DNA from: Aneurinibacillus soli
Lineage (GTDB): Bacteria > Bacillota > Bacilli > Aneurinibacillales > Aneurinibacillaceae
Assembly (NCBI RefSeq): GCF_002355375.1
Contig: NZ_AP017312.1
Coordinates: 3,117,001-3,181,000 of the forward strand
Reading direction: 5' to 3'
DNA length: 64,000 nucleotides
Position numbers and translations under genes: made by a program. The notes under the pieces are model-generated. The model was not told where the DNA came from, ran no database searches, and was given only the letters and a program-made list of their open reading frames with translations. Below are positions 1 through 64,000 of the stretch, piece after piece (the stretch's first letter is position 1; each line of letters opens with the position of its first letter).

Positions 1-827
1 GCAGTTGACAATACTTGAACAAACGGGCTTGTCTGATCACTAAGCTTATCCCATGGAATCAATCCGCAGATTATCATAATAGGAAGGGTATAAAAAAGTA
101 CAATTCGTAACACTAGCCCCTTGATAACAGAAGGCAAAACACGTTCTGCATCTTCTGTTTCCGTTATCGTTAGCCCAATGAGTTCAGAACCACCATACGA
201 AAACATAACAATAAGCAGGGCTGAAAATATTCCCATCCATCCATTCGGAAAGAAGCCACCGTTTGCTACATAATTCCCCATATAATGCGACTCAGCACTC
301 GGGATAACCCCGAATAAAATCGATATTCCTAATATTATAAAAACAATAATCATAGCAATCTTAATTCCGGAAAGCCAAAACTCAAATTCTCCATACTTCT
401 TTACATTCATTGTATTGATTACAATGATCAAAGCTGCACAGCTTAAGCTTAGCACCCAAAGCGGAATGAACGGAAACCAGTATTGCAAGAAACTCCCTGC
501 CACAATGACCTCAATAATACAGACAGCCAGCCACATGAAGCAGTACAACCAGCCAATCACAAACGATACCCGCTTGCCGAATGCTTGATAAATAAAGTCC
601 TTCATGTTCATGTTCGGATATACCATTGTCATTTCTGCAATGGCTCCCATCACAACGAGAAGTAATAGTCCTGCAAATATATAGGAAACGACCACGCCTG
701 GTCCCGCTAACGAAACTGTCTCAGCGCTCCCCTTAAAAATACCAGTCCCTATTGCTCCTCCCATTGCCATTAAACGTATATGCCGTGGCAACAATTTCTT
801 CTGCAGTGTTTCATGATTTGATTCCAT
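1..827 (-). CDS. Amino-acid permease of the APC family (3' end cut by window edge)
   Basis: A cytoplasmic-membrane amino-acid/proton symporter of the APC superfamily. About 275 N-terminal residues are visible. They open with a hydrophilic stretch, then the family signature GGAIGTGIFKGSA at about residues 28-40, followed by alternating hydrophobic helices, including a FSYGGSELIGL segment typical of helix 6. The rest lies left of base 1. I chose the ATG at 827; the TTCAAAACAAAGGAGCGAAT leader places GGAG 6-7 bases upstream. A T-box riboswitch sits directly upstream on the same strand, so expression should rise when its cognate tRNA is uncharged. If the specifier is TTC, the likely substrate is phenylalanine or another aromatic residue. 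The family is certain; the substrate is inferred only from the leader. Confidence 0.9.
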   Translation of the reverse strand, partial: MESNHETLQKKLLPRHIRLMAMGGAIGTGIFKGSAETVSLAGPGVVVSYIFAGLLLLVVMGAIAEMTMVYPNMNMKDFIYQAFGKRVSFVIGWLYCFMWLAVCIIEVIVAGSFLQYWFPFIPLWVLSLSCAALIIVINTMNVKKYGEFEFWLSGIKIAMIIVFIILGISILFGVIPSAESHYMGNYVANGGFFPNGWMGIFSALLIVMFSYGGSELIGLTITETEDAERVLPSVIKGLVLRIVLFYTLPIMIICGLIPWDKLSDQTSPFVQVLST

Positions 828-892
828 TATTCGCTCCTTTGTTTTGAAATAATATATGTAAGTAAGTTAGAGGGCAAGTTCTTTTTAAAATA

Positions 893-1160
893 AAAAGATC
901 GCCCCTATCACATTCACGATAGGGGCGATCTTTACCGCGGTACCACCCTAATTACAGACAAACATCGTCTACTTCTTTGTTTTGATAACGATCATATGAC
1001 CGTCTTTCCCTTCATAAAAGAATGTTCCTTTACTACGAAAAAGATGCTCCGGGATCGAAATTCATGTTTACCTGTGTACTGATTTTCACCATCCATCAGC
1101 TCTCTAAAACAGGGAGATAAACACTACTAAAAACCCTTCCTAGCTTATTTATCTTGAGTT
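893..1160 (-). promoter_or_regulatory. T-box riboswitch controlling the amino-acid permease
   Basis: Read on the minus strand, the leader contains the Stem I consensus (GAGAGCTGATGGATGGTG), the antiterminator core AGGGTGGTACCGCG near 935-950, and a strong terminator (13-bp stem GATCGCCCCTATC at 897-931, then TTTTTATTTT). In the specifier-loop region, GAATTTCGATCCCGG aligns by eye with other T-boxes so that TTC (Phe) is the specifier codon. The class is unambiguous. The specifier is my reading by pattern and needs a covariance-model alignment. Confidence 0.93.
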
Positions 1161-1292
1161 GTATATAAAACTAATTATTATATCCATAAACTATAAAGCG
1201 TATTATAGAACGTTTTTCGAGATCCTGTCAACACTTTAAAACTTATTCACATCGCCCTGTTTTTCAATTTATTTTTATCGACGACTTGTTTA

Positions 1293-1610
1293 TCAAATCT
1301 TCTGGGCTAGCAGATTTTCTAATAGTTCTTTAAGATGAGGATGACGGTACCCTACCTGATATTCCAGACGATACATCTGACTCCAAAGGGAGTTATAAAT
1401 ATCTCGATATTCTTGAGGAATACATGAACCAAAGCAACTTTGAATATGAAGGAGGCGAAACTTCGCTTCATTACGCTCATCTATGCCATTTGGCAGTTCT
1501 CCTATATCAATGCGAATGATTTGTTCATTTGCTTCGTGAAGAAGTGTAAAGATCATCTCTGTTTTATTAGTAAATTCTCGACCCTCGTACAGTTGGTGAA
1601 ACCTTTGCAT
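1293..1610 (-). CDS. Hypothetical protein, 105 aa
   Basis: A soluble acidic protein of 105 residues that I do not recognise. A strong Shine-Dalgarno sequence (GGGGGGAG, 7 bases before the ATG) supports translation. The sequence is predicted helical with no signal peptide and no membrane segment. Its three cysteine and histidine positions (LLHIQSCFGSC) do not form a clear metal site. It stands alone between the T-box leader of the permease and a divergent STAS-domain gene, so the neighbours give no functional hint. Confidence 0.7.
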   Translation of the reverse strand: MQRFHQLYEGREFTNKTEMIFTLLHEANEQIIRIDIGELPNGIDERNEAKFRLLHIQSCFGSCIPQEYRDIYNSLWSQMYRLEYQVGYRHPHLKELLENLLAQKI

Positions 1611-1893
1611 CCTTACTCCCCCCTGTTTAATTGGTAGAAAAAACTACAAACTGGTGAATATGGCTATATATTTTTCTATTACACCTTTATTATCTCATAT
1701 AATAAGTAAAATTTTACTTGTTAGTGAAAATATTCACATATTATTCTAAATTCCACTCTTACTTACGATAAAAATAATGTTTCCATTGTCTACAAATACA
1801 ATATATGTATTTTGTGAATTTTTCATTAACTCCCTTTTTATTGAAGAAAAAAATGTATAATTAATACAAATAAAAAGCGAGTGTGAATAGATA

Positions 1894-2256
1894 ATGATAA
1901 AAAGAACAGAGGAAAACGATACCATCTTTTTTGAGATACAAAAAGACATGGTTTTTACTACGGTACAATCTTATAGAGATTTATTTACACCAAAAAATAT
2001 AAAACCTAATGCAAAGGTCTATATTGACATGAGCTGCGTTTTCTTTGTTGATACGACAGGAATTTCCTGCTTGACTGATTGGGTTTCTCAAATAAAAACT
2101 AAGCGAGCGACTGTTGCGTTTATAGGTGTATCAAACCATGTTGCAAAAATATTTAAGATATGTGAACTTGACTTTCTGATCGATTCCCAGTTTTGTCCGA
2201 ACACTCACCAGCATACCTTATCTTTTATTTACAATAGAGTGCAGCTACACCACTAA
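1894..2256 (+). CDS. STAS-domain protein (anti-sigma factor antagonist-like), 120 aa
   Basis: A single STAS domain, the fold of SpoIIAA and RsbV, which bind anti-sigma kinases in the cytoplasm. The key segment is VYIDMSCVFFVDTTGISCL at about residues 45-65. In SpoIIAA/RsbV the phosphorylated serine lies in a D-S-[ST]-G motif; here it reads D-T-T-G, so any phosphoacceptor would be threonine. Length is typical (110-120 aa). No cognate anti-sigma kinase or sigma gene lies nearby, so the partner is unknown. The start at 1894 has only a weak SD (GTGTGAATAG), which lowers confidence in the exact N-terminus. Confidence 0.65.
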   Translation: MIKRTEENDTIFFEIQKDMVFTTVQSYRDLFTPKNIKPNAKVYIDMSCVFFVDTTGISCLTDWVSQIKTKRATVAFIGVSNHVAKIFKICELDFLIDSQFCPNTHQHTLSFIYNRVQLHH

Positions 2257-2380
2257 TCAAGCTAATTATCTCCACCCCCTTCCATAAGTGCGTAAATCTG
2301 TCTCGGTTGGGCAAAATATGTTCTGGGACTGCGCTAGCAAAACAGTGCTTCCCTTATCATAAAACGAGGGAGCGAGCTAA

Positions 2381-2629
2381 ATGGCTGAAAACAACGATCG
2401 CAATCGGAACGAGACCAACACGAATAGCAACGACATTAGTGAGACTGTAGGAACCTTGGGCGGTGGTGTTGCGGGCGCTGCTGTGGGTTCCCTTTTCGGG
2501 CCGCTTGGCACCGTTGCAGGTGCCATCGCTGGCGGAGCCTTAGGTAACCAGGCGGGTGAGGGTGTTGATGGTACCGACAACGACGTGAAAAACGCGCATG
2601 ATGCTGACACCAAAGACCAAACCGAATAG
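2381..2629 (+). CDS. Glycine-zipper protein, 82 aa
   Basis: A small protein with a very hydrophilic N-terminus rich in Asn, Asp and Glu (residues 1-22), a central glycine-zipper hydrophobic stretch (about 23-58, GxxxG spacing: GGGVAGAAVGSLFGPLG, GAIAGGALG) and an acidic tail. Glycine zippers of this kind pack membrane-inserting helices and occur in small spore or cell-surface proteins of Bacillales. There is no signal peptide. SD GAGGGAGCGAG precedes the ATG. A stem-loop with a T-rich tail follows at about 2655-2700. The function is not known to me. Confidence 0.75.
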   Translation: MAENNDRNRNETNTNSNDISETVGTLGGGVAGAAVGSLFGPLGTVAGAIAGGALGNQAGEGVDGTDNDVKNAHDADTKDQTE

Positions 2630-2654
2630 AATAAACAGCGCTAGTACCATCTAC

Positions 2655-2700
2655 GAGTGAGGGAAAGCAGGTGCCATCCTGCACCCTCGCTTATTTATTG
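2655..2700 (+). terminator. Probable terminator after the glycine-zipper gene
   Basis: GAGTGAGGG and CAGG pair with CCTG and CACCCTCGCTT around a short loop, followed by ATTTATT. The stem is interrupted and the T-tract is mixed, so this is a moderate call. Confidence 0.5.
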
Positions 2701-2815
2701 GGGCAAAAACTTCACTGAGGACCGCGCCGGGCTCTTCTTATTTCTTTAGGGAGTAATATCCGATCTTACTCATCGACTTGTAACCGATATTCCATCTTAA
2801 ATAATCTCAATAAAT

Positions 2816-2842
2816 AAGCCTCCCGGATGAGCGGGAGGCTAA
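2816..2842 (-). terminator. Rho-independent terminator
   Basis: Perfect stem GCCTCCCG/CGGGAGGC around ATGAG. On the minus strand it is followed by TTATTTATT. It lies just beyond the stop of the spore-protein remnant and would also end transcription of the 61-residue gene upstream of it. Confidence 0.75.
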
Positions 2843-2845
2843 AGA

Positions 2846-2986
2846 TTATTGCACGTATTTGCCACTTAGTTGCTGCTCTGCCATCTGAACCAAGCGCTTG
2901 GTGATCTCGCCACCGACAGAACCGTTCTGGCGAGAAGTTGTATCCGGTCCGAGCTGCCCACCGAACTCAGAAGCTATTTCCTGCAA
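2846..2986 (-). pseudogene. 5'-truncated alpha/beta-type small acid-soluble spore protein
   Basis: The reading frame encodes [12 protein letters not shown], then [19 protein letters not shown], then a short tail ending GKYVQ and a stop. This is the conserved C-terminal two thirds of alpha/beta SASPs, including the GPR-protease-cleavage region (E-[IF]-A-S-E-[FL]) and the DNA-binding block ending in [12 protein letters not shown]. The first 15-20 residues and the start are missing: an in-frame TAG at 2987-2989 lies right upstream and there is no SD. These proteins coat spore DNA in the forespore. The break coincides with the 3' end of the neighbouring 61-aa gene (stop at 2994), as if a deletion or insertion joined the two. 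Confidence 0.8.
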
Positions 2987-2993
2987 CTATAAT

Positions 2994-3179
2994 CTAATGT
3001 TTTTGCCTAACTACATATTTTTCACTTTCAGTCCCAACCAGCTCAATTTTGTAAGCTTTGAGTAATTCATCAACAGTAGGCATTATTTCTTCATCGCTCA
3101 TCCCTGTTGCCTTTGCAATTTCTTCGCGACTTTTTGGAACTTCTTGTTCTTTTAGATACGTAATAACTTTTTCTTTCAT
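2994..3179 (-). CDS. Small winged-helix-like hypothetical protein, 61 aa
   Basis: A 61-residue cytoplasmic protein with strong SD (GGAGGGATAAGC before ATG at 3179). The sequence reads like a minimal winged helix: helix (KVITYLKEQ), then SREEIAKATGMSDEEIMPTVDELLKAYKIELVG, where 'S-R-E-E-I-A-x-A-T-G' and a following recognition-like helix match the DNA-binding pattern, and a terminal beta strand (KYVVRQ). That fold assignment is by pattern only. Its stop lies 5 bases from the truncated SASP frame. Confidence 0.7.
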   Translation of the reverse strand: MKEKVITYLKEQEVPKSREEIAKATGMSDEEIMPTVDELLKAYKIELVGTESEKYVVRQKH

Positions 3180-3238
3180 GCTTATCCCTCCATTTCTTTA
3201 TTTATTATGTACAATGAAAAAATATACATGTACAAAAC

Positions 3239-3272
3239 AAAAGACCGCTCCTCTCAGAACGGCCCCTTCGCT
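3239..3272 (-). terminator. Probable terminator
   Basis: On the minus strand GGCCG pairs with CGGTC (one G-U) around an AT/GC loop, followed by TTTTGTTTTG. It lies downstream of the 66-aa gene ending at 3298. Confidence 0.5.
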
Positions 3273-3297
3273 TATAAGCTTCCCATATAGATTGTTT

Positions 3298-3498
3298 CTA
3301 GTCTTTAAAGCAAACAACAAGCTCATAACGCTTTGACGAACTATTCCTGCACACTTCTCCGATAGGCTGCGCTTCTACATAGATATCTTTTTCTTGTACC
3401 ATAGCTGCATACTGCTTTTTTATCTCGGCCACTTTATTCATTAATTCTTGTTGAGTTATAACACCGACCTGCAAACGAGCTAATGGTCTAAAATTCAT
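3298..3498 (-). CDS. Hypothetical protein, 66 aa
   Basis: I start this at ATG 3498 (MNFRPLARLQVG) because AAAGGGGGTTGC gives an SD 6-8 bases upstream. The longer open frame to 3612 has no SD. The product is a small cytoplasmic helical protein (ITQQELMNKVAEIKKQYAAM) ending in a short beta-like segment. No family is recognised. It is followed by a probable terminator and preceded by a long AT-rich gap. Confidence 0.6.
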   Translation of the reverse strand: MNFRPLARLQVGVITQQELMNKVAEIKKQYAAMVQEKDIYVEAQPIGEVCRNSSSKRYELVVCFKD

Positions 3499-3612
3499 GT
3501 TCAGCAACCCCCTTTTCCTTACTAGCTTATTAAGACAAGTGGTTTTTTTGAACTGAACTTTATTTATAAAGCTGTCTCTTTCAACAAATTTCTTTTGCTT
3601 GTCTTCTCCCAC

Positions 3613-4468
3613 CCTGCATCATTAGGAAAAGCATTATCATATTTTACATTTGCATTTATCGAAATACTGTAGCTCTTGTTCAATCGGGCAGGTTATTTCA
3701 AGAAAAACAAGGGTATCTAAATTAAATGTTTTGGATGAATTTAAGCAAAAAATAATGAACTTTAAACCATAGTTTTTTAACTAAACGGGGCATTAGTTGA
3801 AAAGAATAGAGAAACCTTCTCGTTCCACTTCTTCCGTACCCAGCGTATCTTTTCTCTTTCTCGATCGGCTATTACGTTAAAATGTTGATTTTATGTAGGA
3901 ATCGTATCGTTTACATGAAGAATCCGGTCAACCCATTTACCTATTCTGCTCACCGTATTAAAATGTAATCACATGTTATCCTACCACTTTCCACTGGCAT
4001 CCTTTACGGATGTCTTTTTCTTTTTTAGGAGTTTATTGAACTGTTGATTTCTGTTAGCAAAATAATCTATGATATGGCTCACCGAACAATACATAAACAC
4101 ACAGTTAGTTTTGAACATAAGATTTACATCATAATTTAAAACACCCTTTATCATAAGGGTGTTCTTCTAATATCTATCCCATTAAGTTACGGTGATTTTC
4201 TCCAAATAAAATATATCCACTAAATGCTTTATGGTAATTAACTTAGGCATTTCTGTTAAATTAACTTTCACAAAAATTCACATAATATTTATGATAGGAT
4301 ATTTATACAATTCTTCTACTTAGCAGGACACCACATTGTTTAGTAGGAAATATCTTCAAAACCCCCTCTTTTATCATCGTTTCCCAAAAAACAAAATTTC
4401 TATATGAAAAACTAGTAGTTTTCCGAGTATATCAATAATATATTAAAATTACTTAGGAGGGATTTAAT
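3613..4468. other. AT-rich intergenic region without a supported gene
   Basis: I see no gene with a credible start and ribosome binding site. It holds an inverted repeat at about 3774-3803 (TTTTTAACTAA ... TTAGTTGAAAA with a CGGGG centre), a degraded relative at 4027-4064, a terminator-like hairpin at 3996-4024 (GGCATCC/GGATGTC then TTTTTCTTTTTT), and a bidirectional hairpin at 4139-4163 (AACACCCTT/AAGGGTGTT). The base composition marks the start of the accessory patch that runs to about 9.4 kb. Confidence 0.6.
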
Positions 4469-5278
4469 ATGTCAGTACAAATACAAGAAACAATACTAAC
4501 ATTAAAAAATTTTTTACACGAAGTTGATGCCCTCTCATATAAAGTAGAGCAAAGTAAAGAATATCATGAGATCGCTAAAGATTCCAAAATGGGAATACTA
4601 TTCTTCTATGCTTACTTAAAATGCAGAAGAAGTTTTATTGCTGTGGATGAACTCGTGCAAAGTGAAGTTACAAGTAATTTCAAGCATGCATATATCGAGG
4701 CATTTCCTTTTTTACGGATAATGGCAGAATGTTATATTCACTTTTGCTATTTTACTGATGAGAAAACTGATAAACAGACTATATTAAAAGAATACGATGA
4801 AATTAAGAATAAGCAGTTAAATAAAATACTAAGAATTTCCAAAATAAATTACAGCAACAATGAAAAAGTCAGAAAACAAGAAGTCACCTATATTCGTCGT
4901 TTAAAGAATACAAAATTTAAAAAGCCATTTTTCTTTAACCAAATAAATGAATTAGCCAAAAAAACCAATAATACAAGATTGTATGAAATCATATTTACTA
5001 AATATAACCCCTATATTCACTTCAACCCTATCAATTTTACTGTCTATGGCTCTTTTAAAGATGGAAAGTTTATCTTTAATCATTTAGATGATTCTTCAAG
5101 AAGGCTAGAGGGTGAACTTTTATTTTATTGTATAGATATTATGATGAGACTGATAAGTCGTACTTGTATTTTCATTAAAATTCCTGTATTTGAAGAGTTA
5201 ATAACTACCTTTGAATCCTGGAATAACATGAGAGGCAAATTTCAAACAATACTTTTTCAACAGGTCAATGAACAATAA
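4469..5278 (+). CDS. DUF5677-like protein, 269 aa
   Basis: A soluble, helical, AT-rich gene product. The pattern resembles the DUF5677 group: a helical N-terminal half with an Arg/Glu-containing helix (FPFLRIMAECYIHFCYF, about residues 85-101) and a C-terminal half with a YNPYIHFNPINFTVYGSF block (about 175-192) carrying conserved His-x-x-Pro-type residues. Family members are common in accessory islands and have no established activity. SD GGAGGG lies 8 bases before the ATG. It stands alone on the plus strand. The family call is tentative. Confidence 0.6.
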   Translation: MSVQIQETILTLKNFLHEVDALSYKVEQSKEYHEIAKDSKMGILFFYAYLKCRRSFIAVDELVQSEVTSNFKHAYIEAFPFLRIMAECYIHFCYFTDEKTDKQTILKEYDEIKNKQLNKILRISKINYSNNEKVRKQEVTYIRRLKNTKFKKPFFFNQINELAKKTNNTRLYEIIFTKYNPYIHFNPINFTVYGSFKDGKFIFNHLDDSSRRLEGELLFYCIDIMMRLISRTCIFIKIPVFEELITTFESWNNMRGKFQTILFQQVNEQ

Positions 5279-5672
5279 CATAACCAATTATCCCCTGAAT
5301 AAATAATATTCAACGTATGTTAATCAATATCTAATAAGTGATATTAACGTATATGGAACTACCGACAAAACTCTCTTAATAGTATGGTGATATGGCGGTA
5401 GGACCGCTACCGTCTTTTCCCTTCGTTATCGCTTCTAAATTCACTCCATAGTCTGTCTATAGAAGTGCTATCAGGTTTCTATGGATATAAAATTACCCAA
5501 AAGGTACAAACCACCCCCCTCATCTTAAAATCCATCATCCAGAAACCCAGTATTTATGCGGTATCCTTATCCTCATTCTCTCGATAAAAGTCTGATTTCA
5601 TCTGGTGGCTCATATAACGTGTTGCAGCATCCGCTTCCTATCTTGAATTAAAAAAGCCACTACATGAGCGAC
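5279..5672. other. Intergenic region with a hairpin and a coding relic
   Basis: A hairpin CGGTAG/CTACCG followed by TCTTTTCC at about 5394-5420 may terminate the gene ending at 5278. On the minus strand, 5637-5554 is an open stretch of 27 codons (ADAATRYMSHQMKSDFY...) between a TAG and a TAA with no start. It looks like the tail of a lost gene, but I cannot assign it. Confidence 0.4.
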
Positions 5673-5909
5673 TTATTTTTTCTCCTTCTCCATATGGAAT
5701 GTTACTTCATACTCATACTCTGATGCTAAACTCCAAATCGCTGAGCCTGCCACGCTTGTGATAACACTAATGATAATACTGATAATGATTGCTTTTATAC
5801 TCATGAATAAATCCATCGTTTTTAGGAAAAGCATCTTGGATGAATCATTAAAGAGTTTTGACTTATATCCCTGCTTATAACAGAAATTTTTCTTTATGTA
5901 CATCTTCAT
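5673..5909 (-). CDS. Small single-span membrane protein (uncertain)
   Basis: The C-terminal half has one clear transmembrane helix (SIKAIIISIIISVITSVAGSAIW) and a charged cytoplasmic tail ending EKEKK. The N-terminus is uncertain: the ATG at 5909 gives 78 residues, while a start at MDLFMSIK would give about 47. Neither has a good SD. It lies in an AT-rich patch between a coding relic and an integrase remnant, so it may itself be decaying. Confidence 0.4.
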   Translation of the reverse strand: MKMYIKKNFCYKQGYKSKLFNDSSKMLFLKTMDLFMSIKAIIISIIISVITSVAGSAIWSLASEYEYEVTFHMEKEKK

Positions 5910-5941
5910 ACAACCAAAATGTGTGATTATAGCTTGCCAGT

Positions 5942-6115
5942 ATGGAGAATATCACACCACATCGTTTCCACCATTCGTTTTGTAAGAATCTTGCCAATGC
6001 AGGAGTTTCGCTTGAAGTGATATGCAAACTAGCGCGGCACGAATCCATTGAAACAACTAAGATATATGTTGACCCTTCACACGCTGAGATGGTGCAAGCG
6101 TTACGGAATATGTAA
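5942..6115 (+). pseudogene. C-terminal remnant of a tyrosine recombinase / phage integrase
   Basis: A 57-codon frame ending in TAA encodes TPHRFHHSFCKNLANAGVSL, then EVICKLARHESIETTKIYVD and a short tail. This is the catalytic C-terminus of XerC/D-type recombinases: the H-x-x-R box (here H-R-F-H, so the second catalytic Arg is replaced by His), the later His of the R/K-H-x-x-[HW] region (ARHES), and the nucleophile Tyr (KIYVD). A TAG at 5930-5932 closes the frame upstream and the N-terminal 200 or more residues are absent. It marks a former mobile element or phage in this AT-rich patch. Confidence 0.8.
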
Positions 6116-6175
6116 TGAAGAAAAAAAGCCTTGTTGTTTAAATACAGTAGGGCTTCCTATAGATAGAACTTCTCT

Positions 6176-6212
6176 TTTATTGAACTATTGAATCCCGTTA
6201 GTTAAATAAATT
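6176..6212. repeat. Small inverted repeat (TTTATTGAACTA...TAGTTAAATAAA)
   Basis: Two 12-base arms that are near-perfect reverse complements flank a TTGAATCCCGT centre. Related inverted repeats lie at about 3774-3803, 4027-4064, 7126-7158 and 8774-8803, all inside the AT-rich accessory patch. Confidence 0.55.
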
Positions 6213-6224
6213 TGTTGTCTGTTT

Positions 6225-6443
6225 TTATTGAGTGTCTTCGTCGCTTTTGTACTCCAAAATATCACCTGGCTGACAATCCAAAGTCTTACATATCGCTTCT
6301 AATGTTGAAAAACGAACCGCTTTTGCTTTCCCATTTTTCAGAATGGAAAGATTGGCCATAGTAATTCCAACCCTCTCCGAAAGTTCTGTTACGCTCATTT
6401 TCCTTTTTGCCAACATCACATCAACATTGATGATAATCGCCAT
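6225..6443 (-). CDS. XRE-family HTH transcriptional regulator, 72 aa
   Basis: A short Cro/CI-type repressor consisting of the DNA-binding domain only. The HTH spans about residues 13-60 (MSVTELSERVGITMANLSILKNGKA...STLEAICKTLDCQPGDILEY). This compact type, with the final CQPGDIL block, is the class usually paired with DUF2975 membrane proteins, and that partner is immediately upstream (stop at 6454). I start at ATG 6443 because GAGGTG lies 6 bases before it; the GTG at 6452 overlaps that SD. It probably autoregulates the two-gene operon. Confidence 0.88.
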   Translation of the reverse strand: MAIIINVDVMLAKRKMSVTELSERVGITMANLSILKNGKAKAVRFSTLEAICKTLDCQPGDILEYKSDEDTQ

Positions 6444-6453
6444 GATATTCACC

Positions 6454-6936
6454 TCAGATCGTTAAATCATTTTCTGATTTCATATTAATAGCTTCTTGTA
6501 AAAGTCTTTGGAGAACAGCAGCAAAAACGGCGATCACCATAGAGGCGAAAATAATGACCAATCCGATTGGTATGATACCTGGAGGGTCAACTCTTTCCGC
6601 CATGAGATAGTAGAGTGGCATACCTAGCAGGTACAAGGTACTGATCGTGATGGCACAGTATTTTATATTCTTTAAAGCCTTTACCGATAATTCCGAGAAC
6701 GCTTGGTTCTTATCAATATAGCTTAAAAGTTTAAAAGCTTGATACAGAGCAAAGTAAAAAGGTATCGCTGCCGCGTACATATCGATTAAAACGAGAGATT
6801 TCATATAAGCAATATCTGGATACAATTCTCCAGCAAAATTCCCGATCTTAGGCACCAAAAATATGCACAATGCAAGAACTGGGATTCCTATAAAAATAAC
6901 AGCTAGCTTTAAAAACAATGTCTTAACTTGTTTCAT
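6454..6936 (-). CDS. DUF2975 family membrane protein, 160 aa
   Basis: A four-helix integral membrane protein: hydrophobic segments at about residues 8-30, 45-65, 90-115 and 125-150. The block YQAFKLLSYIDKNQAFSELSVKALKNIKYCA matches the DUF2975 family, where an 'I-x-x-x-x-x-F-S-x-x-x-V-x-x-L-x-x-I-x' loop is typical. GAGGTG is 6 bases before ATG 6936. It is followed after 10 bases by the small XRE regulator, the standard arrangement for this family. The family's biochemical role is not established. Confidence 0.88.
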   Translation of the reverse strand: MKQVKTLFLKLAVIFIGIPVLALCIFLVPKIGNFAGELYPDIAYMKSLVLIDMYAAAIPFYFALYQAFKLLSYIDKNQAFSELSVKALKNIKYCAITISTLYLLGMPLYYLMAERVDPPGIIPIGLVIIFASMVIAVFAAVLQRLLQEAINMKSENDLTI

Positions 6937-7125
6937 AAAAAGCACCTCACTAATTTAATTACAAAATGACTTTAACACACAATTTATCGTTTCACAATAA
7001 ATTCATATCGTTTTTTATTATATTATTATTGTTAATCGAATATCCTTTTTATTTTAAGCAAAAAATAAAAAGCATTTCTCATTACAAAGAAATGCTCTTA
7101 CTTTAAAATGTTAAATTTACAACTT

Positions 7126-7158
7126 GTTCAACAAAACTGCCCGTTAGTTGAACAAAAT
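7126..7158. repeat. Small inverted repeat (TTGTTCAAC...GTTGAACAA)
   Basis: Perfect 9-base arms around AAAACTGCCCGTTA. It shares the CCCGTTAGTT core with the copy at 6176-6212. It lies just after the stop of the 50-aa membrane peptide gene read on the minus strand. Confidence 0.55.
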
Positions 7159-7165
7159 CCATGTT

Positions 7166-7318
7166 TTATTTATTTCCTTTTTGCTTTTCTAGCAGTTCAG
7201 TAATTTGCTCGTTCTTCTCTTTAGAATCCTTTTGTAACAATTGGATAAATTTCATTATATTCCAAAGAAGAAGTGTTACAACAAAGAGTTCAACTTCTAT
7301 AATCCCCATTGCTAACAT
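7166..7318 (-). CDS. 50-residue membrane peptide
   Basis: ATG at 7318 follows a near-consensus SD (GGAGGGAGA). The product has an N-terminal hydrophobic helix (about residues 1-24, MGIIEVELFVVTLLLWNIM) and a charged amphipathic tail (KDSKEKNEQITELLEKQKGNK). It lies between the CPBP protease gene and an inverted repeat. Its form (short membrane anchor plus coiled tail) resembles small immunity or regulatory peptides, but I recognise no family. Confidence 0.7.
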   Translation of the reverse strand: MLAMGIIEVELFVVTLLLWNIMKFIQLLQKDSKEKNEQITELLEKQKGNK

Positions 7319-7351
7319 TCTCCCTCCAATAAAATTAATCTTTCATTCACC

Positions 7352-8155
7352 CTATACATTTGAAATTATTAGACCGCTAAAAACCATCAGGAAATTAAAA
7401 GTTATATGCCATATTAAAGCCGGGATAATGCTCTTAGACTGAACTGTTACACCGCCATAAAAAAATCCACCGATAGAAAAAGTAATACACATAGCCCAAG
7501 AGAATCCAAGTGAATAGTGTTGTAAACCAAATCCTAAACTTGTTATTATAACTGCCCACTTGTCTCCCAACTGTTCTGAAAAACGACTTAGTAATACACC
7601 TCTCCATATAAATTCTTCAAATACTGCATTCGTAATGGAAAATATAATTGCTACTAACCAAATATCTTGAATAAATCCCCATCCATTTCGAATCATAAAT
7701 GGTGTAAATGTGACAATATTTATTGCTAACGCTATAAGTAGAAAATATTTTATTTTTACTTGATGAAAACCCGACCATGTGAGAGGAAAATGAATCATTT
7801 CGTTCCATTTTGGCTTATTCCAATAATGTAAGAGTGGGGATTTATATAAAAGAGATAGTCCTAAAAACGGCAAAAGAATCAAAAGCAATGCCAATCTATT
7901 TAAGAATATATGTAATTCTCTAGAGTGGGCATTAAGAAACCAATGAGAGCTAGCATATAAATATAAAAAGAATCCGATACCAAAAAATATACTAGTGAGA
8001 ATAAATAATCTAACACTTTTACCTTGCGTTAAAAAGAGTATGGCTGAAAAGATTCCCCATATACTTAGGAGTACATAATTACTAGTTTGAACTAAAGCAA
8101 CAAGAGATACAAACAATAATAAAAGAACAGTATTTCTAAGCTGCCCCTTATCTAT
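7352..8155 (-). CDS. CPBP family intramembrane metalloprotease (ATA start suspected)
   Basis: A polytopic membrane protein with the CPBP (Abi) motifs: E-E-[FL]-x-W-R-G (FEEFIWRG, helix 5), FGLQHYSLG with the second His, and a third motif WHITFN near the C-terminus. These residues bind the catalytic metal. Such proteases process prenylated or membrane peptides, or act as bacteriocin immunity proteins. The best SD (GGAGGG) is at 8161-8166, and 6 bases after it the in-frame codon is ATA at 8153-8155, giving MDKGQLRNTVLLLL if initiated there. The first canonical start is TTG at 8116, which has no SD. So either ATA is used or the ATG has mutated. Two 50-aa membrane peptides flank it. Confidence 0.8.
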   Translation of the reverse strand: MDKGQLRNTVLLLLFVSLVALVQTSNYVLLSIWGIFSAILFLTQGKSVRLFILTSIFFGIGFFLYLYASSHWFLNAHSRELHIFLNRLALLLILLPFLGLSLLYKSPLLHYWNKPKWNEMIHFPLTWSGFHQVKIKYFLLIALAINIVTFTPFMIRNGWGFIQDIWLVAIIFSITNAVFEEFIWRGVLLSRFSEQLGDKWAVIITSLGFGLQHYSLGFSWAMCITFSIGGFFYGGVTVQSKSIIPALIWHITFNFLMVFSGLIISNV

Positions 8156-8232
8156 GACTATCCCTCCCTGTCTTAAATAAACGGTCTTAGAACCGTAAAA
8201 TCATTTTTAAATCAAATTCATGTTCTATTTAA

Positions 8233-8385
8233 TTACTTCATTTTTCTTTTTAATAATAAATAGATATCTATCAATGTTCCTGCTATTAGTCCTAAAAAAA
8301 TGTCCCTGCTTAAAGGTGCTTCACTTAACCCATAACAAAAAATTGAAAATATCCCTGCTATAATTGCTAAGATAATAGTATACAT
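8233..8385 (-). CDS. 50-residue two-helix membrane peptide
   Basis: ATG 8385 with AGAAGGG about 10 bases upstream. Two hydrophobic helices (MYTIILAIIAGIFSIFCYGL; IFLGLIAGTLIDIYLLL) are joined by a short loop (SEAPLSRD), and it ends in RKMK. It sits between the CPBP protease gene and the HTH gene, all on the minus strand, probably co-transcribed. No family is recognised. Confidence 0.65.
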   Translation of the reverse strand: MYTIILAIIAGIFSIFCYGLSEAPLSRDIFLGLIAGTLIDIYLLLKRKMK

Positions 8386-8405
8386 TTCAATTAGACCCTT
8401 CTCTT

Positions 8406-8723
8406 TTAATAATAAAGCTTATATGCTTCCATTCTTTTTAAACGAGCTTCAAATTGAGCTTTAGGGATAAGGTATCCTTTCCCGTTGTTAATAGCTGGTG
8501 GAATAAAATCAATTTGTTTATTGCGAATCCACTTATATACGGCTGGTTTTGACACACGTAAAAGCTCTGCTGTTTCTTCAACGGTTAACATGTCTTTATC
8601 TGTATTTTTTTCTTCAAGTGTAAGCTGGTCATTGCTTGCAGGAGTAACACAAACGGAGCCAGTACTACTGATATCAATTTCCTTTTCTTCTTCTGTTGAA
8701 GGGATGCAAAAGGCGATTTCCAC
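8406..8723 (-). CDS. Excisionase-type helix-turn-helix protein, 105 aa
   Basis: The C-terminal half (about residues 44-95) is a MerR-like winged HTH of the HTH_17/excisionase class: MLTVEETAELLRVSKPAVYKWIRNKQIDF followed by a wing and ARLKRMEAYK. The N-terminal 43 residues are acidic and low-complexity. The GTG start at 8723 lacks a clear SD, so the true N-terminus may lie downstream. Excisionase-type proteins assist recombinases or regulate element genes, in keeping with the integrase remnant 2.5 kb away. Confidence 0.75.
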   Translation of the reverse strand: MEIAFCIPSTEEEKEIDISSTGSVCVTPASNDQLTLEEKNTDKDMLTVEETAELLRVSKPAVYKWIRNKQIDFIPPAINNGKGYLIPKAQFEARLKRMEAYKLYY

Positions 8724-8798
8724 ATTAGAACGTTTTTGTAAAAAGTCTAACTAGGCGAATGGGTGACAGCTCCTTTTTTATTGAACTATAGATGCTCG

Positions 8799-9383
8799 TT
8801 ACTTCTTAAAAATCATTAGTTGCCCTTTTCCCACAGAAACAATCAAAGAGTCATGGGCGTCTGAATTTCTAATAACGTTAATAAATTCAGTAACTTCTTC
8901 CCTATGAGAATTTACGTTATCGACGACTAGTAGAGACTTATCTTTGAGAATTCGATTCAAGTCTCCCCACCAATTAATATATTGCTTTCGATCAGAATCT
9001 AAAAAAATAAAATCAAATGCCCCATCCGCCTGCTCCTTAATAAATTCCACTGCATCTCCCTTATGCAAAGTAATCGTACTCTCTAATCCAGCTTTTCTAA
9101 AGTTATCTACTGCCATTGTTGCCTTATTATCATCAAATTCTATCGTGGTTACATGCCCTTTGGCATCTAAGAAATTTTGAGCTAACCATATTGTTGAGTA
9201 TCCGTTAGAAGTACCTACTTCTAAAATATTTGTAGCTTTACTACTCTTAATTAAAATAGAAAGGAACTCCCCTGTATCTTTTGTTATATTTTTCATTCTT
9301 AATGCACTGTCGTTAGTATTTGCGTCGTTATGTATTCCGAAAGATTCCAGCTCATTCAACAATATCTCGATATTTTTTTGCAT
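8799..9383 (-). CDS. SAM-dependent O-methyltransferase (class I), 194 aa
   Basis: A Rossmann-fold methyltransferase of the O-methyltransferase family 3 type. Motif I ILEVGTSNGYST (about residues 53-64) binds SAM. VTTIEFDDNKATMAVDNF contains the acidic residue that contacts the ribose, DAVEFI and FDFIFLDSDR form the next strands, and SLLVVDNV follows. Length (about 195-220) is normal. SD GGGGGAAAAGCG precedes ATG 9383. The substrate cannot be told; relatives act on catechols, caffeoyl-CoA-like compounds or tRNA. No pathway genes are adjacent. Confidence 0.88.
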   Translation of the reverse strand: MQKNIEILLNELESFGIHNDANTNDSALRMKNITKDTGEFLSILIKSSKATNILEVGTSNGYSTIWLAQNFLDAKGHVTTIEFDDNKATMAVDNFRKAGLESTITLHKGDAVEFIKEQADGAFDFIFLDSDRKQYINWWGDLNRILKDKSLLVVDNVNSHREEVTEFINVIRNSDAHDSLIVSVGKGQLMIFKK

Positions 9384-9483
9384 CGCTTTTCCCCCGACAT
9401 TAAATTTCGATTTTTACTATTTAAACTAACTTTTTAATTCAATTTTACATCACCTCCTTCAAACATGAAATATTTTTCCAAAA

Positions 9484-9516
9484 GAAAAAGAGCAGCCTAT
9501 TCGCTACTCTTTACTG
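9484..9516 (-). terminator. Rho-independent terminator after the YcdB-like gene
   Basis: AAAGAGTAGC pairs with GCTGCTCTTT around GAATAG, followed on the minus strand by TTCTTTT. Confidence 0.75.
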
Positions 9517-9546
9517 GTTTGTTAGCATATTTAATTCTACATATAG

Positions 9547-11256
9547 CTATTCTTCATCGTTCCACTCAATTGGTATCTTCACGTAATTTCCAGTAAATGC
9601 ATCAACATAATCGATTGCATTTTCAAAATGTTCCCACCTGTACGTCAGGATTGGAGCGGGGCCATCCTGACCAAAGTAGGATGGCCATAAGTACTCCAGC
9701 TTTAGCTTTTTGTTTTGCAGGAAGGATTCAGTCGCTTTTTCTTTTGACACGATTCCCTCTGGCACAGGAAGAGAGAGCTTTTCTTTATATGGAACAATCG
9801 AAAAACTGATCACCTTTCCGGTTACTGCGTCAACGGTCACAATGTATGAACGGTCCATGATCGGGATACCCTCATGGCGTTCCTGGAACAAGAAATGATG
9901 ATTTTTCCGTTCGTTTCTTAAAAATGTATCGTTTTTTTCCTTGTCCGCCCAGGCTGGAGGCTGTTCCTCTTCAAATATCATATAGTGGACCTCCAGTTCC
10001 TTAGCTGTAGGACTGGAATATTTTTCAATGAATGCAAGTGCTGTTGGGAAAGCCTCTTCCTTGCTGACTGTTGCTGGGCGATTGTTTTCTTCATTTATAT
10101 CTAGGCTTGCATTCGTAATTAAACCACTTGCTTTTTCAACGCTTACATTAATACTACTGTCTTTTTGGTTGCTCCCATAATAGTGGGTGTATGGATCTTG
10201 TTCTCTACTAGTAGAAGAGGGCATATCGCTTTTTTGTATCCGCATCTGGCTAAAGTCCAAGTCGAACACTTTACTTAATATTTCTGCTGTTTCTTTTTCT
10301 GAATGAGTGATTAACTTATTCCCTTGCGGATGGATGTGCACAATTTTCCACGGAGCCAAAAAGGGAGAGGCTTGTTTAAGTTCTTCTCCTGTCATACTGT
10401 TAATTGGCTTGCCGGTTTGAGCATCGAAAGTTCCATATACATTCAGCAAATCATAGCGCAGTACCGGTTTTGTTTTTTGTGTGCCTTTCTGAGGGTAGCC
10501 ATATGTTTCCGGCTGTTCCTCCTCGTACTGGAGCGCAAGATTATCTGCCGTAATGAGCTGCTTTTTCATATCCTCAGCCGATCGAATATGATCAGTGGTT
10601 GGAACCGATATATTTTTTAGATTGGGTGGATTGTAATCAAACCGTACAACATGTCCTGCACCATCTACTTCCATACAAGGGAATTCACGACTCGAAACAG
10701 GAATGTTATTGAGAACAAGCGGGAATTGAACTCGACGTTCTGCCCATGTAGTTGGTTTTTGGTCTTTGTCATACGATGTAGATGATCCGCTCCCCGTTGA
10801 GGTAGGTTCACCAAATTGTTTTCGCCCTTCAGCACCCAGCCAGCTGATAAGGAACTGCTCGGCTTTCTCTTTCGCTAATGCGGTAGACGGTTTTTTCTCA
10901 GAGGCCCATTCTTTTATTTTTAGATCAAACGAACGGAGCTCTCCTGTTTTCATATCGAATGTCAGGTATGCGCTAGGGCCAATCATTCCATCATTCGAAT
11001 CGTCTGCAAGCGAGACGGAAAAAATTTTGCTAGTCTCATTTGGACTACTCATCTGAATATGCAGTTGTTTAAAGGCGGGTTGCAGCGCGAAAAGCTTGCC
11101 CATCGTTTTTTGAATCGCTGGCGGGATCGGAGCTATTTCCGAAGTAACGGCTACTTGTTCGACAGCAGTCGGTGTGTTCCCTTGCTCTGCGGCCAGAACC
11201 GTTCCTGTCGGAAGCAGTGTGGCTGTCAGCAGAAGTGCGGTGAATGATCGTTTCAT
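9547..11256 (-). CDS. Secreted YcdB/YcdC-domain (PepSY-like) protein, 569 aa
   Basis: A typical Sec signal peptide (MKRSFTALLLTATLLPTGTVLAA, cleavage after VLAA) begins an exported protein with repeated PepSY/YcdB-type units. Each unit has a helix with K-E-x-A-x-x-F (LAKEKAEQFLISWLG; VSKEEAFPTALAFIEKYS; VSKEKATESFLQNKK) followed by beta strands ending in D-x-x-T-G (FDAQTGKPI, VDAVTGKVI, VDAFTGNYV). Homologues in Bacillales are exported or wall-associated proteins of unknown activity, sometimes thought to inhibit proteases. SD AAGGGGAGATAC precedes ATG 11256. It is a single-gene unit with its own terminator. Confidence 0.85.
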   Translation of the reverse strand: MKRSFTALLLTATLLPTGTVLAAEQGNTPTAVEQVAVTSEIAPIPPAIQKTMGKLFALQPAFKQLHIQMSSPNETSKIFSVSLADDSNDGMIGPSAYLTFDMKTGELRSFDLKIKEWASEKKPSTALAKEKAEQFLISWLGAEGRKQFGEPTSTGSGSSTSYDKDQKPTTWAERRVQFPLVLNNIPVSSREFPCMEVDGAGHVVRFDYNPPNLKNISVPTTDHIRSAEDMKKQLITADNLALQYEEEQPETYGYPQKGTQKTKPVLRYDLLNVYGTFDAQTGKPINSMTGEELKQASPFLAPWKIVHIHPQGNKLITHSEKETAEILSKVFDLDFSQMRIQKSDMPSSTSREQDPYTHYYGSNQKDSSINVSVEKASGLITNASLDINEENNRPATVSKEEAFPTALAFIEKYSSPTAKELEVHYMIFEEEQPPAWADKEKNDTFLRNERKNHHFLFQERHEGIPIMDRSYIVTVDAVTGKVISFSIVPYKEKLSLPVPEGIVSKEKATESFLQNKKLKLEYLWPSYFGQDGPAPILTYRWEHFENAIDYVDAFTGNYVKIPIEWNDEE

Positions 11257-11444
11257 TGTATCTCCCCTTTACTATGTAAAAATTACAATATATTACCATG
11301 ATACCGATAAATCAAATGATTTCAACAATATTTTCCAATATAAAAAAGACAGCTTTATGTAGCCGCCTTTGATTTGTATTGTCCATATGCAGATGGCTAC
11401 TACTTAAAAAGAGACAGCTCCTTTCTGCTGTCTCCCTCACGTCT

Positions 11445-11804
11445 TTATTCTTGTGTGATCCATGCCCACGCTTCATTCTGCTGTTCTGGATCAAAGTACT
11501 TTATATCGGCTTTAATGAAGTGATCTTCTAGTTCAATAATAGGCTTCATCCACTTACGATCACTTACTACAGCAATTTTGTCGTAATACCGATAGAACTC
11601 CTTATTAAATTCGATCTTTCCTAAAATAGAATCCCAGGAAAACCCTGTATATTCCCCGACAATAACCAGCATTCGAATCTTCCCGTAACGATCGACTGCT
11701 TCCTGGAAAGCTTGCTCAATATCCTTGTAGTCCTTTCTTGTTATCTTTTCACTAACTTCAATCGCTACAACAGCATCGTTACGACTTTCCATCACTTTTA
11801 TCAT
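11445..11804 (-). CDS. SpoIIAA-like STAS-fold protein, 119 aa
   Basis: A small cytoplasmic protein of the SpoIIAA-like (STAS-fold) group: strand-helix alternation with VAIEVSEKITRKDYKDIEQAF, MLVIVGEYTGFSWDSILGKIEF, KIAVVSDRKWMKPIIELEDHF and a C-terminal FDPEQQNEAWAWI. The final E-A-x-x-W-[IV] block is characteristic of this group. Start taken at ATG 11804 because AAGGTGA lies 5 bases upstream. A poly-T hairpin lies downstream at about 11405-11435. Function is unknown; homologues are thought to sense lipids or small molecules. Confidence 0.8.
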   Translation of the reverse strand: MIKVMESRNDAVVAIEVSEKITRKDYKDIEQAFQEAVDRYGKIRMLVIVGEYTGFSWDSILGKIEFNKEFYRYYDKIAVVSDRKWMKPIIELEDHFIKADIKYFDPEQQNEAWAWITQE

Positions 11805-12034
11805 AGAAGTCACCTTCCCTTCCCTATTTCTATTCGATATAGAGGTAGACTATCCTTGCGCTATATAACGAAATTCATGACAAAACTTAAAAAGCGATCA
11901 GGAACCCTTTATACATTTTTCTGATTGGCAAGTGCAGAGCGTTCGTGACGCTCTGTAGCGTGTCATACTGAGCACCTAGCATGGAGTTATAGAAGAGATT
12001 ATTTCCCCATAATTCCTTTGCTCCTCGCATACTA

Positions 12035-12066
12035 TATCTGTATATAAATCCCCCTATATACAGATA
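12035..12066 (+). promoter_or_regulatory. Perfect 12-bp inverted repeat abutting a ribosome binding site
   Basis: TATCTGTATATA at 12035-12046 and TATATACAGATA at 12055-12066 are exact reverse complements around AATCCCCC. The SD (AGGAG, 12066-12070) begins at the last base of the hairpin. It could be a repressor operator or an RNA hairpin that controls translation of the next gene. Confidence 0.6.
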
Positions 12067-12075
12067 GGAGTGTAT

Positions 12076-12345
12076 ATGAATAAAAATAATAAAAGTAACA
12101 ACAATGAGAAAAGCACGGAAAACAAAGGTGAGATCTTACAGCTAATCGGACAATTTCTATCTGCAGTAGGTGACTCTATTCAATTAATTGGACAATCCAT
12201 TTCCCTAAAAGAAAATAGTATACAACAAGCTCAACAAGAAAAAGATCAGCAACAAACGCAAGATCAACTTGATAAAATGCAGAAACAACTTAATCAGCTA
12301 CAAGAAGAACTAAAGCAATTAAAAAGAAGACCAAACAAAAGCTGA
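12076..12345 (+). CDS. Gln/Asn-rich coiled-coil protein, 89 aa
   Basis: A hydrophilic N-terminus (NKNNKSNNNEKSTENKG), a central amphipathic repeat (ILQLIGQFLSAVGDSIQLIGQSISLKENSIQ, in which LIGQ recurs at 16-residue spacing) and a C-terminal Gln-rich coiled coil (DQLDKMQKQLNQLQEELKQLKRR). ATG 12076 lies 5 bases after AGGAG, which in turn abuts a perfect hairpin. No signal peptide. I do not recognise the family. It may be a spore or membrane-associated structural protein. Confidence 0.7.
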   Translation: MNKNNKSNNNEKSTENKGEILQLIGQFLSAVGDSIQLIGQSISLKENSIQQAQQEKDQQQTQDQLDKMQKQLNQLQEELKQLKRRPNKS

Positions 12346-12459
12346 AAAGCATTGGTGCTGTCACCAAGTTTTCCATTCTGACATAATCGTTCAAATTGAA
12401 GTAACATTTTGGAATCAACTTTCGTATAAACAAGAAACACGTATACCAGGAGGATCGTC

Positions 12460-12684
12460 ATGCCCCGCTTATTGCAGTTCATCTGGTTCCAGCTTGCTGC
12501 TCTTTATTCCCGATTCCAGACGCTTATTCTGACCATTTTCGTCCTTGGCATGCTTGACTTTATGGTGTATTCGGATGCTCTTATGGCTTCCCTTGCACTC
12601 CCAGAATTAACGCCCCTTGTCATCATTGGCCTGCTAATCTTTGGTGTGTTCAAATATGTTTTCTATCGGAAGCATAAGGGATAG
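12460..12684 (+). CDS. Small two-helix membrane protein, 74 aa
   Basis: Two hydrophobic segments (about residues 18-36 and 48-68) with a short basic C-terminus (YRKHKG) suggest an N-in/C-in membrane protein. The SD AGGAGG lies 7 bases before the ATG. It follows the coiled-coil gene by 115 bases on the same strand and converges with the PH-domain gene. No family is recognised. Confidence 0.75.
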   Translation: MPRLLQFIWFQLAALYSRFQTLILTIFVLGMLDFMVYSDALMASLALPELTPLVIIGLLIFGVFKYVFYRKHKG

Positions 12685-12699
12685 ACTGGATTTCGCGAC

Positions 12700-13077
12700 C
12701 TATCTCAGGACATACTCCGCTAATACACTTTGTAGTTCATAAATATTCAAATTCTTATTGAATTGCTTTTGGATAGGCGTTTGACTTCCAGAAATCCATA
12801 TTTTTAGCTCGGCATCCAGGTCAAAACTACCCGCTGTCTCGATGCTAAAATGAGTGATACTTCGATACGGAACGGAATGATACTCGATCTTTTTCCCTGT
12901 TAAGCCTTGCTTATCAACAAGAATCAAACGCTTATTCGTGAAAATGAACATATCACGAATTAATTTATACGCCTTATCAATGTTTTCACTCTTCGCTAAA
13001 ACATGTGCAAACTCTCTTTGTACCTCTGCAACATTAACTTCTGAAGCATTTCCCATAAATCCGTCAAAAAAACCCAT
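12700..13077 (-). CDS. Bacterial PH-domain protein (YvbH-like), 125 aa
   Basis: Soluble protein consisting of one bacterial pleckstrin-homology domain. The diagnostic segment is DMFIFTNKRLILVDKQGLTGKKIEYHSVPYRSITHFSIETAGSFDLDAELKIWISG (about residues 43-96), with the family's F-T-[DN]-K-R-[LI] and I-x-x-[FY]-x-[IV]-E-[TS] turns. The MGFFDGFMGNASEV beginning is typical of YvbH/YozO relatives. SD AAGGAGG precedes the ATG. The domain forms rings in crystal structures of relatives, but its ligand is unknown. Confidence 0.85.
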   Translation of the reverse strand: MGFFDGFMGNASEVNVAEVQREFAHVLAKSENIDKAYKLIRDMFIFTNKRLILVDKQGLTGKKIEYHSVPYRSITHFSIETAGSFDLDAELKIWISGSQTPIQKQFNKNLNIYELQSVLAEYVLR

Positions 13078-13210
13078 ATCAAATTTTCCTCCTTATCCAC
13101 AATTTCTTATGGTAAAATAAGCTCTATAAAGCCTGTTCGATCCAATCGGACGGGCTTTTTCACTAAATACTTCCACTAAGCATATGAGAACATACAGGGA
13201 GAGGGACCCT

Positions 13211-14695
13211 ATGCAGAAAATCATCCGCGTGTTGCCTGTTTGCTTTTTTATTTTTTTGTTTTTTCAGATAGATGTATATGCCAAGGAAGAACCCCTGTCA
13301 TCATTTTCTCTGGACGTAACCAATGATCGTAAAACAGATTACACGATCAGTTTGCTAGGCTGGCCGCAAACAGTACCTCCTGTGATTCACACCGTGAATT
13401 ATCCTCATGCTTCTTACACGTATTACCGCTATCAGTCAAACAAGCGGACATTCGAACTGGTGCTTGCCCGCATCAACAATGGCGATGTTCTATATTTTGC
13501 TAAACAAGATCCAACTACGCGCCGCGCTACTGTGTCTGTACAAATCCAGGCATCGGATACATCTACTGTATCCGCCTCGATCCTGCGCGAAAAAAAGTGG
13601 GAGCGTATCAAACTGCCAGCCTCAGCTTCGACGCCCTTCTATGTACAAGGTTCTTCTCTTGCATACCGTATCGGATCAGTCACATCCTGTACTCCGCTCG
13701 GATATAGCACATTTGCGGAAAAAAGGGCGAAGCGTCCTTCTGTCGCCATTGAAAAAAGCGCACAATCCATCACGTATACCGTACCACTTCCTGCTGAGAA
13801 AAATATATCGGCTTCAACCTGGGGCATCCTGGCCGGACAACCGCTTCTTGCTTTCGAGAATAAAGACGCAGCACGAGCCGCCGCCGCAATTGAATTTGAC
13901 ACGATCCGAAAGCTGGATGTAGACGGCTCGTATTCCCGCACACCGGACGCGACATACGAGCCGTATACTTCAACATCATTTTACTTAAATCCAGCCAACC
14001 TCGAAGGGCTGCAGGCGGTGCAGTACCTCGACAAAAGCTATGGCTCGCTCTTTTACGACATCGCCACGCATCTAGCATACAGCGCAATTCGTAATCAGAA
14101 CGAGTATGGATACTGGCCAACGCAGCCGCGTTCTAGTGGCTGGCTGTATGAGGATTACAAGATCGGTTTTGCCTATATGGACAACCGGCGCAACGCCGAT
14201 AATGCCACCTTTCTCCTGCGATACGCCCATTTTACAAAAGATGATGCAGTGTGGGCCTGCCTGCAGAAGTGGGATCACTACCATACTTGGTATATGAACA
14301 CGTATTCGCTCAAAACCGGCAAGGAAGGTTGGCTAATCCCTGACTATGTGGATGAGCAAGGCCATCTCTCGCACACATCGCTCAATCATCAAGTGGCGAA
14401 TCTGAACTATTTACTAGAGTCGTATGTGTACACGCAGAACTCCGCTAAAAAGCAGCAAGCGATCACCCTACTTAGGGGAATCGAAGACACGAAGGCTCGC
14501 TGGGTGATGCCAAATCATAATTTGTACTATGCACTGAGCCAAAACTTACACCCGCTTCCGCAGCGTGACTATCTTGAACTGACACGTAACGATCTGCTTC
14601 TCTCTCAGTATTTACTCAATCGGGCCACTGGTACGAAAAGTACAGACATCCAATGGCTCATTACTGAGAAAAACAAATGGCTTGCCACTCGATAA
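13211..14695 (+). CDS. Large secreted protein of unknown function, 494 aa
   Basis: A signal peptide (IIRVLPVCFFIFLFFQIDVYA, cleavage near VYA-KEE) precedes an exported protein. The N-terminal half (about 25-230) is predicted beta-rich. The C-terminal half (about 240-490) is helical with aromatic-rich repeats (YDIATHLAYSAIRNQNEYGYWPTQPRS..., then YMDNRRNADNATFLLRYAHFT), as in alpha/alpha-barrel carbohydrate-active or epimerase-like enzymes. That fold idea is inference. I chose ATG 13211 (SD GAGGGA) over the upstream ATG at 13184 because it starts the signal peptide. A strong terminator follows. Confidence 0.75.
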   Translation: MQKIIRVLPVCFFIFLFFQIDVYAKEEPLSSFSLDVTNDRKTDYTISLLGWPQTVPPVIHTVNYPHASYTYYRYQSNKRTFELVLARINNGDVLYFAKQDPTTRRATVSVQIQASDTSTVSASILREKKWERIKLPASASTPFYVQGSSLAYRIGSVTSCTPLGYSTFAEKRAKRPSVAIEKSAQSITYTVPLPAEKNISASTWGILAGQPLLAFENKDAARAAAAIEFDTIRKLDVDGSYSRTPDATYEPYTSTSFYLNPANLEGLQAVQYLDKSYGSLFYDIATHLAYSAIRNQNEYGYWPTQPRSSGWLYEDYKIGFAYMDNRRNADNATFLLRYAHFTKDDAVWACLQKWDHYHTWYMNTYSLKTGKEGWLIPDYVDEQGHLSHTSLNHQVANLNYLLESYVYTQNSAKKQQAITLLRGIEDTKARWVMPNHNLYYALSQNLHPLPQRDYLELTRNDLLLSQYLLNRATGTKSTDIQWLITEKNKWLATR

Positions 14696-14707
14696 TGCAT
14701 ACTACGC

Positions 14708-14740
14708 GCAGCCCCCGCCAAACCACGGGGGCTGCTTCTA
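14708..14740 (+). terminator. Strong rho-independent terminator
   Basis: Perfect 10-bp stem GCAGCCCCCG/CGGGGGCTGC around CCAAACCA, then TTCTACTT, 12 bases after the stop of the secreted protein gene. Confidence 0.8.
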
Positions 14741-14888
14741 CTTACTGGATGATATACAGAAGTATTCCAAACCCGAATACACATCGCAACAAGAACGCAA
14801 ACAGTGGTTTGATTTCAACTTTGGCTTTGTCACCCATAAGCGCAAATACTGTATCTTTCTTTTATCCGTGACAGCACCACATTTCCCC

Positions 14889-16520
14889 CTACTCTTTTTT
14901 CTCCGACGCTGACGAATAAAACAGGCGCGACATCAGTAAACCAACTGCACCAAGTCCGATAAACAGAACCGCACGTACCAGCAGGGACAGAGACGGAACA
15001 TCCAGAAAAACTGCCTTCAGAAGCGTTACGATCAGAAGAGCAAGTCCAAGGCGCCGTATATCCTGCTTCTCCTTCCTCGCTCCATATACAAGTCCTGCTA
15101 CCGCATAGAGCGCCCAGACTCCAGATACAGCAAGCCGCTGAATCTCATACGTGAAATCCCGCATCACCACGTCTGTTACTTCCGTTACAAACAGCAGCAG
15201 CAAACCTGCATACATAAGACCTGCTACTTGCACAACTCTCCCTACAAAAACAGGAACATCACGCCGATATAACCGATACAGCCAGGCTCCTGTGCCAAGT
15301 AATACGAGCCAGCTCAACATTTCCAGCGAAAATAATTCGTTGATCGGCTCCCAAACAATCACCCACGTACCAAAAAGATAAATGAGTATACCGGTTATCC
15401 GCTGCCATTTCGACTGCAACATAACCGCCACATACAGCGCCAGTGTACCGTCTAATATAAGAAGAAGCGATTCACTCTCTGCATCCCACGCTTCCATGAT
15501 GTACGCCGTCAAAGCGAATGATGCGATAGAGGCAGCCACCGCAGCTTTTTCCTTACTTCGTCCATACTGCTGATACGCAAGAACTGCGTACCCTACAGTA
15601 AAAGCAAGCAACGCCCCTTCCACTTCCAGATCAGATAGACCGATCTTCATCCACCTTGTCGTCAGGCCAAATGTCGCAAGTAACATGCCATAGTACGAAA
15701 GAGAGCAACGAGGTGAGCGAATCATAAAGATGAGCAGACATACATGCTGCACCATACTGCCCAATGCCAGCACGTGTGCTCCCTCCACGTCTGATATAAT
15801 CCAGAATATAGTAAGGACAAGCTGCAACAAGATCGCTGATGAATAATACAGCGTACTGTACTGCTTCTTAATCGCCACATATAGAAACGTTACATATAAC
15901 ACAACTTCATATGCTGTAAAAAACAACGCACTTGGTTCCTTGCTTTCCACAAGGAACGGAATAAGCACCCCGGCCAGCGAAGACAGCACAGCTAGCGCCT
16001 GGGACTCATAGCGAAGCGACAGCCATACCCCTCCCGCAATCCACATTACATTCAATACAAAAGCAGGCACAGCTGGAATAAATCCGTACAGCATATGCAT
16101 CGCGAACGTGGAAAGCACGCTTGCACACACCGCACCACTAAGTAACACCTGCCCGAGAGCGGCATGCTTGCGCACCATCTGACGTCGCCCTAAAAACACA
16201 AAGGCCCCGGCTAGTATAAATCCAAGCGCTACACGCACCGATTCTGTTAGATAGCCTCTGTCAATTGATGCTTTAAATGCCCAGACAATACCGATCAGAA
16301 GTACCATAACAAACACGCGTGGTAGCCAGACACGCCCAAGCAACGTTTCCCAGTCTACTGGCTCCTTTTCCGGTGGAGGCAGAATCGATACAATCTCTTC
16401 CCTCTGCTTTTTATGTGTGAAATCATGCTTCATGCGCTCCTTAGACTCCACGGCTTCCAACCTGCGCGTAAGCTCAGCAACCTGAGCTTCAAGTTCTGCA
16501 ATCCGCTGCTCCTGATTCAT
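14889..16520 (-). CDS. DUF2339 polytopic membrane protein, 543 aa
   Basis: An N-terminal coiled coil (MNQEQRIAELEAQVAELTRRLEAVES, residues 1-26) and a linker lead into about 14-16 hydrophobic helices. The opening of the membrane part, WETLLGRVWLPRVFVMVLLIGIVWAFKASIDRGYL, is the signature of DUF2339 proteins (normally W-x-x-x-[IL]-G-x-x-W-[LI]). Length is typical. SD AGGAGG precedes the ATG. The family is widespread in bacteria and has no assigned activity. It stands alone on its strand. Confidence 0.88.
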   Translation of the reverse strand: MNQEQRIAELEAQVAELTRRLEAVESKERMKHDFTHKKQREEIVSILPPPEKEPVDWETLLGRVWLPRVFVMVLLIGIVWAFKASIDRGYLTESVRVALGFILAGAFVFLGRRQMVRKHAALGQVLLSGAVCASVLSTFAMHMLYGFIPAVPAFVLNVMWIAGGVWLSLRYESQALAVLSSLAGVLIPFLVESKEPSALFFTAYEVVLYVTFLYVAIKKQYSTLYYSSAILLQLVLTIFWIISDVEGAHVLALGSMVQHVCLLIFMIRSPRCSLSYYGMLLATFGLTTRWMKIGLSDLEVEGALLAFTVGYAVLAYQQYGRSKEKAAVAASIASFALTAYIMEAWDAESESLLLILDGTLALYVAVMLQSKWQRITGILIYLFGTWVIVWEPINELFSLEMLSWLVLLGTGAWLYRLYRRDVPVFVGRVVQVAGLMYAGLLLLFVTEVTDVVMRDFTYEIQRLAVSGVWALYAVAGLVYGARKEKQDIRRLGLALLIVTLLKAVFLDVPSLSLLVRAVLFIGLGAVGLLMSRLFYSSASEKKE

Positions 16521-16671
16521 GTTGCCCTCCTAACCGCTTTTTTTCCTTACTATACTATTTAATCCTATTTTTAACTAGTGAAACAATATACCTATCCACA
16601 CCTAACTTGTATGCTATTAATCACATACGTACATGGTATAATACCAATAGACATCATGTAGGAGGCATGTC

Positions 16672-16785
16672 ATGACGATCCTCAAGCTATTTATCGCATC
16701 CTTTCTGACCGGCATTGCCATTGCCGCACTCAACCAGGTTATCATCCAGATCATGAAATGGTGGAAATCGCGAAAGCAAAAATAA
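16672..16785 (+). CDS. 37-residue single-span membrane peptide
   Basis: An AGGAGG ribosome binding site 6 bases before ATG 16672 and an immediately following terminator make this a real, if tiny, gene. It has one transmembrane helix (LFIASFLTGIAIAALNQVIIQIM) and a basic tail (KWWKSRKQK). No family is recognised. Peptides of this shape are often spore or stress components or regulators of membrane complexes. Confidence 0.7.
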   Translation: MTILKLFIASFLTGIAIAALNQVIIQIMKWWKSRKQK

Positions 16786-16786
16786 A

Positions 16787-16820
16787 AAGAGCCTGTCCGG
16801 CGAGATGGACAGGCTCTTTT
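16787..16820. terminator. Bidirectional terminator
   Basis: AAAGAGCCTGTCC pairs with GGACAGGCTCTTTT around GGCGAGAT. It serves the 37-aa gene on the plus strand and the copper-amine-oxidase-N gene on the minus strand. Confidence 0.85.
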
Positions 16821-16832
16821 CCTTTCAGAACT

Positions 16833-17498
16833 TTACTTTTGAGCTGGAACGCGAAATGTAATCGTTTGACTTACATCTGCCCCTTGCGCCGTCACCCAGA
16901 ATTTCACTTTATACGTACCAGCGGGCAGCCCTTCAAGTGGTGCCGTGAATGTTTCCTCCTGCCCTTGTTTCAGCACAAGTTTGGACATTACTGCGGTAAA
17001 CATTTTGTCCTTGGAGTATTGTCGTACCTGCTCGCCTTTCTCATTCCAGATTACATAATCGAATTTTTTTCCACTTGTAAACGTAAGTGTCTGTTCTTGT
17101 TCCGTCTGGTTTTTCATAGAGAATACAAGTGAGTCCGCTCCATCATACCCGAGTACGGTTTCAAGCTTCCCGGCCACAATACCTCCCTGCCCTCCGTCAA
17201 AAATCGTAATTGCTCGCTCAGCCTCATCCCATTTTACCTCTTTATGCAAAACATCCCCTACAAATCGAAGCGGCACGTATGTTGTGCCGTTATGCAGCAT
17301 CGACAGCGGTACCGTTTGTTCTCCATTCTGGAATGTACCTGTATGCTTCTCTGCATTGGGTCCACTTCCAATCTGAATGGTCACCGGATTCACATCGACC
17401 CAGATTTGTGTCAGGGCAGGCGCAGCCTGCACCGCTCCCGCTGCCACCGCTGCAAGTGCAAGAGTAGCCAGTAGTGTTCGTGTATGCTTCCGTTTCAT
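16833..17498 (-). CDS. Secreted copper amine oxidase N-domain / BsuPI-like protein, 221 aa
   Basis: A signal peptide (ending AAGAVQAAPA) is followed by a copper amine oxidase N-terminal-type domain (about 30-105: WVDVNPVTIQIG...NGTTYVPLRFVGDVLHKEVKWDEAERAITIFDGG), which in Firmicutes is a wall or substrate-binding module rather than an oxidase. The C-terminal half (about 110-215) resembles the intracellular proteinase inhibitor BsuPI beta-sandwich (SLVFSMKNQTEQEQTLTFTSGKKFDYVIWNEKGEQVRQYS). I prefer ATG 17498, 7 bases after GGAGG, over 17501. A terminator shared with the convergent peptide gene follows. Confidence 0.82.
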   Translation of the reverse strand: MKRKHTRTLLATLALAAVAAGAVQAAPALTQIWVDVNPVTIQIGSGPNAEKHTGTFQNGEQTVPLSMLHNGTTYVPLRFVGDVLHKEVKWDEAERAITIFDGGQGGIVAGKLETVLGYDGADSLVFSMKNQTEQEQTLTFTSGKKFDYVIWNEKGEQVRQYSKDKMFTAVMSKLVLKQGQEETFTAPLEGLPAGTYKVKFWVTAQGADVSQTITFRVPAQK

Positions 17499-17609
17499 CA
17501 TACGCCCTCCTTACTTTTATATGGATACTTGTATGACGCCTCTTGTGTCTGTAAAGTATGCACGATTCCTCTTTCTCAATGCAATAGATGTTTTCTGGCA
17601 AGAAAGGGA

Positions 17610-17638
17610 TTGACAAAACGAAGCGCGCTTTTTATGCT
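17610..17638 (+). promoter_or_regulatory. SigmaA promoter of the M-box/corA transcript
   Basis: TTGACA at 17610-17615, 17-base spacer, TATGCT at 17633-17638. Transcription would start near 17646, about 25 bases before the M-box. Confidence 0.75.
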
Positions 17639-17671
17639 TAGAGAAGCTTACAATTTACTATGATTTGCGAT

Positions 17672-17832
17672 TCTCGTTAGGCGAGGCTCCAGTTCAAACA
17701 CAGGCCACTGCCCGGAAACGTCGAAAGACGCCAATGGGTAGAACAGGTATTGCCGGATTAAGGCTTTACTTAACGTGGCTGAGTCAGCGGACTCTACGTT
17801 GTTCTGTGCCAAAGCTCAACCAGGGGGAATGC
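17672..17832 (+). promoter_or_regulatory. M-box (ykoK) magnesium riboswitch
   Basis: It contains the hallmark blocks of the M-box: GTTAGGCGAGGCTCC at 17676-17690, the CACTGCCCGGAAACGTCGAAAGACGCCAATGGG segment (in pieces), and the closing GCCAAAGCTCAACC. It lies ahead of a CorA gene, and a terminator hairpin intervenes (17882-17922). The known mechanism is termination when Mg2+ is sufficient. Confidence 0.95.
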
Positions 17833-17881
17833 ACAAAGCGCGTTTTCGCGTGCTTTTTGTCGTGGCGTGACTGCATATGGT

Positions 17882-17922
17882 AGCGCCTCTCCCGGAATAT
17901 TGAGGAGAGGCGCTTTTTATTT
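17882..17922 (+). terminator. Riboswitch-controlled terminator
   Basis: AGCGCCTCTC pairs with GAGAGGCGCT around an AT-rich loop, followed by TTTTATTTT. A second smaller hairpin (AGCGCG/CGCGTGCT then TTTTTG) lies at 17836-17864 and may be the switching arm or an extra terminator. Confidence 0.85.
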
Positions 17923-17949
17923 TGACTTATTTTTAAGGAGGTGGCTCCC

Positions 17950-18918
17950 GTGATCAAAACGTATTTCTACAATCATTCACAGCAGGAGATGTACCATGAT
18001 GTGGACTTGAACAAAATTGACGAATTCCTCCATTCCAATGAAGATTTACTTTGGATCGACCTGTTCAACACGAGCAATCAGGAGTTGCACTACATCGCCA
18101 ATTTGTTCAACTTCCACCCGCTCGCTATCGAAGACTGTCTTCAGCACAGTCCGCGTGCCAAAGTGGATAACTATGAAGATTACCATTTCTTCGTGTTCCA
18201 TGCATTGCGCTATCATGAAGAAAGTGACACCGAGATTACGACGGTTGAACTGAATGTGTTCATGGGGCCGAATTATATTGTTACGATCCATAAACGCCCG
18301 ATGCATTCAATTGGACGAATTGCGGCCACATCCCTCAAAAGCAAGGAATACATGAACCGTGGTTCTGATTACCTGCTGTATTCTATTATTGACGGGATCA
18401 CCGATGAATACTTCCCGATTCTTGACCGTATCAGCATTCGTATTGATGAAATTGAGGACGAGATGTATGAACATAAAATGGAAATCGTTACCGAGGAGTT
18501 CCTCGCACTGAAGCGAACTTTGATTCTAATCCGACGTATGATCCTGCCACAGAAAAGGGTATTCGCCAATGCAAGCAATCAATGGTTATTCCCAATTCAA
18601 GAAGATAATATTCCATTCTATATCGACCTAAAAGATCACCTGGAACGCATTGCAGATTCGACAGAGACATTTAAGGAACTCGTAAACAGTGCCCTTGATA
18701 CGTATTATTCGATCATGAGCGCCAAAACAACCGAGAATCTGAACATCCTGACGATGATTTCTACCATTATGCTTCCGCTTACGTTTATCACCGGCTTCTT
18801 CGGTATGAACGTGCCGCTGCCATTCCAGCAATCATGGTATATGACGATATTTGTTTGCGTGTCCTTAGCCGGGCTATCGTGGTGGATGTGGTGGTATTTG
18901 CGTCGTAAGTTTATGTAA
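17950..18918 (+). CDS. corA: CorA-type magnesium transporter, 322 aa
   Basis: A homopentameric Mg2+ channel of the cytoplasmic membrane. A long cytoplasmic N-terminal domain (about 1-255) is followed by two C-terminal helices, with the invariant GMN selectivity signature (FFGMNVPLP) at the end of the first and a basic terminus (RRKFM). I start at GTG 17950, 7 bases after AAGGAGG; the GTG at 17941 lies inside that SD. The upstream M-box couples expression to low Mg2+. A repeat-type terminator and a solo palindromic B element follow the stop. Confidence 0.95.
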   Translation: MIKTYFYNHSQQEMYHDVDLNKIDEFLHSNEDLLWIDLFNTSNQELHYIANLFNFHPLAIEDCLQHSPRAKVDNYEDYHFFVFHALRYHEESDTEITTVELNVFMGPNYIVTIHKRPMHSIGRIAATSLKSKEYMNRGSDYLLYSIIDGITDEYFPILDRISIRIDEIEDEMYEHKMEIVTEEFLALKRTLILIRRMILPQKRVFANASNQWLFPIQEDNIPFYIDLKDHLERIADSTETFKELVNSALDTYYSIMSAKTTENLNILTMISTIMLPLTFITGFFGMNVPLPFQQSWYMTIFVCVSLAGLSWWMWWYLRRKFM

Positions 18919-18928
18919 CAGATATATG

Positions 18929-18976
18929 GAGGCTGTCTCAGGCGCTAGAACATGGCGAGCGGGGCAGCTTTTTTTG
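18929..18976 (+). terminator. Repeat-type terminator after corA
   Basis: GGCTGTCTC ... GGGCAGCTTTTTTT with an inner AGAACATGGCGAGC. The same design recurs at 31351-31400, 32026-32080, 36753-36792 and 50264-50315. Confidence 0.7.
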
Positions 18977-18999
18977 TTGTGAAACCGAAAGTATGTGGT

Positions 19000-19210
19000 G
19001 GGGAGTGGGAGAAGAGAGAAGCCGTTCGCTTAGTTACGCTTACAGGGGAGCTCAGACTGTCCGCTTCGGGAGCCCGACGAACTCGCCCGCAAAGAAAAGC
19101 CCAAGATGCTCGTTCACTGAAGAATTGCGGGCAAAGGCACGTTCGCCGTTCTCCCTCCGCTGGGTAGGCGCGCACAGGCGCTCTCTTGCTTCTCCCTTCT
19201 CCCGCTCCCC
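19000..19210 (-). repeat. Solo palindromic element B (copy 1, reverse orientation)
   Basis: Bounded by GGGGAGTGGGAGAAG and CTTCTCCCGCTCCCC. Outside these the inverted similarity continues (TGTGAAACCGAAAGT at the left; ATGTTTCGCTTTACA at the right), so the whole unit spans about 18979-19230. It aligns by eye over its full length with the reverse complements of 31790-32000 and 36516-36725, and directly with 41397-41611. It contains no gene and lies between convergent corA and the DUF92 gene. Confidence 0.85.
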
Positions 19211-19224
19211 AACAATGTTTCGCT

Positions 19225-20055
19225 TTACAAAAAAACATATGACGTCAAAACTGCAAGTACATGAATGAACACTGCCACTACTCCACCTACAATCGTACCC
19301 GCTATATTCACGACATCATTCGTGCACCAGGCATACCCTTTGAGCGGATGTGTCTGTGCGCCGCAATGGACAGCTCGTTCCGTTTCTTTGCGACATACCG
19401 CACACTCATATGTCCGCTGCCAGGTTGCTCCAAGCACACTGTCTGCTAGGCTTCCGGCTAGGCCGCCCACCGCACCAAGCCATACATACGTAAAATTTAT
19501 CTCCCCGCCGGACGCTATAGTCAGCAAGAGCGCTGCTGCACCGATGAATGCGCCTCCCGCAAGCGATGCCACAAGACCCAGGCGACTTATGCCTCCCGAT
19601 GTCCCTGACGTCACGACTCTCCCAGTCAATATATGGCGGGGCGGTCTGCGTGACAGCACACCAATCTCAGTTGCCCACGTATCGCTTGCCGCTGCTGCCA
19701 AAACTCCAATATAAAAGGCAAACCACACGTCATCCCGTCCGCTTAGAAACGCTCCCAGCACTGCGACCAAACCGAGTCCCCCGTTTGCCGCTACCTGGAG
19801 CCAGTCGCGCACACCTGTTTTGGCGAACAACGACTCCACCTCCCGCTTCTCCTGCTTTTTGCGGTGCGACAGCCAACTTGATGAGATAAAAAACGCAAGC
19901 AGAAGCCCATACCACTTCACATCTCCGAACGTATACAGTGCTGTACCGAGCATAATAGCAGCGATTCCTCCGCTAACAGACAATGATCGCTTCTTATACG
20001 CAATTCCTGCGATGAGCACGCTTCCAATCAGTCCAAATAAAAACCTTTCTTCCAT
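19225..20055 (-). CDS. DUF92 family membrane protein, 276 aa
   Basis: An integral membrane protein with about seven hydrophobic segments and the DUF92 signatures: KRSLSVSGGIAAIMLGT near the N-terminus, AAAASDTWATEIG (about 135-147), and GSLADSVLGATWQ. Relatives include plant VTE6 phytyl-phosphate kinase, but the bacterial substrate is not known. A cysteine pair (YECAVCRKETERAVHCG) inserts a possible zinc-binding loop. I choose ATG 20055 (SD AGGAG about 10 bases upstream) instead of the longer open frame to 20160. The 3' end overlaps the flank of repeat B copy 1. Confidence 0.85.
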   Translation of the reverse strand: MEERFLFGLIGSVLIAGIAYKKRSLSVSGGIAAIMLGTALYTFGDVKWYGLLLAFFISSSWLSHRKKQEKREVESLFAKTGVRDWLQVAANGGLGLVAVLGAFLSGRDDVWFAFYIGVLAAAASDTWATEIGVLSRRPPRHILTGRVVTSGTSGGISRLGLVASLAGGAFIGAAALLLTIASGGEINFTYVWLGAVGGLAGSLADSVLGATWQRTYECAVCRKETERAVHCGAQTHPLKGYAWCTNDVVNIAGTIVGGVVAVFIHVLAVLTSYVFL

Positions 20056-20163
20056 TCGATTTCGCTCCTGACATTCTTTTCTTATGAAGGGGAACTTGCT
20101 ATAATAAAGCAGGTGTATGCAATACATATTAGACAATTTACAATAATAAGGAGGAAACATACC

Positions 20164-20661
20164 ATGGCATTTGAAAACAAAGTGGTTGACGTATTCGTAG
20201 AAATCCCAGCAGGGAGCCAGAACAAGTATGAATTCGATAAGGAAATCGGTGCTTTCCGTTTAGATCGCGTTCTCTTCTCCCCAATGCACTATCCAACTGA
20301 GTATGGCTACCTTGAGAACACACTCGCACTTGATGGCGACCCGCTTGATGCACTCGTACTCACAACATTCCCGACATTCCCAGGCTGCGTGATCTCTACT
20401 CGCATCATTGGCGTACTTGTAATGTCTGATGACAAAGGCCAAGATGAGAAACTTCTCGGTGTACCCGTTGATGATCCACGCTGGAAAGATGTGAAGTCTC
20501 TCGATGATATCCCAGCTCACATCACAAAAGAAATTTCTTACTTCTTCGAGCGCTACAAAGACCTCGAGAACAAAGAAACAAAAATCGAAGGCTGGGAAGG
20601 CGCAGAAAAAGCGGCTCAGCTTATCGAAGAGTGCAAAGCTCGCTACGCAGAAACGAAATAA
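20164..20661 (+). CDS. ppa: Inorganic pyrophosphatase (type I), 165 aa
   Basis: A soluble family I pyrophosphatase, which hydrolyses PPi to two phosphates and drives biosynthetic reactions. Visible signatures: VEIPAGSQNKYEFDKE (residues 12-27), YPTEYGYLENTLALDGDPLDALVL, which contains the D-G-D-P-L-D metal-binding motif, and VPVDDPRW. SD AAGGAGG and the start at ATG 20164 give MAFENK. Length is standard for the bacterial enzyme (160-175). It is monocistronic, followed by hairpins. Confidence 0.96.
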   Translation: MAFENKVVDVFVEIPAGSQNKYEFDKEIGAFRLDRVLFSPMHYPTEYGYLENTLALDGDPLDALVLTTFPTFPGCVISTRIIGVLVMSDDKGQDEKLLGVPVDDPRWKDVKSLDDIPAHITKEISYFFERYKDLENKETKIEGWEGAEKAAQLIEECKARYAETK

Positions 20662-20786
20662 TTGCGTTTTTGCCTGCTGATACAATAAAAAAACTCCCTA
20701 CTATGTAAAACTAAAGATACAAGAGAACATAAATAATTAGTTACTAAGGGAAATTTAATTGAATGTTACACATTTTATTCTTTGAA

Positions 20787-20820
20787 GGTATGTCACCAAT
20801 AACGTGATATACCTTTTTTT
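20787..20820 (+). terminator. Terminator
   Basis: GGTATGTCAC/GTGATATACC (one mismatch) then TTTTTTT. A second hairpin, AAGCCCCCTT/AAGGGGCTT, lies at 20825-20850. Confidence 0.75.
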
Positions 20821-20989
20821 ATTGTAAAGCCCCCTTAAAAAAGGGGCTTAAAACCTCCTTCAGAATAATGTCGTTTAAAATAACTAATTTTTTCAAAAAT
20901 ATGCGAATGCAGTGGTAGACTAGCCGTTTCTATTAACACAATTCGTAAATAAGATAGAGTAACTTAATAGAAAAGGAGAGATTATTATT

Positions 20990-21478
20990 ATGTCTCACGA
21001 ACATAAAAACAAATTTCGCGATTTTGACTTCTTTGTAGTCAATCCAAATACTCCCGCATTCGAAAGAAATTTTTCAGGCGAAGTTGAAGATTCCACAGTA
21101 GCAACTCTCGAAGTTGATAACATCGACAAACATGATAGGATCTGGTTAAGTGGAACACTACGAGTTGATAATAACTCAGACCCTGTTGATCTAAGTGTAA
21201 AAATATTCAGAGGAGATGCTGCTACTGGAGAAGAGATATTCAGGACTGACCTTGAACTTGATTCAAATGATCCTAATGAAGCTAGTAGTGTACTCCAAAT
21301 TCCAATTGCTCATGTAGACGTTATTACCAAGGAAGTGTTGGAGTCGTTAGGTGATGATGACGTACTGTATACATTAACTCTTAGTCTGGAATCCGGACTA
21401 GAACCCACTCCAGGTTCAGTAAATGTCGATCTCACTGGCCCCATCACCTTCACAGCAGTCAGAATCAAAAAATCATAG
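20990..21478 (+). CDS. Putative spore-surface (exosporium protein C-like) protein, 162 aa
   Basis: A beta-rich soluble protein without a signal peptide. By pattern it resembles the exosporium protein C group of Bacillales: a central VKIFRGDAATGEEIF strand pair, then YTLTLSLESG and a closing GPITFTAVRIK. Those proteins localise to the spore outer layer and are made in the mother cell. The acidic composition is unusual. SD AAAGGAGAG lies 8 bases before the ATG. It is a single gene ended by hairpins. The family assignment is tentative; a plain hypothetical beta-sandwich is the alternative. Confidence 0.55.
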   Translation: MSHEHKNKFRDFDFFVVNPNTPAFERNFSGEVEDSTVATLEVDNIDKHDRIWLSGTLRVDNNSDPVDLSVKIFRGDAATGEEIFRTDLELDSNDPNEASSVLQIPIAHVDVITKEVLESLGDDDVLYTLTLSLESGLEPTPGSVNVDLTGPITFTAVRIKKS

Positions 21479-21640
21479 AGGAAACATTTAGGTTCCAGGA
21501 GCAGTTACTATTCCTGCTCCTATTGTGTCAATAAGGTAGTGGACAGTCAAGGCTGCCCATTACCTTATTTTTTCTAAACAACTTCGTATTTATTTAGCAA
21601 TACATGTCGTGGTAAAAGAGGTCTTTTTGTAGTACAAAAA

Positions 21641-21690
21641 AGGATAGATAAGCAGATAACCCTCTGCTAACATCTATCCTCTATTTTTTA
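21641..21690. terminator. Long terminator hairpin
   Basis: AGGATAGAT and AGCAGA pair with TCTGCT and ATCTATCCT around ATAACCC, with a T-run at 21684-21690 and an A-run on the other side. It could act in both directions. Confidence 0.7.
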
Positions 21691-21755
21691 CAATATAATG
21701 TTACACATTATATATCTTTCTTTGATAAAAGTGCATGAGAGTTTTTTATTTTTAT

Positions 21756-22196
21756 CTACACACATTCACTCGCCATATACCGTGCCTTCAGCTTCCTGAT
21801 TCCTTCCTTGCACACTCCCTGTGCAAGCCAGGAGCACCCTGCGCACAGCTCATCAAGATCATCCGGCTCAACCATGCGAGCAATGCGCTTCATCAACCAT
21901 TCCTTGCGATATGTGCCCCCCCGCTCAATCCGTAAGTGGCGAATCACTCGGCCATCCATTGCCCGCACATGCGGGTCCGATCCTTCCCCCGCCTGGCACA
22001 CCGTACGACCTTTATGTGGACAAGCCATGCATACATCATCGAATTCCATGCGAACTTCCAGCCAAACATCGCAGGCGGGGTCTCGAATGTCTTGCACAAT
22101 CGTTTCCATATTGGCAACAAAAGACGGACTGTACCCCATCCCTTGAAAGCCGTGCACACACAGTAGATGATGTCCGCGCAGTGTCGTAATCTTCAT
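21756..22196 (-). CDS. DUF1284 family protein, 146 aa
   Basis: A small cytoplasmic cysteine-rich protein. The start TTLRGHHLLCVHGFQGMGYSPSFVANM and the later DDVCMACPHK...VCQ and LCAGCSWLAQGVC blocks match DUF1284 proteins, whose His and paired Cys residues suggest a metal or Fe-S site. No reaction is established. ATG 22196 follows GGGAGGTG. An upstream in-frame ATG would add 11 residues but lacks an SD. Confidence 0.82.
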   Translation of the reverse strand: MKITTLRGHHLLCVHGFQGMGYSPSFVANMETIVQDIRDPACDVWLEVRMEFDDVCMACPHKGRTVCQAGEGSDPHVRAMDGRVIRHLRIERGGTYRKEWLMKRIARMVEPDDLDELCAGCSWLAQGVCKEGIRKLKARYMASECV

Positions 22197-22435
22197 GATG
22201 CCACCTCCCTTGCCCGACAATTCCTGCATTCCTTACACTGTACCACGTCCTCCATCTGGTTCGCACGCTTTTCGCACATCATTCACTTTTTTCTCAATTT
22301 TTTTACAAGCTCAGCCCGCAAAACAACTTTACATCCGTACGGCAAGTTGCTAGAATTATAAATAAAGAAACCACCTAAATCCGAACATTGCGCAAGAAAA
22401 TAATTAAAAATGTTAAGATTTCAATCAAAAACATC

Positions 22436-22464
22436 TTGTCTGTTCAAAAAAAAGATGGTATGAT
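22436..22464 (+). promoter_or_regulatory. serA: SigmaA promoter of the T-box/serA transcript
   Basis: TTGTCT at 22436-22441, a 17-base spacer and TATGAT at 22459-22464, about 30 bases before the T-box leader. Confidence 0.7.
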
Positions 22465-22497
22465 AAGAACATAACAACAAACAATATCCAAACAGCT

Positions 22498-22772
22498 TTG
22501 ATGGAGAGAGATGCCAGACATGATTCTTCAGAGAGCCGGTGGTTGCTGCGAACCGGTGAATCCCCTGACATTTGAGCGCTCCTGAGCTGGCAGATTGAAC
22601 GATTCATTCCAGTAGGTCTGCACGGTCGCTCCGTTATCAGCGCTGGTCACGCAGGTGACTAGATGAGGTTGCTGTTGCGAAACAGCGACAAATGAGGGTG
22701 GTACCGCGAAATAAACCTTTCGTCCCTCACTGCAGCATACATGTAGTGAGCGCGAGAGGTTTTTTATTTTTT
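22498..22772 (+). promoter_or_regulatory. serA: T-box riboswitch (Ser) controlling serA
   Basis: Stem I consensus (AGAGAGCCGGTGGTTGCTGCGAACCGG in parts, 22531-22556), the T-box core GAGGGTGGTACCGCG near 22694-22708, and a terminator that includes CTCACT/AGTGAG and AACCT/AGGTT and ends in TTTTTTATTTTTT. The specifier position reads AGC (Ser) in TTTGAGCGCTCCTGAG by pattern, in keeping with the serine-biosynthesis gene that follows. Confidence 0.93.
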
Positions 22773-22828
22773 CTTCAAAACAAAAATTTCAAGGGGAAGG
22801 CGCCTTGGCGCCACGGAGGTGCAAATAC

Positions 22829-24415
22829 ATGTTTAAAGTATTAGTAAGCGATCCATTAAGCGAATTTGGTATCCAGAAGCTGCTCGACGCAGAAGATGTA
22901 CAAGTTGACCGTAAAACCGGCCTGTCTGAAGCCGAACTGATTGAGATTATTGGCGAGTATGATGCCTTGCTCGTTCGCAGCCAGACAAAAGTAACTCCAG
23001 CTATTATCGAAGCCGGCAAAAAACTGAAAGCTATCGGCCGCGCTGGTGTAGGTGTGGACAACATTGACCTTGCTGCCGCAACCAATGCAGGTGTTGTTGT
23101 TATTAATGCTCCAGACGGAAACACAATTTCTACAGCAGAACACTCTTTTGCGATGATTATGGCACTTGCTCGCCGCATTCCACCGGCTTACAAAAAGCTC
23201 GTAGACGGCGAATGGGACCGCAAATCATTCACAGGTGTTGAGCTGAACAATAAAGTTCTCGGTGTAGTCGGCCTTGGCCGTATCGGTGCAGAAGTAGCGA
23301 AACGCGGTAAAGCTTTCAACATGAAAATCGTTGCATTCGATCCATTCCTGACACAAGAGCGCGCGGACAAACTCGGCGTACAATTCGCTACGCTAGAAGA
23401 AGTCGTCACACTAGCTGACTTCATCACAGTGCATACACCACTGACAAAAGACACAAAATATATCATCAACACAAAAGAATTCGAAAAAATGAAAGACGGC
23501 GTTCGCATTGTTAACTGTGCGCGTGGTGGTATCATCAACGAACAAGCACTCATCGCAGCGCTTGAAAGTGGCAAAGTAGCCGGTGCAGCCCTTGACGTAT
23601 TCGAACAGGAGCCGCCGCTCGATAACCCGCTTCTAAAAATGCCTCAGGTCGTTGTAACACCTCACCTGGGTGCTTCTACAATCGAAGCGCAGGAGAATGT
23701 GGCGATCGACGTATCAGAAGAAATCTTGCATATCCTGCATGACGAGCCATTCAAAAACGCCGTAAACCTGCCATCTGTTCCGGCTAACGTTATGGAAAAA
23801 GTAAAACCGTACTTCGATCTGAACGAAAAACTTGGTTCCCTGATCGCACAAACAGCTGTTGGCGGTCTGAAAGAAGTGATCGTAACGTATTCCGGTGATC
23901 TGACAGACATCGATACCGCAGCACTGACACGCACAACACTGAAAGGCATTCTTGCGTATCACCTTGGTTCAGCTGCCGCCAACTATGTAAATGCACCAAT
24001 CCTGGCGAAAAACCGTGACATCCATGTAACGGAACAAAAATCAACATACAGCGGTGGCTTCAGCAACCTCGTAACGGTTACACTGAAGACAAGCCAGGAA
24101 GAAAAAACTGTATCAGGTACGCTTTTGAACGGCTATGGCCCACGCATCGTGAAAATCGATGGCTATTCTGTTGATCTGCTGCCGCAAGGACACCTGCTGC
24201 TCGTTCATCACAACGACCGCCCGGGCGCAATTGGCCGCGTAGGTACAGTTCTTGGCAACAACAACGTAAACATCGCCACTATGCAGGTTGGACGCCGTGG
24301 CGTTGGCGGACAGGCGATTATGCTTCTGACTGTCGACAAAGAAGTAAGCCCTGATGTACTGGATACACTTGGTGAGCTTGGTGAAATTACAAGCGTAACA
24401 CAACTTGAACTGTAA
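22829..24415 (+). CDS. serA: D-3-phosphoglycerate dehydrogenase, 528 aa
   Basis: Catalyses the first step of serine synthesis: NAD+-dependent oxidation of 3-phosphoglycerate to 3-phosphohydroxypyruvate. The catalytic domain shows the NAD motif GLGRIGAEVAKRG (about 146-158), with the Arg, Glu and His of the active site in NCARGGIINEQAL and VVTPHLGASTIEAQENVA. After about residue 315 comes the allosteric-substrate-binding region and, at 452-528, a C-terminal ACT domain (LLLVHHNDRPGAIGRVGTVLGNNNVNIATMQVGR). ATG 22829 has GGAGGTG upstream. The Ser-specific T-box controls it and a terminator follows. Confidence 0.97.
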   Translation: MFKVLVSDPLSEFGIQKLLDAEDVQVDRKTGLSEAELIEIIGEYDALLVRSQTKVTPAIIEAGKKLKAIGRAGVGVDNIDLAAATNAGVVVINAPDGNTISTAEHSFAMIMALARRIPPAYKKLVDGEWDRKSFTGVELNNKVLGVVGLGRIGAEVAKRGKAFNMKIVAFDPFLTQERADKLGVQFATLEEVVTLADFITVHTPLTKDTKYIINTKEFEKMKDGVRIVNCARGGIINEQALIAALESGKVAGAALDVFEQEPPLDNPLLKMPQVVVTPHLGASTIEAQENVAIDVSEEILHILHDEPFKNAVNLPSVPANVMEKVKPYFDLNEKLGSLIAQTAVGGLKEVIVTYSGDLTDIDTAALTRTTLKGILAYHLGSAAANYVNAPILAKNRDIHVTEQKSTYSGGFSNLVTVTLKTSQEEKTVSGTLLNGYGPRIVKIDGYSVDLLPQGHLLLVHHNDRPGAIGRVGTVLGNNNVNIATMQVGRRGVGGQAIMLLTVDKEVSPDVLDTLGELGEITSVTQLEL

Positions 24416-24428
24416 GAGATCATAGAAG

Positions 24429-24466
24429 TAAAAGCCACTGGATGATTCCGGTGGCTTTTGCTTTTA
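24429..24466 (+). terminator. serA terminator
   Basis: AAAAGCCACTGGA pairs with TCCGGTGGCTTTT around TGAT, followed by GCTTTTATG, 13 bases after the serA stop. Confidence 0.85.
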
Positions 24467-24797
24467 TGATTTGGATACCTTGGATTTAATATTATAGATG
24501 ATGTGCTTGATGGCTTCCGATCTACTCAACGTGTAGACATTCCTCTATCAAGTACAGGTCATGTACTTATGTACTCCACGTCCAGCCATTAGTAATTTTA
24601 CCTTCGTGAATTAAAGATGCCTTATAAACCTTAGCATCATTATTTTTATGATAGCTAGATTTCTATCGCTACTTCTTGGATTCATACTTTATATCAGCAG
24701 ACAAAAGTATTTTTCTACACTAAAAACAAAATCCGCACTTTACTTATATGATTAATAAAAATATTATATAAAGTAAGTGAGCTAACTCGACAACGAG
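24467..24797. other. Intergenic region without a supported gene
   Basis: AT-rich sequence. A plus-strand open stretch at about 24492-24591 (IIDDVLDGFRSTQRVD...) ends in TAG and has no start or SD, so it may be a relic. I see no repeat or riboswitch. Confidence 0.5.
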
Positions 24798-24829
24798 AGG
24801 CAGACTGAATCTTTCAGTCTGCCTTTTTA
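24798..24829 (+). terminator. Terminator hairpin just before the small fbpA-like gene
   Basis: AGGCAGACTGA/TCAGTCTGCCT with a short loop then TTTT. It stands 25 bases before the ATG of the 45-aa gene, so it is either a stray terminator of an upstream transcript or an attenuator. Confidence 0.7.
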
Positions 24830-24853
24830 CACATGAGGAAGGTGAAGAGTGCG

Positions 24854-24991
24854 ATGAACGAAACCAGAGAGTTTTTAAAAGAACAATTGATTGAACAGGG
24901 CGTATTCAAAATTAACGAACGCCATTTATATGAATGCTCACTCGATGAAATTATGTCTGCTTATCATTTCTATTTAGATACATCACTGTGA
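24854..24991 (+). CDS. FbpA-like small protein, 45 aa
   Basis: The pattern LKEQLIEQGVFKINERHLYECSLDEIMSAYHFYL resembles the Fur-regulated basic protein FbpA family (Y-L-I-x-x-L-I-x-x-G-[IV]-[YF]-K ... L-Y-x-[LC]-S-L-x-E-[LI]), although this copy is acidic overall. SD GAGGAAGGTG lies 9 bases upstream. In B. subtilis FbpA works in the iron-sparing response with the small RNA FsrA. I see no Fur box here, and the terminator right upstream suggests another control. Moderately sure. Confidence 0.55.
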   Translation: MNETREFLKEQLIEQGVFKINERHLYECSLDEIMSAYHFYLDTSL

Positions 24992-25027
24992 ATAATCAGA
25001 AAACATATATCGAAGGGAGAAAGAAGA

Positions 25028-25065
25028 AAGCCGCACCTGCCTCCAAACCGAAACAGATGCGGCTT
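25028..25065 (-). terminator. Terminator after the HAD hydrolase gene
   Basis: AAGCCGCA/TGCGGCTT with inner CTG/CAG, followed on the minus strand by TCTTCTTTC. Confidence 0.75.
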
Positions 25066-25079
25066 ACCACCACGTACGC

Positions 25080-26207
25080 TTATAAAATCGTCAGAATTCC
25101 TCGCATATCATCAAGGATATAATCTGCTTTCAACTCTTCAAACTTCGCACGCGCTTCCTGACCAGACAAGCCTGTCAGTGTCGCCGCAAACTTACAGCCA
25201 ATGCTTTGCGCTGCCATATAGTCGGCAACCGAGTCCCCGACAACGAGCACTTCGTCTCCGTTCTCAATCGGTAAAGCAAGCGCAAAACAGTCGGCATCGT
25301 CACATTCCATGCCGAGCATCCCTTTAATGTAGCAGTATGGCTGCGGTTTCGCAAGCGGCGCACGTTCCGGATAGCGCTTCTCTGCATCGAGTACATCACT
25401 TGCTGTCACAACACGGTTCTCATCAAAGTATTGCAACAGTCCCATTGCTTTGAGCGGCTCCACCGTTTCAATGCGTGGACGGCCTGTACCAATGCCGAGC
25501 GTATAACCGCGCTTTTTCAGTTCCGCAAGCACTTCTGCCATTTGCGCGGGTTCCACAATCGGAATCTCATCATCAAGGAAGCCTTTCTTGCCTTTTTGGA
25601 ACGCTTCACGGCCAATCGAATCCGCAATCAAGCGGTCGCCGAGATACCATTCCTGGAACGTCTCCTGGCATAAATCCCACAGCTCACTGTTGCGAGAGAA
25701 GATATCCGTTGTAACTCCTGTTTTCTCATGCGCAATATCATTCAAATACAGCAGCAATTCTTGCTTTTCTGCTGTGCTCTTCTCGAAATCAGTTACAAAT
25801 GCCACGTAATCGATTTCAAACGCAACGCCCGCTGCAAGCTCACGAATGCGATTAATCGCGTCACGGTTGATTTGTGCAGTCAGAATTTCTTTTACGGCTG
25901 TCGGATTCGTCTCCGCAATCTTTGCTAAAAGAGCAATCAGGTGGTATGAATATGTCAGGTATACCATATCCCAGTTCGCATTAATGCCGCGTGTTTTCAC
26001 AAAATTCAATACATTATCGTTATCAAATACCTCTGCACGGACGCGGCGAATAATCGCTTCTTCCGGTGCTGGTTCGAATGTTTCTGTGGTAAGTCCTGTA
26101 TAGTTTTGGCTGTACAGCATCTCCCATACGGTCAGCGCGGATGCATCAAAATAACGCTCCTCACTTAGCAATACGCCGTCTACGTCAAACAAAATAGTAC
26201 GAAACAT
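25080..26207 (-). CDS. HAD-superfamily hydrolase, 375 aa
   Basis: A haloacid-dehalogenase-fold phosphohydrolase of the cytoplasm. Motif I is FDVDGVLLSE (residues 7-16, with nucleophile and acid/base Asp at 8 and 10). Motif II is GIGTGRPR, motif III the Lys in LAKPQPY, and motif IV GDSVADYMAAQSIG. About 200 residues inserted between motifs I and II form an unusually large helical cap, longer than in phosphoglycolate phosphatases. The substrate cannot be inferred. ATG 26207 has GGAGAGG upstream. Stands alone. Confidence 0.9.
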   Translation of the reverse strand: MFRTILFDVDGVLLSEERYFDASALTVWEMLYSQNYTGLTTETFEPAPEEAIIRRVRAEVFDNDNVLNFVKTRGINANWDMVYLTYSYHLIALLAKIAETNPTAVKEILTAQINRDAINRIRELAAGVAFEIDYVAFVTDFEKSTAEKQELLLYLNDIAHEKTGVTTDIFSRNSELWDLCQETFQEWYLGDRLIADSIGREAFQKGKKGFLDDEIPIVEPAQMAEVLAELKKRGYTLGIGTGRPRIETVEPLKAMGLLQYFDENRVVTASDVLDAEKRYPERAPLAKPQPYCYIKGMLGMECDDADCFALALPIENGDEVLVVGDSVADYMAAQSIGCKFAATLTGLSGQEARAKFEELKADYILDDMRGILTIL

Positions 26208-26345
26208 GCCTCTCCTCCAAATTCCCCAATAGTTTGGTGTAATACGAACATTTTAACACATTTCTTATGAATTAATCGTCTTTTGACGCAAATTTCATTT
26301 TAATAATTGTATGGTAAAATAAATAAGGAAGAAAGGAGGGATCGT

Positions 26346-27065
26346 ATGGAGTTCCAGTCATTACAAAATCGGATTGCTCTCATTACTGGTGCCAGTAAAG
26401 GAGCAGGACGTGCGATGTGTCTCTTGTTTGCGGAGGAAGGAGCGACTGTATACGCGGCAGCACGCAGCACCGACTTATTAGACGAGCTTGTACAGGAAGC
26501 CGCTGGTCTTGAGGGACAAATTATCGCGGCGCCATGTGACGTAACAAATGGTGCCGCTGTCGAGCAACTGATTCAACGCATTACAGACGAAAAAGGACAG
26601 ATTGATATTTTGATTAACAATGCAGGACTCGGGCATTTCGGGGCGATTCATGAGCTGACGGAAGCACAGTGGGATGAGATGATGAATGTAAACCTGAAGG
26701 GCGTATTTTTGTGCACGAAATATGTTACTCCACATCTTATCAAGCAAAAACGTGGGCATATTATTAATATCTCAAGTGTCGCGGGAACGGTTACTTTCCC
26801 AGGCGGAGGGGGTTACTGCACAACCAAATTCGGCTTGATGGCGTTCACCGATATTTTGACACAGGAGCTGAAATCGCATAACGTTAAAGTATCCGTCATC
26901 TGCCCTGGCTCGATCCAGACATACTTCGGTGGCACCGATCCGAAAGACTATGCGCTGCATCCGAAAGATGTCGCACAGATTGCCTATCAGATGGCTGCCG
27001 CACCAGAGCATGTCATTTTGAATCAAGTGATTATGCGCCCGGTTGTGCCGCAGACAAAACTTTAA
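26346..27065 (+). CDS. Short-chain dehydrogenase/reductase, 239 aa
   Basis: A classical SDR oxidoreductase using NAD(P)H. It has the cofactor motif TGASKGAGRA (14-23, G-x-x-x-G-x-G), the NNAG motif (LINNAGLG, about 86-93), catalytic Ser in NISSVAGT, and the Y-x-x-x-K pair (YCTTKFG). It ends with PGSIQT. Start at ATG 26346 after AAGGAGG. The substrate is unknown. It is followed after 31 bases by the cyclophilin gene on the same strand, perhaps in one transcript. Confidence 0.92.
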   Translation: MEFQSLQNRIALITGASKGAGRAMCLLFAEEGATVYAAARSTDLLDELVQEAAGLEGQIIAAPCDVTNGAAVEQLIQRITDEKGQIDILINNAGLGHFGAIHELTEAQWDEMMNVNLKGVFLCTKYVTPHLIKQKRGHIINISSVAGTVTFPGGGGYCTTKFGLMAFTDILTQELKSHNVKVSVICPGSIQTYFGGTDPKDYALHPKDVAQIAYQMAAAPEHVILNQVIMRPVVPQTKL

Positions 27066-27096
27066 CTACATAAAAAATTCAGGAGGATATCACCGT

Positions 27097-27771
27097 ATGA
27101 AAAAATGGCTTACTTTATGTATCATGGCTACTCTCGTTATAGTCCTTGCCATCGGATGCAGTCAACCACAGGCACAGACACCGCAAAATACACAGAAACA
27201 AACACCGACACCACAGGATGTACCAAAGCCGGCCAAGCAGTGGAGCAAGGCTCCTGAAATGAAGATCAATCCAAACAAAAAATATTTTGCGCACTTTGAT
27301 ACATCTAAAGGAAAATTCACTGTGGAACTGTATGCAAAAGACGAACCTATGACTGTGAACAACTTTGTTTTCCTTGCCAAACAAAAATATTATGACGGGA
27401 ACGTATTCCATCGCATTATCCGCGACTTCATGATACAAAGTGGCGATCCAACTGGAACTGGCGCCGGCGGACCAGGATATCAGTTCAATGATGAGCTTCC
27501 AAATAAACACAAGCACAAAAAAGGAACACTAGCAATGGCCAACCGTGGTCCAAATACGAATGGAAGCCAGTTCTTTATCGGCACAGGTCCACAAGTTGAT
27601 ATGTTGAATCAGCCACAGTATGATAAATATGTCGTTTTCGGAGAAGTAACAACAGGGTTAGATGTTGTTGAAAAAATCGCAGCTACTCCAGTCAAAGAAA
27701 GTCCAGCCAGAGAAAAAAGCCTCCCAACAGAAAAAGTGGTCATTAACACGATTACAATTGAAGAGAAATAA
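27097..27771 (+). CDS. Peptidyl-prolyl cis-trans isomerase lipoprotein (cyclophilin type), 224 aa
   Basis: A lipobox (VIVLAIGC, Cys about residue 21) follows a hydrophobic signal, so the protein should be lipid-anchored on the outer face of the membrane. After a Gln/Thr/Pro-rich linker, the cyclophilin domain (about 65-224) carries FHRIIRDFMIQSGDPTGTGAGGPG and NGSQFFIGT, which hold the catalytic Arg, Phe and Gln. It accelerates proline isomerisation in exported proteins. SD GGAGG precedes ATG 27097. A GC-rich terminator ends the unit. Confidence 0.94.
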   Translation: MKKWLTLCIMATLVIVLAIGCSQPQAQTPQNTQKQTPTPQDVPKPAKQWSKAPEMKINPNKKYFAHFDTSKGKFTVELYAKDEPMTVNNFVFLAKQKYYDGNVFHRIIRDFMIQSGDPTGTGAGGPGYQFNDELPNKHKHKKGTLAMANRGPNTNGSQFFIGTGPQVDMLNQPQYDKYVVFGEVTTGLDVVEKIAATPVKESPAREKSLPTEKVVINTITIEEK

Positions 27772-27775
27772 CCAG

Positions 27776-27810
27776 GCGGGCGTCCGATCTTGATGGGCGC
27801 CCGTTTTTTT
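27776..27810 (+). terminator. Terminator after the cyclophilin lipoprotein gene
   Basis: CGGGCG/CGCCCG stem followed by TTTTTTT. Confidence 0.85.
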
Positions 27811-27823
27811 CATCTAGCCACGC

Positions 27824-28225
27824 TTACTTCTGCCGCTGCTTCACCACCGCTACTGTACACCGCGATACACAAATTAATTTATCCTCTTCATCTGTGATTT
27901 TAATCTCCCAGATCATCGTGGTTCGCCCCTTGTGGAGTGGCGTGGCTACCCCTGTCACGATCCCATCCTGTTTGCTGCGCACATGGTTCGCGTTAATCTC
28001 TAAGCCAAATGCCGCTTCCGTCTCCTGATCAATCAAATTCCACGTCCCCATACTCGCCAGCGTTTCAGCAAGTGCGACCGATGCGCCGCCGTGCAGCATA
28101 CCAAACGGCTGATGGGTTGCGTTATGTACCGGCATCGTCCCCACTACACGATCCGGTGTTATATCGGTAATCTCGATGCCAAGCGCTCCCATCATCGTTT
28201 CCTGCATATTTTCTTTTATTTTCAT
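27824..28225 (-). CDS. PaaI-type hotdog thioesterase, 133 aa
   Basis: A hotdog-fold acyl-CoA thioesterase. Signature QPFGMLHGGASVALAETLASMG (about 38-59), where H-G-G and the Glu of the central helix line the active site, then INANHVRSKQDGIVTGVATPLHKGRTTMIWEIKI. Length matches the PaaI/YbdB group. I start at ATG 28225 after ATAGGAGG; the open frame extends further upstream with no SD. Relatives hydrolyse phenylacetyl-CoA or aryl-CoA intermediates; the substrate here is unknown. Confidence 0.88.
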   Translation of the reverse strand: MKIKENMQETMMGALGIEITDITPDRVVGTMPVHNATHQPFGMLHGGASVALAETLASMGTWNLIDQETEAAFGLEINANHVRSKQDGIVTGVATPLHKGRTTMIWEIKITDEEDKLICVSRCTVAVVKQRQK

Positions 28226-28322
28226 ATACTCGCCTCCTATTTTTTCTTTATATTCTGAATATAACACATACATAGTATTTTTGCGATAAAAAAGAGAGCG
28301 CACGCTCATCGGCATGTACGCT

Positions 28323-29789
28323 CTACGTCTGTTCTTCATTGCCCGGGAGCCATACCGTAAATACAGTCCCTTCTCCTAGTTTACTCTGCACCGTGATAAC
28401 CCCTTCATGCAAACCAACTAGTTCCTGCACAATCGCTAGCCCTAATCCTGTTCCTGTTTCTGAGCGCGATCGAACTCGATCTACTTTGAAAAAACGATCC
28501 CAAACATGGGCTAGATCAGCTTCGGCAATGCCAATCCCCGTATCGGTAACCGTCACTTCCACTCCGCCCTTCTCTTCTCGAGCAGCCAGCTCAATGTATC
28601 CATGCTCGGTAAACTTCAGCGCATTGCCCAGCAAATTCACAAAAATCTGCTCAATTCGGCCCGCATCTCCCAGCACGGCTGGAAGAGGAAGATCTAGGGC
28701 AAGACGAAGCGCGAGTCCACGCTTCTCTGCCTCTGCAGTAAACGTAAAAGCCAGCCGATTCAACAATGCCTCCATATTAACCGGCTGTTTGACCAGATTA
28801 AATTCATGCTTTGTCAGTCGGACCAGTTCAAGCAGGTCATCCACCAGACGGCTCATATGCAACGTTTCCTTATACATGACATCATAATATTTATGACGTG
28901 ATGCTCCGTCTTGTACAAGCCCGTCTTGTAGCGCTTCAAGGAATCCCTGCATCGTCGTCAGCGGTGTGCGCAGCTCATGCGACACATTCGCAATAAAGTC
29001 TTGCCGTACTTTATCCAGTTCATCCCGCTCGGCTTCCACATGGGCAAGTGTGGCCGCCATCCGATTCATCGACCGCGCCAAATCCCCAATCTCATCTTCT
29101 GACGTAACCTCAATGCGCTGCTCGTAATTCCCTTTTTCAATTTCAAGCGCCACCATATCCATCCGCTTCAATGGCCTAGAGATCGTCCACGATAAATACG
29201 ATACCATCGCCGTCGACAGAAGAATACCGAGAAGCGTCGCCCATAAAATCATCACGCGCATATTGCCAACCGTCTCTTCGATGCCTTCTACAGGGGCATG
29301 GAGCACGATACCACCAAATATTTTATCTTTTTGTCCCCACGGTACTACAACCGATACCATCGGTTTGGTTAAGCCTGCAAATGCAAGGTTCTGCACGACA
29401 TTCTGTCCGTGCATGACCTGCTCCACAATCTGCGGGGCAACAGATTTACCGATAAACACTTCGTCGCGTGTAGACGTTGCGATAATATGACCACTCTGAT
29501 CAAACACCCAGATACGCGTATCAAACGTTTGATCAAGAAACGCAAGAATCGATTGGGTCTGGTCTTCATTCCACGGATTTGCCTGGCTTGTCTGAATGGC
29601 TAGATTCACCTTCTTCGCCTTGCGCAACAATTCTTCTTTTGTTCCATCGTATATGTAATTTTTGGCGAGCACGGACATCGACAATCCGAGTGCACCGAGT
29701 CCGAGCAGCACCGTTACCATGTAACTAAGCAACAATTTACGAAAAATACTTTTGTTAACGCCAAACCAGTCAAGAATTAGACGGAACAC
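28323..29789 (-). CDS. Sensor histidine kinase (PhoR-like), 488 aa
   Basis: A membrane sensor of a two-component system. TM1 is about residues 18-40 and TM2 about 175-197, with an extracytoplasmic sensor region between them. A HAMP domain follows (SWTISRPLKRMDMVALEIEKGNY), then HisKA with the phosphoacceptor His in NVSHELRTPLTTMQ and HATPase_c with N, G1 and G2 boxes (NLLGNALKFTEHG; DTGIGIAEAD; GTGLGLAI). It starts at GTG 29789 after GAGGTGGAAGC and overlaps the response-regulator gene by 13 bases, so translation is coupled. The signal is unknown. Confidence 0.93.
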   Translation of the reverse strand: MFRLILDWFGVNKSIFRKLLLSYMVTVLLGLGALGLSMSVLAKNYIYDGTKEELLRKAKKVNLAIQTSQANPWNEDQTQSILAFLDQTFDTRIWVFDQSGHIIATSTRDEVFIGKSVAPQIVEQVMHGQNVVQNLAFAGLTKPMVSVVVPWGQKDKIFGGIVLHAPVEGIEETVGNMRVMILWATLLGILLSTAMVSYLSWTISRPLKRMDMVALEIEKGNYEQRIEVTSEDEIGDLARSMNRMAATLAHVEAERDELDKVRQDFIANVSHELRTPLTTMQGFLEALQDGLVQDGASRHKYYDVMYKETLHMSRLVDDLLELVRLTKHEFNLVKQPVNMEALLNRLAFTFTAEAEKRGLALRLALDLPLPAVLGDAGRIEQIFVNLLGNALKFTEHGYIELAAREEKGGVEVTVTDTGIGIAEADLAHVWDRFFKVDRVRSRSETGTGLGLAIVQELVGLHEGVITVQSKLGEGTVFTVWLPGNEEQT

Positions 29790-30484
29790 GCTTCCACCTC
29801 AAACTTATAGCCGACACCCCATACTGTGTGAATACACTCATAAGGAAGTGCTGCAAGATGCTGGCGGATTTTTTTGATATGCACGTCTACCGTGCGGATA
29901 TCTCCAAAAAAATCATAGCCCCAGATTTGTTCAAGAAGCTGCTCCCGCGTGAATACACTACCAGATGAGCGGGCAAGAAAAACAAGCAGATCAAATTCTT
30001 TCGGACGAAACGCTACTTTTTCTCCCGCTACAATCACCTGCCGCCCTTGCAAGTCAATCACTAAATCGGAAAAGCGGATCTCCTGAACAACTGCTTCCTT
30101 CTCTTCCGATACTCGAGGCTGCATGCGCCGAAAAATCGCTTTAATGCGGGCCACTAATTCCCGGGGGCTGAACGGTTTGGTGACATAGTCATCCGCTCCG
30201 AGTTCAAGACCGAGTACCCGGTCGAACTCCTCCCCTTTAGCAGACAACATGATGATCGGCGTATCCATCGTTTTGCGAATCTCCCGGCACGCTTCATATC
30301 CATCCATCACAGGCATCATCACATCAAGAATAATCGCATCCGGCTTCTCCGTCTCCGCCAGACGTACCGCTTCACTTCCGTCATGCGCTTCAATCAGCTC
30401 AATATGGTGTTGGGAAAAGTACAGACGAATAATCTCAATTACATTCACATCATCATCTGCAACGAGTACTTTTGTTCCGTTCAT
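29777..30484 (-). CDS. OmpR/PhoP-family response regulator, 235 aa
   Basis: Receiver domain (about 1-118) with acidic pocket (VADDD), phosphoacceptor Asp in IILDVMMPVMDG, Thr/Ser in IMLSAKG and Lys in VTKPFSPRE. A C-terminal winged helix (about 140-232) carries REQLLEQIWGYDFFGDIRTVDVHIKKIRQHL. SD GGAGGGGGAG precedes ATG 30484. It forms an operon with the downstream kinase. Its targets are not evident. Confidence 0.95.
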   Translation of the reverse strand: MNGTKVLVADDDVNVIEIIRLYFSQHHIELIEAHDGSEAVRLAETEKPDAIILDVMMPVMDGYEACREIRKTMDTPIIMLSAKGEEFDRVLGLELGADDYVTKPFSPRELVARIKAIFRRMQPRVSEEKEAVVQEIRFSDLVIDLQGRQVIVAGEKVAFRPKEFDLLVFLARSSGSVFTREQLLEQIWGYDFFGDIRTVDVHIKKIRQHLAALPYECIHTVWGVGYKFEVEACSV

Positions 30485-30534
30485 GGCATCTCCCCCTCCG
30501 TAGAACAGTATAGCACATTTCTTATTCTCCTATT

Positions 30535-30570
30535 AAAAATAGCCGGTACACAGGGTACCGGCTATTTTTA
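30535..30570. terminator. Bidirectional hairpin upstream of the two-component operon
   Basis: AATAGCCGGTAC/GTACCGGCTATT with a CAGG-type loop and A/T-runs on both sides. It lies 50 bases upstream of the regulator gene, so on the minus strand it is in the possible leader. Confidence 0.7.
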
Positions 30571-30930
30571 GGAAGAAGAAGCGTGAAGCTATCTATTTAA
30601 TTTTTTTGAAAGTAGGTTGTGTTGTTGTCAGTTAAGTAAATCAGACGGTGCGTTTTCGCTGTGTCATCGTACAGGCGTTTTGCTCGTTTTGTTGGTCGTT
30701 TGATGTCATTCCATTATACAGCGTACCGCCGGAGAATTTCTCTCGCTCACCTCCTTATGCTTATACTTTACCTGATAAATGTAACAGGACTATGTGTAAG
30801 TCAAGAACATTTTATAACCAAATTATGATCATTTTATGACCATCTAAATAAGGCAAAACGTTGGCAAGCCAGTAAAAAGACGATAAAATAGAAAAAAACG
30901 TATTTATACATATATTTAGGAGGAAACCTG
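30571..30930. other. Intergenic region between divergent genes
   Basis: It should contain the promoters of the response-regulator operon (minus) and the thioesterase gene (plus). On the minus strand an AAGGAGG at about 30750 is followed only by frames of 14-22 codons, which I do not call as genes. Confidence 0.5.
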
Positions 30931-30932
30931 CT

Positions 30933-31325
30933 ATGGAAGCATCTCTCGAGATTATTGTCCGTTCTACTGAGATCGATGTGAATGGACATGTAAACAACGC
31001 AAAGTATCTGGAATATTTGGAATGGGGACGTGAAGAATGGTACGAACAGGCGCAACTGCCGTATGATAAATTTCTGGAGATGAACATTCAGACCGTAACG
31101 GTAAACATTAATGTAAACTACCGCAAAGAATGCCTGCAGAATGATCGACTGACAATCACAACAAGACCAGAGAAAATCGGGCGTACAAGCTATGTACTGA
31201 AACAGGAAATTCATAATCAACGTGGCGAATTAGTAGCGGATGCGCTCGTAACGAGTGTAGCCATGGACAGCAAAGAGCGTACAAGCCGCCCGGTACCGAA
31301 CGAGCTGGCAGCGTTGTTTAGCTAG
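30933..31325 (+). CDS. 4HBT-family acyl-CoA thioesterase (YbgC-like), 130 aa
   Basis: A hotdog thioesterase of the 4-hydroxybenzoyl-CoA type. The signature is VRSTEIDVNGHVNNAKYLEYLEWGREEWY (about 9-37). The Asp in the E-I-D-V-N-G-H-V-N-N block is the catalytic residue of the family. SD AGGAGG precedes ATG 30933. It hydrolyses acyl-CoA or acyl-ACP; the chain-length preference cannot be read. It is followed by a repeat-type terminator and the composite palindromic repeat. Confidence 0.9.
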   Translation: MEASLEIIVRSTEIDVNGHVNNAKYLEYLEWGREEWYEQAQLPYDKFLEMNIQTVTVNINVNYRKECLQNDRLTITTRPEKIGRTSYVLKQEIHNQRGELVADALVTSVAMDSKERTSRPVPNELAALFS

Positions 31326-31350
31326 GCTAACTGCACGACAAAAATAAACA

Positions 31351-31400
31351 GAAGCTGTCCCCAAAGCCAGAACATGGCGACTGAGGCAGCCTCTTTTTTT
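31351..31400 (+). terminator. Repeat-type terminator after the thioesterase gene
   Basis: GAAGCTGTCCCC ... GAGGCAGCCTC then TTTTTTT, with inner GCCAGAACATGGCGA, the same design as at 18929-18976. Confidence 0.65.
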
Positions 31401-31414
31401 GGTGTAGGTTTTCT

Positions 31415-32020
31415 CCAAAGTATGGTGAAGGAGCGGGATCGGGCGGGGCCTCGTCACTTCGGTACGCTCGCTACGGAGTATGGGCTGTCCACTCCAGGTA
31501 CCAGGTGAACTCGCCCACAAAAGAGGGCCCACGATGTATTCGCATCGAAGTATTGTGGGCAAAAGCCCGTTCACCTGGTACCTTCCGCTGGGGATCGCGT
31601 ACAGGCGTTCCGTTGCCCCGCCCGATCCCGCTCCTAGCACGCTTTGGTTAAACACCATCAAGCAATATCAAGAGGCTGAGCTTTGCTATGCAGGTAAAAA
31701 ACAAGGAAGGCGTCTTTCAAAGAGTCAGACGCGACCCGAGCAAATCCGTTCTGGCATCGCATGTTTTTTTATAAATCGAAACGTTGTGCGGGGAGTGGGA
31801 GAAGGAAGGAGTAAGAGAGCGCCTGTACGCGCCTACTCAGCGGAGGGAGAACGGCGAACGGGCCTTTGCCCGCAATTCTTCGGCGAATCAGCATCGTGGG
31901 CCTTTCTTTGCGGGCGAGTTCGTCGGGCTCCCGGAGCGGACAGCCGTCACTTCCCTGCAAGCGTACCGAAGCGAACGGCTCCTTCCTTCTCCCACTCCCT
32001 CACCACCAAACGTTGTCGAT
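31415..32020 (+). repeat. Composite palindromic repeat, copy 2 (A-spacer-B, forward)
   Basis: Palindrome A (31415-31647) runs from CCAAAG to CTTTGG with GGAGCGGGATCGGGCGG arms. The conserved spacer (31648-31773) carries TATCAAG ... TGAGCTTTGCTATGCAGG and a GCGTCT/AGACGC hairpin. Palindrome B (core 31790-32000) has GGGGAGTGGGAGAAGG/CCTTCTCCCACTCCC ends. The same order occurs at 36151-36741 and, inverted, at 41379-41896. Inside A, AGGTACCAGGTGAAC pairs exactly with GTTCACCTGGTACCT. No gene is supported in it. Confidence 0.85.
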
Positions 32021-32025
32021 GCCAC

Positions 32026-32080
32026 GAAAAAAAGCTGTCCCGCTCACCATGTCTGGCTTTTGAGACAGCCCCTCTCGCTA
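32026..32080 (-). terminator. Repeat-type terminator after the DEAD-box helicase gene
   Basis: On the minus strand GGGGCTGTCTC ... GAGCGGGACAGC then TTTTTTT, with inner GCCAGACATGGTGAGC. Belongs to the same family as 18929-18976. Confidence 0.7.
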
Positions 32081-33277
32081 TTTTTTCTTTTTATTTCCCT
32101 TTTTTATTCCCGGACGATGTTCCGAGCGAGCAGCAGGATGCTCCTTTACCGGTACGAGCTCACCACGGAATAGTGTGCGCTCCGGCATCTCAATTCCAAG
32201 CTGCTTGGCAAGTTTGCCCGCCATAAACTTCTCTTTTGGCTCAAGCAGCGATACCGCAAGCCCGGATTTGCCAGCACGACCTGTCCGCCCCACACGGTGA
32301 ATGTATCCTTCTGTATCAAGCGGCAGATCAAAATTAACAATATGCGCCACATCTTCTACATCCATGCCACGTGCGAGCAAATCAGTCGTCACCAGACAGC
32401 GGACCTGACCGCTGTGAAATTCCTTGAGTGCCTGTTCCCGATCCTGCTTGCGCGTTTCGCTATGAATCCCTGTGATGGACACGCCTTTGCCTTTGAGCCA
32501 CGTTGTAATGTCGCCCACTTGATGCAGTTTTTTCACGAAAATAATCGTCCGGCCACTATCAAGCGCTTGAAGCAAGCGACGCAACGTTTCGAACTTTTCT
32601 CGTTCCGGTGTCACAAGGAAGCTGTGGGAAATCGTCTCCGGCAGGCGCGATTTGCCTGCGATGCGAATTACATGCGGCTTCTGGTCCGCCCACTCCTGTC
32701 CCCAGTTTTCTACCACAGAAGAGATCGTAGCAGAAAATACGGATAGCTGACGGTCACGTGGCGTCCGCTTCATAACCGCTTCCACATCGCGCATCATGCC
32801 CGCTTCAAGCATCTGATCCGCCTCATCAATCACTACAGTCTTTACCTCATGTGCCTTCAGCTTTTTCTTCTCAATCAGATCATGAATCCGACCCGGTGAG
32901 CCGACAATCACATGTGGCTTATCCTTAAGCTTCTCGATCTGACGCTTAATATCCACACCACCCATAATCACTTGAAAACGAATAGCACTGCCTTCACACA
33001 GTTCACTGAGAACCCGATGAATCTGCATCGTCAACTCGCGTGTTGGTGCAAAAATAATCGCCTGCGGCACAGAAGCCGACGTATTAATATGCTGCAAAAG
33101 CGGAAGCAGATACGCAATGGTCTTGCCTGTTCCTGTCTGTGATTCTCCAATGACACTGCGGCCTGCAAGCAGAAGCGGAATCGCCTGCTTTTGAATCGGT
33201 GTCGGTGTTATAATGTTTCGTTTAGTGAGTCCAGCAATCAAAAACGGTGCCAACTCAAACGCTGCAAAATCAGTCAT
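32078..33277 (-). CDS. DEAD-box RNA helicase, 399 aa
   Basis: An ATP-dependent RNA helicase. Q motif with TPIQKQAIP, Walker A SQTGTGKT (about 45-52), PTRELTMQ, GSPGRIHDLI, DEAD box VIDEADQM, SAT, then the second RecA domain with ARGMDVEDVAHIVNFDLP and HRVGRTGRAG. The C-terminus is short and basic (KKGNKKKK), so it lacks the RNA-recognition domain of DbpA. Size and architecture fit the YfmL-like group involved in ribosome assembly or cold growth. Its ATG overlaps the resE stop by 4 bases (ATGA), so it is translationally coupled to resE. Confidence 0.93.
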   Translation of the reverse strand: MTDFAAFELAPFLIAGLTKRNIITPTPIQKQAIPLLLAGRSVIGESQTGTGKTIAYLLPLLQHINTSASVPQAIIFAPTRELTMQIHRVLSELCEGSAIRFQVIMGGVDIKRQIEKLKDKPHVIVGSPGRIHDLIEKKKLKAHEVKTVVIDEADQMLEAGMMRDVEAVMKRTPRDRQLSVFSATISSVVENWGQEWADQKPHVIRIAGKSRLPETISHSFLVTPEREKFETLRRLLQALDSGRTIIFVKKLHQVGDITTWLKGKGVSITGIHSETRKQDREQALKEFHSGQVRCLVTTDLLARGMDVEDVAHIVNFDLPLDTEGYIHRVGRTGRAGKSGLAVSLLEPKEKFMAGKLAKQLGIEMPERTLFRGELVPVKEHPAARSEHRPGIKKGNKKKK

Positions 33278-35094
33278 GAATGTCTTCCTTCCTCAAGATG
33301 GATGGGCAAATGAATGGAGAATGTCGTCCCTTCTCCCTGCTTACTGCGAACGGCAATCTTGCCATGATGCCCTTCGATGATGTTTTTCACAATGGACAGC
33401 CCAAGACCTGTTCCGGCCCGGCCGCGCGTGCGCGCCTTGTCCGCCTTATAGAAGCGCTCAAATACAAACGCAAGATCTTCCGGCGAGATGCCAACACCTG
33501 TGTCGGATACTTCGATCGTGCAGCCATCTCCCTGCATGAATGTGCGCAATGTAATCGAGCCGCCAGTAGGCGTATGACGAATCGCATTATCAATTAAGTT
33601 CGTTAGCACTTGCTCCATGCGGTCCACATCAAAATAATAACTACCCTCTGATGCCTGCCAGTCAAGCTGCAGACTAATCCCCTGCTCACGGGCCACTCCA
33701 TTGAACTTGCGGATCATTTTATCTTCCAACTGAAGCAAGTTCGCCAGTTCGATATTGAGCTGGATATGCCCTGCTTCCATTCGAGCAAGATCAAGCAGCT
33801 CGTTTACGAGACGCGACATACGCAACGACTCATCGTATATAATTTGTGCAAGTTCTTTCTTTTCTTCCTCAGACTGTGCAATATCATCGACAATCGCTTC
33901 GCTATACCCCTGTAGCATCACAAGCGGTGTGCGTAGCTCATGCGATACATTGGCCAGAAAATCCTTGCGCAATTTATCCAGGCGACGCTCCTCGGTCATA
34001 TCACGCAGAACAGCTACCGCGCCGCGCACCTGTTCATTGTCATACAGCGGTGCCATGACGACGGCATAGATGTGCCCCTGTACCATCACATCCGAGATCA
34101 CTTCCTGTTCGTTGCGCACAACTTGTTCAAAAATTGTCTGCATGGTCGGAGGCAGCTCTTTGTGTGTTAATTTCTCCGGTGGATCATCCACGCCTTGTTC
34201 ATAACGCCACGTCTTAAGTATCCCATCTGCCGGCGGATTGGTTACAATGATTTCGCCGCGCCGATCAACCGTGATCACACCATCGACCATGCTCTTTAGC
34301 ACCCCTGTGATTTGTTCCTTTTCACGGGAGAGTGCGACAATCAAATCATTTAGCTGAGAAGCCATATGGTTAAACGTATTGGCTAGATCACCCATCTCAT
34401 CATTTGTCCGAATCGGAATCTGTGCGGAGAAATCTCCACGTGCGTATGAATCGGCCGCTTTTTTCATTTTGCGAAGCGGCTGGGTAATACGGCTAGACAG
34501 GAAAAAGGCAAAAAAGGTTGTTAGAATAATGCCGATCACTGCTGCATAAAAAATCAGCCACGTTGTTTTCTCCGTTGTCGCCCGCAACTCATCAAGTGTT
34601 TTATACATAATCAATTCACTATGAGGTTCCGGGGTATGAAGAGGGACCGATACAGCCAGGAATTCTTCCTTATGCTCAAACCCATCCGGCGGAGCTGCTA
34701 CCGTAAAAAAGTCACGCGTAATGCCGATCTGACCATTGAATGCTTTTTTTAGTTCCGGGTGCTTCACAAGCTCCTGCACACGAATCTCAGGAATGGATCC
34801 CCCGGCATTCACAATCGGTTTACCCGCCAACTCACCCTTCGGCGTTACGATGACCATGCGTGTGTCATACACATCTACAAGCTCGCGTGCAATCGCAATG
34901 ACACGATCATGATCCTCATACACATGGATGACATCGGCCATATTTTGTGCCATCATCTTCAGGTCTTCTGTGCGTTGTTTCTCATAGAATCCGTCAAGGG
35001 ACTGCATAAGCGTCAGGCTGAGCGCAGTAAGCACAACCGCGACAAGCCCGATAATGGTAAGCCATAGTTTAAAAACGATCTGATTGTAAATCAC
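33274..35094 (-). CDS. resE: Sensor histidine kinase ResE, 606 aa
   Basis: Membrane kinase of the ResDE system that controls aerobic/anaerobic respiration genes. TM1 about 8-30, an extracytoplasmic domain, TM2 about 180-202, HAMP (SSRITQPLRKMKKAADSYARGDF), a PAS domain (about 255-360, VVDGVITVDRRGEIIVTNPPA), HisKA with NVSHELRTPLVMLQGY, and HATPase_c (NLIDNAIRHTPTGG; DTGVGISPED; GTGLGLSIV). It begins with GTG 35094 directly after the resD stop. Identified as ResE by this architecture and by its position next to resD and the res cytochrome genes. Confidence 0.95.
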   Translation of the reverse strand: MIYNQIVFKLWLTIIGLVAVVLTALSLTLMQSLDGFYEKQRTEDLKMMAQNMADVIHVYEDHDRVIAIARELVDVYDTRMVIVTPKGELAGKPIVNAGGSIPEIRVQELVKHPELKKAFNGQIGITRDFFTVAAPPDGFEHKEEFLAVSVPLHTPEPHSELIMYKTLDELRATTEKTTWLIFYAAVIGIILTTFFAFFLSSRITQPLRKMKKAADSYARGDFSAQIPIRTNDEMGDLANTFNHMASQLNDLIVALSREKEQITGVLKSMVDGVITVDRRGEIIVTNPPADGILKTWRYEQGVDDPPEKLTHKELPPTMQTIFEQVVRNEQEVISDVMVQGHIYAVVMAPLYDNEQVRGAVAVLRDMTEERRLDKLRKDFLANVSHELRTPLVMLQGYSEAIVDDIAQSEEEKKELAQIIYDESLRMSRLVNELLDLARMEAGHIQLNIELANLLQLEDKMIRKFNGVAREQGISLQLDWQASEGSYYFDVDRMEQVLTNLIDNAIRHTPTGGSITLRTFMQGDGCTIEVSDTGVGISPEDLAFVFERFYKADKARTRGRAGTGLGLSIVKNIIEGHHGKIAVRSKQGEGTTFSIHLPIHLEEGRHS

Positions 35095-35808
35095 TTATTT
35101 CGGCACCTCAAGCTTGTAGCCGATTCCCCACACGGTTGCAATCATGTTTGCAGCAACAGGAGACATGCGGTTCAGCTTCTCACGCAGGCGCTTAATGTGT
35201 GTATCAACTGTGCGCAAATCGCCGAAAAATTCATAATGCCATACATCTTTAAGCAAATCTTCCCGTGAAAACACGCGATCCGGATTACGTGCCAGATAGT
35301 AAAGCAGCTCGTATTCCTTCGGTGTCAGGCCAACTTCTTCCCCCGAGACAAGCACACGGTGCGCATCATGGTCAATCGAGAGCTCCGGGAAGACCAATAC
35401 ATTATTCGAGCTGTTCGGTGTTGTCAGGAAAGCGGTAGCAGAAGAACGCCGCAGCAGTGCCTTCACACGATACACTACTTCACGCGGGCTGAACGGCTTG
35501 ACGACATAGTCATCTGTTCCGGATTCAAATCCCTGCACCCGATTTGCTTCCTCACCTTTTGCTGTCAACATAATGACTGGCGTCGCCTTCTGCTCGCGCA
35601 GACGCATGCATACTTCAATGCCGTCGATGCCTGGCATCATCAGATCAAGTAGAATCACATCATAGTCATTTGTAAGTGCCATATCAAGAGCGGTTTCCCC
35701 ATCTTCCGCTTCTTCAATTACAAAATTCTCCCGTTCTAAATACATGCGAAGCAGGCGGCGGATGCGTTCTTCATCGTCCACCACGAGAACTTTCGCTTGC
35801 TGTTCCAT
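35095..35808 (-). CDS. resD: Response regulator ResD, 237 aa
   Basis: OmpR-family regulator. The receiver domain has DDEER at the N-terminus, phosphoacceptor Asp in ILLDLMMPGIDG and Lys in VVKPFSPRE. The winged helix (about 140-235) has REDLLKDVWHYEFFGDLRTVDTHIKRLREKL. In B. subtilis ResD activates ctaA, resABC, nasDEF, hmp and fnr under oxygen limitation. Here resDE is separated from resC by a 53-aa gene on the other strand and a composite repeat, so it must have its own promoter rather than read-through from resABC alone. Confidence 0.96.
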   Translation of the reverse strand: MEQQAKVLVVDDEERIRRLLRMYLERENFVIEEAEDGETALDMALTNDYDVILLDLMMPGIDGIEVCMRLREQKATPVIMLTAKGEEANRVQGFESGTDDYVVKPFSPREVVYRVKALLRRSSATAFLTTPNSSNNVLVFPELSIDHDAHRVLVSGEEVGLTPKEYELLYYLARNPDRVFSREDLLKDVWHYEFFGDLRTVDTHIKRLREKLNRMSPVAANMIATVWGIGYKLEVPK

Positions 35809-35973
35809 ATATTCTCACCTCTGTTAACAATTTCGCCATTTTTTATTTTACACTATTATGCGCCTGATGCGGGTAAATCGTACAAAATTATATGAAATTC
35901 TTACGTATGAAAACAAGCATTTGTTTTACCTTATAGACAGGGACACGTATTTTATTTTCGAGGAGGATTCTTT

Positions 35974-36135
35974 ATGAAGAACTGGTCAACAAAACCATCA
36001 AGCCAGAGCACACATGAGCAAATAAAACAAGCACAACAGAGCAGTGTCATCGACACAGGCTCGACGGCCGCAGGCAAAAACCGTTCCATTCCCGTTCAGC
36101 GTCTAGAAGATAAAAGCCCGGACGATCTCGAATAG
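35974..36135 (+). CDS. Small hydrophilic protein, 53 aa
   Basis: A perfect AGGAGG 7 bases before ATG 35974 supports this gene, which runs opposite to the res genes. The product (MKNWSTKPSSQSTHEQIKQAQQSSVIDTG..., then KNRSIPVQRLEDKSPDDLE) is polar and probably disordered, with no cysteine and no membrane segment, like many small spore proteins. No family is recognised. The composite repeat begins 16 bases after its stop. Confidence 0.7.
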   Translation: MKNWSTKPSSQSTHEQIKQAQQSSVIDTGSTAAGKNRSIPVQRLEDKSPDDLE

Positions 36136-36150
36136 CACACTCAGTCCTAT

Positions 36151-36741
36151 CCAACGCTTTGTGGAGGGGCGGAGAGAAGGCGCTTTGTCACTTCGTTACG
36201 CTCACGGGGAAGCAAGGACTGTCCGCTCCAGATGACAGACGAACTCGCCCACAAAAGGAGCCTGCGATGTATGTACACAGAAGCATTGTGGGCAAAAGCC
36301 CGTTCGTCTGCCACCCTCCGCTAAGCAGTCGCGTAAAAGCGTTCCATAACGCCTTCTTCTCCGCTCCTACCTAAGTTTGGATAGACAACTATCAAGCCTA
36401 ATCAAGATATTGAGCTTCGCTATGCAGTATATTGTTCTTTCGAGCTATCCAGCAATCGCTGGATAGCTCTGTCTTAATAGAACGGTTTTTTGTTTTTGTA
36501 AACCAAAACATTGTTGGGGAGTGGGAGAAGGGAAGAGCAAGAGAGCGCCTGTACGCGATTACTCAGCGAAGGGAGAATGGCGAACGGGCCTTTGCCCGCA
36601 ATTCTTCGGCGAGCGTGCATCGTGGGCTTTTCTTTGCGGGCGAGTTCGCTGGGCTCCAGGAGCGGACGGTATAGCTTCTCCGCAAGCGTACCCAAGCGAA
36701 CGGCTCCTCCCTTCTCCCACTCCCCACCACACACTTCCGGT
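36151..36741 (+). repeat. Composite palindromic repeat, copy 3 (A-spacer-B, forward)
   Basis: Palindrome A (36151-36380) has diverged arms (GGAGGGGCGGAGAGAAGGCG/CGCCTTCTTCTCCGCTCC). The spacer (36381-36499) carries TATCAAG ... TGAGCTTCGCTATGCAG and a perfect 12-bp hairpin GAGCTATCCAGC/GCTGGATAGCTC at 36440-36467. Palindrome B core is 36516-36725. In A the inner stem reads AGACGAAC/GTTCGTCT where copy 2 has AGGTGAAC/GTTCACCT, a paired change. It sits between resD and resC. Confidence 0.85.
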
Positions 36742-36752
36742 TTCACGACGAA

Positions 36753-36792
36753 CAAAAAAAGCCGTCCCATTCTCACAGGACAGCCCCTCGCT
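36753..36792 (-). terminator. Repeat-type terminator after resC
   Basis: On the minus strand GGGGCTGTCC/GGGACGGC then TTTTTTT. This copy is shorter and lacks the inner ACATGGC block. Confidence 0.7.
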
Positions 36793-38009
36793 TACGCATA
36801 TGCATGCAACCCGGACAAAACAAGGTTGACGAATACCAGATTGAACATAACAACGATGAACCCAAGCACAGCCATCCATGCAGAACGTTCCCCCTGCCAG
36901 CCTCGCGACAGGCGCAGATGCAAATACACACTATAGAACAACCAGGTGATAAGCGCCCATACTTCTTTCGGGTCCCATCCCCAGAAGCGCCCCCATGCTT
37001 CCTGCGCCCAGATCATCGCAAAAATGAGCGCTCCAAGTGTAAAAATTGGGAACCCAATTGCAATCGCGCGATAGCTAATCTCATCTGCCAGATCCGGGTC
37101 AATCTCCTGTACCAAACGACTGAGCGGATGAGCCAGACGCTTTCGAAGCGTAAGACGAAGCAACACGTACAGAACAGTCCCACCGAATACCGACCAGATG
37201 ACCGAATTAAACTTGTGCGCTGCCTGCTCTCCCTGCATGAAGCCCGGTGCCGCAAACAGTGGCCTCATCTTGCCTTCCGTCAGCAGCGTACCATCTTTGG
37301 GGCCCACAATCGCTGGCATGCTATATTTCATTTCCACATTCATGATCTGCCCTTTTATATCCGCAGGCGCTCGAAACACCGCCTCATAGCCGGTTATACG
37401 GAAGTACGTAGAAAGCAATACGAAACTGATTACCACAACCATGCACCACATAACGAATTCCAGCCAGCGGGCGGATTTGAGACTCTTCTCCGCATCGACT
37501 GTGCGAAGCAAATAGATTAGTCCCGCAGCGAATCCGATGGCGAATGCTCCTTCCCCAAGAGCGGCTGTCGATACGTGAATTTGCAGCCAATAGCTTTGCA
37601 ATGCTGGAATCAGCGGCGTTACTTCGCTTGGAAAAACCGAAGCATATGCAATCAGAAGCACCGCAACCGGCATGACAAACATCCCTATTAGCGGTAGACG
37701 ATAAATCAAGTAGATCCCAAGGAATGTCACGACCATCGCATAACCCAGAAACTGAGTGAACTCAAACATGTTACTCGTCGGAATATGTCCGCCGATGTAC
37801 CAGCGGAGCCCGATAAAAGCCGTATGCGCTACAAAGCCGAGGACAGCGGATATATAGCCAAGACGTCCGAAACGCTTCGCGTGCGCTTTCGGATCACGAT
37901 TACTAAAACGTTGCCCTGTCACCGATACAAAAAATAAAATCGTAGAAACACAATATAAAGTAAAAGCTGCGGTCAGCATCATATCGCTGATCCAAATAAG
38001 GTTGCTCAT
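36792..38009 (-). CDS. resC: Cytochrome c biogenesis protein ResC (CcsA/CcsB type), 405 aa
   Basis: Polytopic heme handling and delivery protein of system II cytochrome c maturation. It has about 9-10 hydrophobic segments and the tryptophan-rich signature WAQEAWGRFWGWDPKEVWALITWLFY (WWD-type domain, about 335-360), with flanking His residues that ligate heme (HTAFIGLRW; SVYLHLRLSRGW). It works with ResB to attach heme to apocytochromes on the outer face. Its start overlaps the resB stop by 4 bases. Confidence 0.94.
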   Translation of the reverse strand: MSNLIWISDMMLTAAFTLYCVSTILFFVSVTGQRFSNRDPKAHAKRFGRLGYISAVLGFVAHTAFIGLRWYIGGHIPTSNMFEFTQFLGYAMVVTFLGIYLIYRLPLIGMFVMPVAVLLIAYASVFPSEVTPLIPALQSYWLQIHVSTAALGEGAFAIGFAAGLIYLLRTVDAEKSLKSARWLEFVMWCMVVVISFVLLSTYFRITGYEAVFRAPADIKGQIMNVEMKYSMPAIVGPKDGTLLTEGKMRPLFAAPGFMQGEQAAHKFNSVIWSVFGGTVLYVLLRLTLRKRLAHPLSRLVQEIDPDLADEISYRAIAIGFPIFTLGALIFAMIWAQEAWGRFWGWDPKEVWALITWLFYSVYLHLRLSRGWQGERSAWMAVLGFIVVMFNLVFVNLVLSGLHAYA

Positions 38010-39622
38010 AATTTTCTATCCCCCTTCTCTAGCTGCGCGGCTGAAACAGTAATCTCTGCCGTATGGAGAATTTTAACGATCTCACTCTTAACACCAAACC
38101 AATTTTTGTTCGTATGAGCAGCAATAAGCAGGCGTCCTTCCACAACTTCCAACCAGATCCGACGGTGCTGCCAGTAGAACCCCATCACAAGCCCAACCAT
38201 GCACACGCACGCCCCAAAGAAAATAATCGGCAAGCTCTTATCGACACGCACCATCAGACCCGTCACATCCACAAGGTCTGGCTTGGCAAATTCATATGTA
38301 ACAACAGGCGGCTTGTTATCGGCTGTTAATGTACTTCCAAGAAAAATCCACTGCTTCTCTCCATTCGGTGTCTTGGGGGAGACCGTATTAATGACAAATG
38401 CGGGATTGTTCGGACTCGGTGTTTTGGTGATCGGTTGCTTGTGTTCATCCAATGCAAAGTCAGGGAAATACTGTAGTACTTGCACCTTCACATTATTGCT
38501 GACACGAATTTCAGATTGTGGTTTGTATAAATCAAGCCGTACCGTTCCAAGCGGAGCTTTCGTTGCCGTATCTAGCAGCTTCATATTAAGCGCTTCCAGA
38601 TCATTTTCCTGTTCACCTGATTGGTATAGTAATAGTCCATCATGCTCTAGTGGATGGTTAACGCGAATTTCCGCTTTTTTCACTTCTTTTAACTTGGGTG
38701 CAGCTCCTGTGACACCCGCATTTTCATTCTCGTACAGAACGGCTGTCGTTTTGTATTCCTTGACGACCTTACCCTTTATGTCCAGCTTCTCCGGGAACTC
38801 ATTGTCCTGATAATACACTTTGTCAAATCGTTCATTCTTCACGTAATATTTCGTCTCGGGAACCGGCTCGGTCTGCCCTTCCCGCACCCAGACGAACTGG
38901 TCAAGGTAAAAACCAGGGATGAGACGCATCAAGCATCCAACGAGAAACAGAATCAATCCGATATGGTTAATATACGGACCCCAGCGGCTAAAGCGCCCTT
39001 TCTCGCCCAGCAGAGCATTGTCCTCCTCCCGCACACCATAACGCCGTTTACCAAGTCCTCGCGTAAGAGCATTCAGCACTTCTTGTGGGTCCCGATCTCC
39101 GATATCGACCTCCGTACTCACTTTTTGGGCAGCCAGAAACGTATGATCACGCTTGACACGTTGCGCTTTAAGCGCACGGTACAACGGTACAACCCGATCA
39201 AGACTGCATACGATAAGCGAGATACCGATGCCAAGCAGAAGTGCAATGAACCACCAGGAGGAATATAAATGATGCAAACCCAGGCGATAATAGATCAAGC
39301 CGAGTGTCCCGTATGCCTCCTCATAAAATACGTCAGCAGGTTTCGGGACCGGTATGTATTGTTCCTGTGGAAAAATCGTCCCTATCGCGGATGCAATAAG
39401 CGTAAGTACAATCATAATGACCGCATTGCGGACAGACGAGAAAAAGCTCCAAATGCGATCCGCTATCGTTCTGCTTGATGCTTGCGACCGTCGCGCTGCA
39501 CCTTCATAGCGCATATCGGCTGGCTGGCTGCTTACATCTTCCCTGGGCGCACCGCATGATTCACACAGCGATGGCCCCGGCGGATTGGCATGTCCACATG
39601 CACATTTTACGTTCTCTATCAT
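38006..39622 (-). CDS. resB: Cytochrome c biogenesis protein ResB, 538 aa
   Basis: Partner of ResC in system II. An N-terminal zinc-ribbon-like segment (CACGHANPPGPSLCESCG, residues 7-24) precedes membrane helices and a large external domain (about 225-450) containing VNHPLEHDGLLLYQSG and VLQYFPDFALDE, conserved in ResB proteins. A final helix (IIFFGACVCMVGLVMGFYWQHRRIW) follows. Gene order resA-resB-resC and the 4-base overlap with resC support the call. Length matches B. subtilis ResB (about 540). Confidence 0.95.
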   Translation of the reverse strand: MIENVKCACGHANPPGPSLCESCGAPREDVSSQPADMRYEGAARRSQASSRTIADRIWSFFSSVRNAVIMIVLTLIASAIGTIFPQEQYIPVPKPADVFYEEAYGTLGLIYYRLGLHHLYSSWWFIALLLGIGISLIVCSLDRVVPLYRALKAQRVKRDHTFLAAQKVSTEVDIGDRDPQEVLNALTRGLGKRRYGVREEDNALLGEKGRFSRWGPYINHIGLILFLVGCLMRLIPGFYLDQFVWVREGQTEPVPETKYYVKNERFDKVYYQDNEFPEKLDIKGKVVKEYKTTAVLYENENAGVTGAAPKLKEVKKAEIRVNHPLEHDGLLLYQSGEQENDLEALNMKLLDTATKAPLGTVRLDLYKPQSEIRVSNNVKVQVLQYFPDFALDEHKQPITKTPSPNNPAFVINTVSPKTPNGEKQWIFLGSTLTADNKPPVVTYEFAKPDLVDVTGLMVRVDKSLPIIFFGACVCMVGLVMGFYWQHRRIWLEVVEGRLLIAAHTNKNWFGVKSEIVKILHTAEITVSAAQLEKGDRKL

Positions 39623-39631
39623 GTATTCACC

Positions 39632-40159
39632 TTACCTTTTGGGAGCGATCTGCTGCAAGTTATCCCGAATCGTCGCAAGCGTCATACCGCCTTCTACTTT
39701 TTTATAAAGTGTGCCGTCCGGGTTTATAAAAAAGGACGTTGGCAGTGGTGTAATCTTGTAGCGACGACTGATCTCTTTAGATGGATCAAGCGCTACTGCA
39801 AGTGTATCAATCTGGTTCGTACGAAGGTACGAGGCAACGGTCACGTCTGCCTCCCCCGCATTAACCGCAATAACTTCGACATTTTTCCCTTTAAACTCAA
39901 GCGCCGCCTGCTGCAAAGCGGGCATCTCTTCCCGGCACGGCGGGCACCAGGTTCCCCAGAAATTAACAAGTGCTCCTTTTCCTTTCAAGTGACTGAGCTG
40001 TACAGTTGATCCTTGTACAGTCTGTGCGACAAAATCTGGAGCGGCATCTCCCGGCCCGATGGCATTTTGCTCCTTACCAAACGCATTATAAAACGTCCAG
40101 CCAACGGCAGCGAGTATAACCGCTAGCACGATGCCGCGTACTCCTCTACGCGCCCTCAT
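39632..40159 (-). CDS. resA: Thiol-disulfide oxidoreductase ResA, 175 aa
   Basis: A membrane-anchored thioredoxin-fold reductase that reduces the heme-binding cysteines of apocytochrome c before heme ligation. Signal anchor GIVLAVILAAVGWTFYNAFG (about 9-28), active site WCPPCREEMPAL (about 72-83), and the family's cis-Pro region ITPLPTSFFINPDG. It is ten bases upstream of resB. The first gene of resABC; a sigma-A promoter should lie in the 140-base gap to the divergent small gene at 40304. Confidence 0.95.
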   Translation of the reverse strand: MRARRGVRGIVLAVILAAVGWTFYNAFGKEQNAIGPGDAAPDFVAQTVQGSTVQLSHLKGKGALVNFWGTWCPPCREEMPALQQAALEFKGKNVEVIAVNAGEADVTVASYLRTNQIDTLAVALDPSKEISRRYKITPLPTSFFINPDGTLYKKVEGGMTLATIRDNLQQIAPKR

Positions 40160-40303
40160 GTTTCTCTCCTTTCATGCCACAACTTGACTCCTGTATATCA
40201 TGCATAAATATTTATTTACATTTGTATTTATTCGTTGTAGAATAAATCTTACTTAATTGTAAGTCCCAGGCCTCTTTGCTCGGGATGTAAAGGAGTGTAC
40301 GTA

Positions 40304-40498
40304 GTGATGATTCCGACAGATATGCAGTGGAATGCTCTGCTGCAGCGTCATGCAACGGTTACGGTTACGCTTGATGACCGTAAAATAACAGGCGATCTGT
40401 ATAATGTAACTGACGAACAAGTTATTCTGATTGTTCAGGATAAAGAAGGCCTGTTTGAAGTACTCAACCGTGCAGACGTGCGCGACATGTCATGGTAA
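40304..40498 (+). CDS. Small LSm-like hypothetical protein, 64 aa
   Basis: A short beta-rich protein, RHATVTVTLDDRKITGDLYNVTDEQVILIVQDKEGLFEVLNRADVRDM, that resembles an Sm-fold strand order (including the G-D-L-x-x-[VT] turn), though I cannot prove the family. AAAGGAG lies 8 bases before GTG 40304, and ATG 40307 is equally possible. It is divergent from resA and inserted in the otherwise conserved rluB-resA interval. A GC-rich hairpin GGCGGCGCT/AGCACCGCC follows at about 40530. Confidence 0.65.
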   Translation: MMIPTDMQWNALLQRHATVTVTLDDRKITGDLYNVTDEQVILIVQDKEGLFEVLNRADVRDMSW

Positions 40499-40576
40499 TG
40501 GATATGTCCGATGCATAAATATGTTATGCGGCGGCGCTTATGTAGCACCGCCTCCCCCCCAAAAAGTGGCGAGAAA

Positions 40577-41296
40577 TCAGCCATTTTTTTTATGCAGTTT
40601 TTCCACTTCAGCGGCTGTCAACACCCGGTATTCCCCTTCTTTCAACCCGGCAAGCGTCAGAAATCCAAGCCGCACCCGTGTAAGCTGCATAACCGGATGG
40701 CCCACTGCTTCGCACATGCGCCGTACCTGTCGGTTGCGCCCTTCATGAATAGTCAGACGCAATGTGCTTGTTCCACGACGAGCATCGGAAGCGAGACACT
40801 CCGCTTCTGCTGGAGCTGTCATCCCGTCTTCCAGCATAATGCCTTCTCGAAGCTTCCGGAGCGCTACGTCATCTATCCGTCCTCGGACAACCGCCTCATA
40901 CACTTTATCCAATTCATACCGTGGATGCGTGATATAATTGGCAAATTCACCATCATTCGTAAGCAGCAGCAGACCCGACGTATCATAGTCAAGCCGACCA
41001 ACCGGATAAATACGCGCGCCTACCCCTTTCATCAAATCAAGCACCGTCCGGCGCCCCTGCGGATCTGTCACAGACGTAATATATCCCGTCGGCTTATATA
41101 ATAGAAAATATACGTGTTCCTCACGAGCAATCGCAAGGCCGTCTACTTCAATCCGATCACACTGTGGATCAGCCTTGTATCCAAGCTCACGTATCACGTC
41201 TCCATTCACCCGGACGCGCCCTTCCGTAATCAACTGTTCGCATTTACGTCGGGATGCGACCCCCGCTTGCGCCATAATCTTCTGTAATCGTTCCAT
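40577..41296 (-). CDS. rluB: 23S rRNA pseudouridine synthase RluB, 239 aa
   Basis: S4 RNA-binding domain (about 1-60: MERLQKIMAQAGVASRRKCEQLITEGRVRVNG) followed by the catalytic domain with GRLDYDTSGLLLLTNDG (catalytic Asp in the R-L-D-x-x-T-S-G-L motif, about 100) and HEGRNRQVRRMCEAVGHPV. It makes a pseudouridine at the position equivalent to E. coli U2605 in the peptidyl-transferase region. Its place between spmB and resA is that of B. subtilis rluB. Composite repeat copy 4 begins 83 bases upstream of its start. Confidence 0.95.
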   Translation of the reverse strand: MERLQKIMAQAGVASRRKCEQLITEGRVRVNGDVIRELGYKADPQCDRIEVDGLAIAREEHVYFLLYKPTGYITSVTDPQGRRTVLDLMKGVGARIYPVGRLDYDTSGLLLLTNDGEFANYITHPRYELDKVYEAVVRGRIDDVALRKLREGIMLEDGMTAPAEAECLASDARRGTSTLRLTIHEGRNRQVRRMCEAVGHPVMQLTRVRLGFLTLAGLKEGEYRVLTAAEVEKLHKKNG

Positions 41297-41378
41297 CTGG
41301 TAGTATCATCCTCCCCTACCATCATACCCGCTCCTGTTCTGCTGTACAACTTACCTGTGCAATATCCGTATGTTTTGT

Positions 41379-41896
41379 TGTGAAATCGAAAGTTTTGGGG
41401 AGGGGGTGGGAAAAGGAAGGAGCCGTTCGTTTGGGTACACTTGCAGGGAAGGGGTGACTGTCCGCTCCGGGAGCCCAGTGAACGCGCCCGCAAAGAAAGG
41501 CCTACGATGTTAATTCACCGAAGTGTTGCGGGCAAAGACTCGTTCACCGTTCTCCCTCCGCTGAGTAGGCGCGTACAGGCACTCTCTTGCTCCTTCCTTC
41601 TCCCACTCCCCGCACAACGTTTCAGTTTATCAAAACCCACTCGACACCAGAATGGATTTGCTCGATAGCGACTGACTTTTTGAAAGACCGCTTCCTTATT
41701 TTTTACCTGCATAGCAAAGCTCAACGTCTTGATATTGCTTGATGATGTTTAACCAAAGTGTGCTAGGAGCGGGATCGGGCGGTGCAACGGAATGCCTGTA
41801 CGCGACTCCCTAGCGGAAGGGGGCAGTTACTACTTCTCCGTAAGCGTACCGAAGTGACGAGGCCCCGTCCGACCCCGCTCCTCCACCAAACTTTGG
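41379..41896 (-). repeat. Composite palindromic repeat, copy 4 (inverted; A shortened)
   Basis: Read on the minus strand it is A (41896-41753), spacer (41752-41630) and B (core 41611-41397), the same order as copies 2 and 3. The spacer is nearly identical to copy 2 (TTTGGTTAAACA, TATCAAG, GAGCTTTGCTATGCAGGTAAAAAA). Palindrome A is only 144 bases, against about 230 in the other copies: both arm ends are kept and the middle is lost. It sits between rluB and spmB, adjacent in B. subtilis. Confidence 0.85.
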
Positions 41897-41944
41897 CGAA
41901 AACACACAGCAAAAAACCTCCGTACAAAGTTGTTGTACGAAGGT

Positions 41945-42478
41945 TTATCCAAATATAAGCGAGACAATACATACGGAAGCAATGACCCCAATCAAGTCAG
42001 ATAATAACCCGACTTTGAGTGCATATTTCGTGCGCGTAACTGCCACTGCACCAAAATAGACGGTCAGCACATACAAGGTTGTATCCGTGCTTCCCTGAAT
42101 GGTACTTGCCAGACGTCCAATATACGAATCCGGGCCGTACCTGGCAATGAGGTCTGTTGTAATCGCAAGCGAACCTGTTCCCGTGACCGGGCGCAGCAGA
42201 GAAAGCGGCAGCACTTCCGCCGGGAACCCGACTGCATCTAGTGCGGGCCGGAGCGCTTTTGTCAGCAGATCGAGCGCTCCTGACTCCCGGAATACGGTAA
42301 TGGCTACCATCATGCCAACTAGATGTGGCATCAGGCGGATGGCTGTACCGAAACCGCCTTTCGCGCCGCTGACGAATGTATCATACACCGGTACTCTTTT
42401 ATACAGTGCATACACTAACACGTAAGATAAAAGCGCCGGAATGGCCCAGATCGATAACTGAGTGACCAATGCATACAC
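41945..42478 (-). CDS. spmB: Spore maturation protein SpmB, 177 aa
   Basis: A nucleoside-transporter-gate-type membrane protein (about 5 helices) required with SpmA and DacB for proper spore core dehydration. The segment KRVPVYDTFVSGAKGGFGTAIRLMPHLVGMMVAITVFRESGALDLL is the Gate domain signature, and LLRPVTGTGSLAI follows. It lies 3 bases after the spmA stop. Length (177) equals B. subtilis SpmB (178). Expected to be read in the mother cell with dacB and spmA. Confidence 0.94.
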   Translation of the reverse strand: MYALVTQLSIWAIPALLSYVLVYALYKRVPVYDTFVSGAKGGFGTAIRLMPHLVGMMVAITVFRESGALDLLTKALRPALDAVGFPAEVLPLSLLRPVTGTGSLAITTDLIARYGPDSYIGRLASTIQGSTDTTLYVLTVYFGAVAVTRTKYALKVGLLSDLIGVIASVCIVSLIFG

Positions 42479-42481
42479 AGC

Positions 42482-43066
42482 TTACCGTCTCCTCTCACGC
42501 CGCTGATACCAGCGGTCAATTATGATGGCAGCACACGTCGCAATGAATGTCGCCACGAGCGTTACGCCTACGATATCAGCCGGATTCGCAGAATTATAAT
42601 TCATGCGGATCGCAATAATCGTCGTCGGAATAAGGGTCATACTTGACGTATTCAGTGCAAGCAACGTACACATCGCAGGCGTCGCTGTTTTCGGGTCCGG
42701 ATTGAGCTTCTGTAGCTCCTGCATTGCCTTAATGCCCATCGGTGTCGCCGCATTGCCAAGCCCGAACAGATTGGCAGTCATATTGGAGAGAATATAGCCG
42801 AACGCTGGGTGATCTTTTGGAATCGTCGGGAACAGCCAGCGGGCGAGCGGGCCAAGCAGATGTGCCATTTTATTCAACAATCCCGCTTCTTCTGCGATTT
42901 TCATCACCCCCATCCAGAAGATCAAAATGCTGATCAAACCAAATGTCACCGTTACCCCTGTTTTCGCGCCTTCAAATACCGCCTTGTTCACCGCCTCCAC
43001 CTTGCCATTCACAAAAGCGACGGCAATTCCTATCAGAATCATTCCAGCCCAGATGTAGTTAACCAT
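42482..43066 (-). CDS. spmA: Spore maturation protein SpmA, 194 aa
   Basis: Membrane protein with a Gate domain: VFEGAKTGVTVTFGLISILIFWMGVMKIAEEAGLLNKM (about 34-71), then LSNMTANLFGLGNAATPMGIKAMQEL and ALNTSSMTLIPTTIIAIRM. In B. subtilis it acts with SpmB in spore dehydration and heat resistance. Its ATG directly follows the dacB stop codon (TAGATG), so translation is coupled. Length fits the family (196). Confidence 0.95.
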   Translation of the reverse strand: MVNYIWAGMILIGIAVAFVNGKVEAVNKAVFEGAKTGVTVTFGLISILIFWMGVMKIAEEAGLLNKMAHLLGPLARWLFPTIPKDHPAFGYILSNMTANLFGLGNAATPMGIKAMQELQKLNPDPKTATPAMCTLLALNTSSMTLIPTTIIAIRMNYNSANPADIVGVTLVATFIATCAAIIIDRWYQRRERRR

Positions 43067-44173
43067 CTACACCCCTCCTAACAGCACCTGCCAGAATCTC
43101 TCCCAGTTCGCCGCAAACCGATGCTCCACTGCCTGGACGAACGTTTCTTGCACAAGGGCAAGCGGTACTCGTCCAATTACATCGCCACGCAAGGTTAGCT
43201 CCGCATACGGCTGCTGAATGTTACGCACAATGCGCGCACTCACCTGTTTCTTCTCTCCCGCTGCAAGCGGATAGGAAAAAGCACGCGTGCTATAATAAGC
43301 CAGCACCCCATTGTCCTGCTTCTCTTCTCCAAGCCGGGTTTTCTCTTGAATGAGATTCGTTAGAGGATAATTCGCAAATCCGTAATCCATCCAGCTCATC
43401 GAATCATTCCAGTCCTGTGGCGCATTCAATACAACAATGGCAAGCTGTTGACCATTCCTTGTAGCAGACGAGGAAAGACAGCGCTTCGCGATTTTCGTAT
43501 ACCCGGTTTTTACCCCATCAGCTCCTTCATATAGGCGAAGCATTTTATTTTTGTTAAGCAACTTGCGGTCCCACTGTTCCCCTTCCCACGGGATGTGTTT
43601 GACCTGGGTGGAGACGATTTTTTGGAATTCCGGGTTGCGTAGCGCATACGCGGTCAGAAGTGCCATATCATTGGTAGTCGAATAATGGTTGTCACTGTCG
43701 TCGAGTCCGTGCGGATTTGTAAAATGACTAGAGCGCATCCCGATATACTGCGCCTTCTCATTCATCATGCGGGCAAATCCGTCCACCGAGCCGCCGACAT
43801 GCTCAGCAATGGCAACCGCCGCATCATTGCCAGAACGAAGCATGAGTCCGTACAGCATGTCTTCCATTTTCATTTTTTCACCGCGCTTCAAGTAAATGGA
43901 GGACCCTTCCTTGGCGTAGGCTCCTGGTGGCGTTGTCACGATTTCCTGACTGTTCCCTTCTTCAAGCGCTACGATTGCGGTCATAATTTTTGTCAGGCTG
44001 GCGATACGCATCCGTTTATCGCCTTGCTTCTCGGCAATGATTCGGCCAGACGCTACATCGATAAGCGCCGCTGTTTCGGCCGAGATCAACGGCGGTCCGT
44101 CTGGTGCTGCTGATACGCCCGTTACAGGCAAACTTATTAAAATCGTAATGAGTAATAAAACAAGCTTTTTCAC
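43067..44173 (-). CDS. dacB: D-alanyl-D-alanine carboxypeptidase (DacB/PBP5*-like), 368 aa
   Basis: Penicillin-binding serine peptidase that trims cross-link donors in spore cortex peptidoglycan. It has a signal peptide (ending TGVSAAPDG), the S-x-x-K motif in IASLTKIMTA, SGNDAAVAIAEH (S-x-N), and KTGYTK (K-T-G). The C-terminal part is a PBP5-type domain and a final amphipathic helix. I start at GTG 44173, 6 bases after AAGGAGG; the frame is open to 44302 but the ATGs there lack SDs. Position ahead of spmA-spmB identifies it as the sporulation-specific DacB. Confidence 0.93.
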   Translation of the reverse strand: MKKLVLLLITILISLPVTGVSAAPDGPPLISAETAALIDVASGRIIAEKQGDKRMRIASLTKIMTAIVALEEGNSQEIVTTPPGAYAKEGSSIYLKRGEKMKMEDMLYGLMLRSGNDAAVAIAEHVGGSVDGFARMMNEKAQYIGMRSSHFTNPHGLDDSDNHYSTTNDMALLTAYALRNPEFQKIVSTQVKHIPWEGEQWDRKLLNKNKMLRLYEGADGVKTGYTKIAKRCLSSSATRNGQQLAIVVLNAPQDWNDSMSWMDYGFANYPLTNLIQEKTRLGEEKQDNGVLAYYSTRAFSYPLAAGEKKQVSARIVRNIQQPYAELTLRGDVIGRVPLALVQETFVQAVEHRFAANWERFWQVLLGGV

Positions 44174-44366
44174 TCCGATCCTCCTTGTCCGCATCGTTAT
44201 CGGTTGTCCTAGTAGATATGTATATGGGACAGGGTCGAGTTTAAGACTATTTTGTAGAATCGAGCAAACTTGGTGGGCGAGGAATAAAAAAAGACCGCCC
44301 ATCTGGACGGTTATTGATTCGATAGTATGTGCTTTATATCTTTTATTTCTGCTTCAGCCTAGAAAG

Positions 44367-45692
44367 CTACAGGTGAAGAAAATCTGCAAAAGTTTGATAA
44401 ATTAAGAACAAATTTAATCCTAAAATCAGTATAGCGGAAATGATGGATAATACCGTTACTTTTTTGGAATTCACAAGAACTCCCATGATCTCTTTCTTCC
44501 TAGTAAAGTAAATCAACGCAATGATAGGAGCAGGAAGTACAATGCTTAATATCACTTGACTGATTATAAGAGTTTGCGTTGGATCAACACCTAAAGCAAC
44601 AATGATAATAGTCGGTAACATGGTAATGACTCGCCTGAGCCAAAGAGGAATCGAAAATCCGACAAATCCTTGCATGATGACTTGCCCTGCCATCGTTCCT
44701 ACAACCGAACTTGAGATCCCAGAACAAAGTAAAGAAACTAGGAACACACTCGCTGCTGCAGATCCCAATAATGGAGTAAGTGTGTGGTAAGCAGACTGAA
44801 TATCTGCAACCTCGGTATGGCCCTTTCCGTTAAAAACGGAGGCAGCCATATACATCATGGCAAGGTTAACAAAGCCTGCAAAAGATAACGCAATAATGAC
44901 TTCTTTCGTATTAAATTTGTAAATCTTGATTCTTTCTTCATCATTACGTGGTACAATCCTGTTTTGCGTTAAGCTAGAATGAAGATAGATCGCATGAGGC
45001 ATTACCGTTGCGCCTATAACTCCTACAGCTAACATTATACTATCCGCGTTTCCTAGCCATGGTACAACACTATGGTATACGACTTGACCGAGGTCTGGTT
45101 TGGATAAGAAGGTTTCTACAATATAACAACCCCCGATCATGAGGGCAAACCCGGCAATAAATTTTTCAAGTGGTCGAAATCCATAGCGATCCAACATGAG
45201 TATGAGATATGTGGCAATGCCTGTAAGAAATGTTGCATACAGCATCGGTATACCAAACAACAAATTTAAACCGAGAGTTGCGCCTAAAAATTCGGCTAAA
45301 TCAGTTGCCATCGCTGCAAATTCTGATATTACCCACATGGTATAGGAAAGCCATTTCGGAAAATGGTCTCGACACAATTCCGATAGATTTTTCCCCGTTG
45401 CAATTCCCAGCTTTGCGGACATGTTTTGTAGTAGCATTGCCATTAAATTTGCTACTACTACTACCCAAAGCATTTTATACCCAAACTGAGATCCACCTTG
45501 GATATTTGTAGCGAAATTACCCGGATCAATATAGGCAATTGATGCAACAAATGCTGGTCCTAGAAATGGTAGTAACGCCCGTATCCCCTTACGCTGCCCA
45601 GAAAGCGAAGCACGGGCAGCTTCTATTGTCTTATCCACTTTATATGGTGGATTAGGGTGAATTTCTGCGCTAGAAGTATCCATAGAATTCAC
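44367..45692 (-). CDS. mntH: NRAMP-family Mn2+ transporter MntH, 441 aa
   Basis: Proton-coupled divalent metal importer. Eleven hydrophobic helices; the metal site motifs are both present: DPGN in AYIDPGNFATN (helix 1, about residue 57) and MPH in GATVMPHAIYLHSSL (helix 6). It is followed by a short C-terminal helix (FLIYQTFADFLHL). It is inserted between dacB and scpB, which are close in B. subtilis. The region upstream carries a candidate MntR site, so repression by manganese is likely. Confidence 0.95.
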   Translation of the reverse strand: MNSMDTSSAEIHPNPPYKVDKTIEAARASLSGQRKGIRALLPFLGPAFVASIAYIDPGNFATNIQGGSQFGYKMLWVVVVANLMAMLLQNMSAKLGIATGKNLSELCRDHFPKWLSYTMWVISEFAAMATDLAEFLGATLGLNLLFGIPMLYATFLTGIATYLILMLDRYGFRPLEKFIAGFALMIGGCYIVETFLSKPDLGQVVYHSVVPWLGNADSIMLAVGVIGATVMPHAIYLHSSLTQNRIVPRNDEERIKIYKFNTKEVIIALSFAGFVNLAMMYMAASVFNGKGHTEVADIQSAYHTLTPLLGSAAASVFLVSLLCSGISSSVVGTMAGQVIMQGFVGFSIPLWLRRVITMLPTIIIVALGVDPTQTLIISQVILSIVLPAPIIALIYFTRKKEIMGVLVNSKKVTVLSIISAILILGLNLFLIYQTFADFLHL

Positions 45693-45822
45693 GTTACCCT
45701 TCCCCTCCTATTTTCATAAATCATCTTTCTTTAGACAAATTAATTTTCCCCAGTGCAAAATTGATTTTATAATGCTCTATACTATTACCTTGGTGCCCAA
45801 AAGTTGCTTGTATCACAATATT

Positions 45823-45838
45823 TTTACCAAGGGAAACT
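45823..45838 (-). promoter_or_regulatory. mntH: Candidate MntR operator upstream of mntH
   Basis: TTTACCAAGGGAAACT resembles the MntR site of Bacillus (TTTGCCTTAAGGAAACT) in the TTT-x-CC and GGAAACT parts. A related, partly inverted sequence (ACCTTGGTGCCCAAAAGT) lies at 45787-45804. The match is by eye. Confidence 0.5.
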
Positions 45839-45927
45839 TTTATGGAGGAAAGTACAAGTATTTAAACGAGTGATAAAGTTAGCTATTTTTTCGATTAAAA
45901 AGTTTCCCATGTGCAAATTATATGCTC

Positions 45928-46588
45928 TAAGGAAACAAAATGCAACTATAATATTGCCCAGCAGTTTCGGTAACGAAATCAAATGACTGCTGAACCGGTT
46001 GTCTATGATACGGCGTAAAGTCATTCATAGTCATCAGATCTTGCTGAATCGCAACACCATTGCTCTCTTTTCAGGCTTGAAAGGTACGATGTCTGTCAGG
46101 ATAGAACCGAAATACAGGTGATTAAACGTGGAAGGAACTAAACTCCAAATGGTAATGGCCAATGGACATCCCTGTACTCGATGACGATTCTGTCTATGAA
46201 TAGTTTGATGCCGCTTATGTGCCCTCTCTCAAAAATTTTAAAGAATTTCTCGCTTAAATTAGAGGGAAGATGACTAGCCCTTACCACATAACCTTCCGTA
46301 TAGTCTATATAAACTGGCACGTTACTAGATGGATGATGTCCTTCTATACACAGTAATCGCTATAGGTTCAGAAAAAGTTTCGATTCTCTTAATAAGGAAT
46401 CTTATTATTTTGCTCACCCTAGTTGCCATTGTATGACTGAAATTATTGCATGAAATATGAATTATAGAGAAACGGAAGATAACGAAGGTCATGATTCTAA
46501 AAGAAAGACCGATAGGAACTGAACATATTGAGGATGAAATGAAAGATTTGCAAACGAGGAATAGGTTATATATTTTAATACATGTCAT
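45928..46588 (-). pseudogene. Decayed gene of unknown function
   Basis: Three minus-strand open stretches in different frames read like pieces of one protein: ...KRIETFSEPIAITVYRRTSS (to a TAG near 46325), then SSNVPVYIDYTEGYVVRASHL and FIDRIVIEYRDVHWPLPFG (to 46138), then VPSTFNHLYFGSILTDIVPFK and QDLMTMNDFTPYHRQPVQQS (to a TAG at 45928). No start with an SD is visible. The frames join with +1/-1 shifts near 46330 and 46130. I do not recognise the family. Confidence 0.45.
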
Positions 46589-46839
46589 GATGTACGTACA
46601 GAAAAATCAAGGAAATATTGTACTGGCATGATTAGGGTTATGGTTGTTAGTAGTGAAGAAAGCGACTCATTTGGCACTGGGTAGCCCCCGCCTGTACTGC
46701 TTTGCCATTGTCTTATTCCTTCAATTTTGGGCATACAAAAAAAGGCTCGTTCCTCCTCATCGTTCAAGTTAGAATAAGCCTTTGAAAGTTTATCAAGTAT
46801 GTCTGTCAAGTTGTTTAGTTTTTGATTTGTTGGTTGCAT
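46585..46839 (-). CDS. Uncertain hypothetical protein, 84 aa
   Basis: An open frame (QPTNQKLNNLTDILDKLSKAYSNLNDEEERAFFCMP...) with a plausible helical N-terminus but no clear SD before ATG 46839. It follows the perfect palindrome at 46857-46882 and belongs to the toxin-immunity remnant region. It may be a second immunity-type gene or a fragment. Confidence 0.35.
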   Translation of the reverse strand: MQPTNQKLNNLTDILDKLSKAYSNLNDEEERAFFCMPKIEGIRQWQSSTGGGYPVPNESLSSLLTTITLIMPVQYFLDFSVRTS

Positions 46840-46856
46840 TGTACAGTCTTGTTGTT

Positions 46857-46882
46857 GGGGATGTAAATTAATTTACATCCCC
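46857..46882. repeat. Perfect 26-bp palindrome
   Basis: GGGGATGTAAATT followed by its exact reverse complement AATTTACATCCCC, with no loop. It lies between the stop of the 174-aa immunity-like gene and the 84-aa frame. As RNA it would be a hairpin without a T-tract; as DNA, a two-fold protein site. Confidence 0.7.
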
Positions 46883-46899
46883 CCTCAAATACCTCAACA

Positions 46900-47424
46900 C
46901 TACAGAATTTTAGATAATTTTGCACCCTCAAACTTATTACCCCACCCCCTATTTTCTTCTATAGAGGATTTCAAAAATGGTTCAATATCTGGTAATGGAA
47001 AGTTGTTAATGATCATGAAATTGATAAGTCTCTCCAAATTTTTCAGACTACTTTCACCATATCCTTCAATTACAGTATAAACATGGCTGATACCAAGATC
47101 ATAGATAGCTCGTAGTAAGGTATCAATTGATTCATCAATATTTTGATATAAGTTATACAAATATACAAATTCATCTTTACTCAACCGCTCAAACTCTTCT
47201 TCTTCGTAGGCTTTAAATTCGAGTAAATTCTCAGGAATTAATTCAACTGCTACATCATTCCAATCATCTAAGTATTGTATACTAGTGAACTCCCATAAAT
47301 AGTTCAAAACGACCCGCCAATCATTAAGATCATATTTTAAGGCTATAAGTGCGTTCTCAAAACAGCTAATTCCATATGCAACTCTACCTCTGAATGAAAT
47401 ATGTTTAAATTTTTCCATGTTCAT
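46900..47424 (-). CDS. Putative immunity protein of a deaminase toxin, 174 aa
   Basis: An acidic, all-helical, soluble protein. It begins MNMEKFKHISFRGRVAYGISCFENALIALKY and has a WxFTSIQYLDDWNDVAVELIPENLLEF block. It starts 15 bases after the stop of the deaminase-toxin domain, with SD AGGAG, the usual position of the cognate immunity gene in polymorphic toxin loci such as ywqJ-ywqK. The function is inferred from that position only. The gene is intact although the toxin is broken. Confidence 0.6.
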   Translation of the reverse strand: MNMEKFKHISFRGRVAYGISCFENALIALKYDLNDWRVVLNYLWEFTSIQYLDDWNDVAVELIPENLLEFKAYEEEEFERLSKDEFVYLYNLYQNIDESIDTLLRAIYDLGISHVYTVIEGYGESSLKNLERLINFMIINNFPLPDIEPFLKSSIEENRGWGNKFEGAKLSKIL

Positions 47425-47439
47425 AATTATTAGTCTCCT

Positions 47440-47975
47440 TTATTTACACCATCCGGTTAATGCACCTACAACATTTCCTTTAAAAGTAAATGTACAGTTT
47501 TCACAAGCCTTTTTTGCTGCTCCAAACTCGTTTGTAGTTGTTTTAATTGTGTATAAATATAAATCACTTACTTTAGCACCTTTATTTAGAGCTTGATTTA
47601 CTGCATCTACTTCTGCACAATTCCCTACCGTATATTCATTAAGAGAATTTTTTGGCAATAATCCTGTTTGGTCTTTGCCTCCAAATAACACAGCGTTTCT
47701 TTTATCTCCACTAAGCTGTATTTCTTTATTCATTCCATAATAATATTTCCCTGTTTTTGCGTCAAAAGCTACAGCAGCTGTATTGAAATTATCCTTTTTC
47801 CTTTTCGAAGGAGCTAACTTTTTCTACATGTTTGACCATTCTGTAACAGCATCAAGTAATTCTTCATCAGAAGGTAACTTAGGTTTACCATTACCCGTCC
47901 CCTGAGTAGCTTCAGACGCTCCTTACAGATGTACCGAAGAACGTCTTCTCTTCCTCACTAACCTTACTAGAATCC
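47440..47975 (-). pseudogene. YwqJ-type deaminase toxin, C-terminal remnant
   Basis: The last 97 codons (47733-47440) are open and hold a nucleic-acid deaminase domain of the YwqJ type: GNCAEVDAVNQAL (C-A-E, with Zn ligand and catalytic Glu) and KACENCTF (C-x-x-C). The same frame continues upstream (KLAPSKRKKDNFNTAAVAFDAKTGKYYYG; KPKLPSDEELLDAVTEWSNM) but is cut by TAG 47824-47826. A further piece (SSKVSEEEKTFFGTSVR) is in another frame. The LXG/delivery part is absent. An intact protein would be exported and edit target nucleic acid in rivals. Confidence 0.75.
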
Positions 47976-47977
47976 AT

Positions 47978-48026
47978 GAAAAAAGCTGCCTTACGCCTCG
48001 TAGTTAAACGACTTGTAAAACAGCTC
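47978..48026 (-). terminator. Terminator downstream of scpB
   Basis: On the minus strand GAGCTGTTTTAC...GTAAGGCAGCTTTTTT, with an inner AAGTCG/CGAGGC region. It isolates the scpAB transcript from the toxin remnant. Confidence 0.7.
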
Positions 48027-48168
48027 CTAAAATTACAGCTTACTCTCAAATTCTATAGCTTCACTGCTATATATACAAAGCTTATTGTGAGCGAGTTAGA
48101 AAGTTCCTGAAGCAACCGTCACGACTCCTCCAAACATCAAGCACCTTTTTGAAGATGATACGTACACA

Positions 48169-48750
48169 TCACTGTGTCTCATCCTTGCGATAGAACAAGT
48201 ATGCCTCCTCGGCCATCTCGTCTCCTTCAACTGGAAACTCCGGTGCCGGGGGCAGTTCGTCAAGGCTTCTTAACCCAAAATATTCGAGGAACTCTTTCGT
48301 CGTACCATACAAAATCGGCCGCCCGATCGTATCCGCACGCCCGACTTCGCGGATTAAACTCTTACTTGTCAGCCTAGCAATCGCCCGCTCACACTTCACC
48401 CCGCGAATCTCTTCAAGTTCCACCCGCGTAATCGGCTGCTTATACGCCACAATCGCCAGCGTCTCCAGCGCTGCCTGTGACAAGCTCGCATGTGAAGGGC
48501 TCTGTACCATTTTCTCAAAATACGGCGCGTATTCCGGGCGAGTCGTAAACTGATACGCCTGCGCAATCTCGACAATCTGTAAGCCGCGCTGCTGTTCCTG
48601 ATAGTCCCGCTTCATCTCGTCCATCAATGCCGTCACTTCATGCAGTTCGAGATCAAGAATGGCTGCAATCTGCTTCGCCTCCATCCCCTCATCACCAGCA
48701 ACAAACAAGAGCCCTTCCACAATCGCTTTTAGCCGTTCTACATCTACCAT
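48169..48750 (-). CDS. scpB: Segregation and condensation protein ScpB, 193 aa
   Basis: Winged-helix subunit of the SMC-ScpAB condensin that compacts and segregates chromosomes. Features are the N-terminal AIVEGLLFVAGDEGMEAKQIAAIL, the middle FTTRPEYAPYFEKM, and the conserved LSQAALETLAIVAYKQPITRVELEEIRGVKCERAIARL (about 95-132), then RPILYGTTKEFLEYFGLRSLDELP. Eleven bases after the scpA stop. Length is normal. Confidence 0.96.
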   Translation of the reverse strand: MVDVERLKAIVEGLLFVAGDEGMEAKQIAAILDLELHEVTALMDEMKRDYQEQQRGLQIVEIAQAYQFTTRPEYAPYFEKMVQSPSHASLSQAALETLAIVAYKQPITRVELEEIRGVKCERAIARLTSKSLIREVGRADTIGRPILYGTTKEFLEYFGLRSLDELPPAPEFPVEGDEMAEEAYLFYRKDETQ

Positions 48751-48761
48751 GCCGCATCCCC

Positions 48762-49505
48762 CTACATCGCTGACACCATAATCTCGTCAAACAATCCGCT
48801 CTGTTCACATACAATGTCGTGTGTTTTCATCAGTTCAAGAATCGCGAGAAAAGTCGTCACAATCTCGACTTTAGACGTATGGTTCGCAAGCAACTCCGAG
48901 AATGGGACCGGCTTTAGCGTGAGATGCAGTGTCGCACGAATCTCATCCATCCGGTCACCAATCGAGATCTCGTCTCGCTGTACCTTCACGCTACTTTCCC
49001 GCTCCCCACGTTCCACCCGCTTAAGTGCTTTTTGCAGCGCATCCACTAGGTCATAAATCGTCACGTTCGAGATTGCATGATCTTCTTCCGGAATGAAGTG
49101 CGACAAATCTTCTGCCGGACGGGTAAAGACTTGCGTCTGTTCGCGCTCCCGCTCCCGAAACATCTCCGCGAGCTGCTTGTACTTTTTATATTCGAGGAGC
49201 CGCTGCACAAGTTCTTCGCGCGGGTCCTCTTCTTCGTACTCATCCATCTGCCAGTCGTCAAACAGTGGTTCCTCCCGACGCGGCAGTAATAGCTTGCTTT
49301 TAATCGCCAGAAGTGTAGCCGCCATCACAAGGAACTCGCTTGCGACATCAATCTGCAGCTCTTGCATAACGTACAAATGATTCATATATTGATCCGTTAA
49401 CTCAACCATCGGAATGTCGTAAATATCGACTTCCGCCCGCTCAATTAGATGAAGCAGCAGGTCAAGTGGCCCTTCAAACGTATCCAATTTAATATCAACG
49501 GCCAT
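48762..49505 (-). CDS. scpA: Segregation and condensation protein ScpA, 247 aa
   Basis: Kleisin subunit that bridges SMC heads. The diagnostic N-terminus KLDTFEGPLDLLLHLIERAEVDIYDIPMVELTDQYMNHL (about 5-43) binds the SMC neck. The acidic middle (DEYEEEDPREELVQRLLEYKKYKQLAEM) and C-terminal winged helix (VEIVTTFLAILELMKTHDIVCEQSGLFDEI) follow. SD GGAGG lies before the ATG. Forms an operon with scpB. Confidence 0.96.
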   Translation of the reverse strand: MAVDIKLDTFEGPLDLLLHLIERAEVDIYDIPMVELTDQYMNHLYVMQELQIDVASEFLVMAATLLAIKSKLLLPRREEPLFDDWQMDEYEEEDPREELVQRLLEYKKYKQLAEMFREREREQTQVFTRPAEDLSHFIPEEDHAISNVTIYDLVDALQKALKRVERGERESSVKVQRDEISIGDRMDEIRATLHLTLKPVPFSELLANHTSKVEIVTTFLAILELMKTHDIVCEQSGLFDEIMVSAM

Positions 49506-49523
49506 AGTCAGCGCCTCCTTCCA

Positions 49524-50162
49524 TTAACCAAGAAGGGACAACATTGCCTCCATCACCCATTGGTATGGCTGATAGATCAGGAACCCGAGTCCCGGCAGGA
49601 AAACGAGTAGCAGAAGCGCAAATGTTCCGTATGGTTCAATTTTATCAAAAAACCGATCAAAGCGATTCGGTAGTAAATAGCGTAAAATTTTTGAGCCATC
49701 AAGCGGAGCGATCGGCAGCATGTTGAACACAAACAGTGCCACATTAATCATAAAACTCCACTTTACTGTTTCTCCTACAAGTCGGGCAGCCCAATCCGGC
49801 CACGCAGCCGTTATATTCGTAGTGGCAAGCACCCACATTACCCCCATGAACAGGAACGCTAGCACCAAATTCATTAACGGTCCCGCAAGCGATACCCAGA
49901 CCACACCGAGACGACGATTTCCTCGGAAATGAAAGGCATTAAACGGCACTGGACGTGCCCAGCCGAACGGTCCAAACAAAATAAGAAGCATTCCGAACGG
50001 ATCGACATGGCTGATCGGATTCAGCGTCAGTCGCCCTTCGTTTTTGGCGGTCGGATCGCCAAGCTTATACGCCACAAATGCGTGGGCCCATTCGTGCACC
50101 GTAAACGCGATCACAAACGCGATAATGCGGAACAAAAGCGTATTCAAATCAAAATTGAACAA
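49524..50162 (-). CDS. Site-2 protease family (M50) membrane protein, 212 aa
   Basis: A short rhomboid-sized zinc intramembrane protease. HEWAHAF (H-E-x-x-H, about 23-29) supplies two metal ligands, and NMLPIAPLDGSKIL (about 146-160; N-x-x-P-x-x-x-x-D-G) supplies the Asp. It has six hydrophobic segments and no PDZ domain, as in the YwhC group. It lies 18 bases upstream of scpA on the same strand, the usual Firmicutes arrangement. Its substrate is not known. Confidence 0.92.
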   Translation of the reverse strand: MFNFDLNTLLFRIIAFVIAFTVHEWAHAFVAYKLGDPTAKNEGRLTLNPISHVDPFGMLLILFGPFGWARPVPFNAFHFRGNRRLGVVWVSLAGPLMNLVLAFLFMGVMWVLATTNITAAWPDWAARLVGETVKWSFMINVALFVFNMLPIAPLDGSKILRYLLPNRFDRFFDKIEPYGTFALLLLVFLPGLGFLIYQPYQWVMEAMLSLLG

Positions 50163-50263
50163 CCCGTTTTCCCCCGTTCCCTAGTAAACTGCACTTCATT
50201 CTATCATACGCCCGCATACCCGGCAATTGTTCTATGAAGATAGAGGGGGGAGAACTACACTAA

Positions 50264-50315
50264 GAAAAAAGAGACCATCTTAGTCGCCACGTTTCAGCTT
50301 CTAAGACAGCCTCTT
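50264..50315 (-). terminator. Repeat-type terminator after ribH
   Basis: On the minus strand GAGGCTGTCTTAG ... CTAAGATGGTCTC then TTTTTTC, with inner GAAACGTGGCGA. It belongs to the family at 18929-18976 and others. Confidence 0.7.
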
Positions 50316-50328
50316 CATCTAATTAATA

Positions 50329-50796
50329 TTATCCAAACGCACGCGTCAGATTCGCCATCTCAATCGCTGCTGTCGCCGCTTCCCAGCCTTTATTACCCGC
50401 TTTCGTTCCCGCACGTTCAATTGCCTGTTCAATCGTATCCGTCGTTAATACACCGAAGATCGTCGGAACGCCAGTGTTCATGCCAACTGCCGCCACTCCT
50501 TTTGCTGCTTCACTGCACACATAGTCAAAATGCGGAGTCGAACCACGAATAACCGTACCAAGTGCGATCACCGCATCATACTTACCGGACTCAGCCATTT
50601 TTTTCACGATAATCGGAAGCTCGAATGCACCTGGCACCCACGCAACGTCTACCGCATCCTCTGCTACATCGTGGCGTTTCAGTGCATCCAATGCCCCACC
50701 GAGCAGCTTGCTTGTAATAAATTCATTAAAACGACCGACTACGATTCCTACTTTTAATCCAGTTCCAACGAGATTTCCTTCATATACGTTTGCCAT
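50329..50796 (-). CDS. ribH: 6,7-dimethyl-8-ribityllumazine synthase, 155 aa
   Basis: Penultimate step of riboflavin synthesis: condenses the pyrimidinedione from RibD with 3,4-dihydroxy-2-butanone 4-phosphate from RibBA. It forms a 60-mer capsid in bacilli. Signatures are [12 protein letters not shown] (18-29), [17 protein letters not shown] (about 53-69), and [21 protein letters not shown] (catalytic His about 89). I take the second ATG (50796), which is 8 bases after GGGGG. Last gene of the rib operon. Confidence 0.96.
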
Positions 50797-50816
50797 CATA
50801 TATTCCCCCAGTTCGT

Positions 50817-52010
50817 TTATAGATGAAGCAAGTGACCAAGCTTCTGCTGTTTCGTGCGCAAATAACGTTCATTCGCTTCGCCTGCTGGCATCTGAATCGG
50901 TACCCGCTCGACTACCTCAAGTCCGTAGCCTTCAACACCTTTAATTTTGCGCGGATTATTGGTCAGAAGCCGAATCTGCCGGACACCTAAGTCTGCCAAA
51001 ATTTGTGCACCAATTCCATAGTCGCGCAAATCTGCCGGGAATCCGAGCTTCTCGTTCGCTTCGACCGTATCATATCCTTCATCCTGCAGCTGATACGCAC
51101 GCAGCTTGTTAATGAGACCAATCCCGCGCCCCTCCTGCCGCATATATAGCAGAACGCCGCTGCCTTCCGCTTCAATCTGCGCGAGTGCTGTATGAAGCTG
51201 CGGGCCGCAATCACAGCGGAGCGATCCGAATACATCGCCAGTTAGACATTCAGAATGCACGCGCACAAGCGTCGGCGTATCTTCACGAATCTCGCCTTTC
51301 ACAAGTGCGAGATGCTCCTTGCCATCCGCTTCATTCGTATACGCGACCACACGGAATGTCCCATATTCAGACGGAAGCGTCACATCAACTTCCCGCTGAA
51401 CAAGCGTGTCATGACGCATCCGGTAGCGAATCAATTCCGCTATGGTGATCATTTTCAGATCAAGTTCGGCTGCTAATACTGCCAGATCGGGCACACGCGC
51501 CATCGTGCCGTCTTCATTCATGATTTCGCAAATCACCCCTGCCGGATACGCCCCACACAAGCGAGCAAGATCAACCGCCGCTTCTGTATGTCCAGCTCGA
51601 CGCAATACGCCACCTTTGCGAGCCACAAGTGGGAAAATATGGCCTGGACGGCGAAAATCTTCCGCTTTCGTTCCCTTCTGTAGCAGTGCTTGTACGGTAT
51701 GCGCCCGCTCAAACGCCGAGATTCCGGTCGTTGTCGTCACTTCATCCACCGAGACCGTAAAGGCCGTACCATGACGATCTGTATTCTGTCCGACCATCGG
51801 GGCAAGCTCTAACTCTGCCGCCCGCTCTTCCGTGATCGGCACGCATACAAGCCCGCGCCCGTGCGTTACCATAAAATTAATCATTGCCGCATTCGTCTGC
51901 TCGGCAAGCGCGATGAAATCTCCTTCATTCTCCCGGTCTTCATCGTCGACGACAATAACCGGCTTGCCCTGTTTCAAATCGCTAAGCGCCTCTTCAATCG
52001 TATGAAACAT
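50817..52010 (-). CDS. ribBA: Bifunctional 3,4-DHBP synthase / GTP cyclohydrolase II, 397 aa
   Basis: N-terminal RibB domain (about 1-200): [18 protein letters not shown] and [10 protein letters not shown] bind ribulose-5-phosphate and Mg2+. It ends with [15 protein letters not shown]-like residues ([19 protein letters not shown]). C-terminal RibA domain (about 205-397): [21 protein letters not shown], whose three Cys bind zinc, and RQEGRGIGL (in [14 protein letters not shown]). It supplies both precursors of riboflavin. ATG 52010 has GAGGGGG upstream; the open frame further upstream lies in ribE. Confidence 0.97.
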
Positions 52011-52024
52011 CCGCTGTTCCCCCT

Positions 52025-52675
52025 CTATAAAAATCCATGCTCCGACAAGAAAGATTCCGTCAGCGTACTCGACTTTTGTTTCTCTTCCCGGAATGTCAAA
52101 AATCGCTCGATATATTTGCCAATCATATCGCACTCCAGATTGACTGCACTTCCGGCTTGCTTATGCATAAGCACCGTTTGCGCAAGCGTATGCGGAATAA
52201 CGGATACCGTAAACGTATCGTCCGTTACCGCCACAACCGTCAGGCTGATGCCATCAATGGCAACGGAGCCTTTCGGGATGATGTAGCGCAAAGCCGCATC
52301 CGGTGCCTGAATCTCAAACAAAACGGCATTGCCGTACGGCTTGCGAGATGCGATCATGCCCGTTCCGTCTACATGCCCGGATACAAAATGCCCGCCAAAC
52401 CGCTCACCTGCCGCAAGCGCCCGCTCCAGGTTCACTGGATCACCCGGCGAAAGTTGACCAAGTCCGGTACGCGCAAGCGTCTCTGGCATGACGTCAGCGG
52501 TGAACGTCTCCCGTGTATATGATGTTACTGTCAGACATACGCCGTTAACCGCAATGCTATCGCCTATTTTTACTCCCTTAAGTACGGTCTGCGCCCGAAT
52601 CGCAAGCACCGCCGCTTCCGGTGCGCGGCGAATACTCGCAAGCGCTCCAACTTCTTCAATTAGTCCTGTAAACAT
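52025..52675 (-). CDS. ribE: Riboflavin synthase alpha subunit, 216 aa
   Basis: Dismutates two lumazines into riboflavin plus the pyrimidinedione. Two homologous lumazine-binding barrels: the first opens with [10 protein letters not shown] and has [12 protein letters not shown] and [10 protein letters not shown]; the second repeats [15 protein letters not shown] 52675, 7-8 bases after AAGGAG, overlaps the ribD 3' end by 16 bases. Confidence 0.96.
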
Positions 52676-53775
52676 GGCCGCTCCTTCCACACCGGATACC
52701 CGGAGATTTTTAGATCAACTCCGACCGTCTCCACCTTGAGATCTGCCAGATCAATCGCGTCAGCCATCTGCTCTACTCCGATTCCGCCAAACGGTGTCGG
52801 GGCGAGATGGCCCGCCACAAGCTTCGGAGCTACATACGTAACCAGCTTGTCTACAGCACTTGCTGTCAGAAACGAAGCATTCACCTCGCTGCCGCCCTCG
52901 ACCAGAAGCGAGGTAATTCCTTCCTCCCCAAGTACCCCAAGCATGGTTTCAATATGGACTCGTTGCGTCATCCCAGTCGAAAAAACGCGCACCCCCATCG
53001 CTTCGAGCACCGTCCGCTTCTCCTGACTGGCACGGTCGGTCGTAAACACCCATACCGGCGCTTCCCCGTCTGTCAGCATCCGTGCTGTATCCGGGATACG
53101 AAGTGCTGTATCCAATACAATCCGCACCGGATTGCGGCCTTTTTCCTCCGGCAGTCGAGTCGTCAGCTGCGGATCGTCCGCAATCACCGTGCCCACGCCA
53201 ACAAGAATCGCATCATGCTCATGCCGCATCTGGTGTACATCCAGCCGCGCTGCTTCGCCCGTAATCCAGCGACTGCTTCCGGTCTGTGTCGCTACTTTTC
53301 CATCAAGTGTCATCGCCGTCTTAATCGTCACAAACGGTCTTTTTTTCGTAATATACGTGAAAAATACTTCATTCAACCGCTTCGCCTCTTCCTCACACAC
53401 ACCGCAGGTCACGGAAATACCCGCTTCCCGAAGACGAGCAACTCCTTGACCTGCCACAAGTGGATTCGGATCAGACGATGCAATCACGACAGATGCGACA
53501 CCGCTCGCAATCAACGCATTCGCACACGGCGGGGTACGCCCGTGATGGCTGCACGGCTCCAATGTCACATACGCAGTGGCCCCACGCGCCCTCTCTCCTG
53601 CCATACGGAGTGCTTGCACTTCCGCATGTGCTTCCCCTGCCCGCAAGTGTGCACCCATCCCGACGATTTCTCCACCTTGGACAATCACACAGCCAACAAG
53701 CGGATTCGGGCTCGTCTGTCCACGTGCTGCTTCCGCAAGCGTAAGCGCCAGCTTCATATACGTATCATGCCCCAT
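52660..53775 (-). CDS. ribD: Riboflavin biosynthesis deaminase/reductase RibD, 371 aa
   Basis: N-terminal deaminase (about 1-145) with the zinc motif HAEVQAL (H-A-E) and PCSHHGRTPPC (P-C-x-x-x-x-x-x-P-P-C). C-terminal reductase (about 150-371) with TAMTLDGKVATQTGSSRWITG and SLLVEGGSEVNASFL. It converts the product of GTP cyclohydrolase II in two steps. First gene of the operon, preceded by the FMN riboswitch. GAGGTGAGGGACAG before ATG 53775. Confidence 0.96.
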   Translation of the reverse strand: MGHDTYMKLALTLAEAARGQTSPNPLVGCVIVQGGEIVGMGAHLRAGEAHAEVQALRMAGERARGATAYVTLEPCSHHGRTPPCANALIASGVASVVIASSDPNPLVAGQGVARLREAGISVTCGVCEEEAKRLNEVFFTYITKKRPFVTIKTAMTLDGKVATQTGSSRWITGEAARLDVHQMRHEHDAILVGVGTVIADDPQLTTRLPEEKGRNPVRIVLDTALRIPDTARMLTDGEAPVWVFTTDRASQEKRTVLEAMGVRVFSTGMTQRVHIETMLGVLGEEGITSLLVEGGSEVNASFLTASAVDKLVTYVAPKLVAGHLAPTPFGGIGVEQMADAIDLADLKVETVGVDLKISGYPVWKERPCLQD

Positions 53776-53801
53776 CTGTCCCTCACCTCTTCTGTCAACA
53801 T

Positions 53802-53838
53802 AAAAAAGCCCTGAAGCGACTCACCGCTTTCAGGGCAT
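53802..53838 (-). terminator. FMN-riboswitch expression-platform terminator
   Basis: Minus-strand stem GCCCTGAAAGCGG/TCGCTTCAGGGC followed by TTTTTT, between the FMN aptamer and ribD. Confidence 0.85.
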
Positions 53839-53971
53839 ATTATCAGAAAAAAGATATATCGATATTCAGGTAGCACAAATACAATTGCTGTATCTGATTC
53901 GTTCCCATGCCAAATAAATCTGCACCTATAACGCTAACAGAAAGCAGCAGGTATTGTGCTCAATACCAGAT

Positions 53972-54113
53972 CGATCCTTCTCCCATCCAGACTATACTGT
54001 CGGTCCCGGAATTGCACCAGGTCAGCATTGGTTCAGACGAACCGCAGCTCACGGACTGAAGGGGCATGTCCCCCTATCACCGCCGGTCGGGAATTTCACC
54101 CCGCCCCGAAGGA
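53972..54113 (-). promoter_or_regulatory. FMN riboswitch (RFN element)
   Basis: On the minus strand the element opens with CTTCGGGGCGGGGTGAAATT (54113 leftwards), then CCCGACCGGCGGT, and closes with CAGTATAGTCTGGATGGGAG. These are the diagnostic RFN blocks. When FMN binds, the downstream terminator forms and the rib operon is shut off. Confidence 0.97.
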
Positions 54114-54137
54114 TATTACGTATGAAAATGTAGGTTT

Positions 54138-54166
54138 AGTATAAATCAAGAGACTGCGTCTGTCTA
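54138..54166 (-). promoter_or_regulatory. SigmaA promoter of the rib operon
   Basis: Minus strand TAGACA (54166-54161), 17-base spacer, TATACT (54143-54138). It is placed to start transcription about 15-20 bases before the riboswitch. Confidence 0.7.
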
Positions 54167-54208
54167 CTTAAAAGTTAGAAAAGAATAATAACTCCAAGAC
54201 AAAACAAA

Positions 54209-54250
54209 GACTGTGTTAGTTATCATTGTACGACAACTAACACAGTCTTT
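54209..54250 (-). terminator. ppiB terminator
   Basis: Perfect 12-bp stem ACTGTGTTAGTT/AACTAACACAGT, followed on the minus strand by CTTTGTTTTG. Confidence 0.8.
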
Positions 54251-54257
54251 TGCGGCA

Positions 54258-54695
54258 TTATTCTTCGATTACTTTAACTTCTTTCATTGCGTCACCCTGT
54301 TTGATCGCATCTACATAATCCATGCCTTCGACAATTTTACCGAATACAGTGTGAATGCCGTCAAGGTGTGGGAACGCATCATATGTGATGTAGAACTGAC
54401 TTCCGCCTGTATCTTTACCAGCATGTGCCATAGCCAGAACGCCACGCTCATGCTTGTGCGGGTTGCCTGCTGTTTCGCATTTGATTGTGTAACCAGGGCC
54501 GCCTGTCCCTGTTCCTTGCGGGCAGCCGCCCTGTGCTACGAAGCCCGGGATGACACGGTGGAATGTCAGGCCGTTGTAGAAGCCTTCGTTTGCAAGTTTT
54601 TCGAAGTTAGCTACTGTGCCCGGCGCTTCTCCATCGTGCAGAAGAACTTTTACCTGGCCGCCTTTTTCAAGATCAATAACAGCATATTTACTCAT
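54258..54695 (-). CDS. ppiB: Cytosolic peptidyl-prolyl cis-trans isomerase (cyclophilin), 145 aa
   Basis: Single-domain cyclophilin without a signal sequence, so it acts in the cytoplasm on proline peptide bonds. It contains [41 protein letters not shown] and [16 protein letters not shown], with the family's catalytic Arg and Gln. Length equals B. subtilis PpiB (143). ATG 54695 follows GAAAGGGG. It lies upstream of the rib operon as in B. subtilis. Confidence 0.95.
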
Positions 54696-54780
54696 ATGTA
54701 AGTACCCCTTTCAGTAAATCAAGTATGTATAGTTATACCTCTCGATTATACGCTATACACAGAGAAAAAGAAAATGTCTG

Positions 54781-55152
54781 CTAGTTCTCTCTGATGAAAA
54801 ACAGGTGCGCCGGGCAGCGGCAGTCAGAAGAACCGAATCTTCGCACCGGAATCTCCCCCTTTGCTTCTTCCATGAGCCGGGCAAGCAGTCCGCATTCGCC
54901 TTCCGCACCAGGATACGTCTGCACGTCGACAATGTCCATATACGGACGCACATAATCAAAATGCCAGCGCATCATTTTCTCCATCCGCATATGCCGCTCT
55001 ACCCTGGCTCGAATATTCCGTTTCGCGCTCCCGACATATACGTATAGTCCGCGCATGAACAGAAATGTCCCCAGCTTTCCGACCGTAATCTCTGTATCAT
55101 CCCGCAAATACGCTTTAATATAATACAGCGTATGCTGCTCATCGATTCTCAC
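54781..55152 (-). CDS. DUF123 / GIY-YIG-like nuclease-fold protein, 123 aa
   Basis: A small cytoplasmic protein of the DUF123 type, a variant of the GIY-YIG fold sometimes fused to endonuclease III in archaea. GTFLFMRGLYVYVGSAKRNIRARVERHMR (about 30-58) carries the G-x-Y-x-Y-x-G core, followed by MRWHFDYVRPY. The C-terminus has ECGLLARLM and FGSSDCRCPAHLF (C-x-C). I start at GTG 55152, 7 bases after AAGGAG; upstream ATGs overlap the SD. Its nuclease activity is unproven. Confidence 0.82.
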   Translation of the reverse strand: MRIDEQHTLYYIKAYLRDDTEITVGKLGTFLFMRGLYVYVGSAKRNIRARVERHMRMEKMMRWHFDYVRPYMDIVDVQTYPGAEGECGLLARLMEEAKGEIPVRRFGSSDCRCPAHLFFIREN

Positions 55153-55317
55153 ATTCATTCTCCTTACCATCCTTTTGCCTAATATAATGAAAATATTACA
55201 TAAAATTAACTGTAAGTACACATAAAAATCCCTAATTATTCATTAATATAGTAACTATTATTATAAGCCCATTTGCCTGTATGTTACTGTTATTATACTG
55301 GAGGAGTGTACGTAAGG

Positions 55318-56997
55318 ATGAGAATCAAGACAAAGCTTATTGTCGGCATTAGCATGCTGTTTATTTTCAGTGTAAGTATGGGGATTCTTGCGGTTATAGA
55401 AAACAAAAAAACGCAAGTCTCGTACAACAATGTTTTGAAAAACAGGGAAGATGTACGGTATTACTTGAAAAACATCCAATATAGAATTGTAGGTATTTCT
55501 AATGATGAACGGGCGTATTTACTTACAGGGGATAACCAGTTCAAAGATGAGACCGAAAAAAAGATAACGGATATAAAAGAATATCTATCGATTATTAAAG
55601 GACGAGGGTTAAACCCAGATGAACGTGAAGCCATCAGTAACCTGGAAAACGGAATCCATGCTTTTCTAGCAGTAAGTACTGTAGTAAAAAACACGTATGA
55701 AAAAGATAAACATAAAGCCCTTCAACTTCATCTTACCGATGAACGAGATGTGCGAAAGAAAACGATGGATCCGACTATTAACAAAGCAGTCGAATTAATA
55801 GACAAGCATACCGCCATGGATCTAGACAAAATAAATAAAAGTAATTTTGTAACGAATGCCATTTTGCGGACTCTTGTTCCCGTATCTGTAATTTTTGGTC
55901 TGATTGTGATGATTCTTTTACTACGTTCGATTAAACCTCTTGAATTGTTACAAAATGAATTTAAAGCGATCGCCAATGGGGATTTAACGCAACCTCTCGA
56001 CATAAAATCAAAAGATGAAATTGGCGAATTATCCAGGTCAGTCAATGCAATGATTGAAAATTTGCGTTCTGCCATTTCGACCATTAACAACTCTTCCCAT
56101 CAAGTATCAGCTGCGGCAGAGGAGCTGTTGACAAGTTCCGAACATACCCATCAGGCGACCGAACACATTACGATAACGATTGAGGAGTTAGCATCAGGTA
56201 CGGATAAACAGGTACAAAGTGTAGAAGAAACATCCCAAATAGTCGATGAGATGTCTAGTCGTGTGCAACAAATTTCGATTCGCACCCAAGATGTTTCTAC
56301 TACTGCCACCCATGCTCTCGAAAAGGCGATGGAAGGAAATCAGGCGATACAAACGACGATTCAACAAATGAATTCCATAAGCGAAACAGTGGAAGGTTTC
56401 ACACAAAAGATCAAGGAATTAGGCGAACGTTCAAATGAAATCGGGGAAATTGTCGAGGTGATCACAAGCATCGCAGGTCAAACGAACCTGCTCGCTCTAA
56501 ATGCTGCGATTGAAGCGGCACGAGCAGGGGAGCAGGGAAAAGGGTTTGCGGTAGTGGCGGATGAAGTTCGTAAATTGGCAGAGCAATCAGCCCAATCTTC
56601 TGAACAGATTGCCAGGTTAATCACAGGCATCCAGGTAGATACAAATGCAGCAGTTATCTCTACAGAAAATGTAACAAAAGAAGTGGAAGAGGGAATTCAT
56701 GTTGTCCATATAACCGGGGAGTATTTCAAGCAAATCGAAAATGAAATTGACCAGGTTGCAAATCAAATCAAGGACGTTTCAGATTCGGTTCGTCAAATAT
56801 CGCTTGGTACCGATCAGGTTGTTTACTCCATAAATACGGTTACGGGAGTGGCAGAGGTAGCAGCTTCCAGAACACAAAGTGTATCTGCCGCTACTAAGGA
56901 GCAATTTGTCTCGATAGACGATATTATTTCGGCCGCCACGTCTCTTTCTAAGATGTCAGAAAACTTACAAACGTTGATTGAGCGGTTCAAGGTTTAA
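55318..56997 (+). CDS. Methyl-accepting chemotaxis protein, 559 aa
   Basis: A transmembrane chemoreceptor. TM1 is about 7-27. A periplasm-facing four-helix bundle sensor of about 160 residues follows, with a conserved [13 protein letters not shown] motif. Then come TM2 (about 182-203), HAMP ([20 protein letters not shown]) and a long cytoplasmic coiled coil whose signalling tip is [20 protein letters not shown], ending in [20 protein letters not shown]. It signals through CheA/CheW. ATG 55318 has GGAGGAG upstream. It lacks a C-terminal pentapeptide for CheR. Ligand unknown. Confidence 0.94.
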
Positions 56998-57010
56998 GCA
57001 GAAAATAAGA

Positions 57011-57047
57011 AAAGGTACATGGTGCATTTGCTCCATGTACCTTTTCC
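57011..57047 (+). terminator. Terminator after the chemoreceptor gene
   Basis: AAAAGGTACATGG/CCATGTACCTTTT around a TGCATTTGCT loop. Confidence 0.85.
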
Positions 57048-57208
57048 ATTCCTTTGACTCTTTTGGATACACGAGGAATATTTGGATTACCTACCAGTAT
57101 AGCAGGACAAAAATGATCGGAAGTACAGTAGACAGCTTTTTTCATGTACACAGTATAAAACAACCTCGCAAAATCAAGGGATTTGTCCTTTTCTTAGGAA
57201 TGTATCTT

Positions 57209-58432
57209 TTATTTTTTACGGCGTAACAATAATTCGAGTTCCTCGAAGGTTTCTACTGTTTGTGCTAGTTCCCATATTTTATCTAAGTTACCGAATCCTC
57301 TTAGGACATACTGGTTCCACAAACGCATTTGTTGGGGCTGTGTCATTCCTAATCGTTCCCATAATTTGTCCTTTAGCATACTGTAATCCATCTTCTTCGG
57401 AACATCACAAATAACCTCAACCTGTTCTAATTCTTCCGCCTGTGATGCAGCAACTGCCTGCATGCCCTCTTCAAATTCCTCTTTCCTTCGATGAAAAGCC
57501 TGTACAAACTCTCTCCTCAATCTTTCTTCTTCCACTGCATCACTTAACACAATTTCCTCTTTGACAAGCAATGCTGTGGAAAGACTCATTCTATATCCCT
57601 TATTTAAAGCAAAGGCACGGAAAGGGTGTGTCTTTTCATCTAAAATAAAACGATGGACTGAAAACTCAATTCGCTCATCCGTTGAATACACGTAATATAA
57701 GCTTCTAACTTCAAGCGAAATATTTACGCTTTTTTTGTGGTAACCAAAAATATCGAATAAAGAATGGTCACTCTGTAAGCCGCTTAATAGCTCTTTCCAC
57801 TTTTTGTCCTCGGTCGTTTCTGTGCATAAATCAACTTCAGCCTCCCAAAGATGTAAGACATGGCGTTTCATATCGAGAGTCATTTCCATTTCTTCAACAA
57901 ACCAGATAGTTTCTAGCCCTTTATCTTTAAAATACTGATTTCGCTTCTGAATAAGCTTAACTAATCCTGCATCCTTATTGGCACTAACATTTGTCAAAAT
58001 AGAAATCGCACTTTCTTCTCCCTTATATCGAACCAGAATATCAGGGTAGTGCTTCCACTTCTCTTCTGCTTTAGCTTCTACGCCGTATTCAACATTTAAC
58101 CCTTCCTTAATTCGTTCCTGCGTTTTTAGCTCATTGTAAATAACATCTTTAATAATAGAGTGTTTTTCAGATTCGCGTGTTGTTTGTTGATTATATGTAT
58201 CATGTGCTTGAGAAAGCATACAAGCTTTGCCCGATAAATGAAAAAAATGTGTTTTCCTTTTCTCACTCTCTCTTGCTTTTAGTCTGAGAAACTCTTTGCA
58301 AAACGGGCAGGTTAATGCTCCTTTTTCCCCAAGTTTTTTTAATTTCTCTAATGCTGTTTTTCTGTCATATCCAGATTCCGCTATATATTCTTCGATGTAT
58401 AAGGTACCTCCTTCATAAGCAGTGAATTGCAT
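57209..58432 (-). CDS. CoiA-like putative nuclease, 407 aa (fourth gene of the TerB/helicase operon)
   Basis: The N-terminal third resembles competence protein CoiA-like proteins: LTCPFCKEFLRLKARESEKRKTHFFHLSGKACM (C-P-x-C at 42-45, then H-F-x-H and a Cys, a likely zinc-binding module), followed by a PD-(D/E)xK-like core (HSIIKDVIYNEL; KHYPDILVRYKGEESAISIL, with the Asp near 131 and Glu/Ser near 140). The C-terminal half is helical and rich in charged residues. ATG 58432 lies 6 bases after GAGGTG. It is 26 bases downstream of the helicase stop, so it is part of the same operon. The nuclease activity is inferred. Confidence 0.7.
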   Translation of the reverse strand: MQFTAYEGGTLYIEEYIAESGYDRKTALEKLKKLGEKGALTCPFCKEFLRLKARESEKRKTHFFHLSGKACMLSQAHDTYNQQTTRESEKHSIIKDVIYNELKTQERIKEGLNVEYGVEAKAEEKWKHYPDILVRYKGEESAISILTNVSANKDAGLVKLIQKRNQYFKDKGLETIWFVEEMEMTLDMKRHVLHLWEAEVDLCTETTEDKKWKELLSGLQSDHSLFDIFGYHKKSVNISLEVRSLYYVYSTDERIEFSVHRFILDEKTHPFRAFALNKGYRMSLSTALLVKEEIVLSDAVEEERLRREFVQAFHRRKEEFEEGMQAVAASQAEELEQVEVICDVPKKMDYSMLKDKLWERLGMTQPQQMRLWNQYVLRGFGNLDKIWELAQTVETFEELELLLRRKK

Positions 58433-58458
58433 GATATTCACCTCATTAGCTTATTTTT

Positions 58459-60594
58459 TCATTCAACAAGACGAAATTGAAACTTATTTAAATATTGTTT
58501 TGTTTCTTCAATATTCATTTCATGTGCTATGTGCATATCTATCTGCAAACTTTCAGGTAAGCATGACGAATATTTTGATTGAAAAAACTCCGTTTCTTTT
58601 ACATAGGGCAGTAAATCTTCTGCTTTCCAGTCCTTATTTCGCATTGCCTCAATAACTTTCTTAAATTCACAGACCTTATTTATCTCAATTCTGTAAATTC
58701 GATCACGAATATGAACAGAGTCGGTTTCTAATACAGCCCGCATCATCCATACTAATGTATTGGCAATAACAGTTCCTGTAAACGGCTCGAAAATAATACC
58801 TTCTTTTTGTTTCCAAGCAATCCGTTGATTCGGAGTCACATCATACCATTGATACCTTTTTCGCATATCGTGTAGTTCATCCATTGCTGTTTCATTCATA
58901 TAAGAAAAGTTTTTCTCCGAGCAAAGAAGCTCTACCATTTTTTCACCAATGCACTCATGAACTTTGCCTCCCGAACTTTCGAATCGTGGCGGTTTCCCAT
59001 TCGATGCTTGCTCTACATAAATCTTATCTTTTTTGTTATCAATCACCTTGATGGCCCATAACTTGCCGGCAAGAATAATGTTATCCCCTTCATGAAAAAA
59101 GCCATTCTTGCTTAATTGCCCAATCTTCTTCATTCCTGCGTGTACACTGTATTCTTGTGGTGTCATAAACACTGTATAAAAATCCTTACTCCGTAAAATT
59201 CTTTCTCCTTCCAAGCCGACAATGTATTCATGCTTCCCAACGATTTTTTCTAACATTTCCTTTTCCAACATAAAATCAATTAGCTGCATGATTCCATCTA
59301 TCGGGATATGAACAAAAGCTCCGTTTCTTTGGATCTGCTCTATGATTTCACTTTCTGTAATTCCGTTCGTTTCCTGACAAATGGAAAGTAGCTGGTGAAA
59401 TAAAATATCATAAGGAAGCAAATAATGATTGGCTGGCTCTATCCACTTTTCAAGCAATAACTCCATGACAGCAGTAGACTGCAGTAAGCTATTTGCGCTC
59501 GTTGTATATAATTGCAAAACATGAGGCGAATCTTGTTTTCTCCCCGAACGTCCTAATCGTTGCTTTAAAGATGAAACGGTAAAAGTGCTATCAATCTGCA
59601 TGACTAAATCAAGCTTTCCAATATCAATCCCTAATTCCAATGTACTTGTACAAACCACACTTTTGGGAACAGAAGCAGAAGCCATTTGTTCCTCTACATA
59701 CTCTCTTTCAGTTTTGTCAATCGAGGAGTGATGTGCATAATATTTCTGCTCCTGTCCATTTTTCTTTGCAAGACGATTAAGCAAAACGGTTGTCTCTTCT
59801 ACTTCCCCACGGGTATTACAAAAAATAATGGACTGTTCTTCCTCTGTAAGCTCATAAATATCCTCAAACAATTCCAGTGATTTTTTTCCTTGTTCCTCTA
59901 CTGAGAAGTGCATAAGAGAATATAAGATATCTTTTTGATTACCATCTGATTCAATAATCAGAACATTTTCAGGGCTTTGTGGATTTACCCAGCGCTTCAC
60001 AAAATCAAAGTTGCTAATTGTGGCAGAAAGACCAACAATTCTAGGACGAGCTGTACAATATGGCTCTAGTCTTGAAAGCAATGAACGCAAATGTGTTCCT
60101 CTTTCCGTCCCAAGAAAAGAATGGATTTCGTCAATGACAATAAAATCTAACGAATGAAAGATGCTTTTTACTTGCCCTGTTCGATTAATGAATAAACTCT
60201 CTAGCGATTCGGGAGTAATCTGTAGAATGCCCGCAGGTTTTTTTATAAATTTCTTCTTTTGACTTTGATTGACGTCGCCATGCCATCGATATACAGGAAT
60301 ATTCGTATATGTGCATAATTTTTCAATTCGCTCAAACTGATTGTTAATTAACGCTTTCAGCGGTGAAATATAAAGCGCTTTTAGCTGACTGTCCGCTGTA
60401 TCTTCAATCTTTGTCAAAATGGGTAAAAAAGCAGCCTCTGTTTTACCAGAAGCTGTTCCTGAAGAGATAATTACATCCTTATCCGTCTGAATCACAGCAG
60501 GGATCGTTTGATTTTGAACAGGAGTAAAAGCCTCCCATCCCATATCCCATACTCTTTTCTGGATGTTTTTAGACAAAAGAGAAAAGGCACTCAT
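58459..60594 (-). CDS. Lhr-like superfamily 2 DEAD/DEAH helicase, 711 aa
   Basis: An ATP-dependent helicase with the Lhr-type order of motifs: TPVQNQTIP (Q-like), SGTASGKTEA (Walker A, 45-54), YISPLKALINNQ, DEIH (155-158), GLSATIS, then in RecA2 TSTLELGIDIG and LKQRLGRSGRK (about 355-366), followed by about 300 residues of winged-helix and accessory domains. It lies 23 bases downstream of the ATPase gene. ATG 60594 (MSAFSLL) has GGGGAG 8 bases upstream. Similar helicases accompany DUF2791 ATPases in BREX-like and Ter-domain systems. DNA is the probable substrate. Confidence 0.9.
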   Translation of the reverse strand: MSAFSLLSKNIQKRVWDMGWEAFTPVQNQTIPAVIQTDKDVIISSGTASGKTEAAFLPILTKIEDTADSQLKALYISPLKALINNQFERIEKLCTYTNIPVYRWHGDVNQSQKKKFIKKPAGILQITPESLESLFINRTGQVKSIFHSLDFIVIDEIHSFLGTERGTHLRSLLSRLEPYCTARPRIVGLSATISNFDFVKRWVNPQSPENVLIIESDGNQKDILYSLMHFSVEEQGKKSLELFEDIYELTEEEQSIIFCNTRGEVEETTVLLNRLAKKNGQEQKYYAHHSSIDKTEREYVEEQMASASVPKSVVCTSTLELGIDIGKLDLVMQIDSTFTVSSLKQRLGRSGRKQDSPHVLQLYTTSANSLLQSTAVMELLLEKWIEPANHYLLPYDILFHQLLSICQETNGITESEIIEQIQRNGAFVHIPIDGIMQLIDFMLEKEMLEKIVGKHEYIVGLEGERILRSKDFYTVFMTPQEYSVHAGMKKIGQLSKNGFFHEGDNIILAGKLWAIKVIDNKKDKIYVEQASNGKPPRFESSGGKVHECIGEKMVELLCSEKNFSYMNETAMDELHDMRKRYQWYDVTPNQRIAWKQKEGIIFEPFTGTVIANTLVWMMRAVLETDSVHIRDRIYRIEINKVCEFKKVIEAMRNKDWKAEDLLPYVKETEFFQSKYSSCLPESLQIDMHIAHEMNIEETKQYLNKFQFRLVE

Positions 60595-60617
60595 CAAACA
60601 TTCTCCCCTTCCCATTT

Positions 60618-61937
60618 TTATTCTGTCGCTTTTTGAAAACGGGAGAATCGCTCTTTTTTATGATTCGAATCTTCTCCCTGCTGCTGTTCACCGAATAACT
60701 GTGCCCGATCTATTACAGGGTTTTGCTGTAAAATATTTAAAGCCCCAATAAAAGTCCGTACTACATCGCGAGTAGTAATATTCTCCTCAGCACCTGGACG
60801 AGCGTATTCTATACGGATAAATGATTGAATCTCCTCAGATGAAACGTTCGCTTCGTATCCATAATGAACAGCATGTATATCTCTTACTTTTTGTAGAAGA
60901 AGATACAATTCATCATACTTTAAAGGTGTTAGCTTAATAACAGGTTGAGATAAATCTCGATGCTCATTCGTCTCAAACCGATTGGATTGCAAGCGGCTTT
61001 TCAACGCAGCATAACTAAATAATCCCCTCCGCTCATCTTCTAAAAATTCTTCTGTCCCGCCAAATGTAATAAATAAACCTCCGACATTTCCCTGTAACGT
61101 ATCGTTATATATTTTTAAAATCATTTCATAGTTTTTATCCCGTGCCTGTGGGTGGGTAATTTTATAAAGGTTAATGGCTTCATCAAAGTTGATGACAAGA
61201 CCCGCATACCCAATCTGGCGCACGAATTGAGATAACACTTTTATGTACTCGTAGTAATTAGCATCATTAATAATATCCCGAACCCCAAGGTCTTCACGCG
61301 CTTCTGTTTTCGTTGTATATTCGCCGCGTAACCAGCGTAAAGCACACCGTTGTAAATGGGAATTATCTTCGACAAAACCTTTAAAATAAAGCGTAAGAAT
61401 ACGGGCAAAGTCATATCCGCCAACCAAGTCATCCATTTTTGCTGTAATGCTTACAATCTCGTTTTCCACATCTTTAATAAATTCTGGATTATCAAACTCT
61501 ACTGCTCCATACCCTTTCTTCTGAGTAACACGCGTCTGCACTTCGCTAATCCATTTATCCAGAATAGTCGGCAATGCATTTCCTTCAGGAACCGTAGCAA
61601 TCGCCAAATTTTTCATAAGCTCGGAATAGGTCACAACGGATTTCCCTTCACTGCCATATAATCGGCGCTCAGGTGTAAAATCTGCTTTTGCTACTACGAA
61701 CTTTTCTTTAAAGGCAATCTGCTGTACAAGTGCTTGAATAAAACTTTTCCCGCTGCCGAACTTTCCAATAAAGAACTTGATGACAGAAGAGCCTTCTTTT
61801 ACATCCGTCAAATCATTTAAAATCTGTTTTGCTTCTTCCGCCCTGCCCACTAGGATATATTCCAATCCCCGATTGGGTACGACACCACCATATAAAGAAT
61901 TTAGAATCGCTGTTGAGTCTTTCTTTTTTATTTTCAT
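60618..61937 (-). CDS. BrxC/BrxD-like (DUF2791) P-loop ATPase, 439 aa
   Basis: An AAA/STAND-like ATPase. GKFGSGKS (58-65) is the Walker A motif, and LVINFDEAINL (247-257) the Walker B with catalytic Glu; LFITFGGTEEFLEDERRGLFSYAALKSRL carries sensor/arginine features, a block typical of the BREX ATP-binding (DUF2791) group. YGGVVPNRGLEYILVGR at the start is a second family hallmark. Its ATG overlaps the stop of the TerB gene by 4 bases (ATGA), so the two are translationally coupled. Confidence 0.88.
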   Translation of the reverse strand: MKIKKKDSTAILNSLYGGVVPNRGLEYILVGRAEEAKQILNDLTDVKEGSSVIKFFIGKFGSGKSFIQALVQQIAFKEKFVVAKADFTPERRLYGSEGKSVVTYSELMKNLAIATVPEGNALPTILDKWISEVQTRVTQKKGYGAVEFDNPEFIKDVENEIVSITAKMDDLVGGYDFARILTLYFKGFVEDNSHLQRCALRWLRGEYTTKTEAREDLGVRDIINDANYYEYIKVLSQFVRQIGYAGLVINFDEAINLYKITHPQARDKNYEMILKIYNDTLQGNVGGLFITFGGTEEFLEDERRGLFSYAALKSRLQSNRFETNEHRDLSQPVIKLTPLKYDELYLLLQKVRDIHAVHYGYEANVSSEEIQSFIRIEYARPGAEENITTRDVVRTFIGALNILQQNPVIDRAQLFGEQQQGEDSNHKKERFSRFQKATE

Positions 61938-63763
61938 GACGTGACCTCCTGTAGCTTGGCTAAAATGTATGTATACTCCTCCGTAATTTCCAGTTCATCT
62001 CCATCTTGTTCAATCAAATTATCACCAAGGTATTCATCTGCTTTTTCATTCAGCGCATCTAAAAACATCCCCAGCATGATCCCCTTACCTTTTAAAAACC
62101 GAGTAGCTTCTTGGGCATTTCGTCGCAAATGTTTAAACCCTTGCAGAAATTCAATTTCAATTTCTGACAGTTCCTCAAGGAATCCTTCGCCGTCTTCCTC
62201 ATCTGTATCAAAAACAGACAGTGGCAAAATAAATGAATTTTCCTCCTTAGCTTCTTTTTCCTTAACAGAAGCTACCACCATTTCCTCTTCCTCATGGTCC
62301 GTAAACCGTTCCTCAAATATTTGTTGTAATTCTTGACTTTCTTTATCCAATTGCTGAATTCGTTCTATGTTAAATTCAATCGCCAGTTTCGGTAGAGCTT
62401 CCTCTTCAGACCTCCGAGGAATGATGCCACCTTCCGCTACTTCTGATTTCTCCTGTACTTTTACAAAGCGAGACTTTTGCTTCGAGCCTGTGGTATTTTG
62501 CTGCGAAAATTTTTCTATCATTTTTTCTTCCATGTCCTCTGGCAAATTCTCAACAAGAACTTTAATTTTCCGCTTTTCGCCCGCTAATGTTCGAGCAACA
62601 TTTTCGGACATGCGGAATAGTGCTGTAATTTGCTTATACATTTTCTCTGTAGGCATACGTTCTGCCACCTGAACCTTGTATTCCCTGGCTTTCCGCCCCA
62701 TAACAGCCCCACCAAATAAATATCTTGTTTCCTCCTTCATTTTTATAGGCATCCACTCTTCCAGTATTTTTTTCTGATCGCTGGCATAGCTGCTTTGTAG
62801 TAAAGGCAACGACTCTTTGAAAACTTTATAGATTTTATTTTTATTTTGCTGGAAAAACTGTGTTTCTCGATAGTCAGCAATATACGGCTTCCAAAGTGTA
62901 AAAGAGACTTTATGCAGCTGTTCTTCCTTCTCTTTCACTTTTTCATATATAGAAAAACGACTTGATTCCTCTATACGGTTCACAGCTTTATTTTCTGCTA
63001 ATGCAATCTCATGTAAAAAGTCTTCTTTCCACTGTAATAAGTAATATTCTAGTTTCGGATGACGTTCTTTATAACTTTCATATAGTCGTACAATCATGCT
63101 GATATTAAATGCCGCATTTTGATTAAAACTGTAATTAATCAGTTCATATACAAATAAGAAAATGTAGCTCATATCCGTATCAAGATAGTTCCCCTGCAAA
63201 ACCTGGGAACGCCAGTAAAAGTACCATGCTTTTTGCTGATCATCTAGGTGATCGAATGTCGTATAGTAAGCTTGTAAAGGAATGTGAAAACATTTCCTGC
63301 CGACACACTGCGAATATTGCAATGAATTCTTAATGAACCCAGAATGATAAGTTGAGAACTCAATGTAAGTACCACTTCTACTCCTATGCGGCTGCCCTAT
63401 ACTCTTGATCTCTTCCAAGATGTGCATAGGTATCTTCAAGTGCTGAAACTCAGACAAAATCAACTCAGTTTCATTGTAAAAAGGGGGCATGGAAATAGAA
63501 ACCGGCTCAACCGTTTTCCTTGGGTTTTCTTTAATCATTTCAACTTCCTCCACTTTTACAGGTAAAGCATCCCCATTCAACTGTTCCACCCAACGTCTCA
63601 TGAATAAACTATCGATAAAACCCAGAAAAATTGGCACGTATGTCCAGCAAAAGAGAAGATACAACGCACCCCTTATATACTTTCCAACATAAAAATGATG
63701 CGCCCCTATCCCACCTAAAAACAACGCCAAAAGAACCCCTGTACCTACTGATTTTTGCTTCAC
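61934..63763 (-). CDS. TM2-TerB_N-TerB_C domain protein, 609 aa
   Basis: First gene of the operon. Residues 1-57 form a TM2 domain (GVLLALFLGGIGAHHFYVGKYIRGALYLLF; FLGFIDSLFM), two helices with the conserved G-x-x-G-x-H-x-F-Y-x-G turn. Then a TerB_N-like region (about 85-330; GTYIEFSTYHSGF near its start and KAWYFYWRSQVLQGNYLDTDMSYIFLFVYELIN) and a C-terminal TerB_C region (about 500-609; EIEFLQGFKHLRRNAQEATRFLKGKGIMLGMFLDALNEKADEYLGDNLIE). An acidic low-complexity linker connects them. Starts at GTG 63763 after GGGGG. Ter-domain proteins are linked to stress and phage defence. The TM2 part should hold the system at the membrane. Confidence 0.85.
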   Translation of the reverse strand: MKQKSVGTGVLLALFLGGIGAHHFYVGKYIRGALYLLFCWTYVPIFLGFIDSLFMRRWVEQLNGDALPVKVEEVEMIKENPRKTVEPVSISMPPFYNETELILSEFQHLKIPMHILEEIKSIGQPHRSRSGTYIEFSTYHSGFIKNSLQYSQCVGRKCFHIPLQAYYTTFDHLDDQQKAWYFYWRSQVLQGNYLDTDMSYIFLFVYELINYSFNQNAAFNISMIVRLYESYKERHPKLEYYLLQWKEDFLHEIALAENKAVNRIEESSRFSIYEKVKEKEEQLHKVSFTLWKPYIADYRETQFFQQNKNKIYKVFKESLPLLQSSYASDQKKILEEWMPIKMKEETRYLFGGAVMGRKAREYKVQVAERMPTEKMYKQITALFRMSENVARTLAGEKRKIKVLVENLPEDMEEKMIEKFSQQNTTGSKQKSRFVKVQEKSEVAEGGIIPRRSEEEALPKLAIEFNIERIQQLDKESQELQQIFEERFTDHEEEEMVVASVKEKEAKEENSFILPLSVFDTDEEDGEGFLEELSEIEIEFLQGFKHLRRNAQEATRFLKGKGIMLGMFLDALNEKADEYLGDNLIEQDGDELEITEEYTYILAKLQEVTS

Positions 63764-64000
63764 TCCCTAACCCCCAAGTACATAGTCCTATTTATATTAT
63801 ATTAAATTTTCTAACAAACATATATTTTAAAATAAGGTATTTAAAAGAAAATTCTCTTGTAGCGACTATTTCTTACGTGATTTTTTCTGTGGTGATAATT
63901 TTTACTCAAGAATCAGAAATGTGGAAACGCCAAGTCTTGTGTATGTTCAAGAAGCTCTTTATATGAGTGAACTGGGGAGCAATGCATATCAAAACGTAAC
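63764..64000. other. Upstream region of the TerB/helicase operon, cut by the window edge
   Basis: AT-rich sequence (about 240 bases) that should contain the operon promoter on the minus strand. I cannot pick out a single convincing promoter or operator. No gene with an SD is seen. Confidence 0.5.

Follow-up and report, generated by a model that had tools for sequence, protein, structure and literature searches.

Three of the four genes in a tightly packed operon of Aneurinibacillus soli are identified here, from profile matches, as Shango, an already published three-gene anti-phage system, and appear from a comparison of relatives to belong to a branch of Shango, found in Bacillota, in which the SngA subunit carries a TM2 membrane domain. 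The fourth gene (gene D) encodes a CoiA-like protein and is best seen as a lineage-specific accessory, not as a general part of Shango. Taken jointly—a TM2-branch Shango working by a loader–helicase mechanism, with gene D as an accessory of this lineage—this is the reading we consider likely.

Organisation of the operon

The ORF list and our reading of the sequence place four open reading frames, in the order sngA-sngB-sngC-gene D, on the minus strand between positions 57209 and 63763 of the window (the whole 64,000-nucleotide stretch of DNA that was analysed):

61934–63763, minus strand: sngA (A), TM2-TerB_N-TerB_C protein, 609 aa, GTG start (PADLOC SngA and Pfam)
60618–61937, minus strand: sngB (B), BrxC/BrxD-family AAA+ ATPase, 439 aa (PADLOC SngB and Pfam BrxC_BrxD)
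58459–60594, minus strand: sngC (C), SF2 Lhr/BrxHI-like helicase, 711 aa (PADLOC SngC and Pfam)
57209–58432, minus strand: gene D, CoiA-like accessory, 407 aa (CoiA_N below cut-off, hhalign against CoiA, AlphaFold)
57014–57041, no strand assigned: inverted repeat with T tail, likely terminator, between the operon and a convergent MCP gene (sequence reading; plus-strand version by scan)

The first two genes overlap by four bases (ATGA), with gaps of 23 bases from sngB to sngC and of 26 bases from sngC to gene D when starts linked to a ribosome-binding site are used; the ORFs thus reproduce in full the single-strand layout and junction lengths described in the first-pass annotation. For sngC, the start preceded by a ribosome-binding site was chosen, the ORF itself opening at 60615, and from this start the protein has the same length (711 aa) as its close relatives; gene D is 407 aa from its equivalent start, or 410 aa if the GTG at 58441 is used. 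The short junctions, together with the terminator-like repeat that follows gene D, suggest that all four genes form one transcript. A promoter scan at the locus performed no better than on shuffled sequences.

The first three genes correspond to Shango

Each of the proteins A, B and C finds its best PADLOC match in the corresponding Shango model: A in SngA (E 3.7e-58, residues 57–603), B in SngB (E 5.2e-172; 570.8 bits, against 169.6 bits for the BrxD model) and C in SngC (E 5.9e-217; 720.8 bits, against 467.2 bits for BrxHI). All three components that define the system are present, and all are adjacent in one operon. SngB matches Pfam BrxC_BrxD (E 4.5e-151) and has a Walker B motif reading LVINFDEA, whilst SngC matches DEAD (9e-38), Helicase_C (6e-21) and WH_Lhr (3e-6); further elements can be placed as follows:

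61743–61766, minus strand: Walker A of SngB, GKFGSGKS (sequence reading)
63611–63757, minus strand: TM2 membrane domain of SngA, residues 3–51 (Pfam PF05154, E 4.7e-13)
62894–63355, minus strand: TerB_N domain of SngA, residues 137–290 (Pfam PF13208, E 1.7e-25)
61970–62392, minus strand: TerB_C domain of SngA, residues 458–598 (Pfam PF15615, E 4.8e-17)

Pfam and sequence agree with the domains first proposed for these proteins: TM2, TerB_N and TerB_C in A, an ATPase with both Walker motifs in B and an Lhr-like helicase in C. The Shango operon of P. aeruginosa PA14, when expressed in PAO1, reduced the plating of many phages (PMC10250203), and the same paper notes an independent report of modest activity in E. 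coli; SngC groups with BrxHI, DruE and DpdJ, on one branch of SF2 helicases with immune roles (PMC12278908). The operon described here shares with those of PA14 and E. coli the three families, their adjacency and their order (TerB protein, ATPase, helicase), but differs in the TM2 domain of its SngA, in the CoiA-like gene that follows sngC and in its host, a member of the Bacilli. By analogy with these tested systems we take the A. soli copy to protect against phage, such that the initial reading of the operon as a defence locus appears right; the description of its core trio as a 'known but uncharacterised association' gives way to the name Shango, on the strength of the PADLOC matches and the published tests.

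Two other assignments might be drawn from the same domains. As in the BrxD–BrxHI dyad of BREX type 2, an ATPase and a helicase of homologous families are encoded by adjacent genes, and SngB and SngC are indeed related to BrxD and BrxHI; the Shango models nevertheless outscore their BREX counterparts by far, the sequences lying much nearer SngB and SngC. BREX type 2 also requires PglZ, PglX and BrxC beside BrxD/BrxHI, and in the operon and the adjacent genes scanned this set was not found, with none of PglZ, PglX, PglW or BrxC seen beside the operon and no PglZ, PglX or PglW domain detected there by Pfam. Membership of BREX was rejected on these PADLOC scores and locus contents, and we give it next to no weight. 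Equally, the TerB_N and TerB_C domains of SngA could be taken to indicate a Ter-type metal or stress response in place of phage defence, a proposal we regard as very improbable: other Ter genes were not seen in the operon or the adjacent genes scanned, and the same triad has been shown by experiment to act in phage defence.

A TM2-SngA branch in Bacillota

Searches with SngB covered 399 genomes sampled across the phylum and a further 400 from the class, and returned many relatives, of which the neighbourhoods of 38 were taken; 30 of these hold recognisable A, B and C genes, and among the others are loci cut by a contig end, rearranged loci and distant BREX-like relatives. A TM2 domain is present in six of the 33 SngA proteins inspected, namely that of A. 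soli and those of five other Bacillota (G372, G135, G1045, G1123 and G955), and is seen again in the remnant of a congener (G002). In a tree of SngB, the TM2 carriers fall in one group of eight that includes two members without TM2 (support 94/84, and 100/100 for an inner seven); the TM2 label requires three changes on this tree. Elsewhere, SngA has no predicted transmembrane segment, a different one, or a long unassigned N-terminal region of up to ~900 residues; in two loci (L059:4096-8391 and L060:9764-13456) such regions, of 640–900 residues, match no Pfam family. Because its N-termini vary in this way, we suggest that SngA may serve as the input module of Shango. The 'membrane-tethered sensor' of the first-pass annotation is plausible within the TM2 branch but does not hold as a general feature of Shango.

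Elsewhere among the TM2-type operons, sngC is overlapped by a gene for a UvrD-type helicase, or a Schlafen-group helicase gene sits just ahead of sngA (L155:3481-5985, L152:4155-6098); swappable accessory genes are a possible pattern in operons of this type.

Gene D combines a zinc module and PD-(D/E)xK fold like those of CoiA with a diverged active site

Gene D matches Pfam CoiA_N with an E-value of 1.4e-4, below the cut-off of that family, and a sequence search against solved structures gave no match. Two regions can be distinguished:

58220–58309, minus strand: CxxC...HxxH...C zinc-type module, C45–C74 in 410-aa numbering (C45, C48, H68 and C74 invariant in 28 homologues)
57893–58165, minus strand: PD-(D/E)xK fold region, residues 93–183 (PD134 retained; E and Q/K replaced by S147 and L149)

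Comparison of the gene D family with ten CoiA proteins by hhalign (98.8% probability) pairs PD134 with the CoiA aspartate, S147 with the catalytic glutamate and L149 with the glutamine. An AlphaFold model built from 23 sequences (pLDDT 86.5), used in place of a weak five-sequence model (pLDDT 61), has the order helix-strand-strand-strand-helix-strand, the second core strand beginning with the PD; its PDB neighbours in Foldseek, all at weak E-values, are mostly PD-(D/E)xK proteins and include Holliday junction resolvases, XPB-bound Bax1, BspD6I, RecU and McrC. Gene D is accordingly assigned, from profile and model, both the zinc module and the PD-(D/E)xK fold of the CoiA competence proteins (PF25164/PF06054); profile comparison and structure prediction support the nuclease fold that was at first no more than suspected for the 407-aa protein.

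The active site is where gene D and CoiA differ: gene D has S-x-L where CoiA has its catalytic E-x-Q, the separate CoiA of the same host reading AFEFQ at this position. The 23 close homologues have S, N, T or C at position 147, never an acidic residue, and L or I at 149, with P133, D134, H94 and T150 invariant in the 28 sequences aligned. Standard catalysis has probably been lost or rebuilt in this family, although the diverged site, with these four residues invariant, may still be active. Five distant homologues from a CoiA-like subfamily (L093–L097) have D at 147 (VDYVTG and similar) and still lack K or Q at 149.

Gene D as a probable lineage-specific accessory

Searches with a D-family profile and a CoiA profile found neither gene D nor any CoiA-like gene in the 30 other complete Shango loci (0/30), nor a match among all 38 of the Shango-related loci. 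The D profile itself, tried on CoiA proteins as a control, picks up ten of ten. Approached from the other side, about 25 full-length homologues of gene D occur elsewhere, several on Paenibacillus plasmids, and none adjoins Shango, which for the close homologues is neither adjacent nor found within 1.5-kb flanks or the wider stretches inspected. A role as conserved fourth component was rejected on these searches, run from either side by neighbourhood and by profile. The first-pass annotation had named a fourth gene that seldom accompanies the other three as grounds for refutation, and its idea that all four co-occur finds no more than one decayed pairing in a congener. In the literature searched, no paper connects Shango with genes of the CoiA type.

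In the order to which the host belongs, a small one, gene D is present in A. soli and as unlinked copies in two genomes of the same family (G002 and G007), with fragments in G002 and G003; in the family of G080 (probably Paenibacillaceae) there are matches in 29 of 400 genomes, weak and partial ones counted. The plasmid copies, from Paenibacillus and Planococcus, have varied neighbours. On two Paenibacillus plasmids (L070 and L072), relatives of gene D lie near pairs of an ATPase and a UvrD-type helicase that resemble Gabija. Gene D was also considered as a phage gene and rejected, annotated phage records being without a match; one viral contig has a relative broken into two frames.

The congener G002 retains a decayed Shango locus (L043:1-922), in which ~255 N-terminal residues of a TM2-type SngA (81% identical DNA) lead straight into a fragment of gene D, comprising residues 204–245 (57% identical, and closest to the A. 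soli protein), with a large serine recombinase next to it. As this junction is what a deletion in a four-gene ancestor would leave, the four-gene arrangement appears to predate the species split: the pairing of sngA with gene D would be older than the species and has decayed in G002, gene D having apparently been kept alongside Shango across one speciation or more, a longer time than one would expect a pure passenger to stay.

How, then, should gene D be understood? A proposal that builds on the earlier one, in which it completes a four-gene system as an effector nuclease activated when SngB and SngC engage foreign DNA, can draw on the 26-base junction, the shared operon and the PD-(D/E)xK fold, on the remnant of the same pairing in G002 and on a CoiA-domain protein found among the anti-phage hits of an E. 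coli selection (PMC9519451). A comparable layout is that of Hachiman, in which the helicase HamB is partnered by the effector nuclease HamA (PMC12278908); gene D, however, lacks the residues canonical for catalysis and is not conserved together with its helicase. Nearly all of its close family has S-x-L/I where the catalytic E-x-Q/K would stand, which makes an effector nuclease unlikely, and with the gene missing from all 30 other complete Shango loci examined and the three-gene core alone protecting Pseudomonas (PMC10250203), we judge the four-gene proposal as a whole to be decidedly improbable.

Alternatively, gene D may be a mobile CoiA-like gene in its own right that came to lie behind sngC and shares no more than the transcript, which is by comparison quite possible, if short of an even chance: its homologues stand alone, in many cases on plasmids of Paenibacillus and among unrelated genes, and other Shango loci do without it, yet it was kept in this locus across a species split and is intact, free of stops and correctly spaced. 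A further and more speculative suggestion, one that we think unlikely, is that the catalytically altered CoiA fold was recruited as a fourth subunit of a membrane-anchored Shango, binding entering single-stranded or branched DNA and directing the ATPase–helicase there.

A variable genomic site

The operon occupies a segment that differs in the 92%-identical sister genome G006:

56998–63945, no strand assigned: variable segment holding the operon; G006 has 4.7 kb of different genes (genome comparison)

The flanks match in G006 up to the MCP stop (56997) and again from 63946. One flank contains cyclophilin, DUF123-protein, MCP and riboflavin genes, and the other encodes a GGACT protein as well as a PfkB kinase. 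At this site G006 has anti-sigma-like, ECF-type sigma factor, SecF-like and SecD-like genes (L178:3701-7552), together with the greater part of an HTH-TPR regulator gene that is intact there, names taken from reading the translations, with only the regulator remnant having a Pfam match (RNPP_C). This RNPP-type regulator is 320 aa and intact in G006; the Shango segment ends within it, and the host genome keeps a 131-aa C-terminal remnant at 64010–64405 (L041:3011-3406), just beyond the end of the window at 64,000. With different genes at this site in G006 and a regulator remnant left behind, the operon probably arrived by replacement.

No other recognised defence genes were found beside the operon, and the expectation of a defence-rich neighbourhood is borne out in part: related Shango loci adjoin GmrSD, Nhi/AbiO-like, GajB-like, Mokosh-like and REase genes, but the A. 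soli locus sits among housekeeping genes. Rfam matches above cut-offs in the window are ordinary ones: an FMN riboswitch before the riboflavin genes (53971–54117), an M-box riboswitch (17666–17834) and two T-box leaders (918–1150 and 22489–22730).

Proposed mechanism and implications

No account of how Shango works was found in the literature searched. Helicase loading is the function of AAA+ proteins of the ORC/Cdc6 type. BrxD has been classed among these, and a helicase-loading role has been proposed for the BrxD/BrxHI pair (PMC12839542); by analogy, we infer that the most economical reading of SngB and SngC is as helicase loader and helicase. SngB would oligomerise and load or activate SngC on invading DNA, which SngC would then unwind or strip, stopping phage replication. 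SngA would act as sensor or scaffold and, in the TM2 branch, could tether the machine to the membrane, at the point of phage DNA entry or replication; the TM2 domain suggests that this branch acts near the membrane. With its diverged active site, gene D is less likely to be an effector that cuts than a partner in DNA binding or regulation, or else a co-transcribed passenger.

Even with its TM2 anchor and gene D, the operon is no new kind of system. Were gene D to prove a true fourth subunit, it would link the DNA-uptake machinery to phage defence; as things stand, it offers a natural with/without comparison for Shango, and the TM2-SngA branch provides a concrete, testable hint that the Shango machine can act at the membrane.
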